This document shows positions 1-64,000 of a stretch of DNA of 64,000 bases, one piece after another. The DNA comes from Clostridiales bacterium (GTDB lineage Bacteria > Bacillota > Clostridia > Monoglobales > WRBX01). The stretch is taken from the NCBI GenBank assembly GCA_031261985.1, contig JAISIR010000007.1:1-64000 (forward strand). The letters are read 5' to 3'. Made by a program: the position numbers and the translations under genes. Each line of letters starts with the position of its first letter. The first letter of the stretch is position 1. The notes below the pieces were generated by a model. It saw only the letters and a list, made by a program, of their open reading frames with translations, did not search any database and was not told where the DNA came from.

Positions 1-48
1 AAGACTATAATTCATCAAAAGAACAATGTTGTAGAGGGGGCTAACTAA
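1..48 (+). CDS. rpmC: Ribosomal protein L29, C-terminal fragment
   Basis: The first 15 codons of the window are open and end in TAA at 46-48. They read KTIIHQKNNVVEGAN, which fits the end of L29 (the usual ...RIKTV/I... helix), and the next gene is rpsQ, the normal neighbour of rpmC in the S10/spc cluster. L29 lies at the polypeptide exit of the 50S subunit. The 5' part is outside the window, so the assignment rests on a short tail plus gene order. Confidence 0.7.
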   Translation, partial: KTIIHQKNNVVEGAN

Positions 49-51
49 TAG

Positions 52-600
52 ATGGCTACTACTAAGAAATCTGAGAAGGCTGTGGCGGCGGAGGCTGTGG
101 AAGTAAAGGCTGAAGTTATAGAGGCGGCTGAGGTTGCAGAAGTTAAAGCTGAAGTTGCAGAGGCGGCTGAGGTTGTGGAGGCTAAGGTCGAGGCTGCAGA
201 AGCGAAGGCTGATGCTACAACAGAAAAGGCTGCAGAGGCTAAAGTTGCACCTGCTAAAACTAAGGCGGGGGCTGCTAAGACATCGACGGCTAAGGCGAGT
301 GCTGCAAAGAAGACTAAAGTTGCTAAAGCTAAGCCCGATGTTACAACGGAACGTAATTTTAGGAAAAAAGTTGTTGGCGTAGTTGTAAGCGATAAAATGG
401 AAAAAACTATTGTTGTTGCTGTTGTCGAAAGTGTTGCTCATCCTTTATATAAAAAGGTAGTAAAGCGCACTAAGAAGTACAAGGCACATGATGAGAATAA
501 CGAGTGTAATATTGGCGATACAGTTGAGATTATGGAAACTCGTCATTTATCTAAGGATAAATATTTTAGATTGATTCGTGTGGTTAAAAAGGCTGACTAA
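52..600 (+). CDS. rpsQ: 30S ribosomal protein S17 with long N-terminal extension
   Basis: S17 binds 16S rRNA in the 30S subunit. The S17 core starts near residue 101 ([20 protein letters not shown]) and runs to the C-terminus with the usual KMEKTIVV and [15 protein letters not shown] segments. A normal S17 is about 85 aa, but this one is 182 aa because about 100 residues precede the core. The extension is low complexity: residues 8-60 are Ala/Glu/Val-rich and acidic, residues 60-98 Ala/Lys-rich and basic. The ATG at 52 has a GAGGGGG Shine-Dalgarno at 34-40. No better start lies close to the core, and the frame is open throughout, so the extension is probably translated. The core is certain and the extension's role is unknown. 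Confidence 0.93.
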
Positions 601-675
601 TTGTTGGTTGCGGTTAGTTATTAGGTGGGCGGATATAAGTTTTGCATTGCCTGCTGTGGGAGGTTTATTAAGCAA

Positions 676-1053
676 ATGATACAAGTACAAACAAAGCTTA
701 AAGTAGCAGATAATTCTGGCGCGAAAGAGGTAATGTGCATCCGCGTTTTAGGTGGAACTAGGCGTAGGTATGCTAGCGTTGGTGATGTAATAGTTGTTTC
801 GGTTAAAAAAGCGATACCGAATGGCGGCGTTAAAAAGGGTGATGTTGTTAAAGGCGTGGTAGTAAGAACCGCTAAGACGACTCAACGTATTGATGGGACC
901 GCTATTAGGTTTGACGAGAATGCTGTTGTACTTATTCGTGATGATGGTACTCCGCGTGGGACACGTATTTTTGGCCCAGTTGCTAGGGAGTTGCGAGATG
1001 CTGATAGCAATAAGTATTCTAGGATATTATCCTTAGCGCCAGAAGTATTATAA
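676..1053 (+). CDS. rplN: 50S ribosomal protein L14
   Basis: L14 is a core 50S protein at the subunit interface. The sequence [27 protein letters not shown] through LSLAPEVL is a full-length match to the family (125 aa against about 122). I chose the ATG at 676 rather than the upstream in-frame GTG at 625, because every L14 begins MIQ and GGGAGG at 657-662 serves this ATG. It sits between rpsQ and rplX as expected for the spc operon. Confidence 0.96.
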
Positions 1054-1152
1054 AGTGGTAGCGGAGGAATAACGTCGTAAATCTAAGGCAATTAGCATTG
1101 CGACAAATTGCGTTAATTGTTACCGAGTGTGACGTTGGAGGTTAGATAAAAA

Positions 1153-1470
1153 ATGGCTAAAATGAATATCAAAACTGGGGATAAAGTTTGCATTATTGCT
1201 GGGAAAGACAAGAATAAGACCGGTAAAGTGCTTGCGTGTGACCCTAAGAGTAATAAGATAAAAGTAGAAGGCGTTAATGTTGTACATCGGCATACTAAGC
1301 CGCGTGCAGTGGGGCAAGCCGGGGGGATAATCTCGAACGAGCAGCCGTTTAATGCGTGCAAGGCGATTGTGGTGTGTCCTAAGTGTGGGGCGAAGACGCG
1401 TGTGGCGAGGCGTAGGATAGCTGATGGCACAGGCGTAAGGCTTTGCAAGAAGTGTGGCGAAGAGCTATAA
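1153..1470 (+). CDS. rplX: 50S ribosomal protein L24
   Basis: L24 starts 50S assembly and lies near the exit tunnel. The 105-aa protein has an N-terminal KOW motif (KTGDKVCIIAGKDKNKTGKV) and a C-terminal CPKCG...CKKCG pair (about residues 75 and 98), a zinc-ribbon-like ending common in Firmicutes L24. GGAGG at 1137-1141 precedes the ATG. It is followed by an unusually long 231-bp spacer before rplE. Confidence 0.95.
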   Translation: MAKMNIKTGDKVCIIAGKDKNKTGKVLACDPKSNKIKVEGVNVVHRHTKPRAVGQAGGIISNEQPFNACKAIVVCPKCGAKTRVARRRIADGTGVRLCKKCGEEL

Positions 1471-1701
1471 ACTCTGCCGTTTGATACCTGGATTGGCTTG
1501 ACGATAATCTAGTGACATGTTGTGCTAGTGTTGATTCACTTTAGAGTTGAGTTGGCGGGTTGTGTTCTATGTTGTGCTTTTGTCCGCGTTGTGTTATTGA
1601 AATAACACACGATATATTTTGACATAAATTATTGAGTATAAAACAAGACAGAATATTTTAACGAGGCAGAATGTTTTTGTAGAAAGTGAGTGTAAGGTAA
1701 A
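1471..1701 (+). other. Long rplX-rplE spacer, no gene seen
   Basis: This 231-bp gap inside a normally compact operon has no convincing reading frame. It contains one perfect 9-bp inverted repeat, TGTGTTATT (1590-1598) with AATAACACA (1601-1609). The loop is only 2 nt and no T-run follows, so it is not a standard terminator. A TTGACA at about 1619 has no -10 at the right distance. Confidence 0.5.
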
Positions 1702-2265
1702 ATGGCTACAGATACTAAAAAACCTAATCTAAAGCGATTGTATATATCTACTGTTGCGCCTAGTTTAATGAAGAAGTTCAATTATAAAAGCGTGATGGAG
1801 ATTCCTAAGCTAGACAAAGTTGTTATAAATGTCGGCGTTGGCGAGGCTAAGGAAAATTCTAAGGCAGTGGATAATGCTGCGGGGGATTTAATGCTTATAA
1901 CAGGGCAGAAGCCGGTTATTACTAAGGCTAAGAAGTCTGTTGCTGCATTTAAACTACGTGAGGGAATGCCAATTGGCTGTAAGGTTACTTTAAGGGGCGA
2001 CCGTATGTATGAGTTCCTTGACAGGCTGTTTAATCTTGCGTTGCCACGTGTGCGCGACTTTCATGGGATTAACCCTAACTCGTTTGATGGGCATGGGAAC
2101 TATTGCTTTGGGATTCGTGAGCAGTTGATATTCCCTGAGATTGATTATGATAAAGTAGATAAAATTAGAGGTATGGATATTATAATCACAACAACAGCGA
2201 AGGTGGACGAGCAAGCGAAAGAGTTGTTAGCGCAACTTGGGGCACCTTTTTATAAAACGGCGTAG
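1702..2265 (+). CDS. rplE: 50S ribosomal protein L5
   Basis: L5 binds 5S rRNA and contacts the P-site tRNA in the central protuberance. At 187 aa it is slightly longer than the usual 179, the extra residues being at the N-terminus (MATDTKKPN). Family blocks seen are [47 protein letters not shown] and [25 protein letters not shown] lies just before the ATG. rpsN follows after 17 nt. Confidence 0.96.
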
Positions 2266-2282
2266 GGGGTAGAGGATAAAAT

Positions 2283-2474
2283 ATGGCTAAGAAATCTATG
2301 ATAGCGAAACAAAAAAAGCAAGCTAATTCTAAGTTTAGTACTAGGACATATAATCGATGCAAAATTTGTGGACGCCCGCATGGGTATTTACGTAAATTTG
2401 GTATTTGCAGGATTTGTTTTAGGAAGCTTGCATACGCTGGGACGATTCCTGGAGTGCGTAAGGCTAGCTGGTAA
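2283..2474 (+). CDS. rpsN: 30S ribosomal protein S14, zinc-binding type
   Basis: S14 is a 30S head protein. This is the short Firmicutes form (63 aa) carrying the zinc module [20 protein letters not shown], with Cys pairs at about residues 27/30 and 43/46. That makes it the C+ zinc-dependent paralogue, not the long C- form induced by zinc starvation. It is tightly linked to rplE upstream, but 255 bp separate it from rpsH. Confidence 0.96.
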
Positions 2475-2729
2475 AAAAGGGTTAGTGCAAAGGTAAGTGC
2501 TTTAGTGCAAAGGTGCCTATATCGACAAGATTTAGTGCATGAGTATTTGTGTTAAACATATTTTACTTGATAGTTTAAGTTTTAAATAGTAGTTTTAAAA
2601 AATAGAAATTTCTAAACAAAACGTATGTGGTTAAGGCGCAAATGCTTAGATTTATTTAGCGGGTGTCAAAAAAATGTCCATTATGTTTTGAAGCGAATAT
2701 AAACGCGGCGATAGCGGAGGTTAAAGATT
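2475..2729 (+). other. Long rpsN-rpsH spacer with short repeats
   Basis: This 255-bp spacer has no supported gene. The word TTAGTGCAAAGGT occurs at about 2481 and, as TTTAGTGCAAAGGT, at about 2502, with a third partial copy (TTTAGTGCATGAGT) at about 2531. It looks like locally duplicated sequence. A GGAGG at about 2716 belongs to rpsH. Confidence 0.5.
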
Positions 2730-3128
2730 ATGCAAATTACAGACCCAATTGCAGACTTGCTTACAAGAATAAGAAATGCAAGTAATGCTAATCATCCAAC
2801 AGTAGAGGTTCCTGCTTCTAACATGAAGATATCCATCGTTAAGATTTTACTTGATGAAGGTTATATATTGAAGTATGAAGTAATTAAGGATTCTATGCAG
2901 GGTGTTATTAAAATTTGGCTAAAATATAGCGATAATAAAAAACAAGTTATTAAAGGCATCAAGAGAATTTCTAAGCCAGGGTTGCGTGTGTATGTTCCTA
3001 AAGAGGAATTGCCACGTGTGCTAAAGGGTTTGGGTGTTGCTATTGTGTCTACATCTAAAGGGATAATGACTGATAAAAAAGCAAGGCGAGAGAATGTTGG
3101 CGGCGAAGTTTTAGCTTTTGTTTGGTAA
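2730..3128 (+). CDS. rpsH: 30S ribosomal protein S8
   Basis: S8 binds helix 21 of 16S rRNA and in many bacteria represses the spc operon by binding its mRNA. The 132-aa protein starts [17 protein letters not shown] and ends with the [23 protein letters not shown] block typical of S8. GGAGG precedes the ATG by 9 nt. No S8-binding mimic was identified by eye in the flanking spacers. Confidence 0.96.
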
Positions 3129-3260
3129 GATTAAGCTAAGCTGCATTGTACTAACAATCTTGACTGTTGGCGTATGACTAAGCATTGCATGAGATAAGTG
3201 ATGTTAGCTTTTTATGAAACGGTTTAAGATAAAAGTTTTATGTGAAAAAGGTGAATTTAC

Positions 3261-3806
3261 ATGTCAAGAATTGGAAGACAACCTATTAATATACCTAACG
3301 GTGTTGAGGTTAATATAGACGCGGCGAATGTTGCAACGGTAAAGGGGCCTAAGGGTACTTTAACTCAGCAATTGCCTAAGATGATTATTGTGACAATTGA
3401 TAATAGTGTGATAACGGTTACACGTCCAGATGAGACTAAGGTTTCTAGGTCTATGCACGGGTTAACACGCACGCTATTGATGAATATGATTATTGGTGTT
3501 ACAGAGGGCTGCAGCAAAACGCTAGAGATTAATGGTGTTGGTTATCGTGCAGAGAAGCAGGGAAAGACTTTAAAGCTTACTGTTGGTAAATCGCATCCTG
3601 TTACTTATGAAGATACAGAAGATATTAAGATAGAGGTACCGAACCCTAATACTATTATTGTAATTGGTATTGATAAGCAGCGCGTAGGTGCTGTGGCGGC
3701 GAATATCCGTGGTGAGCGCAAGGCGGAACCGTATAAGGGTAAAGGTATTAAGTATCTAGGTGAAGTTATTAAGCGTAAAGAGGGTAAAGCTGGCGGTAAG
3801 AAGTAG
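3261..3806 (+). CDS. rplF: 50S ribosomal protein L6
   Basis: L6 lies near the factor-binding region of the 50S subunit. The protein is 181 aa, normal length, starting [17 protein letters not shown] and carrying the C-terminal [30 protein letters not shown] signature. AAAGGTG lies 8 nt before the ATG. A 132-bp spacer separates it from rpsH. Confidence 0.96.
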
Positions 3807-3890
3807 GCTAAACCGTCTATAGCTTAAGTGTTAGATGTGATTACTTAATTAGATAGATTTTACGACCGTTTTTTGGAGGGAAATGTTACA

Positions 3891-4250
3891 ATGAACAAGA
3901 AAAACAAGAATTTTGCTAGACAGCGCAGGCAAATGCGAGTGCGTGGGAAGGTTGCAGGCACAGCGGAGCGTCCTAGGTTGAATGTTTTTCGTAGCTTAAA
4001 AAACATTTATGCGCAGTTGATAGATGATGATAAAGGTGTTACTTTGGCTTCGGCGTCTACTAAAGACAAAGGGTTTGCGGCGCCGATTAAGGGTAATAAG
4101 GCGGCGGCTAGAGAAGTTGGTAAAGCTTTGGCAGAGCGCGCTACTAAGATTGGGATTACCGAAGTGGTATTTGACCGTGCAGGATATATATATCATGGGC
4201 GTGTTGCCGAGCTAGCAGAGGGTGCGCGCGAGGGCGGTTTGCAATTTTAA
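3891..4250 (+). CDS. rplR: 50S ribosomal protein L18
   Basis: L18 binds 5S rRNA together with L5. From the ATG at 3891 the product is 119 aa, matching the family ([20 protein letters not shown]... to ...AREGGLQF). A TTG at 3873 is also in frame, but GGAGGG at 3875-3880 would lie inside it and is well placed for 3891, so 3891 is preferred. A 223-bp spacer follows. Confidence 0.95.
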
Positions 4251-4473
4251 GACGTCGTGTTGTTATGGAGGTTTTAAGCTCTGTGGACTCTGGCGTTAAA
4301 TGTAGTTTAAGGTTCTGTGGCGTTTGTGTATCTCCTTAGCGAGGACGTTGGTGCATAATGGCATTGAGGCTAGTGCATTTATTTTAAACAAAGAAATATT
4401 ACTAGATTTTGATTACAAATTAATATATTGGTAGTTATACAAAATTATCGATTAGATACGTGAGGTTAGAATT

Positions 4474-4992
4474 ATGGCAAAACCTATGAAGCAAAGACAT
4501 GAAAAACAAGATGACATGCTAGAGCGTGTTGTAAAAATAAATCGTGTTGCTAAAGTTGTTAAGGGTGGTAGAACCTTTAGGTTTAGCGTTTTAGTTGTTG
4601 TTGGCGATGGTAAGGGGAAAGTAGGCTATGGTGTTGGTAAAGCAGCCGAGATTCCTGATGCTGTGCGTAAGGCAATAGAGGCGGCTAAGAAGAACATGAT
4701 TACCGTGCCGCTTAAAGGGTCTAGTGTTCCGCACGAGGTTATTGGTATTTTTGGTGCAGGGCGTGTGCTTATTAAGCCGGCTAAAGAAGGTACCGGTGTT
4801 ATTGCTGGTGGTCCGGCGCGTGCGGTTATGGAACTAGCTGGGATAAAGGACATTCGTACTAAGTCTTTGAGGTCTAATAATCCGCATAATGTAGTTGCTG
4901 CATGTATTGAAGGGTTGAAAGAGCTTAGAAGCGCAGAAGATGTGGCAGCGATTCGTGGGATTACAGTTGACAAGGTATATGCTGGGGCGTAA
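4474..4992 (+). CDS. rpsE: 30S ribosomal protein S5
   Basis: S5 is important for decoding fidelity and for 30S assembly. The 172-aa protein shows the S5 N-terminal double-stranded RNA-binding domain ([21 protein letters not shown]) and the C-terminal block [24 protein letters not shown] precedes the ATG. A 228-bp spacer follows before rpmD. Confidence 0.96.
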
Positions 4993-5220
4993 ACGTGTTT
5001 AGTGTTATAAGCTCTAAGGGCATTCGCTTTGTTTATGATTATTTGCACGAGAGTGAGATAATGGTGCTTGTGTAAGAGCAACAATTAGTATTTGATATTA
5101 TCAGCAAGATAAATTTTTTCTACGAAAGCAAGATAGTAGTTTTTGTGTGAAACAAAGAATTAGTGTTTGAGATTAAATGCAAGCAAGATATTGTAGGTTA
5201 AAGTTAGGAAGGTATAAAAA

Positions 5221-5400
5221 ATGGCTAAAGTGACTATAACGTTAAAGCGTAGCTTAATAGGTAGGAAGAAGAATCATATTGCTACCGCGCATGCTTTAGG
5301 TTTAACAAAGATAGGGAATAGCAATACCTTAAATGATAACGATGCTATTCGTGGTATGATAAATACAATTTCGTATTTAGTTGATGTAAAGGAGGCGTAA
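5221..5400 (+). CDS. rpmD: 50S ribosomal protein L30
   Basis: This short reading frame encodes 59 aa, [20 protein letters not shown] through LVDVKEA, a standard L30. AGGAAGG lies shortly before the ATG. Its last codons contain AAGGAGG, which is the Shine-Dalgarno of rplO 4 nt downstream, so the two are likely translationally coupled. L30 sits in the 50S subunit and is conserved in Firmicutes. Confidence 0.95.
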
Positions 5401-5404
5401 TTAA

Positions 5405-5941
5405 ATGAATTTATCTAGTATTGTTGCGCCGATAGGGCGTACTAAGTTGCGTAAACGTAACCGCGGGACTAAAACTTGCTTCCGTGGGCAAAAGGGGCAG
5501 TGGTCGCGAAGCGGTGGTGGAGTTAGGCCGGGCTTTGAGGGCGGTCAGATGCCTATTTACAGACGTTTGCCTAAGGTTGGGTTTACAAACATTTTTGCTA
5601 AGACTTATTGTTCTGTTAATATTGAGAGGTTAAGTATATTTGACGGTTCAGAAGTTATTACAGCAGAGTTATTAAAGCAAAAAGGTATTATATCTAAAAT
5701 TAATGATGGTATTGTAATTTTAGGGCGTGGCGAGGTTACATCTGCATTAACAGTTGAAGCTGCTAGATTTACTAAAACAGCTAAAGAGAAAATTGAGAAG
5801 GCTGGCGGTAAGGCTGTAGTTAAGGCTAAGGCAAAGTATTCTAAAGAAGCGGCAAAGGCTGCTAAAGATGCGAAGACTGATAAAAAGGTGACTGACAAGC
5901 CTGCTAAGAAAGCGGCTAAAACTACAAAGGCAAGTGAGTAG
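5405..5941 (+). CDS. rplO: 50S ribosomal protein L15 with Lys/Ala-rich tail
   Basis: L15 is an early-to-middle 50S assembly protein. The core (residues 1 to about 146) carries GTKTCFRGQKGQWSRSGGGVRPGFEGGQMPIYRRLPKVGF. About 32 extra residues at the C-terminus are almost only Lys, Ala, Thr and Asp. Usual length is about 146 and here it is 178. The tail resembles the basic half of the S17 extension, so both termini may have grown by the same slippage-like process. The start follows AAGGAGG at 5389-5395. Confidence 0.95.
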   Translation: MNLSSIVAPIGRTKLRKRNRGTKTCFRGQKGQWSRSGGGVRPGFEGGQMPIYRRLPKVGFTNIFAKTYCSVNIERLSIFDGSEVITAELLKQKGIISKINDGIVILGRGEVTSALTVEAARFTKTAKEKIEKAGGKAVVKAKAKYSKEAAKAAKDAKTDKKVTDKPAKKAAKTTKASE

Positions 5942-5983
5942 TTTGATAACTGTTATAAAAGAGAAATGAAGATATTACTCTAA

Positions 5984-6046
5984 AAAATTCTACCCTGTAA
6001 TTGCGTTTAAGTGGGTGCAAATACATGTAAGGGGTAGGATTTTGTG
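5984..6046 (+). terminator. Candidate terminator/attenuator between rplO and secY
   Basis: AAAATTCTACCCT (5984-5996) can pair with AGGGGTAGGATTTT (6030-6043) with one G-U pair and a loop of about 33 nt, followed by a short TTTTG. It could end part of the transcription before secY. The long loop and short T-run make it weaker than the other terminators here. Confidence 0.4.
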
Positions 6047-6159
6047 AGTTATAGTTGCAAATTTAGTTAGAGTAAGCAAGACAAGCTTGCTGATTATTGT
6101 ATTAAAGTGTATATCGATTTCTAATTTTGTTGTTACTTAAATGAGGAGGTTTGTCCCTG

Positions 6160-7434
6160 ATGTTTGAGACTATCAAAGAAGCATGGGCATTGCCAGATTT
6201 ACGCAGGAAAATATTTTATACCATTATGCTAATTATAATATTCCGCATAGGTTCGTTTATTCCCGTTCCGTTTATGGACGCGGCGGCTATGCAACAATTG
6301 ATTAATTCGGCAGGAGATGCCTCTATTATTGGGCTGTTGAACATGTTCTCGGGCGGTGCGTTTGCTAATGCGACCATATTTGCCATGAGTATTACGCCAT
6401 ATATTAACTCTTCTATTATAATGCAATTGTTGACGATTGCTATCCCAGCGTTAGAGCGTATGCAGCGTGAGGGCGAAGATGGTAGGAAAAAGATTAATCA
6501 GTGGACTAGATATTTAACTATTGTATTGGCGTTTATCCAAGCGGCTGGATTATATGTAGCTTTGCAAGAGGTAACAGAGCGTGGATTAATTCCATTTTTA
6601 GTAATGACTATTACGTTTACAACAGGAACCGCATTCTTAATGTGGCTAGGCGAGCAGATTAATGAAAAAGGTATTGGTAATGGGATTTCGTTAATTATAT
6701 TCGCTGGTATTGTAAGTCGCGCGCCGACGGTTATAACAACTCTTCAACAGAGCTATGTAAATGGGTCTATTAATGTGTTGGGTTTGTTAGGGATTGTGCT
6801 TTTAGCTTTGATAACTGTAGTGGCGGTTGTTATAATGAACGATAGCGAGCGCAGGCTTCAGGTGCAATATGCTAAACGTATTGTAGGGCGCAAAATGTAT
6901 GGTGGACAAAGCACGCATATACCTATTAAGCTATTAGCGGCGGGTGTTATACCTATTATATTTGCGCTAAGTATTATGGCGTTCCCGTCTACTATTGCGG
7001 CGTTCTTTGGTGTAACTTCTACCTCGGGTGGGGTAATGGGTACAATTCTATCGTGGATTTCACCTGATTCGTGGATATATGCTATAGTAACGTTCTTATT
7101 GATAATTTTCTTCACGTATTTTTACACATTTATTCAGTTCAACCCAGTAGAGGTTGCTAATAATATGAAGCGTTCGGGTGGGTTTTTGCCAGGGCTGCGT
7201 CCGGGCAAGCCAACGGCTGAGTATATTGCTAAGGTAGTGTCGCGTGTTACATTTGCAGGCGCGGTGTTCTTAGGTATCTTGGCGATAATGCCTAACATGC
7301 TTAATATCTTTACAAGTGTTAATGTAGGTATAGGCGGTGCATCGGTGCTAATTGTGGTTGGTGTTGCGCTAGAGACTACTAAGCAGTTAGAGAGTAATAT
7401 GGTAGTTAGGAATTATAAAGGGTTTTTAGAGTAA
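6160..7434 (+). CDS. secY: Protein translocase subunit SecY
   Basis: SecY forms the membrane channel for Sec-dependent export. The 424-aa protein has about ten hydrophobic segments and SecY blocks such as FRIGSFIPVPFMDA, GNGISLIIFAGIVSR, RRLQVQYAKR and FNPVEVANNMKRSGGFLPGLRPG. I chose the ATG at 6160 (MFETIKEAW) because AGGAGGT at 6143-6149 is ideally spaced; a TTG at 6151 is in frame but too close to it. adk and map follow in the classic order. Confidence 0.96.
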   Translation: MFETIKEAWALPDLRRKIFYTIMLIIIFRIGSFIPVPFMDAAAMQQLINSAGDASIIGLLNMFSGGAFANATIFAMSITPYINSSIIMQLLTIAIPALERMQREGEDGRKKINQWTRYLTIVLAFIQAAGLYVALQEVTERGLIPFLVMTITFTTGTAFLMWLGEQINEKGIGNGISLIIFAGIVSRAPTVITTLQQSYVNGSINVLGLLGIVLLALITVVAVVIMNDSERRLQVQYAKRIVGRKMYGGQSTHIPIKLLAAGVIPIIFALSIMAFPSTIAAFFGVTSTSGGVMGTILSWISPDSWIYAIVTFLLIIFFTYFYTFIQFNPVEVANNMKRSGGFLPGLRPGKPTAEYIAKVVSRVTFAGAVFLGILAIMPNMLNIFTSVNVGIGGASVLIVVGVALETTKQLESNMVVRNYKGFLE

Positions 7435-7512
7435 AGTGTGCATGATGTGTGAGCGGTTTTAGCGTTAAGAGGATAATTTATAAACGAAACGAAATTGAGG
7501 AGTAAATAATAA

Positions 7513-8145
7513 ATGAAGATAATTTTAACAGGTGCGCCGGGTAGTGGTAAGGGTAGTCAAACACCGAATCTTGAGAAATGGTTTGGGATTTCTACTATAT
7601 CTACAGGGAATATGTTACGCGCGCAAGTAGCCGAGGGCACGCCGCTTGGTGTTCAGGCGAAAGAGATTATGGCGCGTGGCGGGCTGGTAAGTGATGATAT
7701 AGTTATTGGCATGCTGGCTGATTCTATTGCTGAAGATAGATACAAAGCTGGGTTTATTTTAGACGGAGTGCCAAGGACGTTAGGGCAAGCGAAGATGATG
7801 ACTGAAAAAGGCGTTGCAATTGATAAAGTTATCGTGTTTGATGTGCCAGATGAAGTTATCCAAAAGCGCATGAGCGGAAGACGCGTGTGTGAAGTTGATG
7901 GGTCGACGTATCATGTTGTGACTAATCCGCCACAAAATGGTAATAAGTGTGATAAATGTGGGGCGGAGCTAATTGTTCGCGAAGATGACAAGCCTGAGAC
8001 GGTTATGGCTAGGCTTAAAACGTATCATGAGCAGACCGAGCCGATTATTGAGTATTACAAGGATAAAGCAGACGTGATTATTATAAATGGTGACCAGACG
8101 ATTGATGAGGTTGCGGTTGAGCTGAAAGAGGCACTGGGTGCGTAG
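7513..8145 (+). CDS. adk: Adenylate kinase, zinc-LID type
   Basis: This cytoplasmic enzyme interconverts ATP + AMP and 2 ADP. The P-loop is GAPGSGKGSQ (residues 8-17) and the AMP site includes LDGVPRT (83-89, where Phe is more usual than Val). The long LID carries Cys126, Asp129, Cys146 and Cys149. The Bacillus pattern is Cys-Cys-Cys-Asp, so here the Asp has moved from the fourth to the second ligand. Length 210 aa is normal for the long form. It sits between secY and map. Confidence 0.95.
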   Translation: MKIILTGAPGSGKGSQTPNLEKWFGISTISTGNMLRAQVAEGTPLGVQAKEIMARGGLVSDDIVIGMLADSIAEDRYKAGFILDGVPRTLGQAKMMTEKGVAIDKVIVFDVPDEVIQKRMSGRRVCEVDGSTYHVVTNPPQNGNKCDKCGAELIVREDDKPETVMARLKTYHEQTEPIIEYYKDKADVIIINGDQTIDEVAVELKEALGA

Positions 8146-8186
8146 AACATCGCATGAGTGCTATTTAAAAAACGAAGGTGCCTTTA

Positions 8187-8939
8187 ATGGTAAGTATAAA
8201 GAATAAAAAAGAAATCGACTTAATGATTATTGCAGGTGGTATTGTTGCAGAAACGTTAGATGCGATACAAGCGGCGATTGAGCCAGGGATATCGACTAAA
8301 GAGTTGGATTCTATTGCTTTAAGAGTTATCAAGAAAAATGGCGCGACGCCTTCGTTCTATCAATATGGTGGCTTCCCGGGGAATGTTTGCTTATCGATTA
8401 ATGATAGGGTAATACATGGGATACCTTCTAGGCATGAGATATTACGCGAGGGTGACATAATTAGCGTTGATGCTGGTGCGTGTTACAAGGGGTATCATGG
8501 TGATGCAGCGAGGACGTTTGGCGTTGGCAAGATATCGGCAGAGGCGCAAAGGTTAATAGACACGACGCGCTTGAGTTTTTTTGAGGGGATTAAGCAGGCG
8601 GTTGAAGGCAACAGGATAAGCGATATATCTAAAGCGATATTTAAAGTAGCGGACGATGCAGGATATGGTGTTGTGCGTGATTATGTTGGGCATGGCGTGG
8701 GTAGTAAGTTACACGAAGAGCCAGAGGTGCCTAATTATGATAGCGGGAAGCCAGGGGTTAGGCTATATAGAGGCATGACGATTGCGGTGGAGCCTATGGT
8801 GAATCAGGGGACTGCTGGGGTAAAAGTGTTAGATGATGATTGGACGGTTGTGACTGCCGATGGAGGGTTATCGGCGCATTATGAGAACACGATTTTGATA
8901 ACCGATGGCGAGCCGATGGTGTTGACGGAGAAAAGATAA
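8187..8939 (+). CDS. map: Methionine aminopeptidase, type I
   Basis: It removes the initiator Met from nascent proteins using two divalent metals. Family signatures include SINDRVIHGIPS, VDAGACYKGYHGDAART (two metal-binding Asp), GHGVGSKLHEEPEVPNY (His) and the late Glu pair in AVEPMV and HYENTI. The ATG at 8187 gives 250 aa and has GAAGG 8 nt upstream. An in-frame GTG at 8178 overlaps that site and is less likely. Confidence 0.95.
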   Translation: MVSIKNKKEIDLMIIAGGIVAETLDAIQAAIEPGISTKELDSIALRVIKKNGATPSFYQYGGFPGNVCLSINDRVIHGIPSRHEILREGDIISVDAGACYKGYHGDAARTFGVGKISAEAQRLIDTTRLSFFEGIKQAVEGNRISDISKAIFKVADDAGYGVVRDYVGHGVGSKLHEEPEVPNYDSGKPGVRLYRGMTIAVEPMVNQGTAGVKVLDDDWTVVTADGGLSAHYENTILITDGEPMVLTEKR

Positions 8940-9023
8940 TCCGGAATTATTGATGGATATAAATATAATGATGGAGCCGTGAGCGTGTTGCCAGAGGCTG
9001 GCGATATTGATTGGAGTGTAAAG

Positions 9024-9362
9024 ATGCTTGATGATAAAATATCTTCTATAGTGAGTGCCGCAGATGATAGCAAAGGCGTTGAGCCTGCAGGCGATGGCGT
9101 TTCGTTTGGTGATATTGTATTGTCTAAAAACGGAAGGTTTGCGAATCATTATTTTGTTGTGTTAAAAGTAGAGGATAATTTTGTTTATATAGCAAATGGC
9201 AAAACGCGCAAGGTTGATAGCCCTAAAAAGAAGAAGATTAAACATATACAAGTTATAGGGAAATCCGAGCATATTACATCGAAAATGGCTAATGGCGAGA
9301 AGATAACCAATGCAGAAGTAAGACGGAGTTTGGCTAAGGCAAAAGGTGAAACTGACGAGTAA
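9024..9362 (+). CDS. KOW-domain RNA-binding protein
   Basis: The central part, FGDIVLSKNGRFANHYFVV...ANGKTRKVDSPKKKKIKHIQ, is the KOW/L14e-like module found in a small Firmicutes protein encoded between map and infA, thought to bind RNA or the ribosome. The start is uncertain. ATG 9024 has GGAG 7 nt upstream (112 aa), while GTG 8985 has GGAG 8 nt upstream (125 aa). The C-terminus is Lys-rich. Its position in the spc/alpha cluster agrees with a translation-related role. Confidence 0.8.
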   Translation: MLDDKISSIVSAADDSKGVEPAGDGVSFGDIVLSKNGRFANHYFVVLKVEDNFVYIANGKTRKVDSPKKKKIKHIQVIGKSEHITSKMANGEKITNAEVRRSLAKAKGETDE

Positions 9363-9461
9363 CTATTTATTGCGGGTTATGCGATTGGTGATAATTGAGA
9401 ATGTGTTTATAGCACTTAATATTTAAAATTCGATTTTTTATGATAAAATGCCAAAAAAGAC

Positions 9462-9490
9462 TTGACAAAAGTCAAAAAGTATGATACAAT
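9462..9490 (+). promoter_or_regulatory. Sigma-A promoter of infA/alpha operon
   Basis: TTGACA at 9462-9467 and TACAAT at 9485-9490 are separated by 17 bp. It lies about 90 bp before infA and marks a new transcription start for infA-rpmJ-rpsM-rpsK-rpsD-rpoA-rplQ. Confidence 0.75.
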
Positions 9491-9578
9491 TCATAATCTA
9501 GGGGTTAATGTTTTTATGCTTAAAAAGCGTTGCTTACTTTAACCTTGTGTTACTTATCTTCGTTTGGAGTGGTAATTT

Positions 9579-9812
9579 ATGCCAAAAGGCGATGCGATTG
9601 AAGTCGAGGGTAAAGTTATAGATGCTTTGCCTAATGCTACTTTTCGTGTAGAACTTAAAAACGGTCATGTAATTTTGGCGCATATTTCTGGTAAGTTACG
9701 TAGTAATTTCATCAGGATTTTACAGGGTGACCCTGTGACGGTAGAGATGTCGCCTTACGATTTAACTAAGGGGCGCATTACGTGGCGTGGTGCTAAGAAG
9801 AAAAAAGATTAA
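9579..9812 (+). CDS. infA: Translation initiation factor IF-1
   Basis: IF-1 binds the 30S A site during initiation. The 77-aa OB-fold protein reads [20 protein letters not shown]...[33 protein letters not shown], close to the family norm of 72 aa. GGAG lies about 10 nt before the ATG. It is the first gene after the promoter at 9462-9490 and is followed by rpmJ, as in other Firmicutes. Confidence 0.96.
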
Positions 9813-9891
9813 CTTGTAAACGCATTGGTGTTTAGAACAGCATATATATTATGACATACAGAATTTTAGTTGTAAAAAAGGAAGATTTAAA

Positions 9892-10005
9892 ATGAAAGTT
9901 CGTCCATCTGTTAAAAAAATTTGCGATAAATGCAAAGTAATAAAGCGTCATGGCAAGGTTATGGTTATCTGCGAGAACCCTAAACATAAGCAGAAGCAGG
10001 GGTAA
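9892..10005 (+). CDS. rpmJ: 50S ribosomal protein L36
   Basis: This 37-aa reading frame reads [20 protein letters not shown] and ends in KQKQG. It has the zinc ligands Cys11, Cys14, Cys27 and His32, so it is the zinc-containing L36. It sits between infA and rpsM as expected. Confidence 0.96.
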
Positions 10006-10059
10006 TTGCGTTTGTTTTAGATAGGTTTTAGTAGTATCGATTTTTAGGAGGAATTATAA

Positions 10060-10428
10060 ATGGCACGTATTGCCGGGAGAGATTTACCCAAAGAAAAACG
10101 CGTTGCGTATGGTCTAGCAGCATCAATATATGGGATAGGGATTCCTACAGCGTTAAAGGTTGTAGATGATTGTGGGATAGACCAAGCGACTAGGTGTAAA
10201 GATTTAACGCCAGATGAAGAGGCTAAGCTACGCACCGAGATTGCTAAGTATAATGTAGAAGGCGATTTAAAACGTGAAGTTAACTTAAACATTAAGCGTT
10301 TGATAGAAATCGGTACTTATCGTGGGATTCGTCATAGACGTGGGCTTCCTGTTCGTGGGCAAAGGACAAAGACTAATGCTCGTACACGCAAAGGGCCTAG
10401 GCGTACCGTGGCTAATAAAAAGAAGTAA
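10060..10428 (+). CDS. rpsM: 30S ribosomal protein S13
   Basis: S13 is in the 30S head and contacts the 50S subunit. The protein is 122 aa, starting [19 protein letters not shown], with the C-terminal [29 protein letters not shown] tail. AGGAGG precedes the ATG by 9 nt. It is in the alpha operon. Confidence 0.96.
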
Positions 10429-10579
10429 AATAGTGTAGGTGTGTACTTTTGCATGGAGGATTGCAAGAGTGCGATAGACTGTTTTGTAATATAAAATTAT
10501 TTGTTTTAGGTTAATCGACTAATAACGTTAATCGAGTGGCTTAAAAATTGAAACATTTAGAGAGTGAGTGTAGTATCTA

Positions 10580-10978
10580 ATGGCAACAACTACTAAAAAA
10601 ACCACAAGGAAAAAGCGCGTAAATAAGCAGGTCTCTAAAGGGCAAGTGCATATTTATAGTACTTTTAATAATACACATGTAACAATTACCGACGAAAAAG
10701 GAAACACTCTTAGCTGGGCAACAGCAGGGGAGGAGTTTACAGGTTCGCGTAAGAGTACACCTTTTGCAGCTCAAAAAGCTACAGATAAAGCCATCGCTTC
10801 GGCGTTGGGGGTGTCTAAAGGGTTTAACGAGGTTGAGGTTTTTGTTAAAGGACCAGGGCCAGGGCGCGAAGCGGCTATCCGTGCAATCCAAGCAGCAGGC
10901 TTAACGGTTACGCTTATTAAAGACGTAACACCTATACCTCATAATGGTTGCCGTCCACCTAAACGTAGGCGTGTGTGA
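10580..10978 (+). CDS. rpsK: 30S ribosomal protein S11
   Basis: S11 lies in the platform of the 30S subunit. The 132-aa protein contains [39 protein letters not shown] and the terminal [16 protein letters not shown]. Its Shine-Dalgarno (GAGTGAG) is weaker than its neighbours'. A 151-bp spacer separates it from rpsM. Confidence 0.96.
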
Positions 10979-11128
10979 TGTGTTTTTAATTTAGTAAGTG
11001 TGCTATAAAATATAGATTTTATTTGTGCGAAGTAGGGTATGGCAAGCTACATATCAAAAGGATATAGAGAGGGCTATCCCCAAAAAGAGGAAGATTAATC
11101 CTAAATTTTGTAATCGGGAGAGAAAGAA

Positions 11129-11758
11129 ATGGCTAGATATAGAGGACCAAGTTGCCGTCGTTGTAGGCGAGAAGGGCAAAAATTGTTTTTAAAAGGAGAG
11201 CGTTGTTATACCGAAAAATGCCCTCTTATAAAACGTGCTTATGCTCCGGGTCAACATGGTCAGGGTAGGCGCAAGCTATCGGAATATGGCATGCAGTTGC
11301 GTGAAAAGCAAAAGGCTAAGCGTTATTATGGTATTTTAGAGAGCCAATTTGCTAAGTATTTTGAGATGGCTAATAAAAAGAAAACCGGTATCACCGGTGA
11401 GAACTTATTACAGATACTAGAGACTCGTCTTGATAACGTTGTATATCGTTTAGGGTTTGCTACATCCCGCGCAGAGGCACGTCAAATGGTATTGCACCGT
11501 CATTTTACACTTAATGGCAAGGTGGCAAATATTCCATCTATTATTGTAAAAGTTGGCGATACTATTGCGTTGCGTGAGAAGAGCCTTGCTAGTGAGCGTG
11601 TTAAACGTGTATTAGAGATTACCGAGTCACGTGCTATACCTACATGGCTTGATACCGATAAAAATGCACATTCTGGTTCGGTTGTTAGGTTGCCAGAGCG
11701 TACCGATGTTGATATTGATATTAAAGAACATTTAATCGTTGAGTTGTATTCTAAATAA
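11129..11758 (+). CDS. rpsD: 30S ribosomal protein S4
   Basis: S4 nucleates 30S assembly and autoregulates in many bacteria. It has the N-terminal zinc module (Cys9, Cys12, Cys26, Cys31 in CRRCRREGQ...CYTEKC) and the S4 RNA-binding domain ([34 protein letters not shown]). Length 209 aa is normal. GGGAGAG precedes the ATG. It is followed by a repeat-rich spacer before rpoA. Confidence 0.96.
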
Positions 11759-11760
11759 TA

Positions 11761-11832
11761 GCTGAGTTGGCTGTTAATTAGTTGGCTGATTAGTTGATTG
11801 GTGATTGATTGATTAATTGATTAATAAAATCA
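11761..11832. repeat. Imperfect simple repeat (TTGGCTGATTAG / TTGATTGAT)
   Basis: The spacer after rpsD begins with reiterations of TTGGCTG(A/T)T and TTGATTGAT up to about 11830. No gene is present. It is one of several short-repeat expansions in the spacers of this ribosomal cluster. Confidence 0.6.
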
Positions 11833-11957
11833 GGCAATGAACTGTAATTGTTGCATGTTTATAGATAGACAAAACGACGGATTTTTTGTGAATTTATCGA
11901 TATATGTTATTATAAAAAATTATATTAGCTATATCCAAGGAATAGGTGAAGCGAATA

Positions 11958-12920
11958 GTGAGTGTATTAAACATAGAGCGTCCAAAAGTTGAAATAACCG
12001 AGATTAATGAGAGCAAGACGTATGGGCAATTTGTAGTCGAGCCGTTAGAACGCGGATTTGGGACTACGATTGGTAATGCTTTGCGTCGAGTTTTATTATC
12101 ATCTATACCCGGTGTGGCGGCTAGTTACATAAAGATAGATGGCGTGCTGCACGAGTTTTCTACTGTTCCAGGTGTTAAGGAAGACGTAACTGATATTGTC
12201 CTTAATATTAAGAACTTGGCGTTAAAAATTGTCGGTGCAGAAACTAGCAAGACTATTTATATCGACGCCGAGGGCGAAGGTGAAGTTTGCGCGCGTGATA
12301 TTAAGGCAGATGCTGATGTAGAAATTATCAACCCAGACATGCACATTGCAACGCTTAATAAAGATGCAAGGTTATATATAGAAATTGGTGTAAATCAAGG
12401 CAGAGGGTATGTGGCTGCTGATAAAAACAAAGAGGAATTGCAGCCAGAGATTGGGATTATTCCTATCGATTCTATATATTCGCCGATTCGTAAGGTTAAT
12501 TATTACACCGAAGATACTCGTGTAGGTCAAGTGACGGATTATGACAAACTTGTGCTTCAGGTATGGACGGATGGGACTATCGCACCAGATGAGGCGTTGA
12601 GTATTGCGGCAGGGATTTTGCATCAGCATATAGAGTTGTTTACATCTTTAGTAGAGATGCCATTGCCAATTACGCCAGAAATTGCGCCTATAGACCAAGA
12701 CAATCCTGATAAAGAGATTTTAGAAATGGTAATAGAAGAGATGGATTTATCTGTTCGTTCGTATAATTGTTTGAAACGTGCGGGGATAAATACCGTTGGC
12801 GATTTAACTACTAAAACAGAAGATGACATGATGAAGGTTCGTAATTTGGGTAGAAAGTCGTTAGAAGAAGTTATATATAAATTGCATCAGATGGGGTTGG
12901 ATTTACAACCGATAGAGTAA
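11958..12920 (+). CDS. rpoA: RNA polymerase alpha subunit
   Basis: Alpha assembles RNA polymerase through its N-terminal domain ([22 protein letters not shown]) and contacts UP elements and activators through its C-terminal domain ([21 protein letters not shown]...[10 protein letters not shown]). The family starts within a few residues of IERPK, so GTG 11958 (320 aa) with AGGTGA 8 nt upstream is preferred. GTG 11946 is also in frame but has no room for a ribosome-binding site. The CTD is the reference for comparing the alpha-CTD-like modules in the 668-aa protein at 19675-21681. Confidence 0.95.
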
Positions 12921-13046
12921 CGTGGCAGTTGTAGGAAAGACAACGGGTTCTGGGAAAGTTTAAGGGCTGTTGAGAAATCTAGGACTGTTGGGAAATTTAG
13001 AGATTACAAGAAATGCTAAGCAATTGCAAGAAAGGGAATTTTGATT

Positions 13047-13385
13047 ATGTGGAATAGAAAATTAGGAAGACCTACCGCGCATAGAAAATCTATGTTGCGT
13101 TCGCTTACGACATCCTTCCTTGATAAAGGTAAAATTGTTACTACTCATATGCGTGCTAAGGAATTACAACGCATGGCAGAGAAAATGATTACTTTGGCTA
13201 AAAAAGGCGGGCTGGCTAATTATCGTCGCGCGCTTGCGTATATTACTGTTGAAGATGTTGCTAAGAAGGTATTTGACGAGTATGCGCCTAAGTATGCAGA
13301 CCGAAACGGTGGGTATACTCGTGTGCTAAAGCTTGGACCACGTCAGGGTGATGGTGCCGAGATGGCGGTTATAGAGTTAGTATAA
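13047..13385 (+). CDS. rplQ: 50S ribosomal protein L17
   Basis: L17 lies near the exit tunnel. The 112-aa product begins [20 protein letters not shown] and ends with ...[15 protein letters not shown], complete for the bacterial short form. ATG 13047 is preferred over an in-frame TTG at 13041 because it has AGGG about 10 nt upstream. It is the last gene of the alpha operon. The 126-bp spacer before it repeats CTGTTGGGAAAT-like words. Confidence 0.95.
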
Positions 13386-13420
13386 AGGTTTCATTTAATA
13401 TAGTTGAGAGATTACAAAAA

Positions 13421-13500
13421 AGGCAAGCATGGCTGTCGGCTTAAGGGGAACGCACAAAGCTTTGCGCGATGGCTCTAGGTAGATGCGTGCTTGCTGTTTT
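13421..13500 (+). terminator. Candidate alpha-operon terminator or structured RNA
   Basis: GCAAGCA (13423-13429) pairs with TGCTTGC (13488-13494), followed by TGTTTT. The 58-nt loop contains a second possible hairpin around CGCACAAAGCTTTGCGCG. Its position after rplQ suits a terminator. The compound fold is unusual, so a small RNA is an alternative. Confidence 0.4.
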
Positions 13501-13526
13501 GATATATTATCAATACACTATAATAG

Positions 13527-13601
13527 GGCCCCTTGGTCAAGCGGTTAAGACATCGCCCTTTCACGGCGGAAACACGAGTTCGATTCTCGTAGGGGTCACC
13601 A
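13527..13601 (+). tRNA. tRNA-Glu (TTC anticodon)
   Basis: A cloverleaf can be drawn: acceptor GGCCCCT with AGGGGTC, anticodon stem TCGCC/GGCGG around loop CTTTCAC (anticodon TTC), T loop TTCGATT, discriminator A and encoded CCA at 13599-13601. A TATAAT ends only 2 nt before the tRNA, too close to be its promoter, so it may be read from upstream. Confidence 0.93.
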
Positions 13602-13740
13602 AAACTTTGCCCGTGGCAAAGAGATAAAAACTAAAAGATAAAAGTGAAAAGAAATTGAAGCTTTTCTTGCGAAAAGCATTTTAGAGGCAAAGTTTTGTAC
13701 TTTTCTCTTTTCATTTTTCACTTTTCACTTTTCACTAAAA
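13602..13740. repeat. tRNA-associated hairpin plus TTTCACT tract
   Basis: AAAACTTTGCC (about 13602-13612) is inverted as GGCAAAGTTTT (about 13694-13704), with an inner stem GCTTTTC/GAAAAGC. Then come GTACTTTTCT and repeats of TTTCACT. The same order (hairpin ending GGTTTT, then GTACTTTT, then TTTCACT repeats) follows tRNA-Gln on the minus strand at 31850-31933. It may be a terminator-like element that spread with tRNAs. Confidence 0.55.
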
Positions 13741-13785
13741 TAACTTTCCTTGCATTCCTTGCAAGGTTTTTTTATTTCCCCAAGA

Positions 13786-13827
13786 ATTAACGCAAATTTA
13801 ACATAACCCCCTTTTTTACACTTGAAA
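13786..13827 (+). promoter_or_regulatory. TTTAACA-type box, possibly orphaned
   Basis: TTAACG-N5-TTAACA (box 13786-13806) matches the boxes found at seven other sites. TTGAAA lies exactly 15 nt after it at 13822-13827, as at the others, but no -10 follows at 17 bp. The flank TTTTTTACACTTGAA is shared with the box at 21734-21770. The active promoter of the next gene is probably the consensus one at 13842-13870. Confidence 0.5.
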
Positions 13828-13841
13828 CTCTTCTTAAATTC

Positions 13842-13870
13842 TTGACAAACCCGAATATGCGTGATATAAT
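13842..13870 (+). promoter_or_regulatory. Consensus promoter of the 161-aa membrane protein gene
   Basis: TTGACA (13842-13847) and TATAAT (13865-13870) with a 17-bp spacer. The predicted leader is about 135 nt and contains two inverted repeats: AGCCC/GGGCT (13897-13929) and GCTACC/GGTAGC (13939-13955). Confidence 0.75.
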
Positions 13871-14011
13871 TCAGGCATAATAAACTTAAATGTACAAGCC
13901 CCGATATTTATAGGTAGAAATTTTGGGCTCATTATAAAGCTACCCAAACGGTAGCAAAAAATTATAGTTATTGATCTATTTCTTTGCTAATCGAAAGGAT
14001 ATACATAAATA

Positions 14012-14497
14012 ATGGGTAATAAACTAGATTTTGAAAAAATGAAAAATATTGGTCTGCCGGCAACCGAAAGAAAGGCAATGTTACCCTCTGTTGAGTGGAC
14101 GATTTATGGGTTTATTGCAGTTTCTACTATTATAATAATGTATAAAGTATCGTCTGCAGAGGGGCAGGAATTTTCTCTATATATTAATATGATTATGTTA
14201 GTATATCTTTTTTCTGGTTTCTCTTTATTTAGTTCGTGGTTTATGCATAACACTGGTAAGGCAACTTTTTACAAAGATAGTATAATGATAAACGGAACAA
14301 AATATGATAAATCCTTGTTTTTATATGTTTCATATTTACTATGCACCAGATTTGTTAATTATTCTCGCGTTTATGGAAGACGAGATGAATTTTCTATTTT
14401 AATAAAATTCAAGCTCAAGAGTGGGGAGACGTTTTATAGCGAAATAGACCAGAATTACTTTAATAGTAAGATTAAACCTTATAAAATTAAACGTTAG
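14012..14497 (+). CDS. Unknown two-TM membrane protein
   Basis: I do not recognise this 161-aa protein. Two hydrophobic segments, about residues 29-46 (WTIYGFIAVSTIIIMYKV) and 57-77, are followed by a polar, beta-rich C-terminal part with ILIKFKLKSGETFYSEID. That layout resembles small bacterial PH-like membrane proteins, but only as a shape. AAAGGA lies upstream of the ATG. It has its own promoter and a strong terminator, so it is monocistronic. Confidence 0.6.
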   Translation: MGNKLDFEKMKNIGLPATERKAMLPSVEWTIYGFIAVSTIIIMYKVSSAEGQEFSLYINMIMLVYLFSGFSLFSSWFMHNTGKATFYKDSIMINGTKYDKSLFLYVSYLLCTRFVNYSRVYGRRDEFSILIKFKLKSGETFYSEIDQNYFNSKIKPYKIKR

Positions 14498-14539
14498 ACG
14501 CAGAATTATTTCGATATTTTATGACTGAATAATATTAAT

Positions 14540-14573
14540 CGAGTTGTTATATGATAACAGCTCGGTTTTTCTT
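14540..14573 (+). terminator. Intrinsic terminator
   Basis: CGAGTTGTTAT (14540-14550) pairs with ATAACAGCTCG (14554-14564) with one G-U pair and a 3-nt loop, followed by GTTTTTC. It ends the 14012-14497 transcript just before the promoter of the AAA+ gene. Confidence 0.85.
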
Positions 14574-14582
14574 TTTAAACCC

Positions 14583-14611
14583 TTGACAAAGCTGCACAAT
14601 AGTGATATAAT
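14583..14611 (+). promoter_or_regulatory. Consensus promoter of the MoxR-vWA operon
   Basis: TTGACA (14583-14588), 17 bp, TATAAT (14606-14611). The transcript would start about 25 nt before the ATG, with AGGGGGAG as ribosome-binding site. Confidence 0.8.
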
Positions 14612-14644
14612 GCAGATATAAAATCAAGGGGGAGCAAATGCTTT

Positions 14645-16177
14645 ATGAGCGAAGCAACTTTAGCACTAAGTGCAAACCAGAATTTAGCACTAAGTACAAG
14701 GCAGAATATATCAATAAATAAGCAAGACTTAGACGATTTTAATAAAAAATTTAATGATCTAGGATATTTTTTTAGTAGTCAAACCGTTCTTCAACAGATT
14801 TTTCTTACTCTAAATTTTTATAATCTACAACGCAAAGGGCTTTCGGGCGTGCTTTTAGCAGGCGAGCCAGGCGTTGGTAAATCTTTTTTAGCCGAAGTTC
14901 TATCAAAAGTGGCAGGGTATGAGCTGCTTCAATATCAATGCACCGCCTCTACAACTGATGAGCAGCTTTTTGCTACCATCAGTCCTGTTGGCGTTGTTAC
15001 TCGTAACGAAGAAGAAATGATTAAAAAAGGTATTCTTACGCAAGCGATTGACAGAGCTAATAATGGTGAAAAAATTGTCCTTTTAATTGACGAGATAGAT
15101 AAAGCTAACGAGAATATTGACCCATATTTTTTAACTTTTATGCAAGATGCTTTTTGTTTCACTCCTGAATTTGGAGCTAAACAAGTGGATAATGACAAGC
15201 GCGAGAACTTAATTGTTATTGTCTGCAAGAATAAGTGGAGAGAGCTAGACGGGTCGCTGCTTAGAAGGTTAAGGCGCGTAGAACTTGAATTGCCGACAGC
15301 CGAGAGCATGCAAAGAATAGTCGATTTTAGTGGCGATAACTACGACCCTGCTATGCGTAAAATTGCCCTTATTCTCTATGCGCATATGCGTAAGGAAAGA
15401 GAGAGTTTTTCGCGTGTGGCGACGGCGCAAGAGATTATAAATGCGCTAAACGATGATATTTTGCTTGAAAAAATAGAAGCGAGTGCAGCCGACCGTTTGT
15501 TTAGCTTGCTTAATTGGTTTTCTAATAATCATGATGCTGATTTTGAGAACCTTTGTAAAGTAATTAAAGATTTCGCTAAATTTGATATAACTTCTGAGTT
15601 TAAGCCTGGGTTTGAACCTGTTCTTAACTTAACTTCAGAAGAAAGCGAGCGTTTGTTAAACCCTTATGGCGAGTTTTTTAAAGAAGTCTTTAGAGTTATT
15701 CAAAGCAATCTTACAACTTATTATGCAACCAATGGGAACAACCCTAAATTAATAGGTATAGTAAAATATAGCGGGAATAATATAGATTTTAATATTCAGC
15801 AAAAGGAACTTACCTTTTTGCAAACTATTATTAACACAACGCCCGAGAAAGGGCTAGATAAAAGAATAAAAGTTGTAAATATGGCTGATGATGGACCGAA
15901 CTCGTGTTATATGGCAGCTGTTCCTGTGAAAACTTTTGATAGCAATTACTATTTGCTTTTTTCTAACCAGAAAAATATGAATACCGAGAAATTTATAACA
16001 GGCATGCGAACCATTTTGGGGCAGGAAGAGAAGAAAACGACCTTTTTTGCTGGAAAAGTTCAAGCGGTAGGTGGAAGTGATACAGGGTTCCATAATGCTA
16101 TGCTATCGGTTGAAGGGCTTGAGCCTAATGGCAATAATGCTAAATTCAACTTTTGGGGTAATGGAGGGGCGCGTTAA
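14645..16177 (+). CDS. MoxR-type AAA+ ATPase
   Basis: AAA+ core: Walker A GEPGVGKS (residues 73-80), Walker B IVLLIDE (144-150), and the arginine-rich SLLRRLRRVEL segment (about 204-214). MoxR ATPases typically act as chaperone-like remodelers with a vWA partner, and the next gene, whose ATG follows this stop codon directly, encodes one. Residues 8-22 repeat LALSxxQN. The C-terminal 190 residues (about 320-510) are not recognisable and may be a specificity domain. The 510-aa length exceeds a minimal MoxR (about 330). The substrate is unknown. Confidence 0.8.
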   Translation: MSEATLALSANQNLALSTRQNISINKQDLDDFNKKFNDLGYFFSSQTVLQQIFLTLNFYNLQRKGLSGVLLAGEPGVGKSFLAEVLSKVAGYELLQYQCTASTTDEQLFATISPVGVVTRNEEEMIKKGILTQAIDRANNGEKIVLLIDEIDKANENIDPYFLTFMQDAFCFTPEFGAKQVDNDKRENLIVIVCKNKWRELDGSLLRRLRRVELELPTAESMQRIVDFSGDNYDPAMRKIALILYAHMRKERESFSRVATAQEIINALNDDILLEKIEASAADRLFSLLNWFSNNHDADFENLCKVIKDFAKFDITSEFKPGFEPVLNLTSEESERLLNPYGEFFKEVFRVIQSNLTTYYATNGNNPKLIGIVKYSGNNIDFNIQQKELTFLQTIINTTPEKGLDKRIKVVNMADDGPNSCYMAAVPVKTFDSNYYLLFSNQKNMNTEKFITGMRTILGQEEKKTTFFAGKVQAVGGSDTGFHNAMLSVEGLEPNGNNAKFNFWGNGGAR

Positions 16178-17671
16178 ATGATGAATAATAACGCTTCAAA
16201 CTCTAACCTTCAAACAAAAGCTAAACTTCAGGAAATTGCTGATTTACTTGAGGTTAATTTGAAAGCAAAGAAGAATAAACGAGTTTTTAATAAATTGAGA
16301 GCCAAGAAGCTTGAATTTAAAGGCGGTCAAGAGAAAGAAGGAACCGTTGACGAAGAAGATGCCTCGCAAAAATCTAAAAAAGAGAAAGCGCAAAAGCTGA
16401 CTAAAGAACAATTAGAGTATATAAGGAATCATGCTGACCAACCGCTTGATTGGAATAAGCTGGAAGAAATTAAGGAACAATGTCAACAGCCAAAGTTAGA
16501 GCTAGACGTCCAGTCTTCTGATGGGGAGTTTAGTTCTAGTGCGCAGGAACTTTTAGCAGATGCGTTAGAGGGGCAAGAGCTTGGCGAGGGAACACTTTCT
16601 GAAGAGGCACTAGAGGACACGCTCTCGAAGATATTGCAATATTTAGATGCAGAAACGTTAACTCAAATTTATAACAATGCAAAACCGAAAAGTAGTTCTA
16701 AGGGAAAATCGGATGAGAATGATTTTTATGATTTGCTTGACGAATTTAGGTCCACAGAAAAGCTTTCGTACAAAGATTATAAAAAGAACAAAGAAAGCAT
16801 GAATGATTTTGACAGCGACAATTACGATTTTGGCAGTGCGAAAATGGCACTTAAACATTACAAATTAACGCAAGAGCAGATTAACAAAGAGCTTTCTGAC
16901 TGGATTTTAAAAAGATTCGTTTCGCCTAACAACAATAGGTCAATAACATCTGATAAAATTGATTATTACAGGAAGCAATATGGCGATAGATATATGCACA
17001 AAAAGAAAATAGTAAAGGATTTTGCAATGGGCTTGGAATATCGGATTCCGAGAGATACCTACTCACATCCTTTTGAAAAACAGCACCCCCCTATTGCTAT
17101 TTATTTTGATATCTCTGGAAGTAATTATAACTCGATAGATATGTATGCAAAAATTGTATCTAAAATTATGAAGAAAAATGTTTCGGTGTATATTGGTGCC
17201 GAGCCTGTGTTTTTAAGCTGTCGTGCTAAAGGGGATACGTTGCCAGCTGAAGATATACTAGATTATTGCTCTAATCTTGCGTATAATGAGCCAGACGATG
17301 AGCTTGCAAAGTATTACGAATTTAAGCATTATAACTGGACGCATTTTGACGATTTAGTAGATGATGATAAAATTAAAACTTTAGTTTTGTTTACAGATTT
17401 TGATCGAGCGGAACATATAGCAAAGGCTAGTGAAAAATGTAATGTGTATTGGTTTTGTACAGAAATAAGAAATTCTAGGCATTGGGGCGGGCATGGAGTA
17501 AGGACGGAGTACCTTGACGATTTTAAAGGACACTTTATTGTTATAAACGAGGCTAATGACGCTTTGAAGTATTTGAAAAATGGATTTGATAATAAAGAGT
17601 ATGAAGAAAAAGAGCGCGCAAAGTATAAAGAACATATATTTGGTCAAAAGCAAAATGAAATGTTTAGATGA
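16178..17671 (+). CDS. vWA-domain protein, partner of the MoxR ATPase
   Basis: The C-terminal half has a von Willebrand A domain with MIDAS motif DISGS at residues 311-315 (after PPIAIYF) and a later TDFD in LVLFTDFD, consistent with metal-dependent partner binding. The first 200 residues are highly charged and probably disordered or coiled (Lys-rich to 80, acidic 110-160). ATG 16178 abuts the stop of the ATPase gene, and GGAGGGG within that gene's end serves it. CoxE/YehP-like vWA partners of MoxR are the closest known idea, but I cannot name a family. Confidence 0.75.
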   Translation: MMNNNASNSNLQTKAKLQEIADLLEVNLKAKKNKRVFNKLRAKKLEFKGGQEKEGTVDEEDASQKSKKEKAQKLTKEQLEYIRNHADQPLDWNKLEEIKEQCQQPKLELDVQSSDGEFSSSAQELLADALEGQELGEGTLSEEALEDTLSKILQYLDAETLTQIYNNAKPKSSSKGKSDENDFYDLLDEFRSTEKLSYKDYKKNKESMNDFDSDNYDFGSAKMALKHYKLTQEQINKELSDWILKRFVSPNNNRSITSDKIDYYRKQYGDRYMHKKKIVKDFAMGLEYRIPRDTYSHPFEKQHPPIAIYFDISGSNYNSIDMYAKIVSKIMKKNVSVYIGAEPVFLSCRAKGDTLPAEDILDYCSNLAYNEPDDELAKYYEFKHYNWTHFDDLVDDDKIKTLVLFTDFDRAEHIAKASEKCNVYWFCTEIRNSRHWGGHGVRTEYLDDFKGHFIVINEANDALKYLKNGFDNKEYEEKERAKYKEHIFGQKQNEMFR

Positions 17672-17686
17672 AAATGCAGCAATTGC

Positions 17687-17715
17687 TTGACAATTGCTAG
17701 GATTTATGGTAGTAT
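17687..17715 (+). promoter_or_regulatory. Promoter of the 17767-19664 gene pair
   Basis: TTGACA (17687-17692), 17 bp, TAGTAT (17710-17715), starting right after the vWA gene. The downstream pair is therefore probably also transcribed separately from the MoxR-vWA pair. Confidence 0.65.
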
Positions 17716-17766
17716 TTACTTGAGCGATTCACCGCAGGTGGTGGAAATATACTTAGGGGGAGAATT

Positions 17767-18264
17767 ATGTCTAGAAAAAGTTGGAGACGAGCATATAAAG
17801 AGAAATATGGAGTGACGCCAGAGGAGCGGAAGCAACTGGATTTAGCACGAAAAGCTAAAGAGGCTAATATGTCAGAGGATGACGAGCTAGAGAATTCTGC
17901 AAAACAAAGCACCATTCCTGGTGGGAATCACGGTGTAGGGACGCATTATGGTAGTCGAAAAATTGGCGGCGTTGAGTATGATATTTATTGTGCAAAGAAT
18001 TTAAAGAGAAGCAGGCGTGAGTTTGTTTTAGTCGGTTGGCAGAACGCGGCGGATGTTAAGGAACAAATTATACTCGGCACGGAAGAGCATCCTAAGTTAA
18101 TATACCTTAATGGAGTGCATGAAGTAAAGGCGACTTTTGACATACCGTTTGGGTACGAGCGCGAAGTGGGTAGTATTTTGTTTGATTGCAAGAGCTTAAA
18201 CGATGCTAAAGCTCAAATAGATAATCTTAAGCTAAGAGCGGTTACTAATACTAAGAGTTTTTAA
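17767..18264 (+). CDS. Unknown 165-aa protein
   Basis: Not recognised. The N-terminal 60 residues are charged and helical (KSWRRAYKEKYGVTPEERKQLDLARKAK), followed by a Gly/Ser linker (about 50-65) and a compact alpha/beta-looking domain from GGVEYDIYCAKN to the end. AGGGGGAG precedes the ATG. It is 38 nt from the next gene and in the same direction as the MoxR-vWA pair, suggesting a shared process. Confidence 0.55.
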   Translation: MSRKSWRRAYKEKYGVTPEERKQLDLARKAKEANMSEDDELENSAKQSTIPGGNHGVGTHYGSRKIGGVEYDIYCAKNLKRSRREFVLVGWQNAADVKEQIILGTEEHPKLIYLNGVHEVKATFDIPFGYEREVGSILFDCKSLNDAKAQIDNLKLRAVTNTKSF

Positions 18265-18302
18265 CTATCACATTTGAGTTGACAAAAATGGGGGAGAATA
18301 CC

Positions 18303-19664
18303 ATGAAATTAATTAGCAATGAGGCAATTGAATCGTTTTTAAGTGAGTGTAAGAATTGGGACGATATTACCAAGCTGGATTTTGGCAGGCAAAATTGTAT
18401 CACTTTATTTGAGGTAATGGGCGAAAAGTTTAGTAATAGTTCTAACCTAGCAAGAGGCGAGGCGGCTTTTAAACAATTCTGTTATGGTGTACTTGGCATG
18501 GCTGCGGGTGATGCCGGTTATAACAGGTATAAAACGGACGTAGGGGATATTTGTCATGCGGCGGCGAAATGTTTATTGCAGATGGGGGCTGTAGAGCCTA
18601 AAGTCTTTACATATTTATTACCAGAGGATATCTTTGAGCAATATAAAAAAGGTGATTATAACAGGAAATTAGAGCTGATAGAGAATTTTAGTGAATTAAA
18701 GAGTGATGAGGCGAGCCGTCAGGAATTTTTTGAATTAATAGTTAAAGATAATGTTAAAGGTTCGACGGCTGAGAAGCTAAAAAGTAGTAAGAAAGTAGAT
18801 GTATACGAAAAGGGTAAGCAGATAACAGATGAGAGGTTGCAGCTTGGTTTAATTAAATTATTGAATCAAGATAAAATAGATGTGCCTAAGAAAAGTTTGA
18901 TTAAGCATTATGTAACTGGCTTTAAGGATATTCGGAATACTAACGAAGCGGTAAGGCTTGGAATTGAGCCGGCGGTGGATATAATATTACAGCGTGATAT
19001 ACAAGACAGCCTTATATTAGATAGCGATGCGCGGGATAGTTTTATTACTATAAGGGTGTGCAATAAACTAGGCGTAATTGGAAGTTACTTAAATATAAAG
19101 CAAGCTAAGGCGTTTGGGTTTGCTATTGTAAGCGATGGGCGTGGGATTAAGGCGATTAAGCTTGATGGATTATCGCCTGAGTATTTGAAAGCGTTATTGC
19201 TGGAAGAGATTAAGTCGGCTAAAGATAGTAAGTTTACACGTGATTTTATCATCGAGTTATTGAAGAAAAAATCGGCATCGGCGTTAGAAGAAGTATTTAA
19301 TTGTGAAATGGTGAATGATGATATAAAGTGGGAGATTGCATCGAGTTTAAGCAAAGAAGATGCGTTTGTTAAACTTGCTTTACAAGAGGGGAATGGTGCC
19401 AGGGCTAAGATGGCGTTCTCACTTTTAAAGGAAGAGAAGAATATTCTTTGGGTGGTTTTAAAGTCGGACAATGCAGAGATTATAAATAGTGGGATTGAAA
19501 CTTTGAGTAATAAGCCTAATGTGCGCGATGCGCTAAAGGCGATACAAAAGAGTGCGGATTCGCCATATGCGCGAAATGTTGCCATGCTTTATTTAAAGAC
19601 GTTAGAGCACCCTATGGAAAAAGCTAAAGAAGTGAATAAGTATAAAGGTAGGAATATTGCGTAA
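18303..19664 (+). CDS. Unknown protein with HEAT-like helical repeats
   Basis: The 453-aa product is almost all helical. The last 150 residues (about 300-450) look like HEAT/ARM-type repeats: pairs of helices such as EYLKALLLEEIKSAKDSKFTRDFIIELL and SALEEVFNCEMVNDDIKWEIASSL. The region before it contains GFAIVSDGRGIKAIKLDGLSPEYL. ATG 18303 is chosen because GGGGGAG at 18290-18295 is well spaced; the in-frame TTG at 18279 has none. It ends 10 bp from the convergent alpha-CTD-like gene. Confidence 0.55.
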   Translation: MKLISNEAIESFLSECKNWDDITKLDFGRQNCITLFEVMGEKFSNSSNLARGEAAFKQFCYGVLGMAAGDAGYNRYKTDVGDICHAAAKCLLQMGAVEPKVFTYLLPEDIFEQYKKGDYNRKLELIENFSELKSDEASRQEFFELIVKDNVKGSTAEKLKSSKKVDVYEKGKQITDERLQLGLIKLLNQDKIDVPKKSLIKHYVTGFKDIRNTNEAVRLGIEPAVDIILQRDIQDSLILDSDARDSFITIRVCNKLGVIGSYLNIKQAKAFGFAIVSDGRGIKAIKLDGLSPEYLKALLLEEIKSAKDSKFTRDFIIELLKKKSASALEEVFNCEMVNDDIKWEIASSLSKEDAFVKLALQEGNGARAKMAFSLLKEEKNILWVVLKSDNAEIINSGIETLSNKPNVRDALKAIQKSADSPYARNVAMLYLKTLEHPMEKAKEVNKYKGRNIA

Positions 19665-19674
19665 GGGCAGGATT

Positions 19675-21681
19675 CTATAATGTAAGAGTGGTTAGGCTAG
19701 TGGATTTTGGTATTGTGCTATTTAGCCCAGGAACCCATTGTTTGATGAACTCTTGCGGGTTGGCATTATATTGCTTGCTAACCTCGTCGGGCGGTAGCTT
19801 AAACAGGGCGGTAACGACAGCCTTTTGAGCCACTAGTCTTGGGGCTATTGATTGGATTTTATTTAGTTCTTCGATAACATGGTTGATTATTATTGTGTTT
19901 TCAAACCCGTCAAAAGTGTTGTTATGACAGGCTTTTTCAAAATCGCCTACGGTGCGAATATTATAATTATGCGTTAAATAAAGCCGGTTTTTTTTATCTA
20001 ATGAATCTATATTTTTAAGTGGCGTGTTTTCGTTTAAAAAGCAAGGAGAGGTATTTGATGAGAGATTGGCGAAGAAATCTTCGTTTAACCCAGTAATCTC
20101 TTGAGCTTTTTGCATAATGTCAAACGATGTCGCCTTTTGCACTTGGTCTATTTTGTTTATAATTTTTGGCGGTTTAATATTATCTACAGAGCTGTCTGAA
20201 TTTTGTTCTAAAAGTTTATAATCTTTGATTTTCATTTTAATCTCGTCAAGAGTGGTTTTTCCCATGTAGTGTATTTGTTTAAGTTCGTCTTCACTTGTGT
20301 TAATTAAATCGGCTACAGTTTTAATACCAAAACGACGCAAGCAATTAAACGCTCTTACAGAAAAATGTAGCTCGCTTATATCTATGTCGTTAGCGGAATC
20401 GCTAAAAGACGAGTTTTTATTCATTACACCAGCAACGGTTATTTTTATATCATTATCAATTGGTGTTTGCGTAACTTGATTATTATCAGATTCTTTAGTT
20501 GTATTTTTAACTACCACATCATTTTCTAGGTAGCGTTGGATTTTACTCATTATTTTAGAATGTGACCTTTCGCCTAATCTAGGGAGGTGCAACAGTGATT
20601 CGCCATTGTCTTTGGCGGTTATTTCTAATAGTTTGTCTATCGTGGTAATTCCTGCGCGAACTAAGCATAAATATGAGTGCGTGTTTAAATCTAGGCTCAT
20701 TATAGGGAAGTAAGGTAAATAGGAATCGGCAACAGAGGAAATGGGGATTGCCATAAAAGGAGTCTCTTGGTCGACATAAGTTGTACGTGTAATAGAAGCG
20801 GCTTTGTCGTAAAATTTTTGTAAATGCCTATAGGCGGCAATTAATTGATTGGTACAGAATTTAGGTGATGAAGTGTAGTTGTATTTATCGACAATCTGTT
20901 TATTTGTTAATTTTTCTGCGCCAAATAAGCCTAGCCTATGCGATAAAATTATCTGGCGATTTTTAGACAGACTATTAAAAGCTTCGGTAAAAAGCTCGTC
21001 GGGTAGGAGCCTACCATGATGCATATTGCCGCCTAGTGCTATAGATTCATTTAAAATTTGCTTGGCAATAGGTATGATGGTTTTATCTATTTTAAAACTT
21101 GAATAAGGTGTATTTTGGGGTTGTTCTGAGGGAGAGGGGCTACGCATGAAGGGAAGTAAGCCTGTGGGCTTTAGTAATTCAAATATTTTATAATCATCGC
21201 TGGATTCAGGCGGTGTTGCAGCCTTATACTTGCGCCAAAATCTTTTTATAGTGTGATCCATAAAAATTGCTAGCTGGCGCTCGGCAAGGTTATCGCTATC
21301 CATCCTTGGGGGAGTGCCATCTTGCTTTGTATAATCTATCCATAGTTTAGCGTACTCGGGAAGAGGTTTGTTTTTTGGGTGTGGGATATACTCAAGCGCG
21401 CCTATGGGGCTTAGCAGCTCGTGGATTCTATAGTCGATAGTATCGGCGGGTGGCTTTAAAATGCTAACGCTTATGCCTTTGGCGCTATCTATATTAATGG
21501 TGCCGCGACCATATTTTGAGTGTAACTCAGATTTTATTTCAAACATTTTTTTGCCTAGTTTTTGTTCGTAATCGCTTTTTTGTTTATAATTTTCAGGTAA
21601 AAAGCCATTCTCGTCGTAAAAAGCGCGTATTGTTTTAGCCCAAGCGTAAGTCATGCTTGAATCGATGTTGTTTATACTCAT
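19675..21681 (-). CDS. Hybrid protein: sigma region-4-like HTH plus RNA polymerase alpha-CTD-like modules
   Basis: Numbering from ATG 21681 (668 aa). Residues 234-293 (AFNSLSKNRQIILSHRLGLFG, then EKLTNKQIVDKYNY...LIAAYRHLQ) have the layout of sigma-70 region 4. Residues 433-491 (LHFSVRAFNCLRRFGIKTVADL...YMGKTTLDEI) closely match the alpha-CTD of this genome's own RpoA, including the Arg, Asn and Cys of the DNA-binding RxxNC motif. Residues 328-386 are a second, degenerate copy (HSYLCLVRAGITTIDKLL), and 548-609 a possible third HhH. Two N-terminal segments (about 13-60, 108-175) resemble helicase-associated repeats. ATG 21696 would lie at about +2 of the predicted transcript, so 21681, with GGGGG upstream, is preferred. 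A DNA- or polymerase-binding role is an inference. Confidence 0.7.
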   Translation of the reverse strand: MSINNIDSSMTYAWAKTIRAFYDENGFLPENYKQKSDYEQKLGKKMFEIKSELHSKYGRGTINIDSAKGISVSILKPPADTIDYRIHELLSPIGALEYIPHPKNKPLPEYAKLWIDYTKQDGTPPRMDSDNLAERQLAIFMDHTIKRFWRKYKAATPPESSDDYKIFELLKPTGLLPFMRSPSPSEQPQNTPYSSFKIDKTIIPIAKQILNESIALGGNMHHGRLLPDELFTEAFNSLSKNRQIILSHRLGLFGAEKLTNKQIVDKYNYTSSPKFCTNQLIAAYRHLQKFYDKAASITRTTYVDQETPFMAIPISSVADSYLPYFPIMSLDLNTHSYLCLVRAGITTIDKLLEITAKDNGESLLHLPRLGERSHSKIMSKIQRYLENDVVVKNTTKESDNNQVTQTPIDNDIKITVAGVMNKNSSFSDSANDIDISELHFSVRAFNCLRRFGIKTVADLINTSEDELKQIHYMGKTTLDEIKMKIKDYKLLEQNSDSSVDNIKPPKIINKIDQVQKATSFDIMQKAQEITGLNEDFFANLSSNTSPCFLNENTPLKNIDSLDKKNRLYLTHNYNIRTVGDFEKACHNNTFDGFENTIIINHVIEELNKIQSIAPRLVAQKAVVTALFKLPPDEVSKQYNANPQEFIKQWVPGLNSTIPKSTSLTTLTL

Positions 21682-21704
21682 AGAGATTACCCCCATATGC
21701 CTTT

Positions 21705-21770
21705 ATTATATCATAAATATTGACAAAGTTCAAGTGTAAAAAAGGGGAATTATGTTAAATTTGTGTAAAG
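21705..21770 (-). promoter_or_regulatory. TTTAACA-type box and promoter of the hybrid gene
   Basis: Minus strand: box TTTACA-N5-TTAACA (21750-21770), 16 nt, TTGAAC (21728-21733), 17 bp, TATAAT (21705-21710). The leader would be only about 17 nt. The non-consensus -35 fits an activator-dependent promoter. Confidence 0.7.
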
Positions 21771-21823
21771 TGATAGCTCATATTACAAAAATGTTAAATT
21801 AATGTGAATTGGGCAAAATAAAC

Positions 21824-21852
21824 TTGACAAAAGTTGGAATTAATGATAATAT
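21824..21852 (+). promoter_or_regulatory. Promoter of the porGDAB operon
   Basis: TTGACA (21824-21829), 17 bp, TAATAT (21847-21852), about 55 nt before porG. It diverges from the promoter of the 668-aa hybrid gene. Confidence 0.7.
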
Positions 21853-21907
21853 ATTCTAGTGGAAATAATATAAAGAAATATGAAAGAAAAAAAGAAGGAG
21901 AATTAAG

Positions 21908-22486
21908 ATGTCTAAGATTGTCGAGATAAGATGGCATGGACGTGGCGGGCAGGGTGCTAAAACAGCGGCACTTTTATTGGCTGACGCTGCTTTTAACACG
22001 GGCATGTATGTTCAAGGGTTCCCTGAGTATGGTCCCGAGCGTATGGGTGCGCCTATAACTGCTTACAACAGAATTTCTGATGAGCGGATTAATATCCATA
22101 GTAATATTTACACGCCTAATTATGTGGTAGTGGTAGATGATACCTTGCTAGATAGCATTGATGTGACTGCTGGGCTAGACGAGGGCGGTGCGATAATAAT
22201 TAACACAAGCAAAAGTGCGGATGAAATTAAGCCTAAGCTAAAAGGTTATGGTGGTAAAGTGTTTACCATAGATGCAAGGGCGATTTCTATGGAGACGTTG
22301 GGCAGGTACTTCCCTAACACTCCTATGCTTGGTGCGGTTGTTAAGGTATCGGGCTTTATGCCAGTTGAGGATTTTGTTAGTGACATGGAAGGCTCGTTTA
22401 AACATAAGTTTGCCAGCAAGCCTCAGGTTATAGAGGGGAATATGGCTGCATTAAAACGAAGTGTAACGGAGGTTGTTGAACTATGA
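21908..22486 (+). CDS. porG: Pyruvate:ferredoxin oxidoreductase, gamma subunit
   Basis: This is the gamma domain of 2-oxoacid:acceptor oxidoreductases (IRWHGRGGQGAKTAALLLADAA, PEYGPERMGAPITAYNRIS). It is the first of four consecutive subunit genes in the order gamma-delta-alpha-beta, as in Thermotoga and Pyrococcus POR. Pyruvate is the likely substrate given the alpha and beta sequences, but close relatives use 2-oxoisovalerate. AAGGAG precedes the ATG and the stop overlaps the next start (ATGA). Confidence 0.85.
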   Translation: MSKIVEIRWHGRGGQGAKTAALLLADAAFNTGMYVQGFPEYGPERMGAPITAYNRISDERINIHSNIYTPNYVVVVDDTLLDSIDVTAGLDEGGAIIINTSKSADEIKPKLKGYGGKVFTIDARAISMETLGRYFPNTPMLGAVVKVSGFMPVEDFVSDMEGSFKHKFASKPQVIEGNMAALKRSVTEVVEL

Positions 22487-22788
22487 GTAAGATAATACCT
22501 AATGATGTTAAGTGGCGCGATATATCGCCAGGCGGGATTATAACCGATGCCGGGAACTCTGCCGAGTTTAAAACAGGTGATTGGAGAAGTGAACGCCCAG
22601 TTTGGTTAACCGATAAATGCAAGCAATGTTTGTTGTGCTATCCTACTTGCCCAGATACCTCTATTGTTATAGATGAAGAGGGTAAGCGTCAAGATTTTGA
22701 TTATGACCATTGTAAGGGCTGCGGAGTATGCAAGCAGGTATGTCCGTTTGGTGCGATAGAAATGAAGCCGGAAGGAGGCAACAACTAA
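22483..22788 (+). CDS. porD: Pyruvate:ferredoxin oxidoreductase, delta (ferredoxin) subunit
   Basis: The 101-aa protein has two 4Fe-4S motifs, CKQCLLCYPTCP and CKGCGVCKQVCP, typical of the delta subunit that passes electrons to ferredoxin. The start overlaps porG by 4 nt and the TAA overlaps the porA ATG by one base, so translation is coupled. Confidence 0.9.
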   Translation: MSKIIPNDVKWRDISPGGIITDAGNSAEFKTGDWRSERPVWLTDKCKQCLLCYPTCPDTSIVIDEEGKRQDFDYDHCKGCGVCKQVCPFGAIEMKPEGGNN

Positions 22789-23963
22789 TGAGAGAGCGTT
22801 TAAGTGGTAACGAGGCGGTTGCAGTTGCAATGCGTCAGATTAACCCAGATGTGGTTGCTGCGTTCCCTATTACCCCATCTACCGAAGTTCCGCAATATTT
22901 TGCTAGCTTTGTTGCTAACGGCAAGGTAACGACCGAGTTTGTTCCTGTCGAGAGCGAACATTCTGCAATGTCTGCATGTATAGGTGCTCAGGCGGCTGGT
23001 GCAAGAACAATGACGGCGACATCTTCTGCTGGATTAGCGTTAATGTGGGAGATGCTATATATAGCTTCTAGCTCGCGTTTGCCTGTTACTTTAGCGGCGG
23101 TCAACCGTGCGTTGTCGGGGCCGATTAATATTAATAACGACCATTCTGATACAATGGGTGCGAGGGATAGCGGTTGGATTCAACTTTATGGCGAGACTAA
23201 CCAAGAAGCGTATGATAATTTTATCCAGGCTGTTAAAATTGGTGAGCATAAAGATATAATGCTACCTGTTATGGATTGCTTTGATGGGTTTATAACCAGT
23301 CACGCGGTTGAGAATATCGAGCTTATAGATGACGATAAAGTAAAAGCGTTTGTTGGTGAGTATAAACCTGAATTCTACTTGAATAATAAAAAGCACCCTA
23401 TAGCGGTTGGGCCGTTGGATTTACCTATCCACTATTTTGAGCATAAACGTCTGCAAGCCGAGGCGATGCGTAATGCTAAGAAGGTTATTTTAGATGTTGC
23501 AGCCGAGTTTGAGGCAATGACAGGGCGCAAGTATGGGTTGTTTGAAGAGTATAAAATGGAAGATGCAGAAGTTGCGATTGTTGTGCTAAACTCTACCGCT
23601 GGAACGGCTAAGTTTGTAGTAGATGGCTTGCGTGAACGTGGTGTGAAAGCAGGGTTAATCAAGATTCGCGTTTATCGTCCGTTCCCTGTTGAGGAGATTG
23701 CGGCGGCGTTATCTAAAGTTAAGGCAGTTGCTATTTTAGACAAAGCCGATAGCTTTAACGCGGCAGGCGGACCTGTGTTTACCGATGTTACATCTGCTAT
23801 GTATGGACGTGCTGATGGAGTTAAGGCGATTTCGTATATTTATGGTTTAGGTGGGCGTGATGTTAAATCTACCGATATTGAGCTAGTGTACGAGAGGTTG
23901 CTAAGCATAGTTGAGAGTGGCGACATTGGCGAAATTTACAACTATCTAGGTGTAAGAGAATAA
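22788..23963 (+). CDS. porA: Pyruvate:ferredoxin oxidoreductase, alpha subunit
   Basis: The alpha chain (391 aa) binds part of TPP and the substrate (AAFPITPSTEVPQYFASF, EHSAMSACIGAQAAGARTMTATSSAGLALMWE). ATG 22788 has AAGGAGG at 22772-22778 and overlaps the porD stop codon. A longer reading frame exists upstream but would run through porD. Together with porGDB it oxidises pyruvate to acetyl-CoA and CO2 with reduction of ferredoxin. Confidence 0.9.
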   Translation: MRERLSGNEAVAVAMRQINPDVVAAFPITPSTEVPQYFASFVANGKVTTEFVPVESEHSAMSACIGAQAAGARTMTATSSAGLALMWEMLYIASSSRLPVTLAAVNRALSGPININNDHSDTMGARDSGWIQLYGETNQEAYDNFIQAVKIGEHKDIMLPVMDCFDGFITSHAVENIELIDDDKVKAFVGEYKPEFYLNNKKHPIAVGPLDLPIHYFEHKRLQAEAMRNAKKVILDVAAEFEAMTGRKYGLFEEYKMEDAEVAIVVLNSTAGTAKFVVDGLRERGVKAGLIKIRVYRPFPVEEIAAALSKVKAVAILDKADSFNAAGGPVFTDVTSAMYGRADGVKAISYIYGLGGRDVKSTDIELVYERLLSIVESGDIGEIYNYLGVRE

Positions 23964-23978
23964 GGAGTGAATTAAATA

Positions 23979-24911
23979 ATGGCTTATAATTTAAAAGAAT
24001 ATGCTAAAAAGCCCGAGAGATTAGCAGGTGGGCATAGAATGTGTGCAGGGTGTGGCGCGCCGGTAGTTGTTCGCGCGGTTATGCGTGCGCTAGAGCCTGA
24101 CGACCATGCGGTTGTATGTTCGGCAACAGGGTGTTTAGAGGTTTCTACATGCTTGTACCCATATAGCTCATGGAATGATAGCTTTATTCACACAGCTTTT
24201 GAGTGTGCAGGGGCGACAATTTCGGGTGTTGAAGCGGCATATAATGCTATGAAGCGTCGTGGGGCGATTGATGCTACAACTAAGTTTATTGCGTTTGGTG
24301 GCGATGGCGGAACGTATGATATTGGTATTCAGTCACTATCTGGTGCTATGGAGCGCGGGCATGATATTGTTTATGTTTGCTACGATAACGGAGCGTATAT
24401 GAACACAGGAATTCAGCGTTCGTCTGCGACACCTACTTTTGCAGATACTACAACCTCGCCAGCTGGAAGTGTTGTGCCTGGTAAGGTGCAAAAGAAGAAG
24501 AACCTAACCGAGATTATGGTTAATCATGGGTTGCCATACGTTGCGCAAACCGCGCCGATGGGTAACTTTAAAGATATAACCGATAAGGCGCAAAAGGCTA
24601 TATACACACCTGGTGCATGCTTTATTAATACTATTGCACCATGTCCACGTGGGTGGAGGTATAATACTCCTGACCTTATGAAGATAATAAAGTTAGCGGT
24701 TGACACTTGCGTTTGGCCATTGTACGAGGTAGAAAATGGCAAGTATGCCATTAACTATACACCAAAAGAGAAGCTTCCTGTAGAAGAGTTCTTAAAGCCA
24801 CAAGGTAGGTTTGCGCATATGTTTAAGCCAGGTAACGAGTGGATGATAGAGAAGTTCCAGGAAATGATTGATAATGAGTGGGAGCGTTTGCAAAAACTAG
24901 CTGCTATGTAA
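23979..24911 (+). CDS. porB: Pyruvate:ferredoxin oxidoreductase, beta subunit
   Basis: The beta chain (310 aa) holds the TPP pyrophosphate/Mg site (FGGDGGTYDIGIQ, CYDNGAYMNTGIQRSSATP) and a 4Fe-4S cluster whose ligands include the N-terminal CAGCGAP cysteines. Length and order are typical of four-subunit POR. It is the last gene before the terminator at 24926-24956. Confidence 0.92.
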   Translation: MAYNLKEYAKKPERLAGGHRMCAGCGAPVVVRAVMRALEPDDHAVVCSATGCLEVSTCLYPYSSWNDSFIHTAFECAGATISGVEAAYNAMKRRGAIDATTKFIAFGGDGGTYDIGIQSLSGAMERGHDIVYVCYDNGAYMNTGIQRSSATPTFADTTTSPAGSVVPGKVQKKKNLTEIMVNHGLPYVAQTAPMGNFKDITDKAQKAIYTPGACFINTIAPCPRGWRYNTPDLMKIIKLAVDTCVWPLYEVENGKYAINYTPKEKLPVEEFLKPQGRFAHMFKPGNEWMIEKFQEMIDNEWERLQKLAAM

Positions 24912-24925
24912 TTAATATGTTTGAT

Positions 24926-24956
24926 AAGGGTGTTGCTAGTATAACACCCTTTTTTA
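24926..24956 (+). terminator. Terminator of the por operon
   Basis: AAGGGTGTT (24926-24934) pairs with AACACCCTT (24943-24951) across an 8-nt loop and runs into TTTTT. Confidence 0.9.
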
Positions 24957-24992
24957 TCTTAAACTATCCTAAAAAAGGAGTGCTAAAAAACC

Positions 24993-26198
24993 ATGAAGTA
25001 TGTTGTATTTTTATGTGACGGAATGGCAGATGACCCCGTTGATGCTTTAGGCGGCAAAACGCCTATGGAGGTTGCTAATAAACCGCTTATGGATGAGTTA
25101 TGTTCTAAGGGAGAGTTATTGTCCATTAAAACGGTACCAGATGGCTTTGAAGTAGGTTCGGATGTAGCCAATCAAGGTATTTTAGGCTATGATGTTACTA
25201 AGAGTTATCATGGACGCTCGCCTTTAGAGGTGGTTAGTGCAGGGATAGAATTGACCGACCAAAATGTTACGTATCGTGCTAATTTGGTTACACTTTCGTA
25301 TGATGATGAGAACCAAAAGTTCGAGGATAAAAAGATGGAAGATTACTCGGCGGGGGATGTTACCACCGAAGATGCAACCGAGCTTATAGCGGCGTTAAAT
25401 GCAGAGCTTGAGTGTGATGAGTATAAGTTTTACCCTGGGTTTATGTATCGGCAATTTTTGATATTTAATAACCCAGATGCGCCAAACCCTAAGTTTAATC
25501 CACCGCATGATATATCGGGCGAAGTAGTAGGTAAATACTTGCCGAATGACGAGTTGCTGACATATTTAACTAAACGTAGTTACGAAATTTTACATAACCA
25601 TCCTGTTAATTTAAGAAGGATAGCCGAAGGTGAGAAGCCAGCGAATAGTATATGGTTATGGGGCAGGGGGACGAAGTCTAACCTTGCTAACTTTGAGGAG
25701 AAATATGGTGTTAAGGGCAGCGTTATATCGGCGGTAGATTTGGTTCGTGGGATAGCGATGCTTTCGGGCATGGAAAATGTTATTGTGCCAGGTGCGACGG
25801 GGTATATAGACACTAACTGGAGCGGTAAGGCGCAGGCGTGCATAAACGAGTTAAAGCGTGGGCAAGAGTTTGTGTATATCCACATGGAGGCGCCAGATGA
25901 GTGTGGGCATAAGTTTGAGGTAGAGAATAAAGTTGAATCGATAGAAGCGATTGACGAGCAAGTAATTAAGCCGATATATGAATACTTAAAGAATTGTGGC
26001 GAGGATTATAGAATTTTGATTATGCCTGACCATAAAACGCCTTTAAAAGTAGGGACGCATACAAGTGGCGATGTTCCGTTGGTTATTTACGATAGCAGAG
26101 TTGACAAGAACACAAATAAAGTGTATAATGAAGCAAATGCTACCGAGAAGTTTAAGGGCGAAGTGCATGAGTTGATGGAATACTTTATAAAAGGGTAA
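24993..26198 (+). CDS. apgM: Cofactor-independent phosphoglycerate mutase, archaeal type
   Basis: The enzyme interconverts 3- and 2-phosphoglycerate using two metals. The alkaline-phosphatase-fold pattern is clear: CDGMADDP (metal-binding Asp), GSDVANQGILGYD (catalytic Ser region), IHMEAPDECGH and MPDHKTPLKVGTHTSGDVPLVIY (His/Asp ligands). At 401 aa it fits ApgM and not the 510-aa GpmI. Homologues are sometimes called homoserine kinase-like, but phosphoglycerate mutase is better supported. AAGGAG lies about 13 nt before the ATG. Confidence 0.88.
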   Translation: MKYVVFLCDGMADDPVDALGGKTPMEVANKPLMDELCSKGELLSIKTVPDGFEVGSDVANQGILGYDVTKSYHGRSPLEVVSAGIELTDQNVTYRANLVTLSYDDENQKFEDKKMEDYSAGDVTTEDATELIAALNAELECDEYKFYPGFMYRQFLIFNNPDAPNPKFNPPHDISGEVVGKYLPNDELLTYLTKRSYEILHNHPVNLRRIAEGEKPANSIWLWGRGTKSNLANFEEKYGVKGSVISAVDLVRGIAMLSGMENVIVPGATGYIDTNWSGKAQACINELKRGQEFVYIHMEAPDECGHKFEVENKVESIEAIDEQVIKPIYEYLKNCGEDYRILIMPDHKTPLKVGTHTSGDVPLVIYDSRVDKNTNKVYNEANATEKFKGEVHELMEYFIKG

Positions 26199-26218
26199 GC
26201 CAGAAGCCAGAAGCCACA
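26198..26218. repeat. Short tandem repeat AAGCCAG
   Basis: AAGCCAG occurs three times in a row right after the apgM stop. Related copies follow stop codons at about 38319-38346 and 55060-55080. It is probably the decayed edge of an interspersed repeat. Confidence 0.5.
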
Positions 26219-26243
26219 AATAATTTTATTAAGGGAGAATAGT

Positions 26244-27344
26244 ATGGGAATTATAAACTCTAAGCATGCAAAGTTTTTCTTATTCGTAATTTATGCCGTT
26301 ATTGTATGGTTTTTTGCCATGCACTGGTTGCCGACTATTCTTGCCTGCTTTATGCCATTTATTCTAGCTTATTTTGTGGCGGTAATGACACAGCCTGTCA
26401 AGAGGTTTTTAACCGATAAATGCAAATTTGCGCCTAAGATAGCATCCTTTGTTGCTTTAGTATTGGTGCTGTTATTGTTTTGCGCGATTCTTGGGTTTAT
26501 TATAACGCAACTTGTTATCGAGGTAATGAAGTTCTCGCAAAACTCGTCGCTTTATATTTCTAATATAAGTAATTTTATATCCGAGATGGATGCAACCTCG
26601 TCGGAATGGCAGACGCGATTGCCAAACGATTTTGTCCCGTTTTATGATATGGCGATAGAGGCAATGTCGCAACAGGCAATAGCAATGGTTAGCGGGTTAT
26701 CGCAATGGGTGGTAAATTGGGCGACTAATTTAGCTAGAAGCATGCCGGCGACGCTGCTTTCGTGGTTAATATTTGTTGTGGCAAGCTTTTTTATGTGTAT
26801 GGATTTTAGCATGATAAAGAGGTCGGTAATGCTTCAAATCCCCTTGGCGTACAGGGCTAAAGCTTTACAGGTAAAGACATATGCAGGAACCGCGGTGGCT
26901 AAATATATGCGCGGCATGGGCATGGTTATGCTAGTTTCGTTTGCGGTGTTGTGCATAGGGTTATTAGTGCTAAAAATTAATTACGCTATAACTATTGCGC
27001 TAGTGTTGGCGGTGCTAGAGATTTTGCCGCTAATAGGTACCGGGATAATTTTATGCCCATGGGGCGTGATAACTATCTTAAACGGAAACTATGCGGTGGG
27101 CATAGGCTTGATTGTGCTATACTTGGTTAATGTTATAATCCGTCAGGTGGTAGAGCCGAAGATATTGAGCCAGAGCTTGGGGCTATACCCAATGGTTACT
27201 TTAATTTGTGTATATGTTGGGCTAAAACTGTTTGGGTTTGCAGGCGTTATTGTCTTCCCAATTTTGATGCTGGTTGCGGTGTATTTGCAAGGAGCGGGAG
27301 TAATACAGTTTTGGAAGACGGATAAGAGTATTAAATTGAAATAA
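26244..27344 (+). CDS. AI-2E/PerM-family membrane protein
   Basis: The 366-aa protein has about eight hydrophobic segments and the family's C-terminal pattern (LAVLEILPLIGTGIILCPWGVITILNGNY...VVEPKILSQSLGLYPMVTLICVYVGLKLFG). Members are proposed exporters; the sporulation protein YtvI is in this family, so a sporulation role is possible but unproven. GGGAG precedes the ATG. No partner gene indicates a substrate. Confidence 0.8.
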   Translation: MGIINSKHAKFFLFVIYAVIVWFFAMHWLPTILACFMPFILAYFVAVMTQPVKRFLTDKCKFAPKIASFVALVLVLLLFCAILGFIITQLVIEVMKFSQNSSLYISNISNFISEMDATSSEWQTRLPNDFVPFYDMAIEAMSQQAIAMVSGLSQWVVNWATNLARSMPATLLSWLIFVVASFFMCMDFSMIKRSVMLQIPLAYRAKALQVKTYAGTAVAKYMRGMGMVMLVSFAVLCIGLLVLKINYAITIALVLAVLEILPLIGTGIILCPWGVITILNGNYAVGIGLIVLYLVNVIIRQVVEPKILSQSLGLYPMVTLICVYVGLKLFGFAGVIVFPILMLVAVYLQGAGVIQFWKTDKSIKLK

Positions 27345-27453
27345 TGAATAATTAATAATGCAGAATGCAGAATGATGGAAATAAATTTTCGTTACACTCA
27401 AATTTATAAATAAAGCCATATTTCTGCATTTTGCATTATTCATTCTGCATTGG
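27343..27453. repeat. Interspersed element, copy 1 (AATGCAG ends, AAATAAATT core)
   Basis: Tandem AATGCAG units lead into GGAAATAAATTTTCG and CTCAAATTTATAAATAAAG, and close with the inverted ends CTGCATT...ATTCTGCATT. The core recurs at about 32044-32121 and 35250-35312, with a weak fourth copy at 55062-55120. No reading frame is present. It has the size and inverted ends of a MITE, but no transposase is nearby. Confidence 0.6.
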
Positions 27454-27463
27454 TTTTTAAAGA

Positions 27464-27528
27464 TTTAACACAAATTTAACATAAAAGCGGATTTGCCTAT
27501 TGCAATCCGCTTAATTTTGTGGTATAAT
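27464..27528 (+). promoter_or_regulatory. TTTAACA-type box and promoter of the 253-aa protein gene
   Basis: Box TTTAACA-N4-TTTAACA (27464-27484), 15 nt, TTGCAA (27500-27505), 17 bp, TATAAT (27523-27528). An inverted repeat AAGCGGATT (27485-27493) / AATCCGCTT (27504-27512) covers the -35 and could be an operator or a terminator for the gene before. Confidence 0.75.
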
Positions 27529-27566
27529 GTAAAAGTGAGATATTTAAAAAAGGGGAGTTTTTTAAT

Positions 27567-28328
27567 ATGTATGACAAAAATGAGTTAAACGAATTAAACG
27601 AATTGGCTAAGAAAATTTTGCCAGAAGTAGAAAAGCGCGCACTAAAGTTTATCGATGAAAACATGCCAGAGCATAAAAAGTGGTATAAGAATCGTTATGC
27701 GATTATGAAATTTAATAAAGATTATGAGATTGCATATGATGATATTGATAAACATGTAAGTATAAAGACCGAGGATTTTAGGGTTTATCTTATTTTGCAT
27801 CCCGAAAAAGGAATTGAAACGGCAGCAAGGGAAAATGATTTAGAAGAATTCAAAGAGCTTTTGAACGATGTTTTAAATAATATAGACAATATTAGCTTTG
27901 ATAAAATAATCGCATCGCCTAAAAAAGGATTGTACAGAAAATTAGTAGCAAGTAGTGATATTGCCGAAGGCTATGACAGGGCAAAAGATTTGATTGAATA
28001 TCAGGAATATACCGAGCGTATTAACAAAATCACTTTAAAATATGAATCCGAAAGAAAGCTTTCTGAAGATAGACTAAAACGACCTTTTCAGCCTAAAGCT
28101 AAGCAACCTATTCTATTACATTCGAATTCATTTATGGAAAGAGTACATATTTTCCCGAAGGACTTAGCTACTAAAAAATCGGTGCGTGAAGAAATTAGCA
28201 AAAAGAAAAATGAAACCAAAAATGGAACGAAAAATTGGAGCGATAAAGCTAAAAGTCATCAACGCGCGGTGGCAAAGGCAAGCCTTAAAAAGGCGCAACA
28301 GATGAAAAAAGTGGGTAAAGGTAAGTAG
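27567..28328 (+). CDS. Unknown protein with basic C-terminus
   Basis: This 253-aa protein is not recognised. Residues 1-150 are helical and acidic (NELNELNELAKKILPEVEKRALKFIDENMPEHKKWYKNRY; ARENDLEEFKELLNDVLNN). The last 60 are strongly basic (KKKNETKNGTKNWSDKAKSHQRAVAKASLKKAQQMKKVGKGK), a tail that may bind nucleic acid or simply be disordered. A similar basic end occurs in the products at 35402 and 37708, all three under TTTAACA boxes. AGGGGAG precedes the ATG. Confidence 0.6.
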   Translation: MYDKNELNELNELAKKILPEVEKRALKFIDENMPEHKKWYKNRYAIMKFNKDYEIAYDDIDKHVSIKTEDFRVYLILHPEKGIETAARENDLEEFKELLNDVLNNIDNISFDKIIASPKKGLYRKLVASSDIAEGYDRAKDLIEYQEYTERINKITLKYESERKLSEDRLKRPFQPKAKQPILLHSNSFMERVHIFPKDLATKKSVREEISKKKNETKNGTKNWSDKAKSHQRAVAKASLKKAQQMKKVGKGK

Positions 28329-28349
28329 AGCTAAAATATAAATATTATT

Positions 28350-28384
28350 GTGAAAAAAGAGTGATTTTATATCCTCTTTTTTTA
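28350..28384 (+). terminator. Intrinsic terminator
   Basis: AAAAAAGAG (28353-28361) pairs with CTCTTTTTT (28374-28382), ending in a T-run, after the 253-aa protein gene. Confidence 0.75.
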
Positions 28385-28484
28385 ATTTACATGAATATTG
28401 TCGAATAACATTATTTATTAGGTTAGCATAGAATAATATGTAACAAAAGATGATATTTGTTTAGAAAAAATTGGAGGTTGTAAA

Positions 28485-29984
28485 ATGAGAATTATAAGAA
28501 CTAACGACAACAAAGGAACGACCAATGTTTCTTTTGTAAAGATTATGTCGGACGGGGAAAGTAAAATTGCAACAACGAAAATTTTGATGTTGTATTTTAC
28601 ACCAGGTATTTTAGGGCTGACGCTTGACAATATAACGCTAGCGGGCGCGCGAAAAGTTGCGTTGAACGATGCGTCGTATGGTAAAGGGTCAATATACTCG
28701 CTTGCTATTGATGATATCTCGGTACTAGATGGCGAAGAAGTAACAGTTACAATTACGCCACCTGAGGGATATGCTGTTGACCCTACCTCACTATCTGTAG
28801 TGGTATATGTAGATGATGGAACAACGGATGTAAAGTTCCTTTCGTTAACAGCAGATGGTTCACCAGGTGCGGAAACGAGCGTGGCGTTGATTATGAAATT
28901 TTCGCCGGGTGTTATAGGTTTAACGCGTGATAATATTAGTGCAGAGGGTGTAACACTAGGCGAGATAACAGATGTGTCGGGCGTAGGAACAATCTACTCG
29001 CTGCAATTAAAATCGGTAGATGTACCAAGCGGTAGTGATGTAACAGTGACTCTTACAAACCCTGTAGGGTACAATATACTTCCGCTTTCTATGTCTTGCA
29101 AAATCGGCGTTAACGAGCTTATTATTCCTAAAGAGGGTAAAGTAATAGGCCCGCAGGATGATGAAGTTTCGTTAGATTTAGACAGGCTTGTTTTTGAAGC
29201 GGGCGGTGTTCTTACTGTAAAAGGTACTAGATTTATGTTGAATGCTAGAGAAATCCAGATGCAGGAAGGACAGCATGCGCCTTATCAGATACAAATCATC
29301 GGGAAAGACGGTGCAGACGGTGCGATAGGTGCTCGTGGCGGTAACGGAGCTGCAGGTAGCGATGGAAGTAAAAACACTTGCAAACTAAGCGGGACAGAAG
29401 TAGGTAATGCACCAACTCCTGGTGACCGTGGTCAAGACGGTGCCATGGGTGGTTTTGGTGGCGACGGTGGCATGGGAGAAACAAACAAACATGCTGAGTT
29501 ACACTTAGGTAAAGTTAATGATACGTTTAAAGTTATGGCTCGTGGTGGCATAGGCGGAAAAGGCGGCAATGGCGGCACAGGCGGTAACGGAGGCGCAGGC
29601 GGAAAAGGTGGAGCGGCGCATTTTTGTGCTGCAACAATTCCATCACACCCTGGCAACGGTGGTCAAGGTGGCGACGGTGGCCAAGGCGGATTTGGTGGCG
29701 TAGGTGGTAAAGGTTCCGACGGGACGGATATTGATGTATATATCGGTGCAGCGTTTGAACAAATGTATGCGTTTGAAGCATTAGAAGCTCCAGCTGGGGC
29801 AGGCGGTGCAGGCGGTGCAGGCGGTAATGGTGGTGCAGGTGGATCAAAAGGCGACCATACCAAAACTCCACTTTGTCACGATGCGCAAGATGGTAATCCA
29901 GGAAGTGTTGGGCATAAAGGATATGATGGAAAATCGGGCGATGTGTTAGGTAAGAAACCCGTGATATATGTTCACAAGATATAA
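28485..29984 (+). CDS. Collagen-like GXY-repeat protein with tandem Ig-like domains
   Basis: The 499-aa protein begins with two related domains of about 95 residues (about 14-108 and 109-205), each with the pattern FTPGILGLTLDNITLAG...GSIYSLAID...VTVTITPPEGYAVDP found in Firmicutes surface Ig-like domains. From about residue 268 it is glycine-rich in regular GXY triplets (GKDGADGAIGARGGNGAAGS, GGIGGKGGNGGTGGNGGAGG). There is no signal peptide, so classical export is not evident; a spore-surface protein of the collagen-like (BclA-like) kind is one possibility. GGAGG precedes the ATG. Confidence 0.7.
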   Translation: MRIIRTNDNKGTTNVSFVKIMSDGESKIATTKILMLYFTPGILGLTLDNITLAGARKVALNDASYGKGSIYSLAIDDISVLDGEEVTVTITPPEGYAVDPTSLSVVVYVDDGTTDVKFLSLTADGSPGAETSVALIMKFSPGVIGLTRDNISAEGVTLGEITDVSGVGTIYSLQLKSVDVPSGSDVTVTLTNPVGYNILPLSMSCKIGVNELIIPKEGKVIGPQDDEVSLDLDRLVFEAGGVLTVKGTRFMLNAREIQMQEGQHAPYQIQIIGKDGADGAIGARGGNGAAGSDGSKNTCKLSGTEVGNAPTPGDRGQDGAMGGFGGDGGMGETNKHAELHLGKVNDTFKVMARGGIGGKGGNGGTGGNGGAGGKGGAAHFCAATIPSHPGNGGQGGDGGQGGFGGVGGKGSDGTDIDVYIGAAFEQMYAFEALEAPAGAGGAGGAGGNGGAGGSKGDHTKTPLCHDAQDGNPGSVGHKGYDGKSGDVLGKKPVIYVHKI

Positions 29985-29997
29985 TGCAAATATTCAA

Positions 29998-30081
29998 GCT
30001 AGAAGCGTAAAACGCTTCTAGCCCTACATACGACTAACTTTGCCAAGTTAAATTAGGGTAATAAGAAAATGTGTCGTATGT
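29998..30081 (+). promoter_or_regulatory. Two inverted repeats in the leader of the SLH-protein gene
   Basis: A perfect 11-bp hairpin GCTAGAAGCGT (29998-30008) / ACGCTTCTAGC (30012-30022) is followed by ACATACGAC (30026-30034) paired with GTCGTATGT (30073-30081), which ends one base into the Shine-Dalgarno context TAAGGAG. No T-run follows the first hairpin. The second stem could affect ribosome access. Confidence 0.5.
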
Positions 30082-30097
30082 AAGGAGATGAAAACAG

Positions 30098-31762
30098 ATG
30101 AGAAAAGTTTTTAGAGGACAAACACGTGCGAGGATAGCATTGTTTATGGTGCTTGTATTTTTATCGAGCATACTTTTAACGTTTTTTGTAAAGCCCGAAA
30201 AAGCTTATGCGAGCGCGTCCATGGGAGCGTATACGTTAGGGGACCCTAATGATTTAGTTAATGAAGGCGATTCTTTATACGCTGCAATTTACGAAAGTGA
30301 ATTATTAGAAGCTCCTACCACTTTTGCTGATAATGTAGCCGAGGGTTTGACTAATGATGATAATTATATATCCATTCCGTTTTTGGGTAAGCTAGAACTA
30401 GGTGGCAGCGCAAGTTCGCAATACTATAGCGGCAAAAATAAAGATGGAATGTATGCTAATACCGAAACATTAGGTTTAGATGTCATTACAGAAAGCGTGA
30501 ATATAGTTAAAGCTGAGCTAGTGGGGTTATATCCTTCTGGAGAGGAAACAGTACTAACATTATGGGATTATAGTAATTATATTTACGATGAAGATGATGA
30601 AAACGATACAGAAACAAAGTCGTTATATCAAACAAAGCTTACTAAAAATGTTACAGATAGTTTGAGTAATAATTCACAAGGTACTATATCGCCAGGCAAG
30701 ACTTTTGACGATTTTAGGATTTACTTTAGTAATGGTAGTGGTAATGGCGTGTCGAGTGAAACCGCATCTAGATATGATAAAAACAACAACAAATGGGATG
30801 CAGCGACTATGCACTTCCCTTCTTCTGATGAGGATGATGGAATTTTAGAGGGATATTATATGCCGGCGGCAAAGTATAATAGTATAAAACTAAAACTTAA
30901 TTTTTTTACTGCAGGCGAGATAAATAGTCCATTGTTTGAGCTTGAAAATAATTTAGAAACTAGAGATTCAACTATTGAGCCGGGTATGCGAAGTGATTAT
31001 TATACGATGTATAATGCCTTTCCGTTAGATGCAACAGGAGGAATTACAGCATCGGCAGTTTACGCTAACAAAGAGTTTTTGTTTGAAAGAAAAACTTCTG
31101 ATGCAGAGGGTAAAGAAGTATCTGGCAATATTGCTAGTGCATATAGAGGCTCTGTGGCGATTGGAGGGCAAAACTTTTTGTCGGGAGGCGAGAATCAAAG
31201 CGATGGTGGGTCTTCACAAACCGACATTGGTGGTGGAACGGGCGACGTTGATACCGATGGAGGAACAGCATTAGAACCTGGTGATGGCGCAAATGTTGAT
31301 GGCACAGGGGATAACGCATTACCTGGCGATTCTTTGCAAGCAACCGATTGGAAGACTGCTTTGGGTATATTCTTTGATGACCTGGTTATCTCTAACGATG
31401 ATAACAGAAGGAGTATTGGTGATATTACGATTAATATAATAGGGAATACCGTCATGAATACAATTGGTAATTCGGTGGGGGATATGCCTAATTCTATTTT
31501 GAACAGATATGAGCATTCATTGACGCGTGCAGATGTAGCCGTTGCGATTTATGAGCGTTTACAATTAAAAGGCGGTGGCGGTAACGGTGCGTTTTATGAT
31601 GTGGACGCTAATGCGTGGTACGCAAAAGCTATAAATGGTTTGGAGAATGTAGGGATTATTAAGGGTTATGGCGATGGTACGTTTCGTCCTAATTCTATTA
31701 TAACTTTAGAAGAGTATATTGCTCTTATTAGCAGGGCGGTTCTTTGGAGCTGGCAAAATTAG
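30098..31762 (+). CDS. Secreted protein with C-terminal SLH region
   Basis: A signal peptide is clear (basic MRKVFRGQTRAR, hydrophobic core 13-30, cleavage near AYA at about 38). The middle is not recognised, with a Gly/Asp-rich low-complexity stretch at about 360-400. The end has an SLH domain (FYDVDANAWYAKAINGLENV, then GIIKGYGDGTFRPNSIITLEEY) preceded by a partial one (LTRADVAVAIYERL). SLH proteins anchor to pyruvylated cell-wall polymer, usually through three SLH domains; this one has about one and a half. AAGGAG precedes the ATG. Confidence 0.8.
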   Translation: MRKVFRGQTRARIALFMVLVFLSSILLTFFVKPEKAYASASMGAYTLGDPNDLVNEGDSLYAAIYESELLEAPTTFADNVAEGLTNDDNYISIPFLGKLELGGSASSQYYSGKNKDGMYANTETLGLDVITESVNIVKAELVGLYPSGEETVLTLWDYSNYIYDEDDENDTETKSLYQTKLTKNVTDSLSNNSQGTISPGKTFDDFRIYFSNGSGNGVSSETASRYDKNNNKWDAATMHFPSSDEDDGILEGYYMPAAKYNSIKLKLNFFTAGEINSPLFELENNLETRDSTIEPGMRSDYYTMYNAFPLDATGGITASAVYANKEFLFERKTSDAEGKEVSGNIASAYRGSVAIGGQNFLSGGENQSDGGSSQTDIGGGTGDVDTDGGTALEPGDGANVDGTGDNALPGDSLQATDWKTALGIFFDDLVISNDDNRRSIGDITINIIGNTVMNTIGNSVGDMPNSILNRYEHSLTRADVAVAIYERLQLKGGGGNGAFYDVDANAWYAKAINGLENVGIIKGYGDGTFRPNSIITLEEYIALISRAVLWSWQN

Positions 31763-31788
31763 ATATAGATGTGTATATGGAAAGCATA

Positions 31789-31819
31789 AAAATTCCTTGC
31801 CAGCGGCAAGGAATTTTTT
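31789..31819 (+). terminator. Terminator of the SLH-protein gene
   Basis: AATTCCTTGCC (31791-31801) pairs with GGCAAGGAATT (31805-31815) and ends in TTTTTT. Confidence 0.9.
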
Positions 31820-31849
31820 GGGTGTGTGGCGAAAGCAAGTGCAGAAGTG

Positions 31850-31933
31850 AAACAATAGGAATAAGTGAAAAGTGAAAAACGAAGAGTGAAAGGTTAAAAG
31901 TACAAAACCTGCCAAGCAAGCTTGGCAGGTTTT
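31850..31933. repeat. tRNA-associated element, copy 2, with tRNA-Gln terminator
   Basis: On the minus strand, AAAACCTGCCAAG pairs with CTTGGCAGGTTTT (31904-31933) directly after the tRNA CCA, followed by GTACTTTT and TTTCACT-like repeats. The order matches the element after tRNA-Glu at 13602-13740. The hairpin is a good intrinsic terminator for the tRNA. Confidence 0.65.
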
Positions 31934-32008
31934 GGCTGAGATGGCAGGATTCGAACCTGCGGATGCTAGAACCAGAATCTAGTGCCTTACCGACTTGGCG
32001 ACATCCCA
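31933..32008 (-). tRNA. tRNA-Gln (CTG anticodon)
   Basis: On the minus strand: acceptor TGGGATG with CATCTCA, anticodon stem CTAGA/TCTAG around loop TTCTGGT (anticodon CTG), T loop TTCGAAT, discriminator G and encoded CCA. The CTG isoacceptor is read for CAG codons. Confidence 0.92.
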
Positions 32009-32043
32009 ATATAAAAGGATAATGAAAAATGGAGAACTCCGCT

Positions 32044-32121
32044 TTAATGCAGAATGAATAATGCAAAATGAATAATGAAGGAAATAAATTCTCGATAAAT
32101 CTCGAATTTATAAATAAAGCC
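32044..32121. repeat. Interspersed element, copy 2
   Basis: AATGCAGAATGAATAATGC-type repeats lead into GGAAATAAATTCTCG and CTCGAATTTATAAATAAAGCC, matching the core of the copy at 27343-27453. Confidence 0.6.
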
Positions 32122-32345
32122 TCGTCATCCCGTGCTCGTCGCAACAGCTTCACGTAGCTGGTTTTTGCTAAAAGCGCAAAAACGTTGCTAGTGTTCCGCG
32201 TTGCTCCTCTTTTCCCACAAAACGAAAAGCGCGTTTTGCGGGAACCCTAGATGGAATCTATATGCTATATAGTAATCGACTGATGTCATTCTCAGTTTGC
32301 GTATAGATTGCGGGTCGAAGCCCGCAATGACACGACACACTTTGA
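32122..32345. repeat. Gene-free stretch with palindromic repeat-like sequence
   Basis: About 220 bp without a supported gene. It begins TCGTCATCCCGTGC and ends GCGGGTCGAAGCCCGCAATGACACG, so the ends are roughly inverted (CGTCAT...ATGACACG), with several internal GC-rich hairpins (GCGGG...CCCGC). It looks like an interspersed palindromic element of unknown type. Confidence 0.45.
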
Positions 32346-32359
32346 ACATAAATTCTCAA

Positions 32360-33604
32360 TTACTTCTCGTTCATCTCATCTAATGCCAGCACGCGGGTAT
32401 GTTGTGTATGGAACCACTCGTGCTTATTTTTATTGGCTATGCCTATAATAGCGATTGGTACCCATGTTAGCGAGTAGAAAGAGTAAACGATGAAGCCCCA
32501 AACTGTGCGCAGGGTAAACTTCTTCTCGACTATCAACACAAGCGGGCCCCATAAAAATTGCATGACGGCGATGACGTTCCAAATGCTAGAGGGGATAAAG
32601 CCCCAAACGATAAGTGTGGTGGTGGGGTAGGCGACTTGCATCCATGCCATAACCGTGATAACACCCATAACGATGATGCGAAGTGGCTGCATTAAATACA
32701 TGGCGCAGTCGAAAGGTTTTATATTTCCTTCGGTAAAAGTCTTTTTCATTAAAGGGGCAAAGAAGCGCGATGCGACATCGGCGTGGCCTTGCATCCAACG
32801 TATACGTTGCTTCCAACTTTGGGCGAAAGTGATAGGTTTTTCGTCGTAAATTTTAGCATCGTTAGCCCACGAAACTTTGATATTATTTAACGCAAGCTTC
32901 ATGGTAAATTCCATATCTTCGGTTAGGCAAGTTGCGCCCCAACCCATTTCTTTTAGTGTATCGGCTTGAACAACAAAGCCGGTGCCAGAAAGTTGGCAGC
33001 CAAGACCAAGATTATACCTAGCCTGCTGGAATAGTTTGTTAACCGTCCAAAAAGCGAGTGAATATGAATACGAAATCCAGGAATCGTTAGGGTTTTTACT
33101 ATCTACATAACCTTGAACAGCTTTATGCCCAAGCTGAGTTTGCTTGTTCATCTCGTGTAAAAAGTTAGGGTCTACTAAGTTATCGGCATCAAAAATTGCC
33201 ACGTAATCGTACTGACGCTCCATATTAAATAGTTTATCGAACATCCATTCTAGCGCGAAGCCTTTGCCACGTTTATCGGCATTAGAGCGTTCAAAAACGT
33301 TTGCGCCAGCGGTTCGTGCAACATCGGCGGTAGAATCGGTGCAATTATCGGCTATTACGAAGATATCGTAAAACTCGCGCGGGTATTTAAGCTTAGTAAG
33401 GCTTGTTACCATGTTTTTGATAACAGCTTGCTCGTTATGCGCGGCAACTATTAGTGCAAAGGTATTATGCCCGCCTGGGATATCCTTTGGCTTACGACGT
33501 GGGATAAAGGCGAACAGAGATATGATGAAGTAATATGTACCCAACATTAAAAATAAAATTTGGACTGAATAGTTAATATACAAAAGCATTGACGGTTCTT
33601 GCAT
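32360..33604 (-). CDS. Membrane glycosyltransferase, family GT2
   Basis: From ATG 33604 (414 aa): TM at about 7-33, GT-A domain with FALIVAAHNE, DAD (139-141), TED (228-230) and QRIRW (266-270), then three or four TM segments (about 305-390). This is the layout of processive synthases such as hyaluronan, cellulose or poly-GlcNAc synthase; the product cannot be deduced. The frame is open back to 33709, but the predicted transcript starts near 33670 and AAGGAG serves 33604. It stands alone, under a TTTAACA-type box. Confidence 0.85.
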   Translation of the reverse strand: MQEPSMLLYINYSVQILFLMLGTYYFIISLFAFIPRRKPKDIPGGHNTFALIVAAHNEQAVIKNMVTSLTKLKYPREFYDIFVIADNCTDSTADVARTAGANVFERSNADKRGKGFALEWMFDKLFNMERQYDYVAIFDADNLVDPNFLHEMNKQTQLGHKAVQGYVDSKNPNDSWISYSYSLAFWTVNKLFQQARYNLGLGCQLSGTGFVVQADTLKEMGWGATCLTEDMEFTMKLALNNIKVSWANDAKIYDEKPITFAQSWKQRIRWMQGHADVASRFFAPLMKKTFTEGNIKPFDCAMYLMQPLRIIVMGVITVMAWMQVAYPTTTLIVWGFIPSSIWNVIAVMQFLWGPLVLIVEKKFTLRTVWGFIVYSFYSLTWVPIAIIGIANKNKHEWFHTQHTRVLALDEMNEK

Positions 33605-33676
33605 AATTAGCCGCTCCTTTTGGTAAACGATAGTTATATATAAATTTATGTATTGACATTTTAACTCAACAATAGT

Positions 33677-33741
33677 ATTATATACTATATTGAAACAAAA
33701 TGCAAGCATTTTTTTAAAGTTTTTGTTAAATTTTTGTTAAA
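33677..33741 (-). promoter_or_regulatory. TTTAACA-type box and promoter of the GT2 gene
   Basis: Minus strand: box TTTAACA-N4-TTTAACA with A/T changes after it (33721-33741), 15 nt, TTGCAT (33700-33705), 17 bp, TATAAT (33677-33682). Same geometry as the other boxes. Confidence 0.7.
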
Positions 33742-33797
33742 ATTTTTACTAAAACATCCATTTATACATTCTTATTCTATGTAGGGAAGAAGAAAAT

Positions 33798-35246
33798 ATG
33801 AAAAATAATACTAAAGTTAAAACAATTTTTGTGTGTAACGAGTGCGGCAATGAATCGCCTAAATGGGTAGGCAAATGCCCTGCCTGTGGTGCGTGGAACT
33901 CGCTTTTTGAGCAGCGGTTAGAGGTTGATTCTAAGTTTAAAGATACCGGTGTGGCAAAAAATAATGCGCTGACGTTAAGCGAGATTAAGCTGGTTGATGA
34001 TAATCGCTTTACCAGTGGTATTGGCGAGCTAGACCGTGTGCTTGGTGGTGGGATAGTTAGTGGCTCGTTGGTGTTAGTGGGCGGCGACCCTGGGATAGGG
34101 AAATCTACCCTTTTATTGCAAATGTGCCAGACGGTGGCGGGCGAAAAGGTGACAGCTGATGCGGGCGAGGCGGACGGCGGCGTTAAAAGCGAGGATAAAA
34201 GTAGCGCAAAAGGCGGGGCTAAAAACGGGACTAAAAATGGGGCGAAAATTTTGTATGCGTCGGGGGAGGAGAGTCAGAAGCAGATTAAGATTCGTGCCGA
34301 CCGACTGGGGATATCTAACCCTAATTTATTCTTAATTAGTGAAAATAATATTGATACAATTTTTGATGTGGTGCGAGAGATGTCGCCTAAAATATTGATA
34401 ATCGACAGTGTTCAGACGGTTTATTGCCCAGAGATAACCTCGGCACCAGGGAGCATTTCGCAGGTTAGGGAAGTTACCATGCAACTGATGAAGCTGGCGA
34501 AAGACACAGGGATTTGCATCTTTTTAGTAGGGCATGTTACCAAAGAGGGTGCTATTGCAGGGCCGCGCGTGCTAGAGCATATGGTGGATTGCGTGCTATA
34601 CTTTGAGGGCGAGAGGCATCAGTTCCATAGAATTTTGCGGGCGGTTAAAAATAGGTTTGGCTCGACCAACGAAATTGGCGTGTTCGAGATGAGAGATAAA
34701 GGGCTAGAAGAGGTGCTTAATCCATCGGAAATGCTACTTAGTGGACGGCCGGAAAACACTGCTGGGAGCTGCGTTTTATGTAGTATGGAGGGCAGCAGGC
34801 CGCTATTGGCAGAGGTTCAGGCGTTGATTACCAATAGTAGTTTTAATGTGCCGCGGCGGCAGGCATCGGGTGTGGATTATAACCGAATTAGCATGCTGAT
34901 GGCGGTGCTAGAGAAGCGAGTTGGCTTAAATTTAAGCGGAAGTGATGCGTATGTTAACGTTATTGGTGGGCTTAAACTAGACGAGCCAGCGGTGGATTTA
35001 GCGGTGGCGTTGGCGATTGCATCTAGTTTTAGGAATATCCCGCTTGGTAAGGATGTTATGGCGATAGGCGAGGTGGGGCTGACGGGCGAGGTGCGTGCGG
35101 TTAGTTTTATAGAGAAGCGTGTGGCAGAGGCAGGGAAGCTTGGGTTTAAGACGTGTGTGATTCCTAAGGGGAGCCTAGATGAAGTGCCAAAGGGCGTTAA
35201 TGTGCTAGAGGTTAGAACGGTGCGCGAGGCGATGGGGATAATCTAA
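33798..35246 (+). CDS. radA: DNA repair protein RadA
   Basis: RadA promotes branch migration during recombination. Seen: N-terminal zinc finger CNECGNESPKWVGKCPACGAW (Cys13/16/27/30), Walker A GGDPGIGKST (95-104), KNRFGS motif, and a C-terminal Lon-like domain (LSGSDAYVNVIGGLKLDEPAVDLAVALA). An insertion of about 35 Gly/Ala/Lys/Asp residues lies at about 115-149, between Walker A and ILYASGEES, where relatives have a short link. GGGAAG precedes the ATG. Length 482 instead of about 455 is explained by this insert. Confidence 0.93.
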   Translation: MKNNTKVKTIFVCNECGNESPKWVGKCPACGAWNSLFEQRLEVDSKFKDTGVAKNNALTLSEIKLVDDNRFTSGIGELDRVLGGGIVSGSLVLVGGDPGIGKSTLLLQMCQTVAGEKVTADAGEADGGVKSEDKSSAKGGAKNGTKNGAKILYASGEESQKQIKIRADRLGISNPNLFLISENNIDTIFDVVREMSPKILIIDSVQTVYCPEITSAPGSISQVREVTMQLMKLAKDTGICIFLVGHVTKEGAIAGPRVLEHMVDCVLYFEGERHQFHRILRAVKNRFGSTNEIGVFEMRDKGLEEVLNPSEMLLSGRPENTAGSCVLCSMEGSRPLLAEVQALITNSSFNVPRRQASGVDYNRISMLMAVLEKRVGLNLSGSDAYVNVIGGLKLDEPAVDLAVALAIASSFRNIPLGKDVMAIGEVGLTGEVRAVSFIEKRVAEAGKLGFKTCVIPKGSLDEVPKGVNVLEVRTVREAMGII

Positions 35247-35249
35247 CTT

Positions 35250-35312
35250 GAATGAACAATGAACAATGAACAGTTAAGGAAATAAATTTTTGCTAACGCT
35301 CAAATTTATGAG
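35250..35312. repeat. Interspersed element, copy 3
   Basis: Tandem AATGAAC units, then GGAAATAAATTTTTG...GCTCAAATTTATGAG. This copy abuts the TTTAACA-type box at 35312-35332. Confidence 0.55.
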
Positions 35313-35368
35313 TTAACACAAATTTAACATTTAAAAGTATTGCATTTGCAATACTTTTGTGCTATAAT
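35312..35368 (+). promoter_or_regulatory. TTTAACA-type box, palindrome and promoter of the 136-aa protein gene
   Basis: Box TTAACA-N5-TTAACA (35312-35332). TTGCAT (35340-35345), 17 bp, TATAAT (35363-35368). Here the box-to--35 gap is 7 nt, not 15. A perfect palindrome with 12-bp arms AAAAGTATTGCA (35333-35344) / TGCAATACTTTT (35347-35358) covers the -35. It may be an operator or the radA terminator. Confidence 0.6.
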
Positions 35369-35401
35369 ATTATAAAATTGATTATTTGGGGGAAGTAGTA
35401 A

Positions 35402-35812
35402 ATGAGAAAAGAAAATATGAATCATGCTATAAAACTTTTGGAACATGTATCGGGCGATAAATATAACGAGACTCTAAAGAATATTCAAGATACTATGTAC
35501 AAATATGGGAATGACCAATGGTGGCTATCGAATGATGTTCAATATAAGGCTTATCGTCAAGCGAACGAAAATATGATGCTTATAACGCCTAGGGAATTTG
35601 CCGATGGTGTAAACTTGATATTAGACAAAGACTTTACAATGGACGAGATTGCTTGGTTGGCTTCTGATATTAGGGAAGCTGTGAATAAGGCTTGGGATAA
35701 GAGATTGAAGTCGGTTAAAAAAAGCCTTAAGAATAATAATCGTGTTGCTAGGGATAAGGGCAAAGGGTCGAGGGTATCGCACAAGGTTGGTGCGCTTAAA
35801 AGGCCGAGGTAG
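35402..35812 (+). CDS. Unknown 136-aa protein with basic C-terminus
   Basis: Not recognised. Residues 1-95 are helical (HAIKLLEHVSGDKYNETLKNIQDTMYKYG; GVNLILDKDFTMDEIAWLASDIREAVNKAWDKRL) and the last 35 are basic (KSVKKSLKNNNRVARDKGKG...KRPR). GGGGGAAG precedes the ATG. It is flanked by a box-driven promoter and a convergent gene also under such a box. Confidence 0.55.
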   Translation: MRKENMNHAIKLLEHVSGDKYNETLKNIQDTMYKYGNDQWWLSNDVQYKAYRQANENMMLITPREFADGVNLILDKDFTMDEIAWLASDIREAVNKAWDKRLKSVKKSLKNNNRVARDKGKGSRVSHKVGALKRPR

Positions 35813-35827
35813 CGGAAACAAATGGGA

Positions 35828-37231
35828 TTATAGCGGCTTAATTTCTATTTGAGGTTGCCCGCCATTATGGCTTGATTTATGTATGAACGCTGGAACTTGA
35901 GGTCTTATATTAATTAGCTCGCCTCTTGTATCATCAATTAGCTTTTTAATGTTATCCGAAGATTGCATTTGTTCTTGCCATTCGGCTATTTTGGTATTCA
36001 AGCCATAAGTTCCATTTACAAAATGGTCTATTTTGTTTGTATTCAATCCTTCTTTTTTAAAAGCTGTCCAAAGCTTGTCAATAATTCCTTGATACGCGTC
36101 CCCCACACGCTTTATCCACTCGGGCGGCATACCAAGCGAAAGTTGTCTTGTAAAGCGGCTATATTCTGAAATATTTATAGTTCTGCCTAATTCTTTTTGT
36201 ATTTTTAACTCAAAATGCCTATGACGAGGGTCTAGTAGTCTTGTTAGAATCTTACTTTCTGGGTCTTGACAGGTATAGTGCGTTTCACCTTGTTTCTCTG
36301 ATAAATCAATAAAGCTTAAACCAGCATTTTTATCAAACATAACATTTTCGCCGATTTCATCATAACCAAACGCAATTTTTTTATCAGATACCAATAGTTT
36401 TACACCATGGACAAAACTATCTATCTGCTCTTGCGATAAATTAGCGATTTCTTCTAATCGAGTGGGGTATTTGTTTATATCAGCCATATAATGCTCATAA
36501 ATTTCGTCAATAGTTTTATCGGTTTTTGCAAACGAACCTTGCGAGCAAGTGCCTTCGTGAACAGGAACGCCGACGGCACGCTCTTGCAACATAAAACCAT
36601 AAGGCTGGGTTGGGGCGTTGCCACCTTTAAAACAAAAACGGTGGAATTCTGCATCATCTTCTAAAGTGTGGTCTAGTGTTCTTGGTGTATTTATGCCAGA
36701 TTCTATTGCATAGTCAAGCTCGGGTTTTAGCGCCATTAATTTTTCTATATCACTTTTTGGAGCATATAACAAAGCGCTGTCATCAAGAGTAAAGCAGAAT
36801 TTAGTTGTTCCTCTATGGTCGTACTCTCTGCGATTTTTGGCTTCGGTTATAGCGTTAGATAGTTTTAAATGGCTAATATCTTTTATCATTATTCTACTTT
36901 TGGGTTCTTGGGGAGTATACCCAAGTTTAGTATAAAAACTAACTAAATCGCCCTCTCCACTTGCAAAAAGACGAATGGATTTACAATTATTCTCGGCAGC
37001 TTTATTTTCAAATTCTTTCATTAAGGATATAGCGAGTCCTTTTCCGCGTAAATCGGAGCGCACCCATAAATCATCAATAAGTATAGACCCATCGGTTTGT
37101 GGAGTTTCGCCTAAAACATGGCATAATTCTTGCCCAGTTTCTTTTGAAAATAACTGTATATATTCCCAATTGTAATTAACTATTTCTGCATTAAGCGACA
37201 ATGCTTTTTGTTGCAAAGATTCGATCTGCAT
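35828..37231 (-). CDS. GNAT acetyltransferase fused to a kinase-like domain
   Basis: Residues 45-110 are a GNAT domain: acetyl-CoA loop RGKGLA (62-67) and the ending FASGEGDLVSFYTKLGYTP. From about 145 to 330 the sequence looks like a phosphotransferase fold: a hinge-like GFMLQERAVGVPVHEG (212-227), catalytic-loop-like DEIGENVMFD (291-300) and FIDLSEK (307-313) resembling the HxDxxxxN and DFG regions. The last 130 residues are helical and unassigned. The GNAT call is fairly firm, the kinase call an inference. AGGAGG serves ATG 37231. Confidence 0.65.
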   Translation of the reverse strand: MQIESLQQKALSLNAEIVNYNWEYIQLFSKETGQELCHVLGETPQTDGSILIDDLWVRSDLRGKGLAISLMKEFENKAAENNCKSIRLFASGEGDLVSFYTKLGYTPQEPKSRIMIKDISHLKLSNAITEAKNRREYDHRGTTKFCFTLDDSALLYAPKSDIEKLMALKPELDYAIESGINTPRTLDHTLEDDAEFHRFCFKGGNAPTQPYGFMLQERAVGVPVHEGTCSQGSFAKTDKTIDEIYEHYMADINKYPTRLEEIANLSQEQIDSFVHGVKLLVSDKKIAFGYDEIGENVMFDKNAGLSFIDLSEKQGETHYTCQDPESKILTRLLDPRHRHFELKIQKELGRTINISEYSRFTRQLSLGMPPEWIKRVGDAYQGIIDKLWTAFKKEGLNTNKIDHFVNGTYGLNTKIAEWQEQMQSSDNIKKLIDDTRGELINIRPQVPAFIHKSSHNGGQPQIEIKPL

Positions 37232-37263
37232 TATACTCCACCTCCTGCATCACTTATATCTTT

Positions 37264-37328
37264 ATTATACTATTATATTTTGTCAAAGTCAATGGCAATT
37301 AAGCGGTTTATGTTAGGTTTGTGTTAAA
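37264..37328 (-). promoter_or_regulatory. TTTAACA-type box and promoter of the GNAT/kinase-like gene
   Basis: Minus strand: box TTTAACA-N5-CTAACA (37308-37328), 15 nt, TTGACT (37287-37292), 17 bp, TATAAT (37264-37269). Confidence 0.75.
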
Positions 37329-37414
37329 TCTTGCCTATATCTTTAGAAGCGCAGAAGAATTCAATTTGTCGCAGCGTATTTACATTATAAGGGAAAATAT
37401 TTTAATCTCAGCTC

Positions 37415-37443
37415 TTGACAAATCCATTTTTTTATGGTAACAT
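37415..37443 (+). promoter_or_regulatory. Promoter of tRNA-Met
   Basis: TTGACA (37415-37420), 17 bp, TAACAT (37438-37443), about 25 nt before the tRNA. Confidence 0.7.
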
Positions 37444-37467
37444 ATATAGGTACTTAATTTTACATAT

Positions 37468-37544
37468 GGCGGTGTAGCTTAGTCGGCTAGAGCATTCGGT
37501 TCATACCCGAAAGGTCGGTGGTTCGATTCCACTCGCCGCTACCA
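37468..37544 (+). tRNA. tRNA-Met (CAT anticodon), elongator type
   Basis: Acceptor GGCGGTG with CGCCGCT, D-arm AGCTTAGTCGGCTAGAGC, anticodon stem CGG..CCG with loop TTCATAC (CAT), T loop TTCGATT, encoded CCA. The closely similar Bacillus elongator tRNA-Met also starts GGCGG and ends CCGCTACCA. It lacks initiator features (three GC pairs in the anticodon stem, unpaired C1). Confidence 0.92.
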
Positions 37545-37551
37545 TGATTAT

Positions 37552-37588
37552 TACCATCTATGGATAAACTCTATAGGTGGTATTTTTA
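37552..37588 (+). terminator. Terminator after tRNA-Met
   Basis: TACCATCTAT (37552-37561) pairs with ATAGGTGGTA (37573-37582), followed by TTTTT. Confidence 0.8.
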
Positions 37589-37622
37589 TAATTATTATCA
37601 GTAGTTTATTGATTTTATAAAA

Positions 37623-37687
37623 TTTAACATAAATTTAACATAACTGTCTATTTTACTATTGCATTTTATCTAAAAGTATGGTATTAT
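37623..37687 (+). promoter_or_regulatory. TTTAACA-type box and promoter of the 201-aa protein gene
   Basis: Box TTTAACA-N4-TTTAACA (37623-37643), 15 nt, TTGCAT (37659-37664), 17 bp, TATTAT (37682-37687). Confidence 0.75.
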
Positions 37688-37707
37688 TAATATAAGGAGT
37701 GATACAT

Positions 37708-38313
37708 ATGCCAAGTATAACAACGTTATTTAATAATGACACAAAAGACCAAATTGATAAACCGCAAGTAGATACTAATAAAACTATGGGGGAGAACCAT
37801 CCGGATTTTCATAATTTAGTTTCTGTTGCTAAAAGTAAGGAATTTGGTAAGAGTAATGCAGAGTTTTTAGGTGGCACAGCAATACAATCGCTTAGCTTGG
37901 TAGCCGAGACTTACGCTGCAGTTATATCTAATGTTCCAGCTGCGCTAATGTTTGCCGGTACCTATGCGCTTGGCACGGCTGCAGTTTTCCATGGAATATA
38001 CGGTAATAAGCAACTTGAGGATTTTGCAAAAGTTATAGCGAATAATCCTGAGAAGGACGTAAAAATATCGCAAGGTGTTAAGAATAAGTTATTAAAATAT
38101 TCAAAGATAAGTGACCTTAAATATACCGAGAACCCTGTTACGGTGCTTAATTCTATTTTAGTAGTGCCAGATAAAGAGTATAAGGCACTTGTGAAGGCGA
38201 CTAAGGCGAAGTTGAAAGCTTCGGTTCGTGGGAAAATTGGCAAGCATGGGAAGAAGGCTGCGGCGCCCACGCCAGAGAGTTTGATTGTGAACCCGCCGAT
38301 GATGAAAGTGTGA
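37708..38313 (+). CDS. Unknown protein with central hydrophobic segment
   Basis: Not recognised (201 aa). A hydrophobic stretch at about residues 60-95 (IQSLSLVAETYAAVISNVPAALMFAGTYALGTAAVF) may form one or two membrane helices, and a Lys/Gly/Ala-rich basic region (KATKAKLKASVRGKIGKHGKK) lies near the end. ATG 37708 is used because AAGGAG at 37694-37699 fits it; GTG 37699 overlaps that site. Monocistronic, with a hairpin downstream. Confidence 0.55.
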   Translation: MPSITTLFNNDTKDQIDKPQVDTNKTMGENHPDFHNLVSVAKSKEFGKSNAEFLGGTAIQSLSLVAETYAAVISNVPAALMFAGTYALGTAAVFHGIYGNKQLEDFAKVIANNPEKDVKISQGVKNKLLKYSKISDLKYTENPVTVLNSILVVPDKEYKALVKATKAKLKASVRGKIGKHGKKAAAPTPESLIVNPPMMKV

Positions 38314-38395
38314 TTGTGGTAAGCCAGAAGCAATAAGCCAGAAATAAAGGCAAAGGCAAAATCAAAAGCAAAGAAAAATGAAGAATGATGAATGA

Positions 38396-38495
38396 TAAAT
38401 GACGGGTATCATACCCCAGGGCAAGCCCTGGACCCTCGCGCAAAAAGCGCGCGTTCGGTTCCGCGGCAAGCCGCGGGGTATTGAACCCGGCTGTC
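38396..38495. repeat. GC-rich multi-palindromic element
   Basis: Nested inverted repeats CCAGGGC-aa-GCCCTGG, GCGC-aaaaa-GCGC and CCGCGGC-aa-GCCGCGG lie in about 95 bp, bounded by GGGTATCATACCCC and GGGGTATTGAACCC. GC content is far above the surroundings. No coding frame; it resembles REP/BIME-type or exogenous palindromic elements. Confidence 0.6.
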
Positions 38496-38579
38496 GGTGT
38501 AAAAAATGATTTTGTGCAAGCACAATCATTTTTTACACCTCGAATAAAAAAATAATCCCTAGGGGATTATTTTTTATTT
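38496..38579. terminator. Back-to-back terminators between convergent genes
   Basis: GGTGTAAAAAATGATT...GTGC (38496-38517) pairs with GCACAATCATTTTTTACACC (38520-38539) with a 2-nt bulge, for the plus-strand gene. AATAATCCC (38551-38559) / GGGATTATT (38563-38571) with A and T runs on both sides ends topA on the minus strand; the topA stop codon lies inside its stem. Confidence 0.75.
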
Positions 38580-40642
38580 GTCGGGCAATCCTTATTCGAG
38601 CAAGTTTCGTACTCGCCTGTTTTACCTTTCTTTTTTACCACGGCGGCGCCACAAGTTTTGCATAGCTCGCCCGTTGGCATATCCCAAGTGACAAAATCGC
38701 ACTCGGGGTATTTTTCGCATCCATAGAAAATTTTGCCGCGCTTACTTTTGCGTACTAAAATTTTAGCGCCACATTTAGGGCAATCGACACCTGCTTCTTG
38801 AGTTATTGGCTTAGCGTTGCGACACTCGGGGAAGCCAGGGCACGCCAGGAATTTGCCATATCTACCCATTTTATATACCATCATGCGACCGCATTTATCG
38901 CAAGGGATATCGGATACTTCGTCTTGAATCTCTATCTCGCCGATTTCTTCCTCTGCCTTTTTAAGCGAAACCTCGAAAGGTGGGTAAAAATCGCCTAATA
39001 CCTGCTGCCATTTAACCTCGCCTGCTTCAACGTTATCGAGTTCTTCTTCTATATTGGCGGTAAAATCGACGTCGACTATTTTATCGAAATATTGCTCCAT
39101 AACCTCGGTTACAATGGTGCCAAGCTCGGTTGGGTATAGCACGCGCTTCTCGCGGGTTACGTAGCCGCGTGAGATTATAGTTGCGATGGTAGGGGCATAG
39201 GTGCTAGGTCTGCCGATGCCAAGCTCTTCCATGGTTTTAATTAGGCTAGCCTCGGTGTAATTACTAGGTGGCGCGGTAAAATGTTGCTCGGGGTTAAGCG
39301 ATTTTAATGTTAACTTCTCGCCATCTTTAAGGTTAGGAAGGAATTTTTCGTCCTTTGTTTCGGTATCAGAACTTTCGGTATAAAGCTTCATAAACCCTTG
39401 GAACTTAACGCGTGAGCCATTGGCGCGGAACAGGTAGCTATCGGCTGTTATATCGGCAGAGATGGTGTCTAGAATCGCGCTTTCCATCTGTGAGGCAACA
39501 AAACGCTCCCAAATTAATTTATATAGGCGGTACGAAGATGAATCTAGGCTATCTTTAACCTCGGCAGGAGTAATATTTACATCGGTGGGGCGGATGGCTT
39601 CGTGCGCGTCCTGCGCCGATTTTTTAGTTTTAAAAACGCGCGGGGTATCGGGCAAAAAGGGTTTGCCATATTTATCGGTAATCATGGTTCTAACAGCCGA
39701 TAACGCTTCGTCGGAGATTCTAAGCGAATCGGTACGCATATAGGTTATAAGACCAAGGTTGCCACGGCCAGGCACGTTAACGCCTTCGTACAAGCCTTGA
39801 GCGAGGGACATGGTGCGTTTAGAGGTGAAGCCTAGCTTGCGAGAGGCATCTTGCTGTAAGGTGCTGGTGGTAAATGGAGGGGCGGGGTTGCGTTTTTTTT
39901 CGCCCACTTTTACTTTAGCAATTGTAAAGGCTGATTTTGCCAGGGAATCGACTATGTTTTGAGTATCTTTTTGGTTATGAAGTTCGATTTTTTTACCGTC
40001 GGACGAGCCGATGAAGTGTGCGACAAAAGGAGCTTTCTCGCTATTTAAAAGGTTGGCGTCGATGCTCCAATATTCCTCGGGGTTAAACGCGTCAATCTCG
40101 CGCTGACGTTGCACAATTAGACGGGTAGCGACCGATTGAACGCGGCCGGCAGACAGGCCTTTTTTGATTTTGCGCCATAGGAGCGGGCTAATTTGGTAGC
40201 CAACAACTCTATCTAGCACGCGGCGGGCTTGCTGGGCATCGACTAAGTCTTTATCAATATCGCGTGAGTTTTGAACAGCATTTTTAACCGCCGATTTAGT
40301 GATTTCGTTAAATGCGATGCGGGTAGTCTTCTCGGGCGGGACGGCTAGAACTTGAGATAAATGCCAGGCGATAGCCTCGCCCTCACGGTCGGGGTCAGTT
40401 GCGATAAAGACTTTATCGGCAGTTTTGGCTTGCTTTTTAAGCGAGGCTAGCAGGTCGCCTTTGCCACGGATGGTAATGTATTTAGGCTCGAAATTATGCT
40501 CGATATCGACACCTAATTGGCTTTTAGGTAAATCGCGCAGATGACCCATAGATGCGACCACTTTATAGTTAGTGCCTAGGTATTTATGGATGGTTTTAGC
40601 TTTAGCGGGTGACTCTACAATTACAAGATAAGACTTTGGCAT
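38567..40642 (-). CDS. topA: DNA topoisomerase I
   Basis: Type IA topoisomerase relaxing negative supercoils. TOPRIM domain with DPDRE (83-87), active-site Tyr301 in ITYMRTDS, and three C-terminal four-Cys zinc motifs beginning CDKCGRMMVYKMGRYGKF, CPKCGAKILVRKSKRGKI and CKTCGAAVVKKKGKTGEY. 691 aa is full length. GAGGTCAT precedes the ATG. It follows dprA in the minus-strand cluster, with a repeat element in between. Confidence 0.96.
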   Translation of the reverse strand: MPKSYLVIVESPAKAKTIHKYLGTNYKVVASMGHLRDLPKSQLGVDIEHNFEPKYITIRGKGDLLASLKKQAKTADKVFIATDPDREGEAIAWHLSQVLAVPPEKTTRIAFNEITKSAVKNAVQNSRDIDKDLVDAQQARRVLDRVVGYQISPLLWRKIKKGLSAGRVQSVATRLIVQRQREIDAFNPEEYWSIDANLLNSEKAPFVAHFIGSSDGKKIELHNQKDTQNIVDSLAKSAFTIAKVKVGEKKRNPAPPFTTSTLQQDASRKLGFTSKRTMSLAQGLYEGVNVPGRGNLGLITYMRTDSLRISDEALSAVRTMITDKYGKPFLPDTPRVFKTKKSAQDAHEAIRPTDVNITPAEVKDSLDSSSYRLYKLIWERFVASQMESAILDTISADITADSYLFRANGSRVKFQGFMKLYTESSDTETKDEKFLPNLKDGEKLTLKSLNPEQHFTAPPSNYTEASLIKTMEELGIGRPSTYAPTIATIISRGYVTREKRVLYPTELGTIVTEVMEQYFDKIVDVDFTANIEEELDNVEAGEVKWQQVLGDFYPPFEVSLKKAEEEIGEIEIQDEVSDIPCDKCGRMMVYKMGRYGKFLACPGFPECRNAKPITQEAGVDCPKCGAKILVRKSKRGKIFYGCEKYPECDFVTWDMPTGELCKTCGAAVVKKKGKTGEYETCSNKDCPTNKK

Positions 40643-40668
40643 ATTTATGACCTCGTTTGCGCGACTTT

Positions 40669-40770
40669 AAAATTTGCTAAAACGCAAATTGCATTTGCTA
40701 TGTTCCAATGTCGCTTCGGCATATATGTATATAGCCTTCAGCTCCATTGAAACATTTTAGCTAAATTTTA
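40669..40770. repeat. About 105-bp imperfect palindrome, copy A
   Basis: It begins AAAATTTGCTAAAACG and ends CATTTTAGCTAAATTTTA, with the inner inverted pair TTCCAATG / CCATTGAA around a TATATGTATATA centre. A second copy with the same ends and inner words lies at 56126-56232. Both sit just upstream of or between minus-strand genes. No ORF. MITE- or hairpin-like element. Confidence 0.7.
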
Positions 40771-40809
40771 TAGTGCTTAGTTTTATATTTTTGTATTCTT
40801 ATATTTTGA

Positions 40810-41913
40810 TTACACTATTTTAATATAACTTTTAGAGTTTAGGCGTTTTACTTGGTGCGTAAGCTCTAAAATGGCAAGCTGCGCGTTAATGGTAGGGATA
40901 GGAAGATTAGTGCGCATGGCTAAAGTATCTAAATTAGTAGGCACGCTTGAGTTAAGGTGGGATAGAATGGTTTTTTGGGTAGCGTTGGTGCTGGTATGTG
41001 ATGCCCCATGTGCGCCAGATGTGCCGACAGTGGTTGACATAAAGTTTGGCGAGATATTTAAGTGCTTGCAAATATCCTCGGGTGCGGTGGCGATGATTCC
41101 GTTGGTTTTTAGTAGCTCGAAGTTACCGGTTGCGCGGATATTATCTAGGTTAGAGGGGATGGTAAATATCGGCTTATTTTGCTTGCGCGCGTGGTCGACA
41201 GATGTCATTGAACCGCTTTTTATTGTACATTCCATAACTAAAACCGCCTGAGACAGTGCGCTGATGATTCGGTTGCGAGTAGGGAAGTGGTTAGAAACAG
41301 GGGCGGTGTGTGGAGGATACTCGGAAAGGACTATGCCATTATGCGCGATTAGCTTCATAAGAGCTTTATTCTCGGCTGGGTAGGAAGTATCTAGGCCGTT
41401 GCCGACGACCGCAATGGTGTTGCCGTTAACGCTTAAAGCAGAGGAGTGGGCTATAGTGTCGATTCCACGAGCCATTCCACTAACTATTGTAAAGCCGCTA
41501 TTGGCTAAAAATGTTGCGAAACGCTTGGTTTGTTGCTCGGCATAAATAGATGGCGTTCGCGAGCCTATAACCGCAATTGAGTTAGGGAGTTTTGTTAAAT
41601 TTTGTACATCTCCTATATAATATAGCAAAAGGGGTGGGTTTGTCAACTGTTTTAATAAATTTGGGTAAAAATTATCGTTGATACACATTATTTTTATGTC
41701 AAATTTTGCGCAATCGGCAATAATATTATTCTCGGAATCTAGTGATTTATCCATTAAAAGTTTAACCGAAGCGGGCGGGATATTATGGTAGGCGAACTTT
41801 TCGATATCGGCATTGTAGATATCTTGCGGTGAGTTAAAATGTTTGAGCAACTTTGCACCTTTAACACGCTGAAGCCAAAGGTGGTAGAGTATGTTTTGTG
41901 TAGAATCGGTCAT
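40810..41913 (-). CDS. dprA: DNA-processing protein DprA
   Basis: DprA loads RecA onto single-stranded DNA taken up in transformation and is widely conserved even outside competent species. The Rossmann core is clear (LPNSIAVIGSRTPSIYAE, FTIVSGMARGIDTIAHSSAL, GNGLDTSYPAENKALM, SEYPPHTAPVSNHFPTRNRI), with an N-terminal SAM/HhH-like region and a C-terminal winged-helix-like domain. 367 aa is typical. It starts 3 nt after the upstream gene's stop and precedes topA, a common Firmicutes order. Confidence 0.93.
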   Translation of the reverse strand: MTDSTQNILYHLWLQRVKGAKLLKHFNSPQDIYNADIEKFAYHNIPPASVKLLMDKSLDSENNIIADCAKFDIKIMCINDNFYPNLLKQLTNPPLLLYYIGDVQNLTKLPNSIAVIGSRTPSIYAEQQTKRFATFLANSGFTIVSGMARGIDTIAHSSALSVNGNTIAVVGNGLDTSYPAENKALMKLIAHNGIVLSEYPPHTAPVSNHFPTRNRIISALSQAVLVMECTIKSGSMTSVDHARKQNKPIFTIPSNLDNIRATGNFELLKTNGIIATAPEDICKHLNISPNFMSTTVGTSGAHGASHTSTNATQKTILSHLNSSVPTNLDTLAMRTNLPIPTINAQLAILELTHQVKRLNSKSYIKIV

Positions 41914-41916
41914 GTG

Positions 41917-42744
41917 CTAGCCCACCTTGATAAGTGATTTAATTTGGTACAAAGCTATACCTGTGGCGACGGCGACGTTTAGGCTTTCGGCGTTGCCATA
42001 GATAGGGATAATTACCTTATGATTGGCTATGTTTAGTAGTGAATCGTGGATTCCGTTTGCCTCGTTGCCAACAATTAGTGCAGGGGTAGCGTTTTTGGCA
42101 AGGGTAAGAGAGAAGATATCGGTTGAGTTATAAAGCGAGGTAGCGATATAGGTAAATTTATTGTTATTTTGCACGAACTCGTCTAAATTGCAACGAATTA
42201 TAGGCACATTAAACAGGCTGCCCATGGTGCTGCGGACGGTTTTAGGGTTATAGATATCGGCAGAGTTATTAGATAGGATGATTGCATCTACACCTGCGCT
42301 ATCGGCTGTGCGAATGATGGTGCCTAAGTTGCCTGGGTCGGCGACATCGTCACAAAGTAGGATAAATTGGGCGTTTGTGAGCGTGGCGGTGGCGACGGGA
42401 GAATGATTTGGGATATCGAGCGGGGGGCAAATGGTGATGATGCCCTGAGGGGAATCGGTACTAGCGCATTTATTGAATAAGGAATCGGGCATAGTATAGA
42501 TATGAGTGGCGGGGTTAAGGTTGGGCAGCAAAGGGGCGATAGTGTGTTGGAAAGTTTGGGAAGTATAGAAGGAATTAGACATTAGAATATGGGTGGAGGT
42601 GTGTTTAGTTATACTTTCGAGGCATAGTTTTAAACCCTCGCATATAAAAAGATTATCTTTTTTACGACCGTGAGGGGTTTTAAGTTTAGTTATTTGCTTA
42701 ATGAGTGGGTTAGTGGCTGAGGTAATGGATGTTATGTTGGTCAT
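41917..42744 (-). CDS. SpoU-family RNA 2'-O-methyltransferase
   Basis: SPOUT methyltransferase with the three SpoU motifs: DPGNLGTIIRTADSAG (motif 1), ALIVGNEANGIHDSL (motif 2) and IPIYGNAESLNVAVATGIALYQI (motif 3), preceded by an RNA-binding domain (about residues 1-100). It methylates a ribose in rRNA or tRNA, but the exact target is not readable. Adjacent to rplT, as in many Firmicutes (RlmB/TrmH-like gene). AGGAG precedes the ATG. Confidence 0.88.
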   Translation of the reverse strand: MTNITSITSATNPLIKQITKLKTPHGRKKDNLFICEGLKLCLESITKHTSTHILMSNSFYTSQTFQHTIAPLLPNLNPATHIYTMPDSLFNKCASTDSPQGIITICPPLDIPNHSPVATATLTNAQFILLCDDVADPGNLGTIIRTADSAGVDAIILSNNSADIYNPKTVRSTMGSLFNVPIIRCNLDEFVQNNNKFTYIATSLYNSTDIFSLTLAKNATPALIVGNEANGIHDSLLNIANHKVIIPIYGNAESLNVAVATGIALYQIKSLIKVG

Positions 42745-42822
42745 GTAAGGTGCGCTCCTGCATTAATATAATAAACCGCAATGATTATTTCGCTTCATTG
42801 CGGTTATACATTTTTATATGAA

Positions 42823-43176
42823 TTATGCAGACTTTTTAACTTGTTCACAAAGTGTTGCAAAAGCTTTTTCGTCGTTAATTGCAAGCTCAGAAAGCATTTT
42901 GCGATTAATTTGTATATTAAGCTTTTTTAAACCGTTCATAAATTTGCTATAAGAGATTCCGTTTGCGCGAGTAGCAGCGTTAATGCGCGCTATCCATAAT
43001 TGACGGAAGTTACGCTTTTTTTGTTTGCGGCCGATGTATGCGTTAACGCCAGCCTTCCAAACTGCATCAATTGCGGTGCCAAAAAGGTTCTTGCGACGTC
43101 CGCGATAACCTTTAGCTAATTTTAATATTTTTTTGCGACGTTTATGAGTAGTCATGCCGCCTTTTATACGAGCCAT
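42823..43176 (-). CDS. rplT: 50S ribosomal protein L20
   Basis: L20 is an early 50S assembly protein and the translational or transcriptional repressor of the infC-rpmI-rplT operon. The 117-aa sequence [35 protein letters not shown] is a full match. AGGAGG precedes the ATG. Confidence 0.97.
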
Positions 43177-43221
43177 ATATAAATCCTCCTAGAATATTTT
43201 ATATTTAAAACAGCGGCAAAA

Positions 43222-43443
43222 TTATTTTACCGAAAGTAACCTACGAATAGATTTGCTATTTGCAAGCTTTAAGTAAGAACGTTTGCGCAACTGACGTTTA
43301 CGCTTGGTAGTTTTGCCATGCCCATTTAGTAGGTGGCTAGTATGAGAATGCCTAAATTTTAACAAACCAGATTTAGTCTTTTTAAGACGCTTTTTTGCAC
43401 CGGAATGAGTTTTGTGCTTAACTTTTTTAATTTTGTTTGCCAT
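43222..43443 (-). CDS. rpmI: 50S ribosomal protein L35
   Basis: Small basic 50S protein, 73 aa (usual 65), with KTHSGAKKRLKKTKSGLLKFRHSHTSHL and the RKRSYLKLANSKSIRRLL end. It is between infC and rplT as expected. Confidence 0.96.
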   Translation of the reverse strand: MANKIKKVKHKTHSGAKKRLKKTKSGLLKFRHSHTSHLLNGHGKTTKRKRQLRKRSYLKLANSKSIRRLLSVK

Positions 43444-43507
43444 TATTGGTTTATCCTTTCGATTTTAAAAGTTGGTTTATAAAATGCAACTTAAAACGCG
43501 TGTGCAT

Positions 43508-44023
43508 TTACTTTTTTACACCAGCGTTTATCATTACAGCAAGGTTGCGGCCTTCCATTTTAGGTGGCTTATCGGGCGTGCCATATTCGGCAACAGCATC
43601 GATAAACTTGGTTAAAATTTTCATGCCTAAATCGCTATGAGTAATCTCGCGTCCTCTAAAACGGACGGTAGCTTTAACTTTATCGCCATGTTCTAAAAAG
43701 CGAATGGCGTTATTTGTTTTAAAGTTAAAATCGTGGTCACTAATATTAAGCGTAAAGCGAACCTCTTTTATAATGGTAACTTTTTGGTTCTTTTTGTTCT
43801 CTTTAAGACGTTTTTTCTCTTCAAACTTAAATTTGCTATAATCGATTATTTTACAAACCGGTGGCTTAGCTTGAGGAGCTATTAAGACTAAGTCTAGCTC
43901 GGCTTCGTTTGCCATAGCCTGCGCTTCGGTAAGTGGGATAACCCCAACTTGTTCGCCCTCTTTGCCTATAAGCCTAACCTCACGCGCACGGATTTGTTCG
44001 TTAATCAGCATGTTCTTTGCGAT
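43508..44023 (-). CDS. infC: Translation initiation factor IF-3, probably starting at ATC
   Basis: IF-3 checks start-codon/initiator pairing on the 30S subunit. The protein (INEQIRAREVRLIGKEGEQVGVIPL...MEGRNLAVMI) is complete. The first ATG (44011) lies 21 nt from GGGAGG, too far. An in-frame ATC at 44021-44023 lies 9 nt from it. Non-ATG starts (AUU/AUC) are known for infC, where IF-3 represses its own translation, so ATC is preferred, giving 171 aa. Promoter at 44354-44382, leader of about 320 nt. Confidence 0.93.
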   Translation of the reverse strand: MAKNMLINEQIRAREVRLIGKEGEQVGVIPLTEAQAMANEAELDLVLIAPQAKPPVCKIIDYSKFKFEEKKRLKENKKNQKVTIIKEVRFTLNISDHDFNFKTNNAIRFLEHGDKVKATVRFRGREITHSDLGMKILTKFIDAVAEYGTPDKPPKMEGRNLAVMINAGVKK

Positions 44024-44347
44024 GGTGTGACACCTCCCGGGTTAAAATTGTGTAGAAACAACCTGAAAATATAAAAATGGTAGCTACATAATAAGCCACC
44101 ACTACCTTTGTAAGTTAATAATAATCTAAAAATATAGAAAATATAAACCCGCCCGCACAAATGTTTTTGAAAAAGGCTGCAACGCCCTTTAGTATAGCAA
44201 ACATAAGGCTTGGCACAAGGTGAGAGATAACTCTACTTTAATTACATGGTTATTGTAACACAAAGGCAAAACGCTCGTCGTTTTGCATTCACACCGTTTC
44301 AATAATTACAACGGTAAAATTGCTAACGAGCAATTTTTTCCTTTAGC
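44024..44347 (-). promoter_or_regulatory. Long structured leader of infC-rpmI-rplT (candidate L20 leader)
   Basis: Between the predicted start near 44347 and infC lie about 320 nt without a gene. On the minus strand there are hairpins AAAATTGCT/AGCAATTTT and GCAAAACG/CGTTTTGC near the 5' end and GGTAG...CTACC nearer to infC. In Firmicutes an L20-binding leader controls this operon. The position and length fit, but the L20-binding fold itself was not verified. Confidence 0.5.
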
Positions 44348-44353
44348 GTAATT

Positions 44354-44398
44354 ATTATAACATATTATCTTGACTTTGTCAAGTGTTTGTGATAAACT
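44354..44398. promoter_or_regulatory. Interlocked divergent promoters of infC and ruvA
   Basis: Minus strand: TTGACA (44377-44382), 17 bp, TATAAT (44354-44359). Plus strand: TTGACT (44370-44375), 17 bp, TAAACT (44393-44398). The two -35 boxes form the palindrome TTGAC-TTT-GTCAA, so both promoters cannot be occupied at once. The plus-strand one is weaker. Confidence 0.65.
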
Positions 44399-44417
44399 TT
44401 TTTTAGGTGATTAAAAA

Positions 44418-45038
44418 ATGTACGAATATATAGTAGGTAAATTGGTAGATACATCGCAAAATTTTGCTGTGGTAGATGTTGGCGGGGTAGGGTATAAGAT
44501 GATAACAAGCCAGATGACGCTTAATAATGTTGGAATTGGTGATGAGGTCAAGTTTTATGCATATCTGCATGTGCGCGAGGATATTTTTGATATTTATGGG
44601 TTTAGTACAAAAGAAGAGCGCGCAACGTTTTTGATGCTGATATCGATATCGGGCGTGGGGCCTAAAGCTGCGTTATCAATACTATCGGTTGTTACATCGC
44701 AAGAGTTGGCTATAGCGGTGGCGGCGGGGAACAGCAAGGTGTTTACAAAGGCATCGGGCGTGGGGCCTAAAATGGCGGGCAGGATAGTGCTAGAGCTAAA
44801 GGATAAAGTGCAAAAGGAGCATTTAAAGGGCGCAAGTTGTGATTTAGCAGCAGGCGTTGGAGTAGGTGCGTTGCCAGGCAGAAGCAATATATTAGATGCC
44901 GAGAGCGCGCTAATGGTGCTGGGGTATAATATATCGGACGCGCAAAGTGCAATTGGTGAAGTGCTAGAGAGCGTGGAGAATGCAAGTGAGATTGATACCG
45001 AGACGATTATAAAAGAGGCGTTACGATTAATGAAGTAG
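44418..45038 (+). CDS. ruvA: Holliday junction DNA helicase subunit RuvA
   Basis: RuvA binds four-way junctions and targets RuvB. It has the OB domain (MYEYIVGKLVDTSQNFAVVDVGGVGY), two HhH motifs (LISISGVGPKAALSIL, FTKASGVGPKMAGRIV) and domain III (DAESALMVLGYN to the end). 206 aa is normal. AGGTGA precedes the ATG. ruvB follows after 46 nt. Confidence 0.96.
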   Translation: MYEYIVGKLVDTSQNFAVVDVGGVGYKMITSQMTLNNVGIGDEVKFYAYLHVREDIFDIYGFSTKEERATFLMLISISGVGPKAALSILSVVTSQELAIAVAAGNSKVFTKASGVGPKMAGRIVLELKDKVQKEHLKGASCDLAAGVGVGALPGRSNILDAESALMVLGYNISDAQSAIGEVLESVENASEIDTETIIKEALRLMK

Positions 45039-45084
45039 TGCGCTCACGGAGTTTACATAAATCACAAGTAAAAGAGGTAGGAAC

Positions 45085-46092
45085 ATGATATCTGAACAAA
45101 GCGATAGAATAATAACTAGGGATTTTTTATCGGAAGATAACGAAGTCGAGTTTAGCCTGCGGCCGAAAAGTTTGAAGGAGTATATTGGTCAGCAGAAGGT
45201 TAAAGAGAATATGAAAGTATTTATCGAGGCGGCCAAAACGCGTGGCGAGCCGCTAGACCATACGTTGTTATATGGTCCGCCTGGGCTGGGGAAGACTACT
45301 TTGGCAGGCATTATCGCCAATGAGATGGGAGTTTCGATTAGGGTTACATCTGGGCCTGCGATAGAAAAGGCGGGGGATTTAGCGGCGATACTTACTAATT
45401 TGGCTAATAATGATATACTATTTATAGACGAGATTCATCGCTTAAGCCGAAGCGTGGAGGAAGTGCTATACCCTGCGATGGAGGATTATGCTTTAGATAT
45501 AATCATCGGAAAGGGGCCGTCGGCGCGGTCGCTACGTTTAGACTTGCCCAAGTTTACATTGATAGGTGCGACGACCAAGGCTGGGGCATTGACATCGCCA
45601 TTGCGTGATAGGTTTGGAGTAATATCGCGCTTAGAGGTGTATACGCTAGAGGAGTTGACTGAGATAGTTCGCAGGAGTGCGTCTATAATGGGTGTAGATA
45701 TTTACGATGACGGGGCGGTTGAGATTGCGCGGCGGGCGAGGGGGACACCTAGGATAGCCAATCGCCTGCTTAAGCGTGTGCGGGATTTTGCGCAGGTGAT
45801 GGGCGATGGCGGGATAGACCGTGATATAGCGAATATTGCTTTGAATCGCTTAGAGATTGACGAGATGGGATTGGACAAGATAGACAAGGATATGCTTATG
45901 GCGATTATGAAGGTGTTTAAAGGTGGTCCGGTTGGGCTAGAGACTATTGCGGCGACGATAGGTGAAGAAGTTAACACTATCGAGGATGTGTACGAGCCTT
46001 ATTTGCTTCAACAGGGGTTTTTATCGCGCACGCCACGTGGCAGAATTGCGACGGATAAGGCGTTTGAGTATTTTGGAGTGGGGAAGAAATAA
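45085..46092 (+). CDS. ruvB: Holliday junction DNA helicase RuvB
   Basis: AAA+ motor for branch migration. Walker [10 protein letters not shown], Walker [10 protein letters not shown], sensor and arginine-finger region SPLRDRFGV, and the C-terminal winged helix ending [25 protein letters not shown]. 335 aa, complete. AGAGGTAGG precedes the ATG. Confidence 0.97.
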
Positions 46093-46149
46093 ATGAGAGA
46101 TTATAAAGATGATGCAATGTATTAATATTATAAAGAAGTGGGGATTGCT

Positions 46150-46578
46150 GTGTTTAACGAATTTATCTTTGTTTTTTGTATTCTTGTAATAACAGGCTTT
46201 GTATTATATTGCTTTTGGTATATATTTTTTGGGAAAAGCCCAAAAGACTACAATAAAAAAATTATGGTTACAATATCGGGCATAAGAAAAATCGATCGAA
46301 AGCTTTATTTTGATAGGGCAGCTCCTAAAGATTGGTTATTCAATTTTTTGATTAACCCAAAGCACTTCTTGCGGTTTTGGTTTTTACCTACATTATATGA
46401 AATCAAAGTAAATTTTGAAAAAAATATTTCATCGTTTCTTCCTTCATATAAAAGATTAATGGTGAAACCAGATATATATCAAATGATTATGGATAAAGGA
46501 TTGACGGAACTTGAAGTTTTTGTAAATGAAAAAGGGGATAATTTACAAATTGATTTAGAATGGATTAAGAACATATAA
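46150..46578 (+). CDS. Unknown small membrane protein
   Basis: Not recognised. One N-terminal TM (EFIFVFCILVITGFVLYCFWYIFF) and a soluble remainder of about 110 aa with KDYNKKIMVTISGIRKIDRKLYFDRAAPKDWLF. Two GTG starts are possible. 46150 (142 aa) has GGGG just upstream, while 46138 (146 aa) has no clear Shine-Dalgarno. It follows ruvB by about 57 nt and may be read from it. Confidence 0.5.
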   Translation: MFNEFIFVFCILVITGFVLYCFWYIFFGKSPKDYNKKIMVTISGIRKIDRKLYFDRAAPKDWLFNFLINPKHFLRFWFLPTLYEIKVNFEKNISSFLPSYKRLMVKPDIYQMIMDKGLTELEVFVNEKGDNLQIDLEWIKNI

Positions 46579-46633
46579 ATGTAGAAACATAAATAAGGTA
46601 AACATTTGCTGTGCTAATTTTCTACTATATAAA

Positions 46634-46698
46634 TTTAACACAAATTTAACATAAATTGCTTAAAAATGGTTGACTATTCTATATTATTTTGGTATAAT
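46634..46698 (+). promoter_or_regulatory. TTTAACA-type box and promoter of the 84-aa protein gene
   Basis: Box TTTAACA-N4-TTTAACA (46634-46654), 15 nt, TTGACT (46670-46675), 17 bp, TATAAT (46693-46698). The box centre is at about -61 from a start near 46705. This is the cleanest example of the set. Confidence 0.8.
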
Positions 46699-46718
46699 AT
46701 TAGTAGGAGATGTTTACT

Positions 46719-46973
46719 ATGAATCCAAAAAAACTAATTAGAACGCAATTTATGACTGCTATGAAGGATGCTATGAAAGGGCCTTTTGAATATCAACTTA
46801 TTGCAGGAAAAGACTATGGGAATATAGGTGATACCAAGTTACTTAGTCTTTTTGAACATTATAATTATGAAAAATATAATGTTGTTACAGTAACTAAATT
46901 AATTAATGATTTGAGAAAAATTAAGAATAATGAAATTAAGAAGGTTAATAATGTTAGAAAAATGTCAAAATAA
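46719..46973 (+). CDS. Unknown small basic protein
   Basis: 84 aa from ATG 46719 (MNPKKLIRTQFMTAMKDAMK), with AGGAGA 8 nt upstream; the in-frame ATG 46710 overlaps that site. The C-terminus is basic (KLINDLRKIKNNEIKKVNNVRKMSK). The transcript would start near 46705, giving a very short leader. Not recognised. It is one of the orphan genes under a TTTAACA-type box. Confidence 0.55.
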   Translation: MNPKKLIRTQFMTAMKDAMKGPFEYQLIAGKDYGNIGDTKLLSLFEHYNYEKYNVVTVTKLINDLRKIKNNEIKKVNNVRKMSK

Positions 46974-47037
46974 GATTAGCTAATATGCTATGTTTTAAGC
47001 CAAAGACTATTGTATCTATAAAATATTTAAAAAAATA

Positions 47038-47066
47038 TTGACAAATTTTGATAATTAGGGTATAAT
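47038..47066 (+). promoter_or_regulatory. Promoter of the antitoxin antisense RNA
   Basis: TTGACA (47038-47043), 17 bp, TATAAT (47061-47066). No plus-strand reading frame follows; the RNA would start near 47073. Confidence 0.75.
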
Positions 47067-47072
47067 AATTAT

Positions 47073-47169
47073 AAGGATAAAAAAGAGCAAGAACCTCAAA
47101 CGGCTATGCTCACAATTTTAGTTATTTAGATAACCGCAATCGTTTGCAGGCAATGGCGGTTATCTTTTT
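47073..47169 (+). ncRNA. Antisense RNA of a type I toxin-antitoxin pair
   Basis: From a start near 47073 to a terminator AGATAACCGC (47128-47137) / GCGGTTATCT (47156-47165) with TTTTT, about 97 nt. It is complementary to the 3' end and 3' UTR of the toxin mRNA on the other strand (overlap 47160 downwards), as in txpA/ratA-type pairs. Start and end are predictions from the promoter and hairpin. Confidence 0.7.
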
Positions 47170-47270
47170 GTATGGGGGCGATTTTTCTTCGCTAGCTTGT
47201 ATAAACAAACCGTTGTTGATAAAATCGTTATTAGCAATATTATACCAAGTATAACCAAAGCAAATTCCAT
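47160..47270 (-). CDS. Small hydrophobic peptide, putative type I toxin
   Basis: 36 aa: MEFALVILGIILLITILSTT, then VCLYKLAKKNRPHTKR. One TM helix (4-24) and a basic tail, the form of holin-like TxpA/BsrG-class toxins. AGGGGGTGAT precedes the ATG. On the mRNA, TCACTCCC (fwd 47297-47304) can pair with the Shine-Dalgarno GGGGGTGA (fwd 47275-47282), masking it. ACGGTTATGCTCAC in the 5' UTR can pair with GTGAGCATAGCCGT in the 3' UTR (fwd 47100-47113 and 47301-47314), as expected for an inactive full-length toxin mRNA. Own promoter at 47353-47381. Confidence 0.75.
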   Translation of the reverse strand: MEFALVILGIILLITILSTTVCLYKLAKKNRPHTKR

Positions 47271-47352
47271 ACTATCACCCCCTCTCAGTTAAGAATGGGA
47301 GTGAGCATAACCGTCCAGCAGTTGCTGTTTTCAGTCCTTACTCTTGATAATT

Positions 47353-47381
47353 ATTATACACTATTTTATAAAAAATGTCAA
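47353..47381 (-). promoter_or_regulatory. Promoter of the type I toxin gene
   Basis: Minus strand TTGACA (47376-47381), 17 bp, TATAAT (47353-47358), giving a 5' UTR of about 76 nt before the toxin ATG. Confidence 0.75.
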
Positions 47382-47400
47382 TGCAAAAAATGACACGCTT

Positions 47401-48588
47401 TTACTTTTTATACTCATTTATACCTATTTTTAACAGTTTAGCAGCGGTTTTTAGTTCATCGCACGCGTTGGCGCAGAACGAGAACCTGGCTGCATTTTTT
47501 ATGTCCGCGTTTATATAGAACCCTGCGCCAGGGGCAAACGATAGAGTCTCGCCATTATGCTCGAAATCTTCTAGTAGGAACCTAACAAAGGATTGAGTGT
47601 CGTCGACGGGAAGCGTGGCAAAAACGTAAAACGCGCTTTTAGGGAAGACGAAGTCGACACCGTCTATCTTAGAAAGCTCGGTGCAAAAGACATCGCGGCG
47701 GCGCATATACTCGCCACGGACGTTATCGGCATAGCTATCCATGGTATAAATTAGGTTTGCGCTTGCAATTTGCTCGATGGTAGAAACAGAAAGGCGTGCC
47801 TGGCATAGCTTTAGTGCTTGTGAATAAAACTCTTTATTTTTAGTGGCTAGCACACCGATTCGTGCGCCACACGCGCTATAGTGTTTGGATATGCTATCGA
47901 CTAAAACGCAGCGGTCGGTTAAGCCATCGATGTTCATAAACGATTCGTAGTAGCAATTATCGTAAACAAATTGGCGATACACCTCGTCGGTTATAATAAA
48001 TAAATCATACTCAATTGCAAGTTGAGCTATGGTGTGCATCTCGTCTTTAGAAAGGATGGTGCCGAGCGGGTTGTTAGGGTTAGAGAGCAAGATAGCTTTA
48101 GTTTTATTAGTTATAGCTTTTTGCAAAGTTTTGTAAGGTGGTATTTTATAGTCGTTATTGGCATCTAGCCTTATAGGGCATGGCTTAACCGAGGCACACT
48201 TGATAAAGCTATCGTAGTTAGAGTAAAATGGCTCGAAAATGATGACTTCATCGCCTGGGTCACAAATGGTTTGAATGGCGAACATAATCGCCTCGCTACC
48301 GCCATGAGTGATTAGGATTTCATCCTCGGTTAAATCGATTTTAGCGTTTTTATACATTTGGCAGAAGGCTTTAATTGTAGCGTGTGAGCCTGCCGAGTTC
48401 TCGTATTTAATTATTTTCTCTTTGTAATTATTGATTCCGTCAAAGAAGGCATCGGGCGTTTTAATATTGGGTTGACCGATGTGCATTTCGTACACGTTTA
48501 GGTTTTTATTTTTGGCGTTCTCTAAAGACGGAACGATATTGCGGATAGGGGAGTAGTTCATGTTTTTTATTCGGGTAGATATATTCAT
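47401..48588 (-). CDS. PLP-dependent aminotransferase, class I/II
   Basis: Fold type I aminotransferase of 395 aa. PLP-binding Lys235 in SISKHYSACGARIG, the SNPNNPLG loop (169-176) and Asp201/Tyr204 in ITDEVYRQFVYD. It resembles aspartate/aromatic aminotransferase-like enzymes; the amino donor cannot be read. The Shine-Dalgarno is weak. It starts 14 nt after the ATPase stop and is probably cotranscribed with it. Confidence 0.85.
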   Translation of the reverse strand: MNISTRIKNMNYSPIRNIVPSLENAKNKNLNVYEMHIGQPNIKTPDAFFDGINNYKEKIIKYENSAGSHATIKAFCQMYKNAKIDLTEDEILITHGGSEAIMFAIQTICDPGDEVIIFEPFYSNYDSFIKCASVKPCPIRLDANNDYKIPPYKTLQKAITNKTKAILLSNPNNPLGTILSKDEMHTIAQLAIEYDLFIITDEVYRQFVYDNCYYESFMNIDGLTDRCVLVDSISKHYSACGARIGVLATKNKEFYSQALKLCQARLSVSTIEQIASANLIYTMDSYADNVRGEYMRRRDVFCTELSKIDGVDFVFPKSAFYVFATLPVDDTQSFVRFLLEDFEHNGETLSFAPGAGFYINADIKNAARFSFCANACDELKTAAKLLKIGINEYKK

Positions 48589-48602
48589 GATTAATCACTC
48601 AT

Positions 48603-51206
48603 TTATACTATATGTTTTTTAGTCCACGAGCCGAAAATTACGATAATTTCGTTTAACACGATGGGCGAGAAGGCGATTAAAGTTAAGAATCCCCATTCTG
48701 CGCCGCTTAAGGCGACGGTGCCAAAGGCGTTAACAAGGAAGCCAACCTCGGTAACCGCGATTTGGAGCAGGTAGCCAAGTGCAAATGCGACAATCATCAT
48801 TTTATTGTTTAGGTGGTTGGTAGAGAATATGCTCCCGCGTGAGTTGCGCATGCAAATGGCATAGAATAATTGAGAGACACCTAGCACGGTGAAGGCATAA
48901 GTTTGTGCGTGGTTTAAGACGCCTTCGGCTTGGAAAGCACGAGCGATATCTGCAAACGCCCATGAACCAGCAAGTTTAGCGGGGTAGCAAAGGTAGGCGA
49001 ACAATGTAATAGCTGCGATAAATGCGCCAAAGCCTATGGTGCGGATTAAATCTGGCTTAGTAAACAGGCTTTCTTTAGGGTTGCGTGGTGGGCGTGACAT
49101 AATGGCTTTTTTGTCGTTAGTATCGACACCTAGGGCAAGACCTGGAAGGCTGTCGGTAATTAAGTTAACCCATAAAATTTGGATGGCTTTAAGCGGCGCG
49201 GCAAGACCCATTAGGATAGATGCGAACATAGATATAATCTCGCCAAAGTTAGATGAAAGCAGGAAGACGATGGATTTTTTAATGTTCTCGTAGATTCCGC
49301 GACCTTCTTCGATAGCTTTTTCGATGGTTGCAAAGTTATCGTCGGTTAGTACCATATCGGCGGCAGATTTAGCTACATCTGTACCTGTTATACCCATGGC
49401 TACACCGATATCGGCAGTTTTAAGTGATGGGGCGTCGTTAACGCCATCACCTGTCATAGAAACTATGTATCCTTTAGCCTGCAATGCTTGGACTATTTTT
49501 ACTTTATGTTCGGGTGAAACGCGCGCGAAAACTCTTAGACTGTCTACTTTTTGGGCGAATTCTTCGTCGGTCATTGTATCGATTTTTGCACCCTCTAGAC
49601 ATTCTTCTTTAGTGGTTGCGATGCCTAGTTGTTTGGCAATTGCAAAGGCGGTGTCGATATGGTCGCCAGTTATCATAACCGTGCGCACGCCTGCATCTTT
49701 AAATAGTTTAACGGCGTCTTTTGCTTCCTCGCGAGGTGGGTCTATCATACCCACAAGCCCAATGAACTCTAGTTTCTCTTCGGCTACGCTATCGGGGTTT
49801 AAACGTCTGGCTAAGCCTAGCACACGAAGGGCGTTATTGCTCATCTCGCTGGCGGCTGCTTCGATTTTTGTTTTATCGGCAGCGGTGATAGGTTTTATGC
49901 CATCGGCGGTTAAAATAGAGGTAGAGCGGCGCAAGATTTCGTCCATTGCACCCTTGGTAAAGCTGAAGGTACCGTTCTCGTCTTTATGTAGCGTGGTCAT
50001 CATTTTACGCTCACTATCAAAGGCAAGCTCGTCGGTTCGAGGGGCTTTAGAGTTTAAATGAGTTTTAGTGTAGCCATATTTTATAGCAAGGTCGATTAAC
50101 GCAACCTCGGTAGGGTCGCCAATAGAAGTGCCATCGTCGTTGCGCTCGGCATCGGAACAAAGGGCAAACCCGCGGATAAGCTCGAAGTGTTTATCTTTAT
50201 CTAAATCATTTGCAGATAGTGTTTCGCCTAGCATGTATGCTTTTTCAACCGTCATTTTATTTTGAGTTAGAGTGCCAGTTTTATCGGAACATACAACGCT
50301 AACTGCGCCTAAAGTTTCGACCGATGGAAGGCGGCGGACGATTGTGTTTACCTTAACTAGACGTTGTACACCAAGGGCTAAAACTATTGTTACAACAGCG
50401 GGTAGACCTTCGGGGACGGCGGCAACAGCAAGGGATATAGCGGTAAGTAGCATTTCGGCAACATCGCGTTTTTGGAATATCGCCAAGACAAATAACGCGA
50501 TACAAATTACAATTGCAACTGCGCCTAGAACTTTGCCTAAATCGGCTAGACGTTTTTGAAGCGGAGTTTGTTGGTCGTCGGCGTCGTTTATCATGCGCGC
50601 AATTTTACCGATTTCGGTTTGCATTCCTGTAGCTACAACCACACCTTCGCCTCTGCCATAGGTAACAGAAGTTGTCATGTATGCGCAATTTAAGCGGTCG
50701 CCCAAGGGGGCGTTATCGTCTGGTGTGTAGTGCGCATCTTTTTCGACAGGGACGCTCTCGCCAGTTAATGCGCTTTCTTCTATTTTTAAATTAATAGATT
50801 CTATAAGTTTTAAATCGGCAGGGATTTGGCGGCCGGCTTCTAAAATTATAATATCGCCAACTACTAATTGGCTGGCAGGAAGCTCGGTTACAACGCCATC
50901 GCGCCTAACTAATGCGGTGGGCGATGATAGCTTTTTGAGTGCCTCGAGGGCGGCTTGGGCTTTGCCTTCTTGTACAACACCTATAACCGCGTTTAGGATA
51001 ATAACGGCGCCAACGATTATAGCATCGGATACCTCGTGCAGAAAAAGCGAAACAGCCATGGCGACCATTAATATGTAAATCATCGGTTCGTTAAGCTGGG
51101 CAAGAAGCATTTGTAAATACGTTTTTGGCTTTTTTTGAGCTAAGACATTCTCGCCATTTTTAGCTAAAAGCTCGGCTGCTTGATTTGTGGTTAAACCTTG
51201 GTTCAA
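48603..51206 (-). CDS. P-type calcium-translocating ATPase (PMCA/SERCA-like)
   Basis: P2-type cation pump of about 867 aa: TGES (about 150), PEGL in TM4 ([12 protein letters not shown], about 267), phosphorylation site [11 protein letters not shown] (about 308), MITGDH, and [13 protein letters not shown]5-6 residues ([15 protein letters not shown]) favour Ca2+ or a Ca/Mn-type substrate. It begins with TTG: the codons at 51215, 51209 and 51206 are all TTG, and 51206 is 9 nt from GGGAG and so preferred. Likely exports Ca2+; the metal is inferred. Confidence 0.88.
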
Positions 51207-51253
51207 CAAAGACAACTCCCTTAGATATTTTTAAAATCAAATTAGTAAGTATC

Positions 51254-51282
51254 ATTATATACTATATATAATTAAATTGCAA
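51254..51282 (-). promoter_or_regulatory. Promoter of the P-type ATPase operon
   Basis: Minus strand TTGCAA (51277-51282), 17 bp, TATAAT (51254-51259). The surrounding ATGCTTGCA and ATAGTATATAAT words resemble the GT2 promoter at 33677-33705, but no TTTAACA box is present. Confidence 0.65.
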
Positions 51283-51312
51283 GCATTTTTTGTCAATAAA
51301 TTGTCAATAATA
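51283..51312 (+). promoter_or_regulatory. Candidate sigma-G-type promoter of the ger operon
   Basis: GCATT (51283-51287), 18 bp, AATAATA (51306-51312) resembles the forespore sigma-G pattern GCATR-N18-CATAMTA, with one mismatch in the -10. It lies about 30 nt before gerKB. Germinant receptors are sigma-G-dependent in Bacillus, so the context fits. Confidence 0.4.
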
Positions 51313-51342
51313 ACAAAAAAGAATTATAGGGAGCTTATAGTA

Positions 51343-52443
51343 ATGGACAAAGTTAGTAATAGACAGATATTTTTTATGATCTTTGTGGCGATAATAGGTG
51401 GGATAAACATAGTTATTATGCCTGCTAGGCTAGCACCAATTAGCACGGGCGGGGTATGGGTGACAATGTTTATAACTGGGGCTATTTTTATTTTACCGCT
51501 ACTAGCTTTTTGCTATTTGGGCAATAAGTTCCCGTGTGAAAGTATGCAACAATACCTTCCAAAAGTTATAGGTAAAGTGGCGGCGAAAATAGTTTTGGTT
51601 GCTTATTATTTATATTTTTCGTTTGCGTTTATATATTTTTCTAAAGAATTTGTGTATATGTTAAAAATAGAGGCATTGCCTAAAACTCCTTTTATTGTTT
51701 TACTTGCACTAATATTTATAACCGCCATTTATGCTACTAGCAAAGGCATTAAAAATGTAGGGAGGCTAATGGAGTTTTGGATAGCAATATCTATACCACT
51801 TATTATAATAGTGCATATTGTTATGTTTGAAGAAGGCGAAGTTATTAATATGATGCCACTATTTGAAAAAGAGCAAATTGGCAATTACTTAAAGGGCGTG
51901 CGCATGGCTTTAAGCGGTTTTTTTGGTATAGAGATATTAAATTTTATACCGTTTGATAATAAAAAACGAAAATCGCGTAAGTGGTATTTATTGTCTGCTT
52001 TGTTGGCAGGCGTGGTATTATATTTAATAGTGATTTATAGCTCGTATAGTATATTAACAATAGATGACACAGGAAATTTCTCGAATAGTTTATTTGCTGC
52101 ATTAAGGCAAATAAGGATTCCAGCATTGCAAATATTTGCCCGGATAGATATATTATCGATAATTGATTGGATGATAGTTTCGATAGGATCGATATGTTTA
52201 TTGGTGTATGCAATATCTAGCAATTTTTTTGCTGCATTTAGTATTAACCCTAAAACATGGAAGGTAGTGTTATTGTGTATTCCTGTTGGAATATTAAGTG
52301 CCATTGTACCACACGATGCTTTGTTAGATGATGAAGTTACTATTTGCCTTGGGATGACGGTTAGCGCGTTTTTGCCTATTATTATAGCTATAATTGCCTT
52401 TTTTAGGAAGGTAAAAGGGGAGGTAGAGTATATTGATGAATAG
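51343..52443 (+). CDS. Spore germination receptor B subunit (GerAB/GerKB family)
   Basis: Integral membrane protein of 366 aa with about ten TM segments, in the APC-like GerB family (VSNRQIFFMIFVAIIGGINIVIMPARL near the N-terminus). It senses germinants in the spore inner membrane together with A and C subunits. ATG 51343 has TAGGGAG 9 nt upstream; the longer frame from 51277 has none. Overlaps the next gene by 8 nt. Confidence 0.88.
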   Translation: MDKVSNRQIFFMIFVAIIGGINIVIMPARLAPISTGGVWVTMFITGAIFILPLLAFCYLGNKFPCESMQQYLPKVIGKVAAKIVLVAYYLYFSFAFIYFSKEFVYMLKIEALPKTPFIVLLALIFITAIYATSKGIKNVGRLMEFWIAISIPLIIIVHIVMFEEGEVINMMPLFEKEQIGNYLKGVRMALSGFFGIEILNFIPFDNKKRKSRKWYLLSALLAGVVLYLIVIYSSYSILTIDDTGNFSNSLFAALRQIRIPALQIFARIDILSIIDWMIVSIGSICLLVYAISSNFFAAFSINPKTWKVVLLCIPVGILSAIVPHDALLDDEVTICLGMTVSAFLPIIIAIIAFFRKVKGEVEYIDE

Positions 52444-53578
52444 TCGATTTTGTTGCATTAAAAAAAAGATAAGTTTATTATTAATTATATGCTTAGTTGC
52501 GCCGATATTATCTGGCTGTTGGGATAGTTATGATATTGGCGATATGGATATTGTATTATCTGCCTTTGCAGATTACAAAGATGAAGAGTACACAGTTTAT
52601 TTAGAACTAGCCAAAAGTTTTGGAGATATGCAAAGCAAACAAGGCAGAACCGATGCAAGTAGTATTATAATGGGCAAAGGCGCCACGTACGAAGAAGCGA
52701 TTTCTATGGTAGAGGCGACGGCGGATAATAAACTTTACACTAATGCTATACAAACGCTAGTTTTAGGGGAGAATTTAGTTAAAGAAGAAGGAGTATCGGA
52801 AATAGTAGAGCGAGTTAGAGGTGACCAAGAGTATAGAAATAATATTGATATATTTGTAACGACAGAGGACATAAAAGCTATGACAGAAGTTGAACCTAAT
52901 AATAATGTATATTTAGGGACATCGTTGCGCCAAACAATAGTTAGTAGCGAAGAAGATGGGCAAGATTCTACGTGTAAGTTCCAGAATATAATGCGAATGG
53001 AAGCGGCTAAAAATGTTAATTTTTTAGTGCCGATGGTGTGTTTGAACGAGAAGAATTATATTGTTCATGGTTATGCAATTTTTGATGGTTATAAAATGGT
53101 TGGAGCTATTCCTATTGAGGAAAAAAAGGGGTTAGTTACAGTTACAAACCCTAGGGCTAGTTTTGAATATAAGGTGCGTGATGAAGAAAATATCCATTAT
53201 TTTGTTGTAGAAAAAGTTAAAGGTGACGTTAAAACTAATTTAGACGAAACGACGGGTATAGTTACTTTTATAATGGATTATAAATTTGATGCTAACTATA
53301 TAAGCAGCGAGGTTTTTCAAAAATTAAATGGTGAGCATTTAAAAGAGTTTATTCCAGATTTGCAAGCACAAATATATCAGAATATTGCAGATGAGTTATG
53401 GCGGAGTCAGCAAGAGTATGGGATAGATTATTTAGGGTTGTATAGGTATTTTAGGGCTAATTATTATTCGGAGTTTAAGAACTCGGACTGGCGCGAGATG
53501 TATAAAAACGCTAAGTTTGAGATTAATGTTAATATCGATTTAGAAGACGTGAACGACCAGAATTTAGAAGCGGAGTAA
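52436..53578 (+). CDS. Spore germination receptor C subunit, lipoprotein (Ger(x)C family)
   Basis: 380 aa with signal peptide and lipobox (LLLIICLVAPILSGCW, Cys at about 28), followed by the Ger(x)C-typical GCWDSYDIGDMDIV. ATG 52436 overlaps the end of the B-subunit gene; a TTG at 52433 is also in frame. GGGGAGG lies 12 nt upstream. It anchors to the outer face of the spore inner membrane. Confidence 0.9.
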   Translation: MNSRFCCIKKKISLLLIICLVAPILSGCWDSYDIGDMDIVLSAFADYKDEEYTVYLELAKSFGDMQSKQGRTDASSIIMGKGATYEEAISMVEATADNKLYTNAIQTLVLGENLVKEEGVSEIVERVRGDQEYRNNIDIFVTTEDIKAMTEVEPNNNVYLGTSLRQTIVSSEEDGQDSTCKFQNIMRMEAAKNVNFLVPMVCLNEKNYIVHGYAIFDGYKMVGAIPIEEKKGLVTVTNPRASFEYKVRDEENIHYFVVEKVKGDVKTNLDETTGIVTFIMDYKFDANYISSEVFQKLNGEHLKEFIPDLQAQIYQNIADELWRSQQEYGIDYLGLYRYFRANYYSEFKNSDWREMYKNAKFEINVNIDLEDVNDQNLEAE

Positions 53579-53584
53579 AGGCTT

Positions 53585-55048
53585 ATGATGTTTATTAAAA
53601 AGAGTATAGAAAAACAGAATCAACAGATAGTAGATGATTTTATACGAAAGAATCAATCGGCTATTAAGCGCGTGATAAAATTGCCTAAGGGGTATATTAA
53701 TTTACTTTATGTGCCGCAGATAACTGATAGGCAAAGGTTGTCTGAGCATATAATTGAGCCTTTAATTAGGTATATCAATAGCGGTGGCAAGAATTATGAT
53801 GTGGAATATATAGCCAGTAATATTGTAGACTTTGACGATTTAGATGTTAAAGACGACATAAGTGTGCTTCAAGATGAGGTGCTAGATGGGCATTGTGTGT
53901 TAATTATGCCAAATTCTAAGCAATTTATAGTTTTCAACACCAAAAATGTAGCCAAAAAGGGGATTCAAGACCCTAAGATTCAGTATACATTGCGCGGGCC
54001 TAAAGATTGTTTTAACGAGAATATGGACGAGAATTTGTCGTTAATTAAATATCGAATAAAAGATAATAACTTAACGATAGATAAGTTTAAAGTAGGCGAG
54101 CGGACCAAGACTAATGTTGCCATGATTTACTTAACCGATGTTGTTAACAATGACTGTGTAGAAAAATTGACCGAGCGGATTAATGAGATAAACGTAGATG
54201 GCGTGCTTGGCTCGGCGGACTTGCAAAACTCGTTAAGCCAGACTAAGTGGGATATATTCCCAGAATTTGGTATAGCCGAGCGTTCGGATATGGCGATTGG
54301 TGCGGTGCTAGAAGGTAAGGTTATTATATTGGTAGAGGGGAGCGGGTTGGTTCTAATTGCGCCCAAAACTTTTACCGAGTATATGACCAGTTGCGATGAT
54401 TATTACAATGATAAGTTTTATGGAATGTACTCTAAGCTATTAAGGTATGTATCGTTATTTTTACATTTACTATTAGCGCCTATGTACGTTGCGATAAAAA
54501 GTTTTAACACGCAACTACTTTCGGGCGATTACACTTTAACGCTGGCGACGCTCTCGAATGCTACACCGTTTAATGCGTTAACCGAGACGTTAATTGTTAT
54601 GTTTATAGTAGAGTTAATGCGCGAATGTTTATTGCGTGTGCCGCGCGAGATTGGCTCGAGCATTGGTATTGTAGGCGCGGTGGTTATAGGGCAATCGGCG
54701 GTGACGGCGGGGGTGTTTAGCCCTATTATTCTTATTATAGCGACGTTAAGCTTGCTATCGTCGTTTGTTGCGCCAGATTATATTATAACTAATGCGTGCA
54801 GATATTTAAACTTTATAATTATAATTATGGCGGGGACGTTTGGGATAGTTGGCGTTATGATATCTATGTTTATACTATCGATTAAAATGGTAAGCACCGA
54901 GAGCTTTGGTGTTCCGTTTATGGCACCTTATGCGCCATGGAACACATCTGATGCGCGAAAGACTATTATATATGATAGGGCAAATGAGCAGAAGCGACCA
55001 AAGTTTTTGGAGTTGAATGATGAAACGAGGAAGACACCGGAGAAGTAA
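53585..55048 (+). CDS. Spore germination receptor A subunit (GerA family)
   Basis: 487 aa: cytoplasmic N-terminal domain (about 1-285), then five or six TM segments (LRYVSLFLHLLLAPMYVAIK, LRVPREIGSSIGIVGAVVIGQSAVTAG...). The C-terminal GVPFMAPYAPWN is characteristic of GerA proteins. It is last in a B-C-A order, while A-B-C or A-C-B is more usual. It starts 6 nt after the C-subunit stop. Confidence 0.92.
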   Translation: MMFIKKSIEKQNQQIVDDFIRKNQSAIKRVIKLPKGYINLLYVPQITDRQRLSEHIIEPLIRYINSGGKNYDVEYIASNIVDFDDLDVKDDISVLQDEVLDGHCVLIMPNSKQFIVFNTKNVAKKGIQDPKIQYTLRGPKDCFNENMDENLSLIKYRIKDNNLTIDKFKVGERTKTNVAMIYLTDVVNNDCVEKLTERINEINVDGVLGSADLQNSLSQTKWDIFPEFGIAERSDMAIGAVLEGKVIILVEGSGLVLIAPKTFTEYMTSCDDYYNDKFYGMYSKLLRYVSLFLHLLLAPMYVAIKSFNTQLLSGDYTLTLATLSNATPFNALTETLIVMFIVELMRECLLRVPREIGSSIGIVGAVVIGQSAVTAGVFSPIILIIATLSLLSSFVAPDYIITNACRYLNFIIIIMAGTFGIVGVMISMFILSIKMVSTESFGVPFMAPYAPWNTSDARKTIIYDRANEQKRPKFLELNDETRKTPEK

Positions 55049-55061
55049 GCGATAAGAAACT

Positions 55062-55246
55062 AGTCAGAAGCCAGAAATTAAGAAATGATGTAATAAATTA
55101 TCCATAAATCTCGAATTAATTACGCGCAGTAGCTTGCAGCCAAAATTTGTTCGCTAAAACCAAGCTCCAAATTTATGGGCAAGCCTTGCGTTCGCTTTGC
55201 CAGCCAAAACTCCTGCGCCTTCGGCTTGTAGTTTTGGGGCAAACCT
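55062..55246. repeat. Gene-free stretch with repeat remnants
   Basis: It begins with CAGAAGCCAGAA, then GATGTAATAAATTATCC...CTCGAATTAATTA, a weak copy of the interspersed core. Then come two CCAAAATTTG/CCAAATTT and GCCAGCCAAAACT-like words with inverted partners. No gene is seen. Confidence 0.4.
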
Positions 55247-56065
55247 TCATATAGAATCTAGTGCTATCATAAGCATAAAGCCGATACATGAGCCGATGAT
55301 GCCTATGCGTTGGTGGTGCGTTTTAATGAATTGAGAGATAAGCTCTTGCAACGAGACGGTTAGCATTGCTCCGGCGGCAAAACCTAGTGCATATGGTAAA
55401 ATTGTGGTGACGCTAGTAATTAAAATTGCGCCCAATAGTGCAAAAATGGGTTCGACTATTGCGGTTGCCTGAGCGATGAAGAAGCTTTTTATTTTAGAGA
55501 TGCCGCTGCTGGCTAATGGGACTGAAACGGCGGCGCCTTCTGGGAAGTTTTGTATAGCGATTGCCATGCAAAATGATATGGCGGCGGCTAGGGTATTACC
55601 GTTTACAATTGCGCCAAAAGTGATGCCTAGGGCTAGACCTTCGGGGATGTTATGCAGAGTTATAGCCCAAATAAGAGAGCGCAGAGTGTTGTTGTTGGCG
55701 GGCGTTGTTTGGGGTAGCGGTTCGATAGTTAAGTCTTTAATAGGGCGGTTTAGTTTACATAAAAAGCTTTTATATATTTTGTTCCAAGGTATCAAAAAAA
55801 TAGAGCAGCCGATTATAAACCCTAATGTGGCTGGTAAAAACGCCAGGTGTGACGGCTTTAGCATATTAATGGCGGGGAGTAAAAGCGAGGTAATAGACGC
55901 GGCAATCATGATTCCTGATGAAAAGCCATACATGGCGGCGGTGGTGCGTTTGCTAAAGTTAGATAGTAAAAAAACGACAGATGCGCCCAAGAGAGTGGTA
56001 GCCCAAGTGCAAATGCCGGCGATTAATGCTAGTAATGTGTTATCTATAGTTAGTAATGTAGTCAT
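55247..56065 (-). CDS. ZIP-family metal transporter
   Basis: 272 aa, eight hydrophobic segments. ZIP signatures are WAITLHNIPEGLALG (TM4) and AIAIQNFPEGAAVSVPL (TM5). Probably imports Zn2+ or a similar divalent ion; direction and metal are inferred from the family. ATG 56065 is preferred: GGGAGG at 56077-56082 fits it, while the upstream in-frame ATG at 56086 overlaps that site. Confidence 0.88.
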   Translation of the reverse strand: MTTLLTIDNTLLALIAGICTWATTLLGASVVFLLSNFSKRTTAAMYGFSSGIMIAASITSLLLPAINMLKPSHLAFLPATLGFIIGCSIFLIPWNKIYKSFLCKLNRPIKDLTIEPLPQTTPANNNTLRSLIWAITLHNIPEGLALGITFGAIVNGNTLAAAISFCMAIAIQNFPEGAAVSVPLASSGISKIKSFFIAQATAIVEPIFALLGAILITSVTTILPYALGFAAGAMLTVSLQELISQFIKTHHQRIGIIGSCIGFMLMIALDSI

Positions 56066-56125
56066 TATAAAAATAACCTCCCACATATATAGTATGCTTG
56101 GAGGCTATTAATGGTAATTGCAGCT

Positions 56126-56232
56126 CTAAAATTTGCTAAAACGCCAATTGTAAATTGGCTTTGCTCCAATGTCGGCTTGATATATATTAATATAATCTGC
56201 GCCTCCATTGAAGCAATTTAGCTAAATTTTAG
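56126..56232. repeat. About 105-bp imperfect palindrome, copy B
   Basis: Same element as 40669-40770: starts AAAATTTGCTAAAACGC, inner words TCCAATGTCG and CTCCATTGAA, ends TTTAGCTAAATTTTAG. It separates rubrerythrin from the ZIP gene. Confidence 0.7.
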
Positions 56233-56288
56233 CGTTGCAATGGGTTCTGTTTTTAATTTGACAATATAAAATGCCAATTATAATTATT

Positions 56289-56822
56289 TTAAAAGTTTTC
56301 GGCTTTCTTCTCGAAATAAGCTTGGGCATGGCTGCAGACAGGGCATTTCTCGGGAGCGGTAGGACCGATGTGGACGTGACCACAATTGCGGCAAATCCAT
56401 ACTGTACCTTCGTTTGATGTAAATACTTTACCTTCGCTTAAATTAGAAAGTAGTTTTTTATAACGTTCTTCGTGGTCTTTTTCTATAACAGCGACGCCGT
56501 CGAATAAAGCTGCAATCTGTACAAAGCCTTCTTCACGAGCTACGTCTGCAAATTCTTTATACATCTCGACCCATTCGTAATGTTCGCCTGCGGCAGCACT
56601 TTCTAAATTTTGTTGAGTATTGCCTATACCAGAAAGTAATTTGAACCAAATTTCGGCGTGTTCTTTTTCGTTATTTGCAGTGATATTAAAAATATCGGCA
56701 ATTTGTTCATACCCTTCTTTTTTTGCAACGCTAGAAAAATATGTGTATTTGTTACGAGCTTGTGACTCTCCTGCAAAGGCTGCCCATAAATTAGCTTCGG
56801 TTTTGCTTCCTTTAAGTTCCAT
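56289..56822 (-). CDS. rbr: Rubrerythrin
   Basis: Peroxide-reducing non-haem iron protein of anaerobes. It has an N-terminal diiron four-helix domain (EANLWAAFAGESQARNKYTYFS, ITANNEKEHAEIW, EKDHEERY) and a C-terminal rubredoxin-like site WICRNCGHVHIGPTAPEKCPVC (Cys pairs at about 144/147 and 160/163). 177 aa is normal. Own promoter TTGACA (56907-56912), 17 bp, TAGAAT (56884-56889) on the minus strand. Confidence 0.93.
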   Translation of the reverse strand: MELKGSKTEANLWAAFAGESQARNKYTYFSSVAKKEGYEQIADIFNITANNEKEHAEIWFKLLSGIGNTQQNLESAAAGEHYEWVEMYKEFADVAREEGFVQIAALFDGVAVIEKDHEERYKKLLSNLSEGKVFTSNEGTVWICRNCGHVHIGPTAPEKCPVCSHAQAYFEKKAENF

Positions 56823-56883
56823 AGTTTTTTCAACTCCTTAGTATATTGGTTAAATAAAATCTTTGTCATAAATCGCTGACTAT

Positions 56884-56945
56884 ATTCTATCATAAAAAAA
56901 ATCTTTTGTCAACCTCTTGACAATAATCTTTAAATAATGTATTCT
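56884..56945. promoter_or_regulatory. Divergent promoters of rubrerythrin and the aldo/keto reductase
   Basis: Minus strand TTGACA (56907-56912), 17 bp, TAGAAT (56884-56889). Plus strand TTGACA (56917-56922), 17 bp, TATTCT (56940-56945). The -35 boxes are 4 bp apart, so the two genes probably respond together. Confidence 0.7.
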
Positions 56946-56990
56946 ATAGGTATAGTGTTAGACGTCTTGTTTTTATGAGGAGAATTTAAT

Positions 56991-58175
56991 ATGAAATATA
57001 GGAAGAATAAATCGGGTGACGACCTTTCTATCCTTGGGTTTGGCTGCATGAGGTTACCGACGCGCGCAGGGATAATTGACTTTAACGCGGCGAAGGCTAC
57101 CCTTATGTATGCGTACGAGAATGGCGTTAATTATTTTGACACTGCCTATATTTATCATGCGGGGCAAAGTGAGGGGTTTGTAGGCAGGGCGTTGGCAGAG
57201 GTGCGCGATAAAGTTAATATAGCCACTAAGCTTCCGCCTTATTTGGTTAAGCGACCTGCAGATATTGAAAAAATATTTAACACGCAGATGAAGCGTTTAG
57301 GCACGGAATATATCGATTATTACTTAATGCACGCGGTTAAGGATTTATCTACCTGGGAGAAATTGATTGAGCATGGGATTATTGATTGGATAGCTGATAA
57401 AAAAGCCAAAGGGATAATTAAGAATATCGGATTTTCGTTCCATGGTGTATATGATGAGTTTATAAAACTATTAGATGCGTATGAATGGGATTTTGTTCAG
57501 ATTCAGTATAATTATTTAGACGAGTATAATCAAGCAGGTGTGGCAGGGTTAGATTATGCCTCGAAAAAAGGGTTGCCAGTTATAATTATGGAGCCGTTAT
57601 TAGGTGGCAGGTTAGCGGGAGCACATCCTGAGGCGGCGCAGAAAGTGTTAGACGAGTTCCCGAATGAATGGAGTAATGCCGAGTGGGCGTTGCGGTGGTT
57701 ATGGAACGACCCTAGGGTGACGGTAGTGCTATCGGGCATGGGGGATATGGCGCAAGTAGAGGAGAATGTTAGGATAGCCGGTGAGGCGATGCCAGGCGGG
57801 TTAAGCGAGGACGAATTAACGGCGATAGAAGATGTTAAGTTAGAGCTTAAGCGTCGTAATAAGGTGCCATGCACGGGGTGCAGATATTGCATGCCATGCC
57901 CTAATAATGTGGATATTCCTGGGTGTTTTAAGGATTATAATAATTTAGATATTGAACCTAATAAAGTAATGGCTAAGCTAAAGCATATTGGCTTTAAAAG
58001 TGGGTTGACAGGAGGGGCAGACACAGGAGCGCACATGTGTATTAAATGTGGCAAGTGCAAGCCGCAATGCCCGCAAAATATAGATATCCCAGAGCAATTA
58101 GATAATGTAGCACGAGAGATGGAAGGGATATTGTATAAAATGATTTCGGGGATAAAAAAGTTGGGTAAAAAGTAA
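56991..58175 (+). CDS. Aldo/keto reductase with C-terminal 4Fe-4S domain
   Basis: AKR barrel (residues 1-280) with FGCMRLPT, the catalytic Tyr in DTAYIYHAGQSEG and the His in DYYLMHAV. Then two Cys motifs, CTGCRYCMPCPNNVDIP and CIKCGKCKPQCPQNIDIP (about 297-360), as in ferredoxin-type AKRs of anaerobes. The substrate is unknown. GAGGAG precedes the ATG. It diverges from rubrerythrin, which hints at a redox role. Confidence 0.88.
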   Translation: MKYRKNKSGDDLSILGFGCMRLPTRAGIIDFNAAKATLMYAYENGVNYFDTAYIYHAGQSEGFVGRALAEVRDKVNIATKLPPYLVKRPADIEKIFNTQMKRLGTEYIDYYLMHAVKDLSTWEKLIEHGIIDWIADKKAKGIIKNIGFSFHGVYDEFIKLLDAYEWDFVQIQYNYLDEYNQAGVAGLDYASKKGLPVIIMEPLLGGRLAGAHPEAAQKVLDEFPNEWSNAEWALRWLWNDPRVTVVLSGMGDMAQVEENVRIAGEAMPGGLSEDELTAIEDVKLELKRRNKVPCTGCRYCMPCPNNVDIPGCFKDYNNLDIEPNKVMAKLKHIGFKSGLTGGADTGAHMCIKCGKCKPQCPQNIDIPEQLDNVAREMEGILYKMISGIKKLGKK

Positions 58176-58208
58176 ATTGGTTAGGCAAAAACTAATTGGA
58201 GGAAAGCA

Positions 58209-59267
58209 ATGAGATACATAAAAGCAATAGCTCTTTGTTTAGTTATATGTTTATGCGCGATGTCGTTTAGTGGCTGTGGCAAAAAGAAAGTTTTGCGCGT
58301 GTATAATGCAATGGATTACATTGATGGGTCTGTGCTATCGGCATTTGAGAAAGAGAATAATTGCATAATAGAGTATAATAATTATGATAACAACGAAGAT
58401 GCTTATAGCGTTATTACTTCTGGTAAATTAGAGCCTTATGATATTGTAATAGCGCGCGAGTATACCATTAGTAAGCTTATTTGGGGGGATTATTTACAGC
58501 CGCTTAATATGTCGCTGATTCCGAATAGTAGTGGGATAGATGCGTTGTATAAGAACTTGGAGTTTGATGCTGGCAATAAGTTTAGTCTGCCTTATATGGT
58601 AGGTACGTTTGGTGTTTTATATAACTCGGCGCATGTAAAAGAGCCTATTAATGGTTGGAACGAGTTATGGAATGTTAACAACACCGCTAAAATGGTAATG
58701 ATTAATAGTCAGCGTGATGGTATTGCCGTTGGTTTGAGCGTGCTAGGGTATAGCGTTAACTCGAAGAACTCTAAAGAGATTACAGATGCAAAGAGTAAAT
58801 TGGCAGGTTTGGGCAGGTACATTACGGGGTATCAGAACTTTCAGATAAAAGACAATATGGCAGCAGAGAGGATATACCTAGCACCTAGTTACTCGGGCGA
58901 TGCGTATTATGCAATAGCCAAAGCGGCGGCTAATAATGTTACGCTTAAGTACGAGTTGCCAAGCGGTGGAGCCTCTAAGTTTATAGATAGTTTTGCCATA
59001 ATGCGTGATGCAAAAAATGCTGATTTAGCGCATAAGTTTATTGATTATATGTGTAGGGCAGATGTAGCTACTAAAAACAGCGTGGTATCGTGCTATACAT
59101 CGGCGGTGACGGCGGCAAAGGCAGGTCTACCAGCCGAGATGCAAAACTCGCCTATATTATACCCTGCTAAAAATGTTTGGAGTGCGTTGCCAATGTATGA
59201 TTTTAACTTAAATGCCGATGAGTTATATAATAAAGCATGGTTAGAGGCGAAGACGAATAAGGGGTAG
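58209..59267 (+). CDS. PotD-like ABC-transporter substrate-binding lipoprotein
   Basis: 352 aa: lipoprotein signal with lipobox MSFSGC (Cys at about 23), then KVLRVYNAMDYIDGSVLSAFEKENN, the start of periplasmic-binding proteins of the spermidine/putrescine (PotD) family. Other blocks are SLPYMVGTFGVLYNS and APSYSGDAYYA. Polyamine is the usual ligand but is not certain here. No permease or ATPase gene is adjacent, so it is an orphan. GGAGG precedes the ATG, 33 nt after the reductase stop. Confidence 0.82.
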   Translation: MRYIKAIALCLVICLCAMSFSGCGKKKVLRVYNAMDYIDGSVLSAFEKENNCIIEYNNYDNNEDAYSVITSGKLEPYDIVIAREYTISKLIWGDYLQPLNMSLIPNSSGIDALYKNLEFDAGNKFSLPYMVGTFGVLYNSAHVKEPINGWNELWNVNNTAKMVMINSQRDGIAVGLSVLGYSVNSKNSKEITDAKSKLAGLGRYITGYQNFQIKDNMAAERIYLAPSYSGDAYYAIAKAAANNVTLKYELPSGGASKFIDSFAIMRDAKNADLAHKFIDYMCRADVATKNSVVSCYTSAVTAAKAGLPAEMQNSPILYPAKNVWSALPMYDFNLNADELYNKAWLEAKTNKG

Positions 59268-59291
59268 AGTTTTGACGGTAGCGCGCGTGGG

Positions 59292-59903
59292 CTAGAATAA
59301 TTTAGCTACTAGGTTTATAAAAACTGGAACAATAAAGCCATCTACTAATGATGACACAAAAAAGGCGATGCCAAACATAATTGCGCGCCAGGTCCATTTT
59401 TTCTTGGTTATGCTTTCGTCCTGATTTTTAACTTTAAGCGAATGTAGTTTAGATGCAACATTTAGCGCACACACGTTAAAAATTACCAATGCAGGGATAA
59501 AAATTATCGTTTGTGGAATAATTGAAACTATAGACACTAAAAAACCGCGACCACCAAAATAAAGGGTCATGTATCCTAAGCTAAAGCCTAGGCAAAAACC
59601 TTTTATTATTTGTGCTACGCCGCTTAAAAATCTTAATCTATACATAAAACCTAAAATAAATATAAGTAGCCATAGGCGCAAATTAAAAAATAACGATTTT
59701 ACAAATACTTGAAAATAGTCTATGGCATCTAGTGATAATCCGCTCATAAAATTTTGGATATTGCGCGAGACATCTTCTGCTTTGCTAAAGCCTGCAAGCG
59801 TGAATCCGCCAATGAATCCTATTGATAAACACATTAGTACAAACATATATTTCATTCGATTATTGTTTATGTGATACATTATAGAATTGCGCAAAGATTT
59901 CAT
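59292..59903 (-). CDS. spoIIM: Stage II sporulation protein M-like membrane protein
   Basis: 203 aa, five or six TM segments: MKYMFVLMCLSIGFIGGFTLAGF, LWLLIFILGF...KGFCLGFSLGYM, SIIPQTIIFIPALVIFNVCAL. Pattern and length agree with SpoIIM, which forms the septal peptidoglycan-dissolving complex with SpoIID and SpoIIP during engulfment. GAGGTG precedes the ATG. Divergent from murA. The family contains non-sporulation members, so the symbol is probable. Confidence 0.75.
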   Translation of the reverse strand: MKSLRNSIMYHINNNRMKYMFVLMCLSIGFIGGFTLAGFSKAEDVSRNIQNFMSGLSLDAIDYFQVFVKSLFFNLRLWLLIFILGFMYRLRFLSGVAQIIKGFCLGFSLGYMTLYFGGRGFLVSIVSIIPQTIIFIPALVIFNVCALNVASKLHSLKVKNQDESITKKKWTWRAIMFGIAFFVSSLVDGFIVPVFINLVAKLF

Positions 59904-59904
59904 G

Positions 59905-59993
59905 TGTAAACACCTCTGTAAAGAATATGTAACAAAAATGTAAAATATGTTTTTTAAAAAAGGGGTTTACAAATTTTTTTTTTGTGATATAAT
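59905..59993 (+). promoter_or_regulatory. Four-fold TGTAAM array and promoter of murA
   Basis: TGTAAA (59905), TGTAAA (59917), TGTAAC (59928) and TGTAAA (59939) repeat with periods of 12, 11 and 11 bp; the last pairs fit TGTWAH-N5-TGTWAH, the WalR consensus. Promoter TTTACA (59966-59971), 16 bp, TATAAT (59988-59993). WalR governs cell-wall genes in Bacillus; murA and walJ follow here. Confidence 0.55.
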
Positions 59994-60049
59994 TAATGTA
60001 GTATGGTAAGTATGTTATAAATATTAGTAGTACCAAAGGAACGTTGTAA

Positions 60050-61345
60050 ATGGAAAAAATGATAGTAATGGGTGGCAAGCCCTTAAATGGCGAGGTTACA
60101 ATTAGCGGCGCGAAAAATTCTGCTGTGGCAGTTATTCCTGCAGCTTTATTAGTCGACGGCGTTTGTAGGATAGAAAATGTTCCTAATATAAACGATGTTA
60201 CCGTGCTGCTTAATATTTTGGCATCGCTTGGGGCTAAGCACAGGTATGTTTCTAGTGATGTAATAGATATAGATTGCACCAACTTAAAAACGCATGTTGT
60301 GCCATACGAAATGGCGGTTAAAATGCGCGCGTCTTCGTACTTAATAGGTAGCCTTATCGGCAGATTTAACAAGGCCGAGGTTGCCATGCCAGGTGGGTGT
60401 AATTTTGGGGTTAGGCCTATAGACCAACATCTTAAAGGGTTTGTTGCCCTTGGCGCAGATGTGAAACTAGAGCATGGTGTGGTTAATGCTGTTGCCGAGA
60501 AGCTTATTGCTTCGTCAATTTATTTAGATGTAGTTTCGGTTGGTGCGACTATTAATATAATGCTTGCAGCTAGCAAGGCAGAGGGTGTTACGCATATCGA
60601 AAATGCGTCTAAAGAGCCTCATGTTGTTGATGTTGCCAACTTCCTTAACGCAATGGGAGCGAATATAAAAGGCGCGGGCACCGATGTAATAAAAATCACT
60701 GGTGTGCGTAGCTTGCATGGTGGAACCTATAGTATCATCCCCGACCAAATTGAAGCAGGAACTTTTATGCTTGCGGCGGCGGCTACTAAAGGGAATTGTT
60801 TAATCAAAAATGTTATACCTAAGCATTTAGAGGCAATTACCTCTAAGCTTATAGAGATGGGTGTGCAGGTAGAAGAATTTGAGGATTCTGTTAGAGTTTC
60901 GCGCACAGGTGAGCTTAAAGCTACTAATATAAAAACGCTGCCTTACCCGGGGTATCCTACCGATTTACAACCGCAAACGGTTGCGCTTTTATCTATCGCT
61001 AAGGGTGTAAGTGTGATAACCGAGAGTGTGTGGGATAATCGCTTTCAGTATATAGATGAAGTTCGTCGAATGGGTGCAGACATTAAGGTAGATGGTAGAA
61101 GTGCCATTATTCAGGGTGTGCATGAGCTTATGGGTGCGCCAGTTAAGATGACGGATTTGCGCGCGGGTGCGGCGCTGATTATTGCAGGACTAGCTGCTAA
61201 TGGTGTTACCGAGCTTGCTAATTTGGTGCATATAGATAGAGGATACGAGAATTTAGAGCAAAAATTACAAGCGTTAGGTGCGCAAATTGTGCGTAAGGTA
61301 TGTGATGATGCGCCAGAGTTCCCTGATGTGAAAAAGCATGCTTAG
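60050..61345 (+). CDS. murA: UDP-N-acetylglucosamine 1-carboxyvinyltransferase
   Basis: First committed enzyme of peptidoglycan synthesis, transferring enolpyruvate from PEP to UDP-GlcNAc. Lys22-Asn23 in SGAKNSAV, catalytic Cys117 in AMPGGCNFGVRPIDQH (target of fosfomycin), Asp in TDLQPQTVALL and RAGAALIIAGLAA near the end. 431 aa is normal. AAGGAACG lies before the ATG. Confidence 0.94.
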   Translation: MEKMIVMGGKPLNGEVTISGAKNSAVAVIPAALLVDGVCRIENVPNINDVTVLLNILASLGAKHRYVSSDVIDIDCTNLKTHVVPYEMAVKMRASSYLIGSLIGRFNKAEVAMPGGCNFGVRPIDQHLKGFVALGADVKLEHGVVNAVAEKLIASSIYLDVVSVGATINIMLAASKAEGVTHIENASKEPHVVDVANFLNAMGANIKGAGTDVIKITGVRSLHGGTYSIIPDQIEAGTFMLAAAATKGNCLIKNVIPKHLEAITSKLIEMGVQVEEFEDSVRVSRTGELKATNIKTLPYPGYPTDLQPQTVALLSIAKGVSVITESVWDNRFQYIDEVRRMGADIKVDGRSAIIQGVHELMGAPVKMTDLRAGAALIIAGLAANGVTELANLVHIDRGYENLEQKLQALGAQIVRKVCDDAPEFPDVKKHA

Positions 61346-61388
61346 CTTACTAGCTGATTAAACAAATTTTTAATTAAGGATTATTAAG

Positions 61389-62186
61389 ATGGAAATAACT
61401 TCACTTTCTAGCGGGAGTAGTGGCAATTGTATTTTAGTTAGCCATAACGAAACGAATATTTTAGTTGATTGCGGACGTTCGGGTAAACACATCGATTCTT
61501 GCTTGGGCGAAGTAGGGCTAACGGGGAAAGATATCGACTATATCCTTATAACGCACGAGCATAACGACCATATTAGTGGTGTGGGCGTATACTCGCGTAA
61601 ATATAATTTGCCCATTTACTCTACTGTGGGCACTTTTTCGTACATCAATATGCATAATAAGTTAGGTAAAATTGCGCCAGATAATATACATACTTTTGAT
61701 TATGGGCAGGAGCTTAAGCTTGGTGGCGTGCATGTTATTCCTTTTAAAACACCTCATGATGCGACTCAGCCTGCGTGCTATAGGTTTATTGCAGATGGGA
61801 AATCGGCGGTTGTTGCTACCGATATTGGCTACCTAAGCGATAGTGTGTGCGAGCATTTGTTAGATGGTGCGGATATTGCGTTTATCGAGGCTAACCACGA
61901 TATTAATATGCTAAAAAATGGTGATTATCCTTACTTTTTAAAGGATAGGATATTGGGGGATAAGGGGCATTTGCCTAACGAGAAATCGGCGGAAATTGCG
62001 GTTAAGATGATAAAAAAAGGTACGAAACATATAATGCTTGGGCATTTAAGCACCGAGAATAACCTGCCTAAGCTTGCGTATGAAACGGTTAAGAATGCGC
62101 TAGAGAATGCTGGAGCGACGGTGGGCGATGATGTTTTGCTAGATGTGGCTAATAGGAACGAGCCGAGTAAGAGGATGATAGCGTAA
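61389..62186 (+). CDS. walJ: Metallo-beta-lactamase-fold hydrolase, WalJ/YycJ family
   Basis: MBL-fold enzyme of 265 aa with ITHEHNDH (about 54-61), TPHDATQPACYRF and the typical start MEITSLSSGSSGNCILVSHNETNILVDCG. YycJ/WalJ is a double-stranded-DNA nuclease-like protein usually linked to walRK; the genes for walRK are not here, but murA is. AAGGA precedes the ATG, 43 nt after murA. Confidence 0.88.
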   Translation: MEITSLSSGSSGNCILVSHNETNILVDCGRSGKHIDSCLGEVGLTGKDIDYILITHEHNDHISGVGVYSRKYNLPIYSTVGTFSYINMHNKLGKIAPDNIHTFDYGQELKLGGVHVIPFKTPHDATQPACYRFIADGKSAVVATDIGYLSDSVCEHLLDGADIAFIEANHDINMLKNGDYPYFLKDRILGDKGHLPNEKSAEIAVKMIKKGTKHIMLGHLSTENNLPKLAYETVKNALENAGATVGDDVLLDVANRNEPSKRMIA

Positions 62187-62208
62187 AAGCAAATGATTAA
62201 TTAACGAA

Positions 62209-62244
62209 AAAACTTTTAGCCGAAACTAAAAGTTTTATTTTTTT
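62209..62244 (+). terminator. Terminator of murA-walJ
   Basis: AAAACTTTTAG (62209-62219) pairs with CTAAAAGTTTT (62226-62236), followed by a T-rich run. Confidence 0.85.
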
Positions 62245-62295
62245 AGAAATCATCTGTTTTGCATTTATTATTAATTACTAATTACTAATTATTAA

Positions 62296-64000
62296 TCATC
62301 CTTCGTCTTTTACTTTGGCGACCACCACGGTTACATCGTCTACACTTTCGTTATAAACTTCTGCCTGCTGCAAAATATCATTCATCATGTTTTGCGGCGT
62401 CATTCCATTTAAATCTAAGCTGCTTAAATATCCTGCAATCCAAGGGGTTTGCGGGTTTTCTGCGCCGTCCGATACCATTATAACATAATCGCCATCGTCT
62501 ACATATGTTGTGCGCGTTTCTATATCTGCATCGCCAAGTATGCCAACGGGGAGCGATGTTGAGGGGATTTGTTCGACCACGTTCTCGCGCTGGCGGACGA
62601 TATAGCTTGTGTTAGCGCCTGTTTTGATAAACTCTGCCCTACCGTTAAATAGGTCGATAACTAAAACATCGGCGGTGGCATACGCATCTTCGCGCTCTTT
62701 TAGCATTAATACAGAATTAACCAGCTCCATTGTTTTAAGCCTGTCGATGCCTGCTTTTAAGAAGCGTTGAGCTAAATCGACGGTTGCATTTGAATACTTA
62801 TTAGCGCACTCGCCTATGCCCATTCCGTCGGATATAGCAATTATATACTTGCCGTCGTCCATGTATCTAAAACTAAAGGTGTCGCCGCACACATCTTGGC
62901 TTTGTGCGCGCATGCTTTGACCTGTGACCTCTACTTTAAGCCTAGGGCATTCGACCAATCGTAATTTATGCCTGCCTAGTGAATCTAGAGTGTCGCTTGC
63001 TAACTCGAACGGACGTTTTAGTACTTGATTGACCACAGCCATAACGCTATCTACACTTGCTAAGTTGTTAGAGCGCAACGTTATATTGACCTCGTATTGC
63101 TCTTGAGAGTTTTGCACCACAACGACGCTGCTATGCCTTACGCCGCTTACAATTAACTCGCCCGATAGCTCGGCATCGAGTGCGGGGTTAAACTCTACAT
63201 CGCAATCGGCTTTGCGTGCTAAGCTGCCAAAGTTGGATATAACGCCAATGTTAGAGTTATTATCGTTTGCCGCGCTTATATGCCCTAACCTTGCTATGTT
63301 CTCGCTGACTGTTCGAGAGTCGCTAATTTTAGTGATATAGCTACTTGTGTTTGTTGCGGTGTCGAAAGAATCGGCTAATTGGTTATAGCTTACTTTATTG
63401 CCGAACCTGCCACTGGCTGCGGTGCGTGTAGGGATAGTATTTCGCACCACTATAGGGCGATTGGCGCGCCGCTTTTTATACTCGTCGTTAAGTGCCTCTT
63501 TTAGCTTGGTAAAGCGAATGCAACTTTTGGTGAAGTAATCGGGGAAGTCCTCGTACACAGCCTCGCCAAACTCCTCATACACAGGCAGAAGCTTAGATAG
63601 TGCATCGAAGGTGGAGTTGTAGTTTTTTTGCCAGCACTCATCGTTTCTTGCACAACGACGGCATACTTTATTGCTTATGCTCTCTACAATTGGCAGACCC
63701 TCGCCGCTTTGTACCACGCCTATATTATTGAAGATTTTTGCCCATTCTTCTTTAAAATTGCATTTTTTGCCATTCCATAGAAGCAATGTCATCTCTCTAA
63801 AGTTGCGCAGCGCGTACGAGCCAAAACCTATTAAAACGCACTCTAGAGGAAGCATAAGGCTATCGTACAAATTAAAGCCTAGTGCGAATATGTAGATGGT
63901 GCCAGATATCATTAACGCGGTGGAAAGTGCCAATGGCTCTAGGCTATCTTTTTGCGAGATGGTAACGCCAGCGTACTCGATTACCTCGCGGATTACCATA
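62296..64000 (-). CDS. spoIIE: Stage II sporulation protein E, C-terminal part
   Basis: SpoIIE is the PP2C phosphatase that dephosphorylates SpoIIAA to activate sigma-F in the forespore. Visible: hydrophobic segments near the window edge (ALSTALMISGTIYIFALGFN), the Cys-rich NKVCRRCARNDECWQKNYNST, and a PP2C domain with ISDGMGIGECA, DVLVIDLFNGRAEF and MVSDGAENP. The frame runs off the window at 64000, so the N-terminal membrane domain and the true start are missing. Confidence 0.92.
   Translation of the reverse strand, partial: MVIREVIEYAGVTISQKDSLEPLALSTALMISGTIYIFALGFNLYDSLMLPLECVLIGFGSYALRNFREMTLLLWNGKKCNFKEEWAKIFNNIGVVQSGEGLPIVESISNKVCRRCARNDECWQKNYNSTFDALSKLLPVYEEFGEAVYEDFPDYFTKSCIRFTKLKEALNDEYKKRRANRPIVVRNTIPTRTAASGRFGNKVSYNQLADSFDTATNTSSYITKISDSRTVSENIARLGHISAANDNNSNIGVISNFGSLARKADCDVEFNPALDAELSGELIVSGVRHSSVVVVQNSQEQYEVNITLRSNNLASVDSVMAVVNQVLKRPFELASDTLDSLGRHKLRLVECPRLKVEVTGQSMRAQSQDVCGDTFSFRYMDDGKYIIAISDGMGIGECANKYSNATVDLAQRFLKAGIDRLKTMELVNSVLMLKEREDAYATADVLVIDLFNGRAEFIKTGANTSYIVRQRENVVEQIPSTSLPVGILGDADIETRTTYVDDGDYVIMVSDGAENPQTPWIAGYLSSLDLNGMTPQNMMNDILQQAEVYNESVDDVTVVVAKVKDEG

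Follow-up and report, generated by a model that had tools for sequence, protein, structure and literature searches.

What is a protein that carries recognisable parts of RNA polymerase without being a polymerase subunit, and what might it do in the cell? We addressed this question for a gene on the minus strand of the window, by which we mean the whole stretch of 64,000 nucleotides that was analysed (contig JAISIR010000007.1 of a Clostridiales bacterium, positions 1 to 64,000). The open reading frame at 19675-21696 (minus strand, 673 amino acids) was borne out, and its start likely lies at 21681, preceded by a GGGGG stretch resembling a Shine-Dalgarno sequence, so that the gene spans 19675-21681 and encodes 668 amino acids from M6; residue numbers below are counted from position 21696. 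Two simple identities could be rejected. The protein has no alpha-NTD and therefore cannot be an assembled polymerase subunit, the true RpoA of this genome, our reference for the alpha-CTD, is encoded at 11946-12920 (plus strand), and the RpoA equivalog model TIGR02027 gave 81.9 bits against a cut-off of 227.8, its best stretch covering profile positions 229-293 only. Nor is the protein a sigma-70 factor, as no Pfam sigma domain, region 2 included, was found in it.

The clearest part of the protein is its pair of alpha-CTD modules. Pfam PF03118 was found twice (E = 3e-27 for the whole protein), with both modules above the curated cut-off of 23.8 bits: module 1 (residues 330-392, 20521-20709, minus strand) at 30.8 bits and the well conserved module 2 (residues 434-491, 20224-20397, minus strand) at 72.1 bits. 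In line with the original prediction, which had placed an alpha-CTD at residues 433-491 and held that the Arg, Asn and Cys used for UP-element contact are kept there, the best PDB match of residues 433-495 was a Bacillus-type alpha-CTD (E = 1.6e-10), and the alignment mapped Arg448, Asn451, Cys452, Gly479 and Glu485 in module 2. The first three are the equivalents of R265, N268 and C269 in E. coli alpha, where the UP-element contact residues are R265, N268, C269, G296, K298, S299 and E302; at the equivalents of both K298 and S299, module 2 has Thr. R265 and N268 have been documented as critical for DNA binding by the alpha-CTD (PMC11434276), and module 1 has lost both, with His and Leu at the equivalent positions. 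The degenerate alpha-CTD copy that had been proposed is thus present as module 1, for which profile-profile comparison with the alpha-CTD gave an hhalign probability of 97%. With three aligned segments of the window as input, AlphaFold2 modelled module 1 at a pLDDT of 79.6, and a Foldseek search of the PDB with this model placed RpoA alpha-CTDs at the top and Rad51-type HhH proteins behind them. Since RpoA was part of the input alignment and the Foldseek E-values were no better than 0.01, this model is support, short of proof; the Pfam score of module 1 is independent of it. Overall, both modules fit the alpha-CTDs of RpoA better than they fit HhH proteins of DNA repair, the alternative that the original prediction had named.

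Upstream of these modules, residues 234-293 had been read as sigma region 4. The profile-profile test is consistent with part of this: residues 238-277, approximately, scored 27.9 (probability 66%), a value reached by none of 200 shuffles (maximum 17.1), and among 1000 random windows all scores above 18 came from real HTH or HTH-like proteins, namely a sigma factor, YlxM, a ParB-like protein, an XRE-like protein and the divergent sigma4-like protein of contig C1 discussed below. As the ParB-like HTH scored 27.7 in the same test, the score indicates an HTH, and the sigma4 label is owed to an alignment that also covers the preceding helix. That alignment ends before the recognition helix, which does not align. 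HMM searches gave no backing: no Pfam model matched residues 209-299 even at E = 10, a Sigma70_r4 search of the organism's own genome did not return the region, and hmmsearch with a 12-sequence sigma4/HTH profile gave E = 220. For residues 209-400, AlphaFold2 run on the sequence alone gave a model of pLDDT 35, which was discarded. We therefore mark residues 234-277 (20866-20997, minus strand) as a possible degenerate sigma region-4 HTH; judged from these comparisons, a degenerate sigma4 at approximately residues 238-277 is somewhat favoured, a plausible reading rather than a secure one. Two further proposals did not hold up. The third HhH, thought to flank these parts at approximately residues 565-625 (19822-20004, minus strand), found no support in alignments or in the profile-profile test, and, with no conserved recognition helix, nothing favours simultaneous binding of -35 and UP-type DNA.

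The promoter of the gene proved more informative. It lies at 21705-21769 (minus strand) and consists of a tandem box, TTTACA-CAAAT-TTAACA, whose end is 19 bp upstream of the -35 element TTGAAC, followed after 17 bp by TATAAT; a second, imperfect box, TTTAACATTTTTGTAATA, lies further upstream (21781-21798, minus strand). The TTTAACA box had been noted at this promoter, together with the suggestion that the gene belongs to a regulon, and both observations stand. The layout TTTAACA-N17..21-TTG-N20..21-TATAAT occurs at 39 sites in 1.44 Mb, this promoter included, whereas the reversed pattern used as a control occurs at none, and TTTAACA-N4-TTTAACA has 30 exact sites in this genome, these genome-wide counts resting on a genome search and targeted stretches. 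Of 32 parsed promoters, 29 have a gap of 18 or 19 bp between box and -35 element and all 32 a -35/-10 spacer of 17 bp; since the search itself demanded similar spacing, these figures tell us something only through how tightly they cluster inside the permitted range. Within the window, five promoters carry the tandem box with regulon spacing, compared with none in 200 Markov-simulated windows; regulon promoters of the window lie at 27464, 33741 (minus strand), 37623, 46634 and 21769 (minus strand, that of the present gene). Of the extended tandem box, 23 copies were counted in this genome and none in 59 relatives; across 84,980 species, 35 scattered matches turned up in different genomes, only a few of them near a promoter-like stretch. 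The TTTAACA boxes thus form a real regulon with a fixed layout, shared by at least 39 promoters, in which the box is centred at about -62, the position of a class I activator.

The published YycF/WalR motif is TGT(A/T)A(A/T/C)-N5-TGT(A/T)A(A/T/C), that is, TGTWAH-N5-TGTWAH (PMC5405149), and the box read on the opposite strand, TGTTAA-N5-TGTTAA, is an exact instance of it. The genome encodes four OmpR-type regulators, one of which, on contig C2, is WalR-like, its 334 bits falling slightly short of the 340 set for the YycF equivalog. The box would hence most naturally be read by a regulator of the WalR (or PhoP) type and, given the motif and the WalR-like regulator, our protein is probably a target within the regulon rather than the reader of its box; the suggestion that it acts on the boxes found no support. 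While motif and regulator resemble the WalR/YycF regulon, the targets differ: here they are mostly orphan proteins under fixed class I spacing, and a DacF-like carboxypeptidase, assigned by reading its sequence, is the one clear cell-wall enzyme among the targets seen. By the same kind of reading, the regulon also drives GreA-like and glycosyltransferase genes, and some of the orphan products look paralogous by eye (for example L101 and L116, or L102 and L112). Between rplQ and the gene under study, the window holds AAA+ (MoxR-like), VWA-like and orphan genes (14012-19664, plus strand), and a near match to the box, ATTAACGCAAATTTAACA, lies in the promoter that precedes 14012.

The same regulon reaches a sibling locus on contig C1 (99431-103743). 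There, a 1053-residue protein (L037 1432-4593, minus strand) contains eight tandem alpha-CTD-like modules (Pfam E = 4.5e-17, profile-profile probability 96%), which carry an insertion and, by alignment, are without the DNA-contact residues. Its gene has an exact regulon promoter. The divergent neighbour (L037 4788-5744, plus strand) has a similar promoter layout with TACAAT as its -10 element and encodes 318 amino acids, of which one segment is sigma4-like (hhalign 88%, a match that no shuffle out of 200 equalled) and a second weakly alpha-CTD-like. A C-terminal stretch of our protein (residues 632-654, 19735-19803, minus strand) resembles the C-terminus of the eight-module protein, a pattern drawn by eye, without statistics, and found in these two alone among the open reading frames compared. 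In the one genome of the same family that was compared, the C-terminal part of the eight-module protein has a homologue (41% identity; 840 amino acids, L229 328-2850, contig 43 of G001) with different repeats and no alpha-CTD match. The N-terminus of this homologue holds four repeats of about 55 amino acids that belong to no known family (consensus ETLEECFDWSE-H--RP----EE-RLG-AL). A helicase-associated-like repeat in the N-terminus of our own protein, a search prompted by this homologue, was not significant.

Searches of public genomes, 60 relatives, phages and plasmids returned no full-length relative of the protein and at most alpha-CTD matches, so conservation provides no argument for its function. 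In the nearest family member, no such gene adjoins rpoA, and a search of viral contigs with a sigma4/alpha-CTD alignment gave no match. Matches on C. difficile plasmids were set aside, as the one inspected (PLSDB NZ_CP033217.1) holds an ordinary rpoA in a ribosomal-protein operon and looks like chromosomal sequence misassigned to a plasmid. A protein of about 210 amino acids from Bacillus phage Goe8 (L177 1854-2486), annotated as "RNA polymerase subunit alpha", apparently has the alpha-CTD alone, at its C-terminal end. Across the class, 32 of 391 genomes had more alpha-CTD matches than a single RpoA, although some of the weak matches in frames of 650-720 amino acids are presumably HhH domains of DNA ligase. 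Among the examples fetched, seven proteins passed the cut-offs of both Sigma70_r4 and the alpha-CTD (L070, L074, L071, L081, L083, L086 and L087). Two of these have about 230 amino acids, four have 870-1340, and the seventh is a helicase with two alpha-CTDs. The helicase (L071 5172-8150, minus strand) combines ResIII/DEAD and a sigma4 HTH with two near-identical alpha-CTDs; three other, related-looking proteins (L072 1501-3366, L073 4761-6542 and L077 1940-3655) have an alpha-CTD followed by an AAA+ ATPase that reads as SpoVK/CbbX-like. Sigma4 plus alpha-CTD is therefore a recurrent combination, and its independent occurrences suggest that it has been selected repeatedly; the existence of proteins with bona fide copies of both strengthens the idea that ours is such a hybrid. 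Like them, it would join a sigma4-type HTH to alpha-CTDs in a protein that is neither RpoA nor a sigma factor. Unlike them, it passes the RNA_pol_A_CTD cut-off alone and not that of Sigma70_r4, differs in size and domain order, and showed no homology to them outside the alpha-CTD in full-length searches. From RpoA, which both modules resemble by sequence and module 1 also by its model, it differs in having two tandem modules in an otherwise unrelated 668 residues. The BREX/Pgl kinase PglW also has an alpha-CTD-like HhH, which aligns with residues 425-499, but our protein has no kinase or other PglW domain, the match covers about 70 of 1400 profile positions, and the full-length score is 19.5 bits where 990 are needed.

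Taken together, alpha-CTD copies, a possible sigma4 HTH and a WalR-type promoter argue for an accessory transcription or promoter-DNA-binding factor, with two alpha-CTD modules and a probable degenerate sigma4 HTH, restricted to this lineage as far as we have seen; we adopt this reading tentatively, at a confidence a little short of even. The two modules, the main DNA-contact residues of module 2 and the regulon-type promoter are observed, and function beyond them is what we infer. The reading draws on the alpha-CTD identity, the conserved residues and the degenerate second copy with the same fold, and equally on the regulon promoter, the WalR motif and WalR-like regulator, the sibling locus and the hybrids of the class. 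In such a scheme, the gene would be turned on by a WalR- or PhoP-type response regulator that sits some 62 bp upstream of the start site; module 2 would then bind the A/T-rich minor groove of promoters, the alpha-CTD-contacting face of the activator, or both, while module 1 and the HTH may contribute protein or DNA contacts. The net effect would be to tune polymerase occupancy at promoters, plausibly feeding back on the protein's own regulon. Against this reading stand the Thr residues at K298 and S299 and an HTH that has neither a recognisable -35-reading helix nor an HMM match. A further point against it is that alpha-CTD and HhH folds are also used more generally, for binding DNA or for protein interactions.

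This last point leads to the strongest alternative, that the alpha-CTD-derived HhH modules are generic DNA-binding or protein-interaction units of a nucleoid, repair or structural protein, one of an expanded orphan set under WalR-type promoters. Most regulon products that we read do look orphan, those scanned in the window having no clear Pfam family; elsewhere in the class, alpha-CTD modules are joined to a restriction-type helicase and, as the sequences read, to AAA+ ATPases; and the eight-module protein has a related-family homologue in which the C-terminal domain is retained while other repeats take the place of the alpha-CTD modules. Module 2, however, resembles RpoA far more closely than it does any repair HhH, and its UP-element residues are kept, and the structural matches of module 1 rank alpha-CTDs ahead of Rad51-type HhH. 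We regard this alternative as unlikely.

Module 2 might instead act as a decoy, competing with the polymerase alpha-CTD for a WalR-type class I activator and so exerting negative feedback on the regulon. The boxes lie 17-20 bp upstream of the -35 element, a class I position, in the very regulon that expresses the protein, and the Foldseek matches included solved complexes in which RpaA and GlnR, activators of the OmpR family, are bound to the alpha-CTD. Yet a His takes the place of E. coli E261, which alters the sigma-facing surface, the module-regulator interaction is putative and the feedback is one that we infer; we consider a decoy improbable. That the protein itself reads the TTTAACA boxes through its sigma4-like HTH and brings polymerase in is very improbable: TTAACA is one base off the -35 consensus TTGACA, and box and full-length protein are both limited to this genome among the relatives searched, but the box is an instance of the WalR/YycF motif, a WalR-like regulator is present in this genome, and the helix with which the protein would read the box is not conserved.

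The protein and the contig C1 locus could form a lineage-specific set of polymerase-part proteins under WalR-type promoters, whose polymerase-mimicking modules re-route class I activation across the regulon, a prospect that we hold to be rather slight. As a test case, the window is compact: promoter, candidate regulator and target regulon are all defined. More broadly, non-polymerase proteins with genuine alpha-CTD modules, often together with a sigma4-type HTH, are a recurrent and apparently undescribed design in this class, and a search of the open-access literature returned no paper on such sigma4/alpha-CTD hybrids. If they act on transcription, they would represent a class of regulators that borrows the polymerase's own promoter- and activator-contacting parts.
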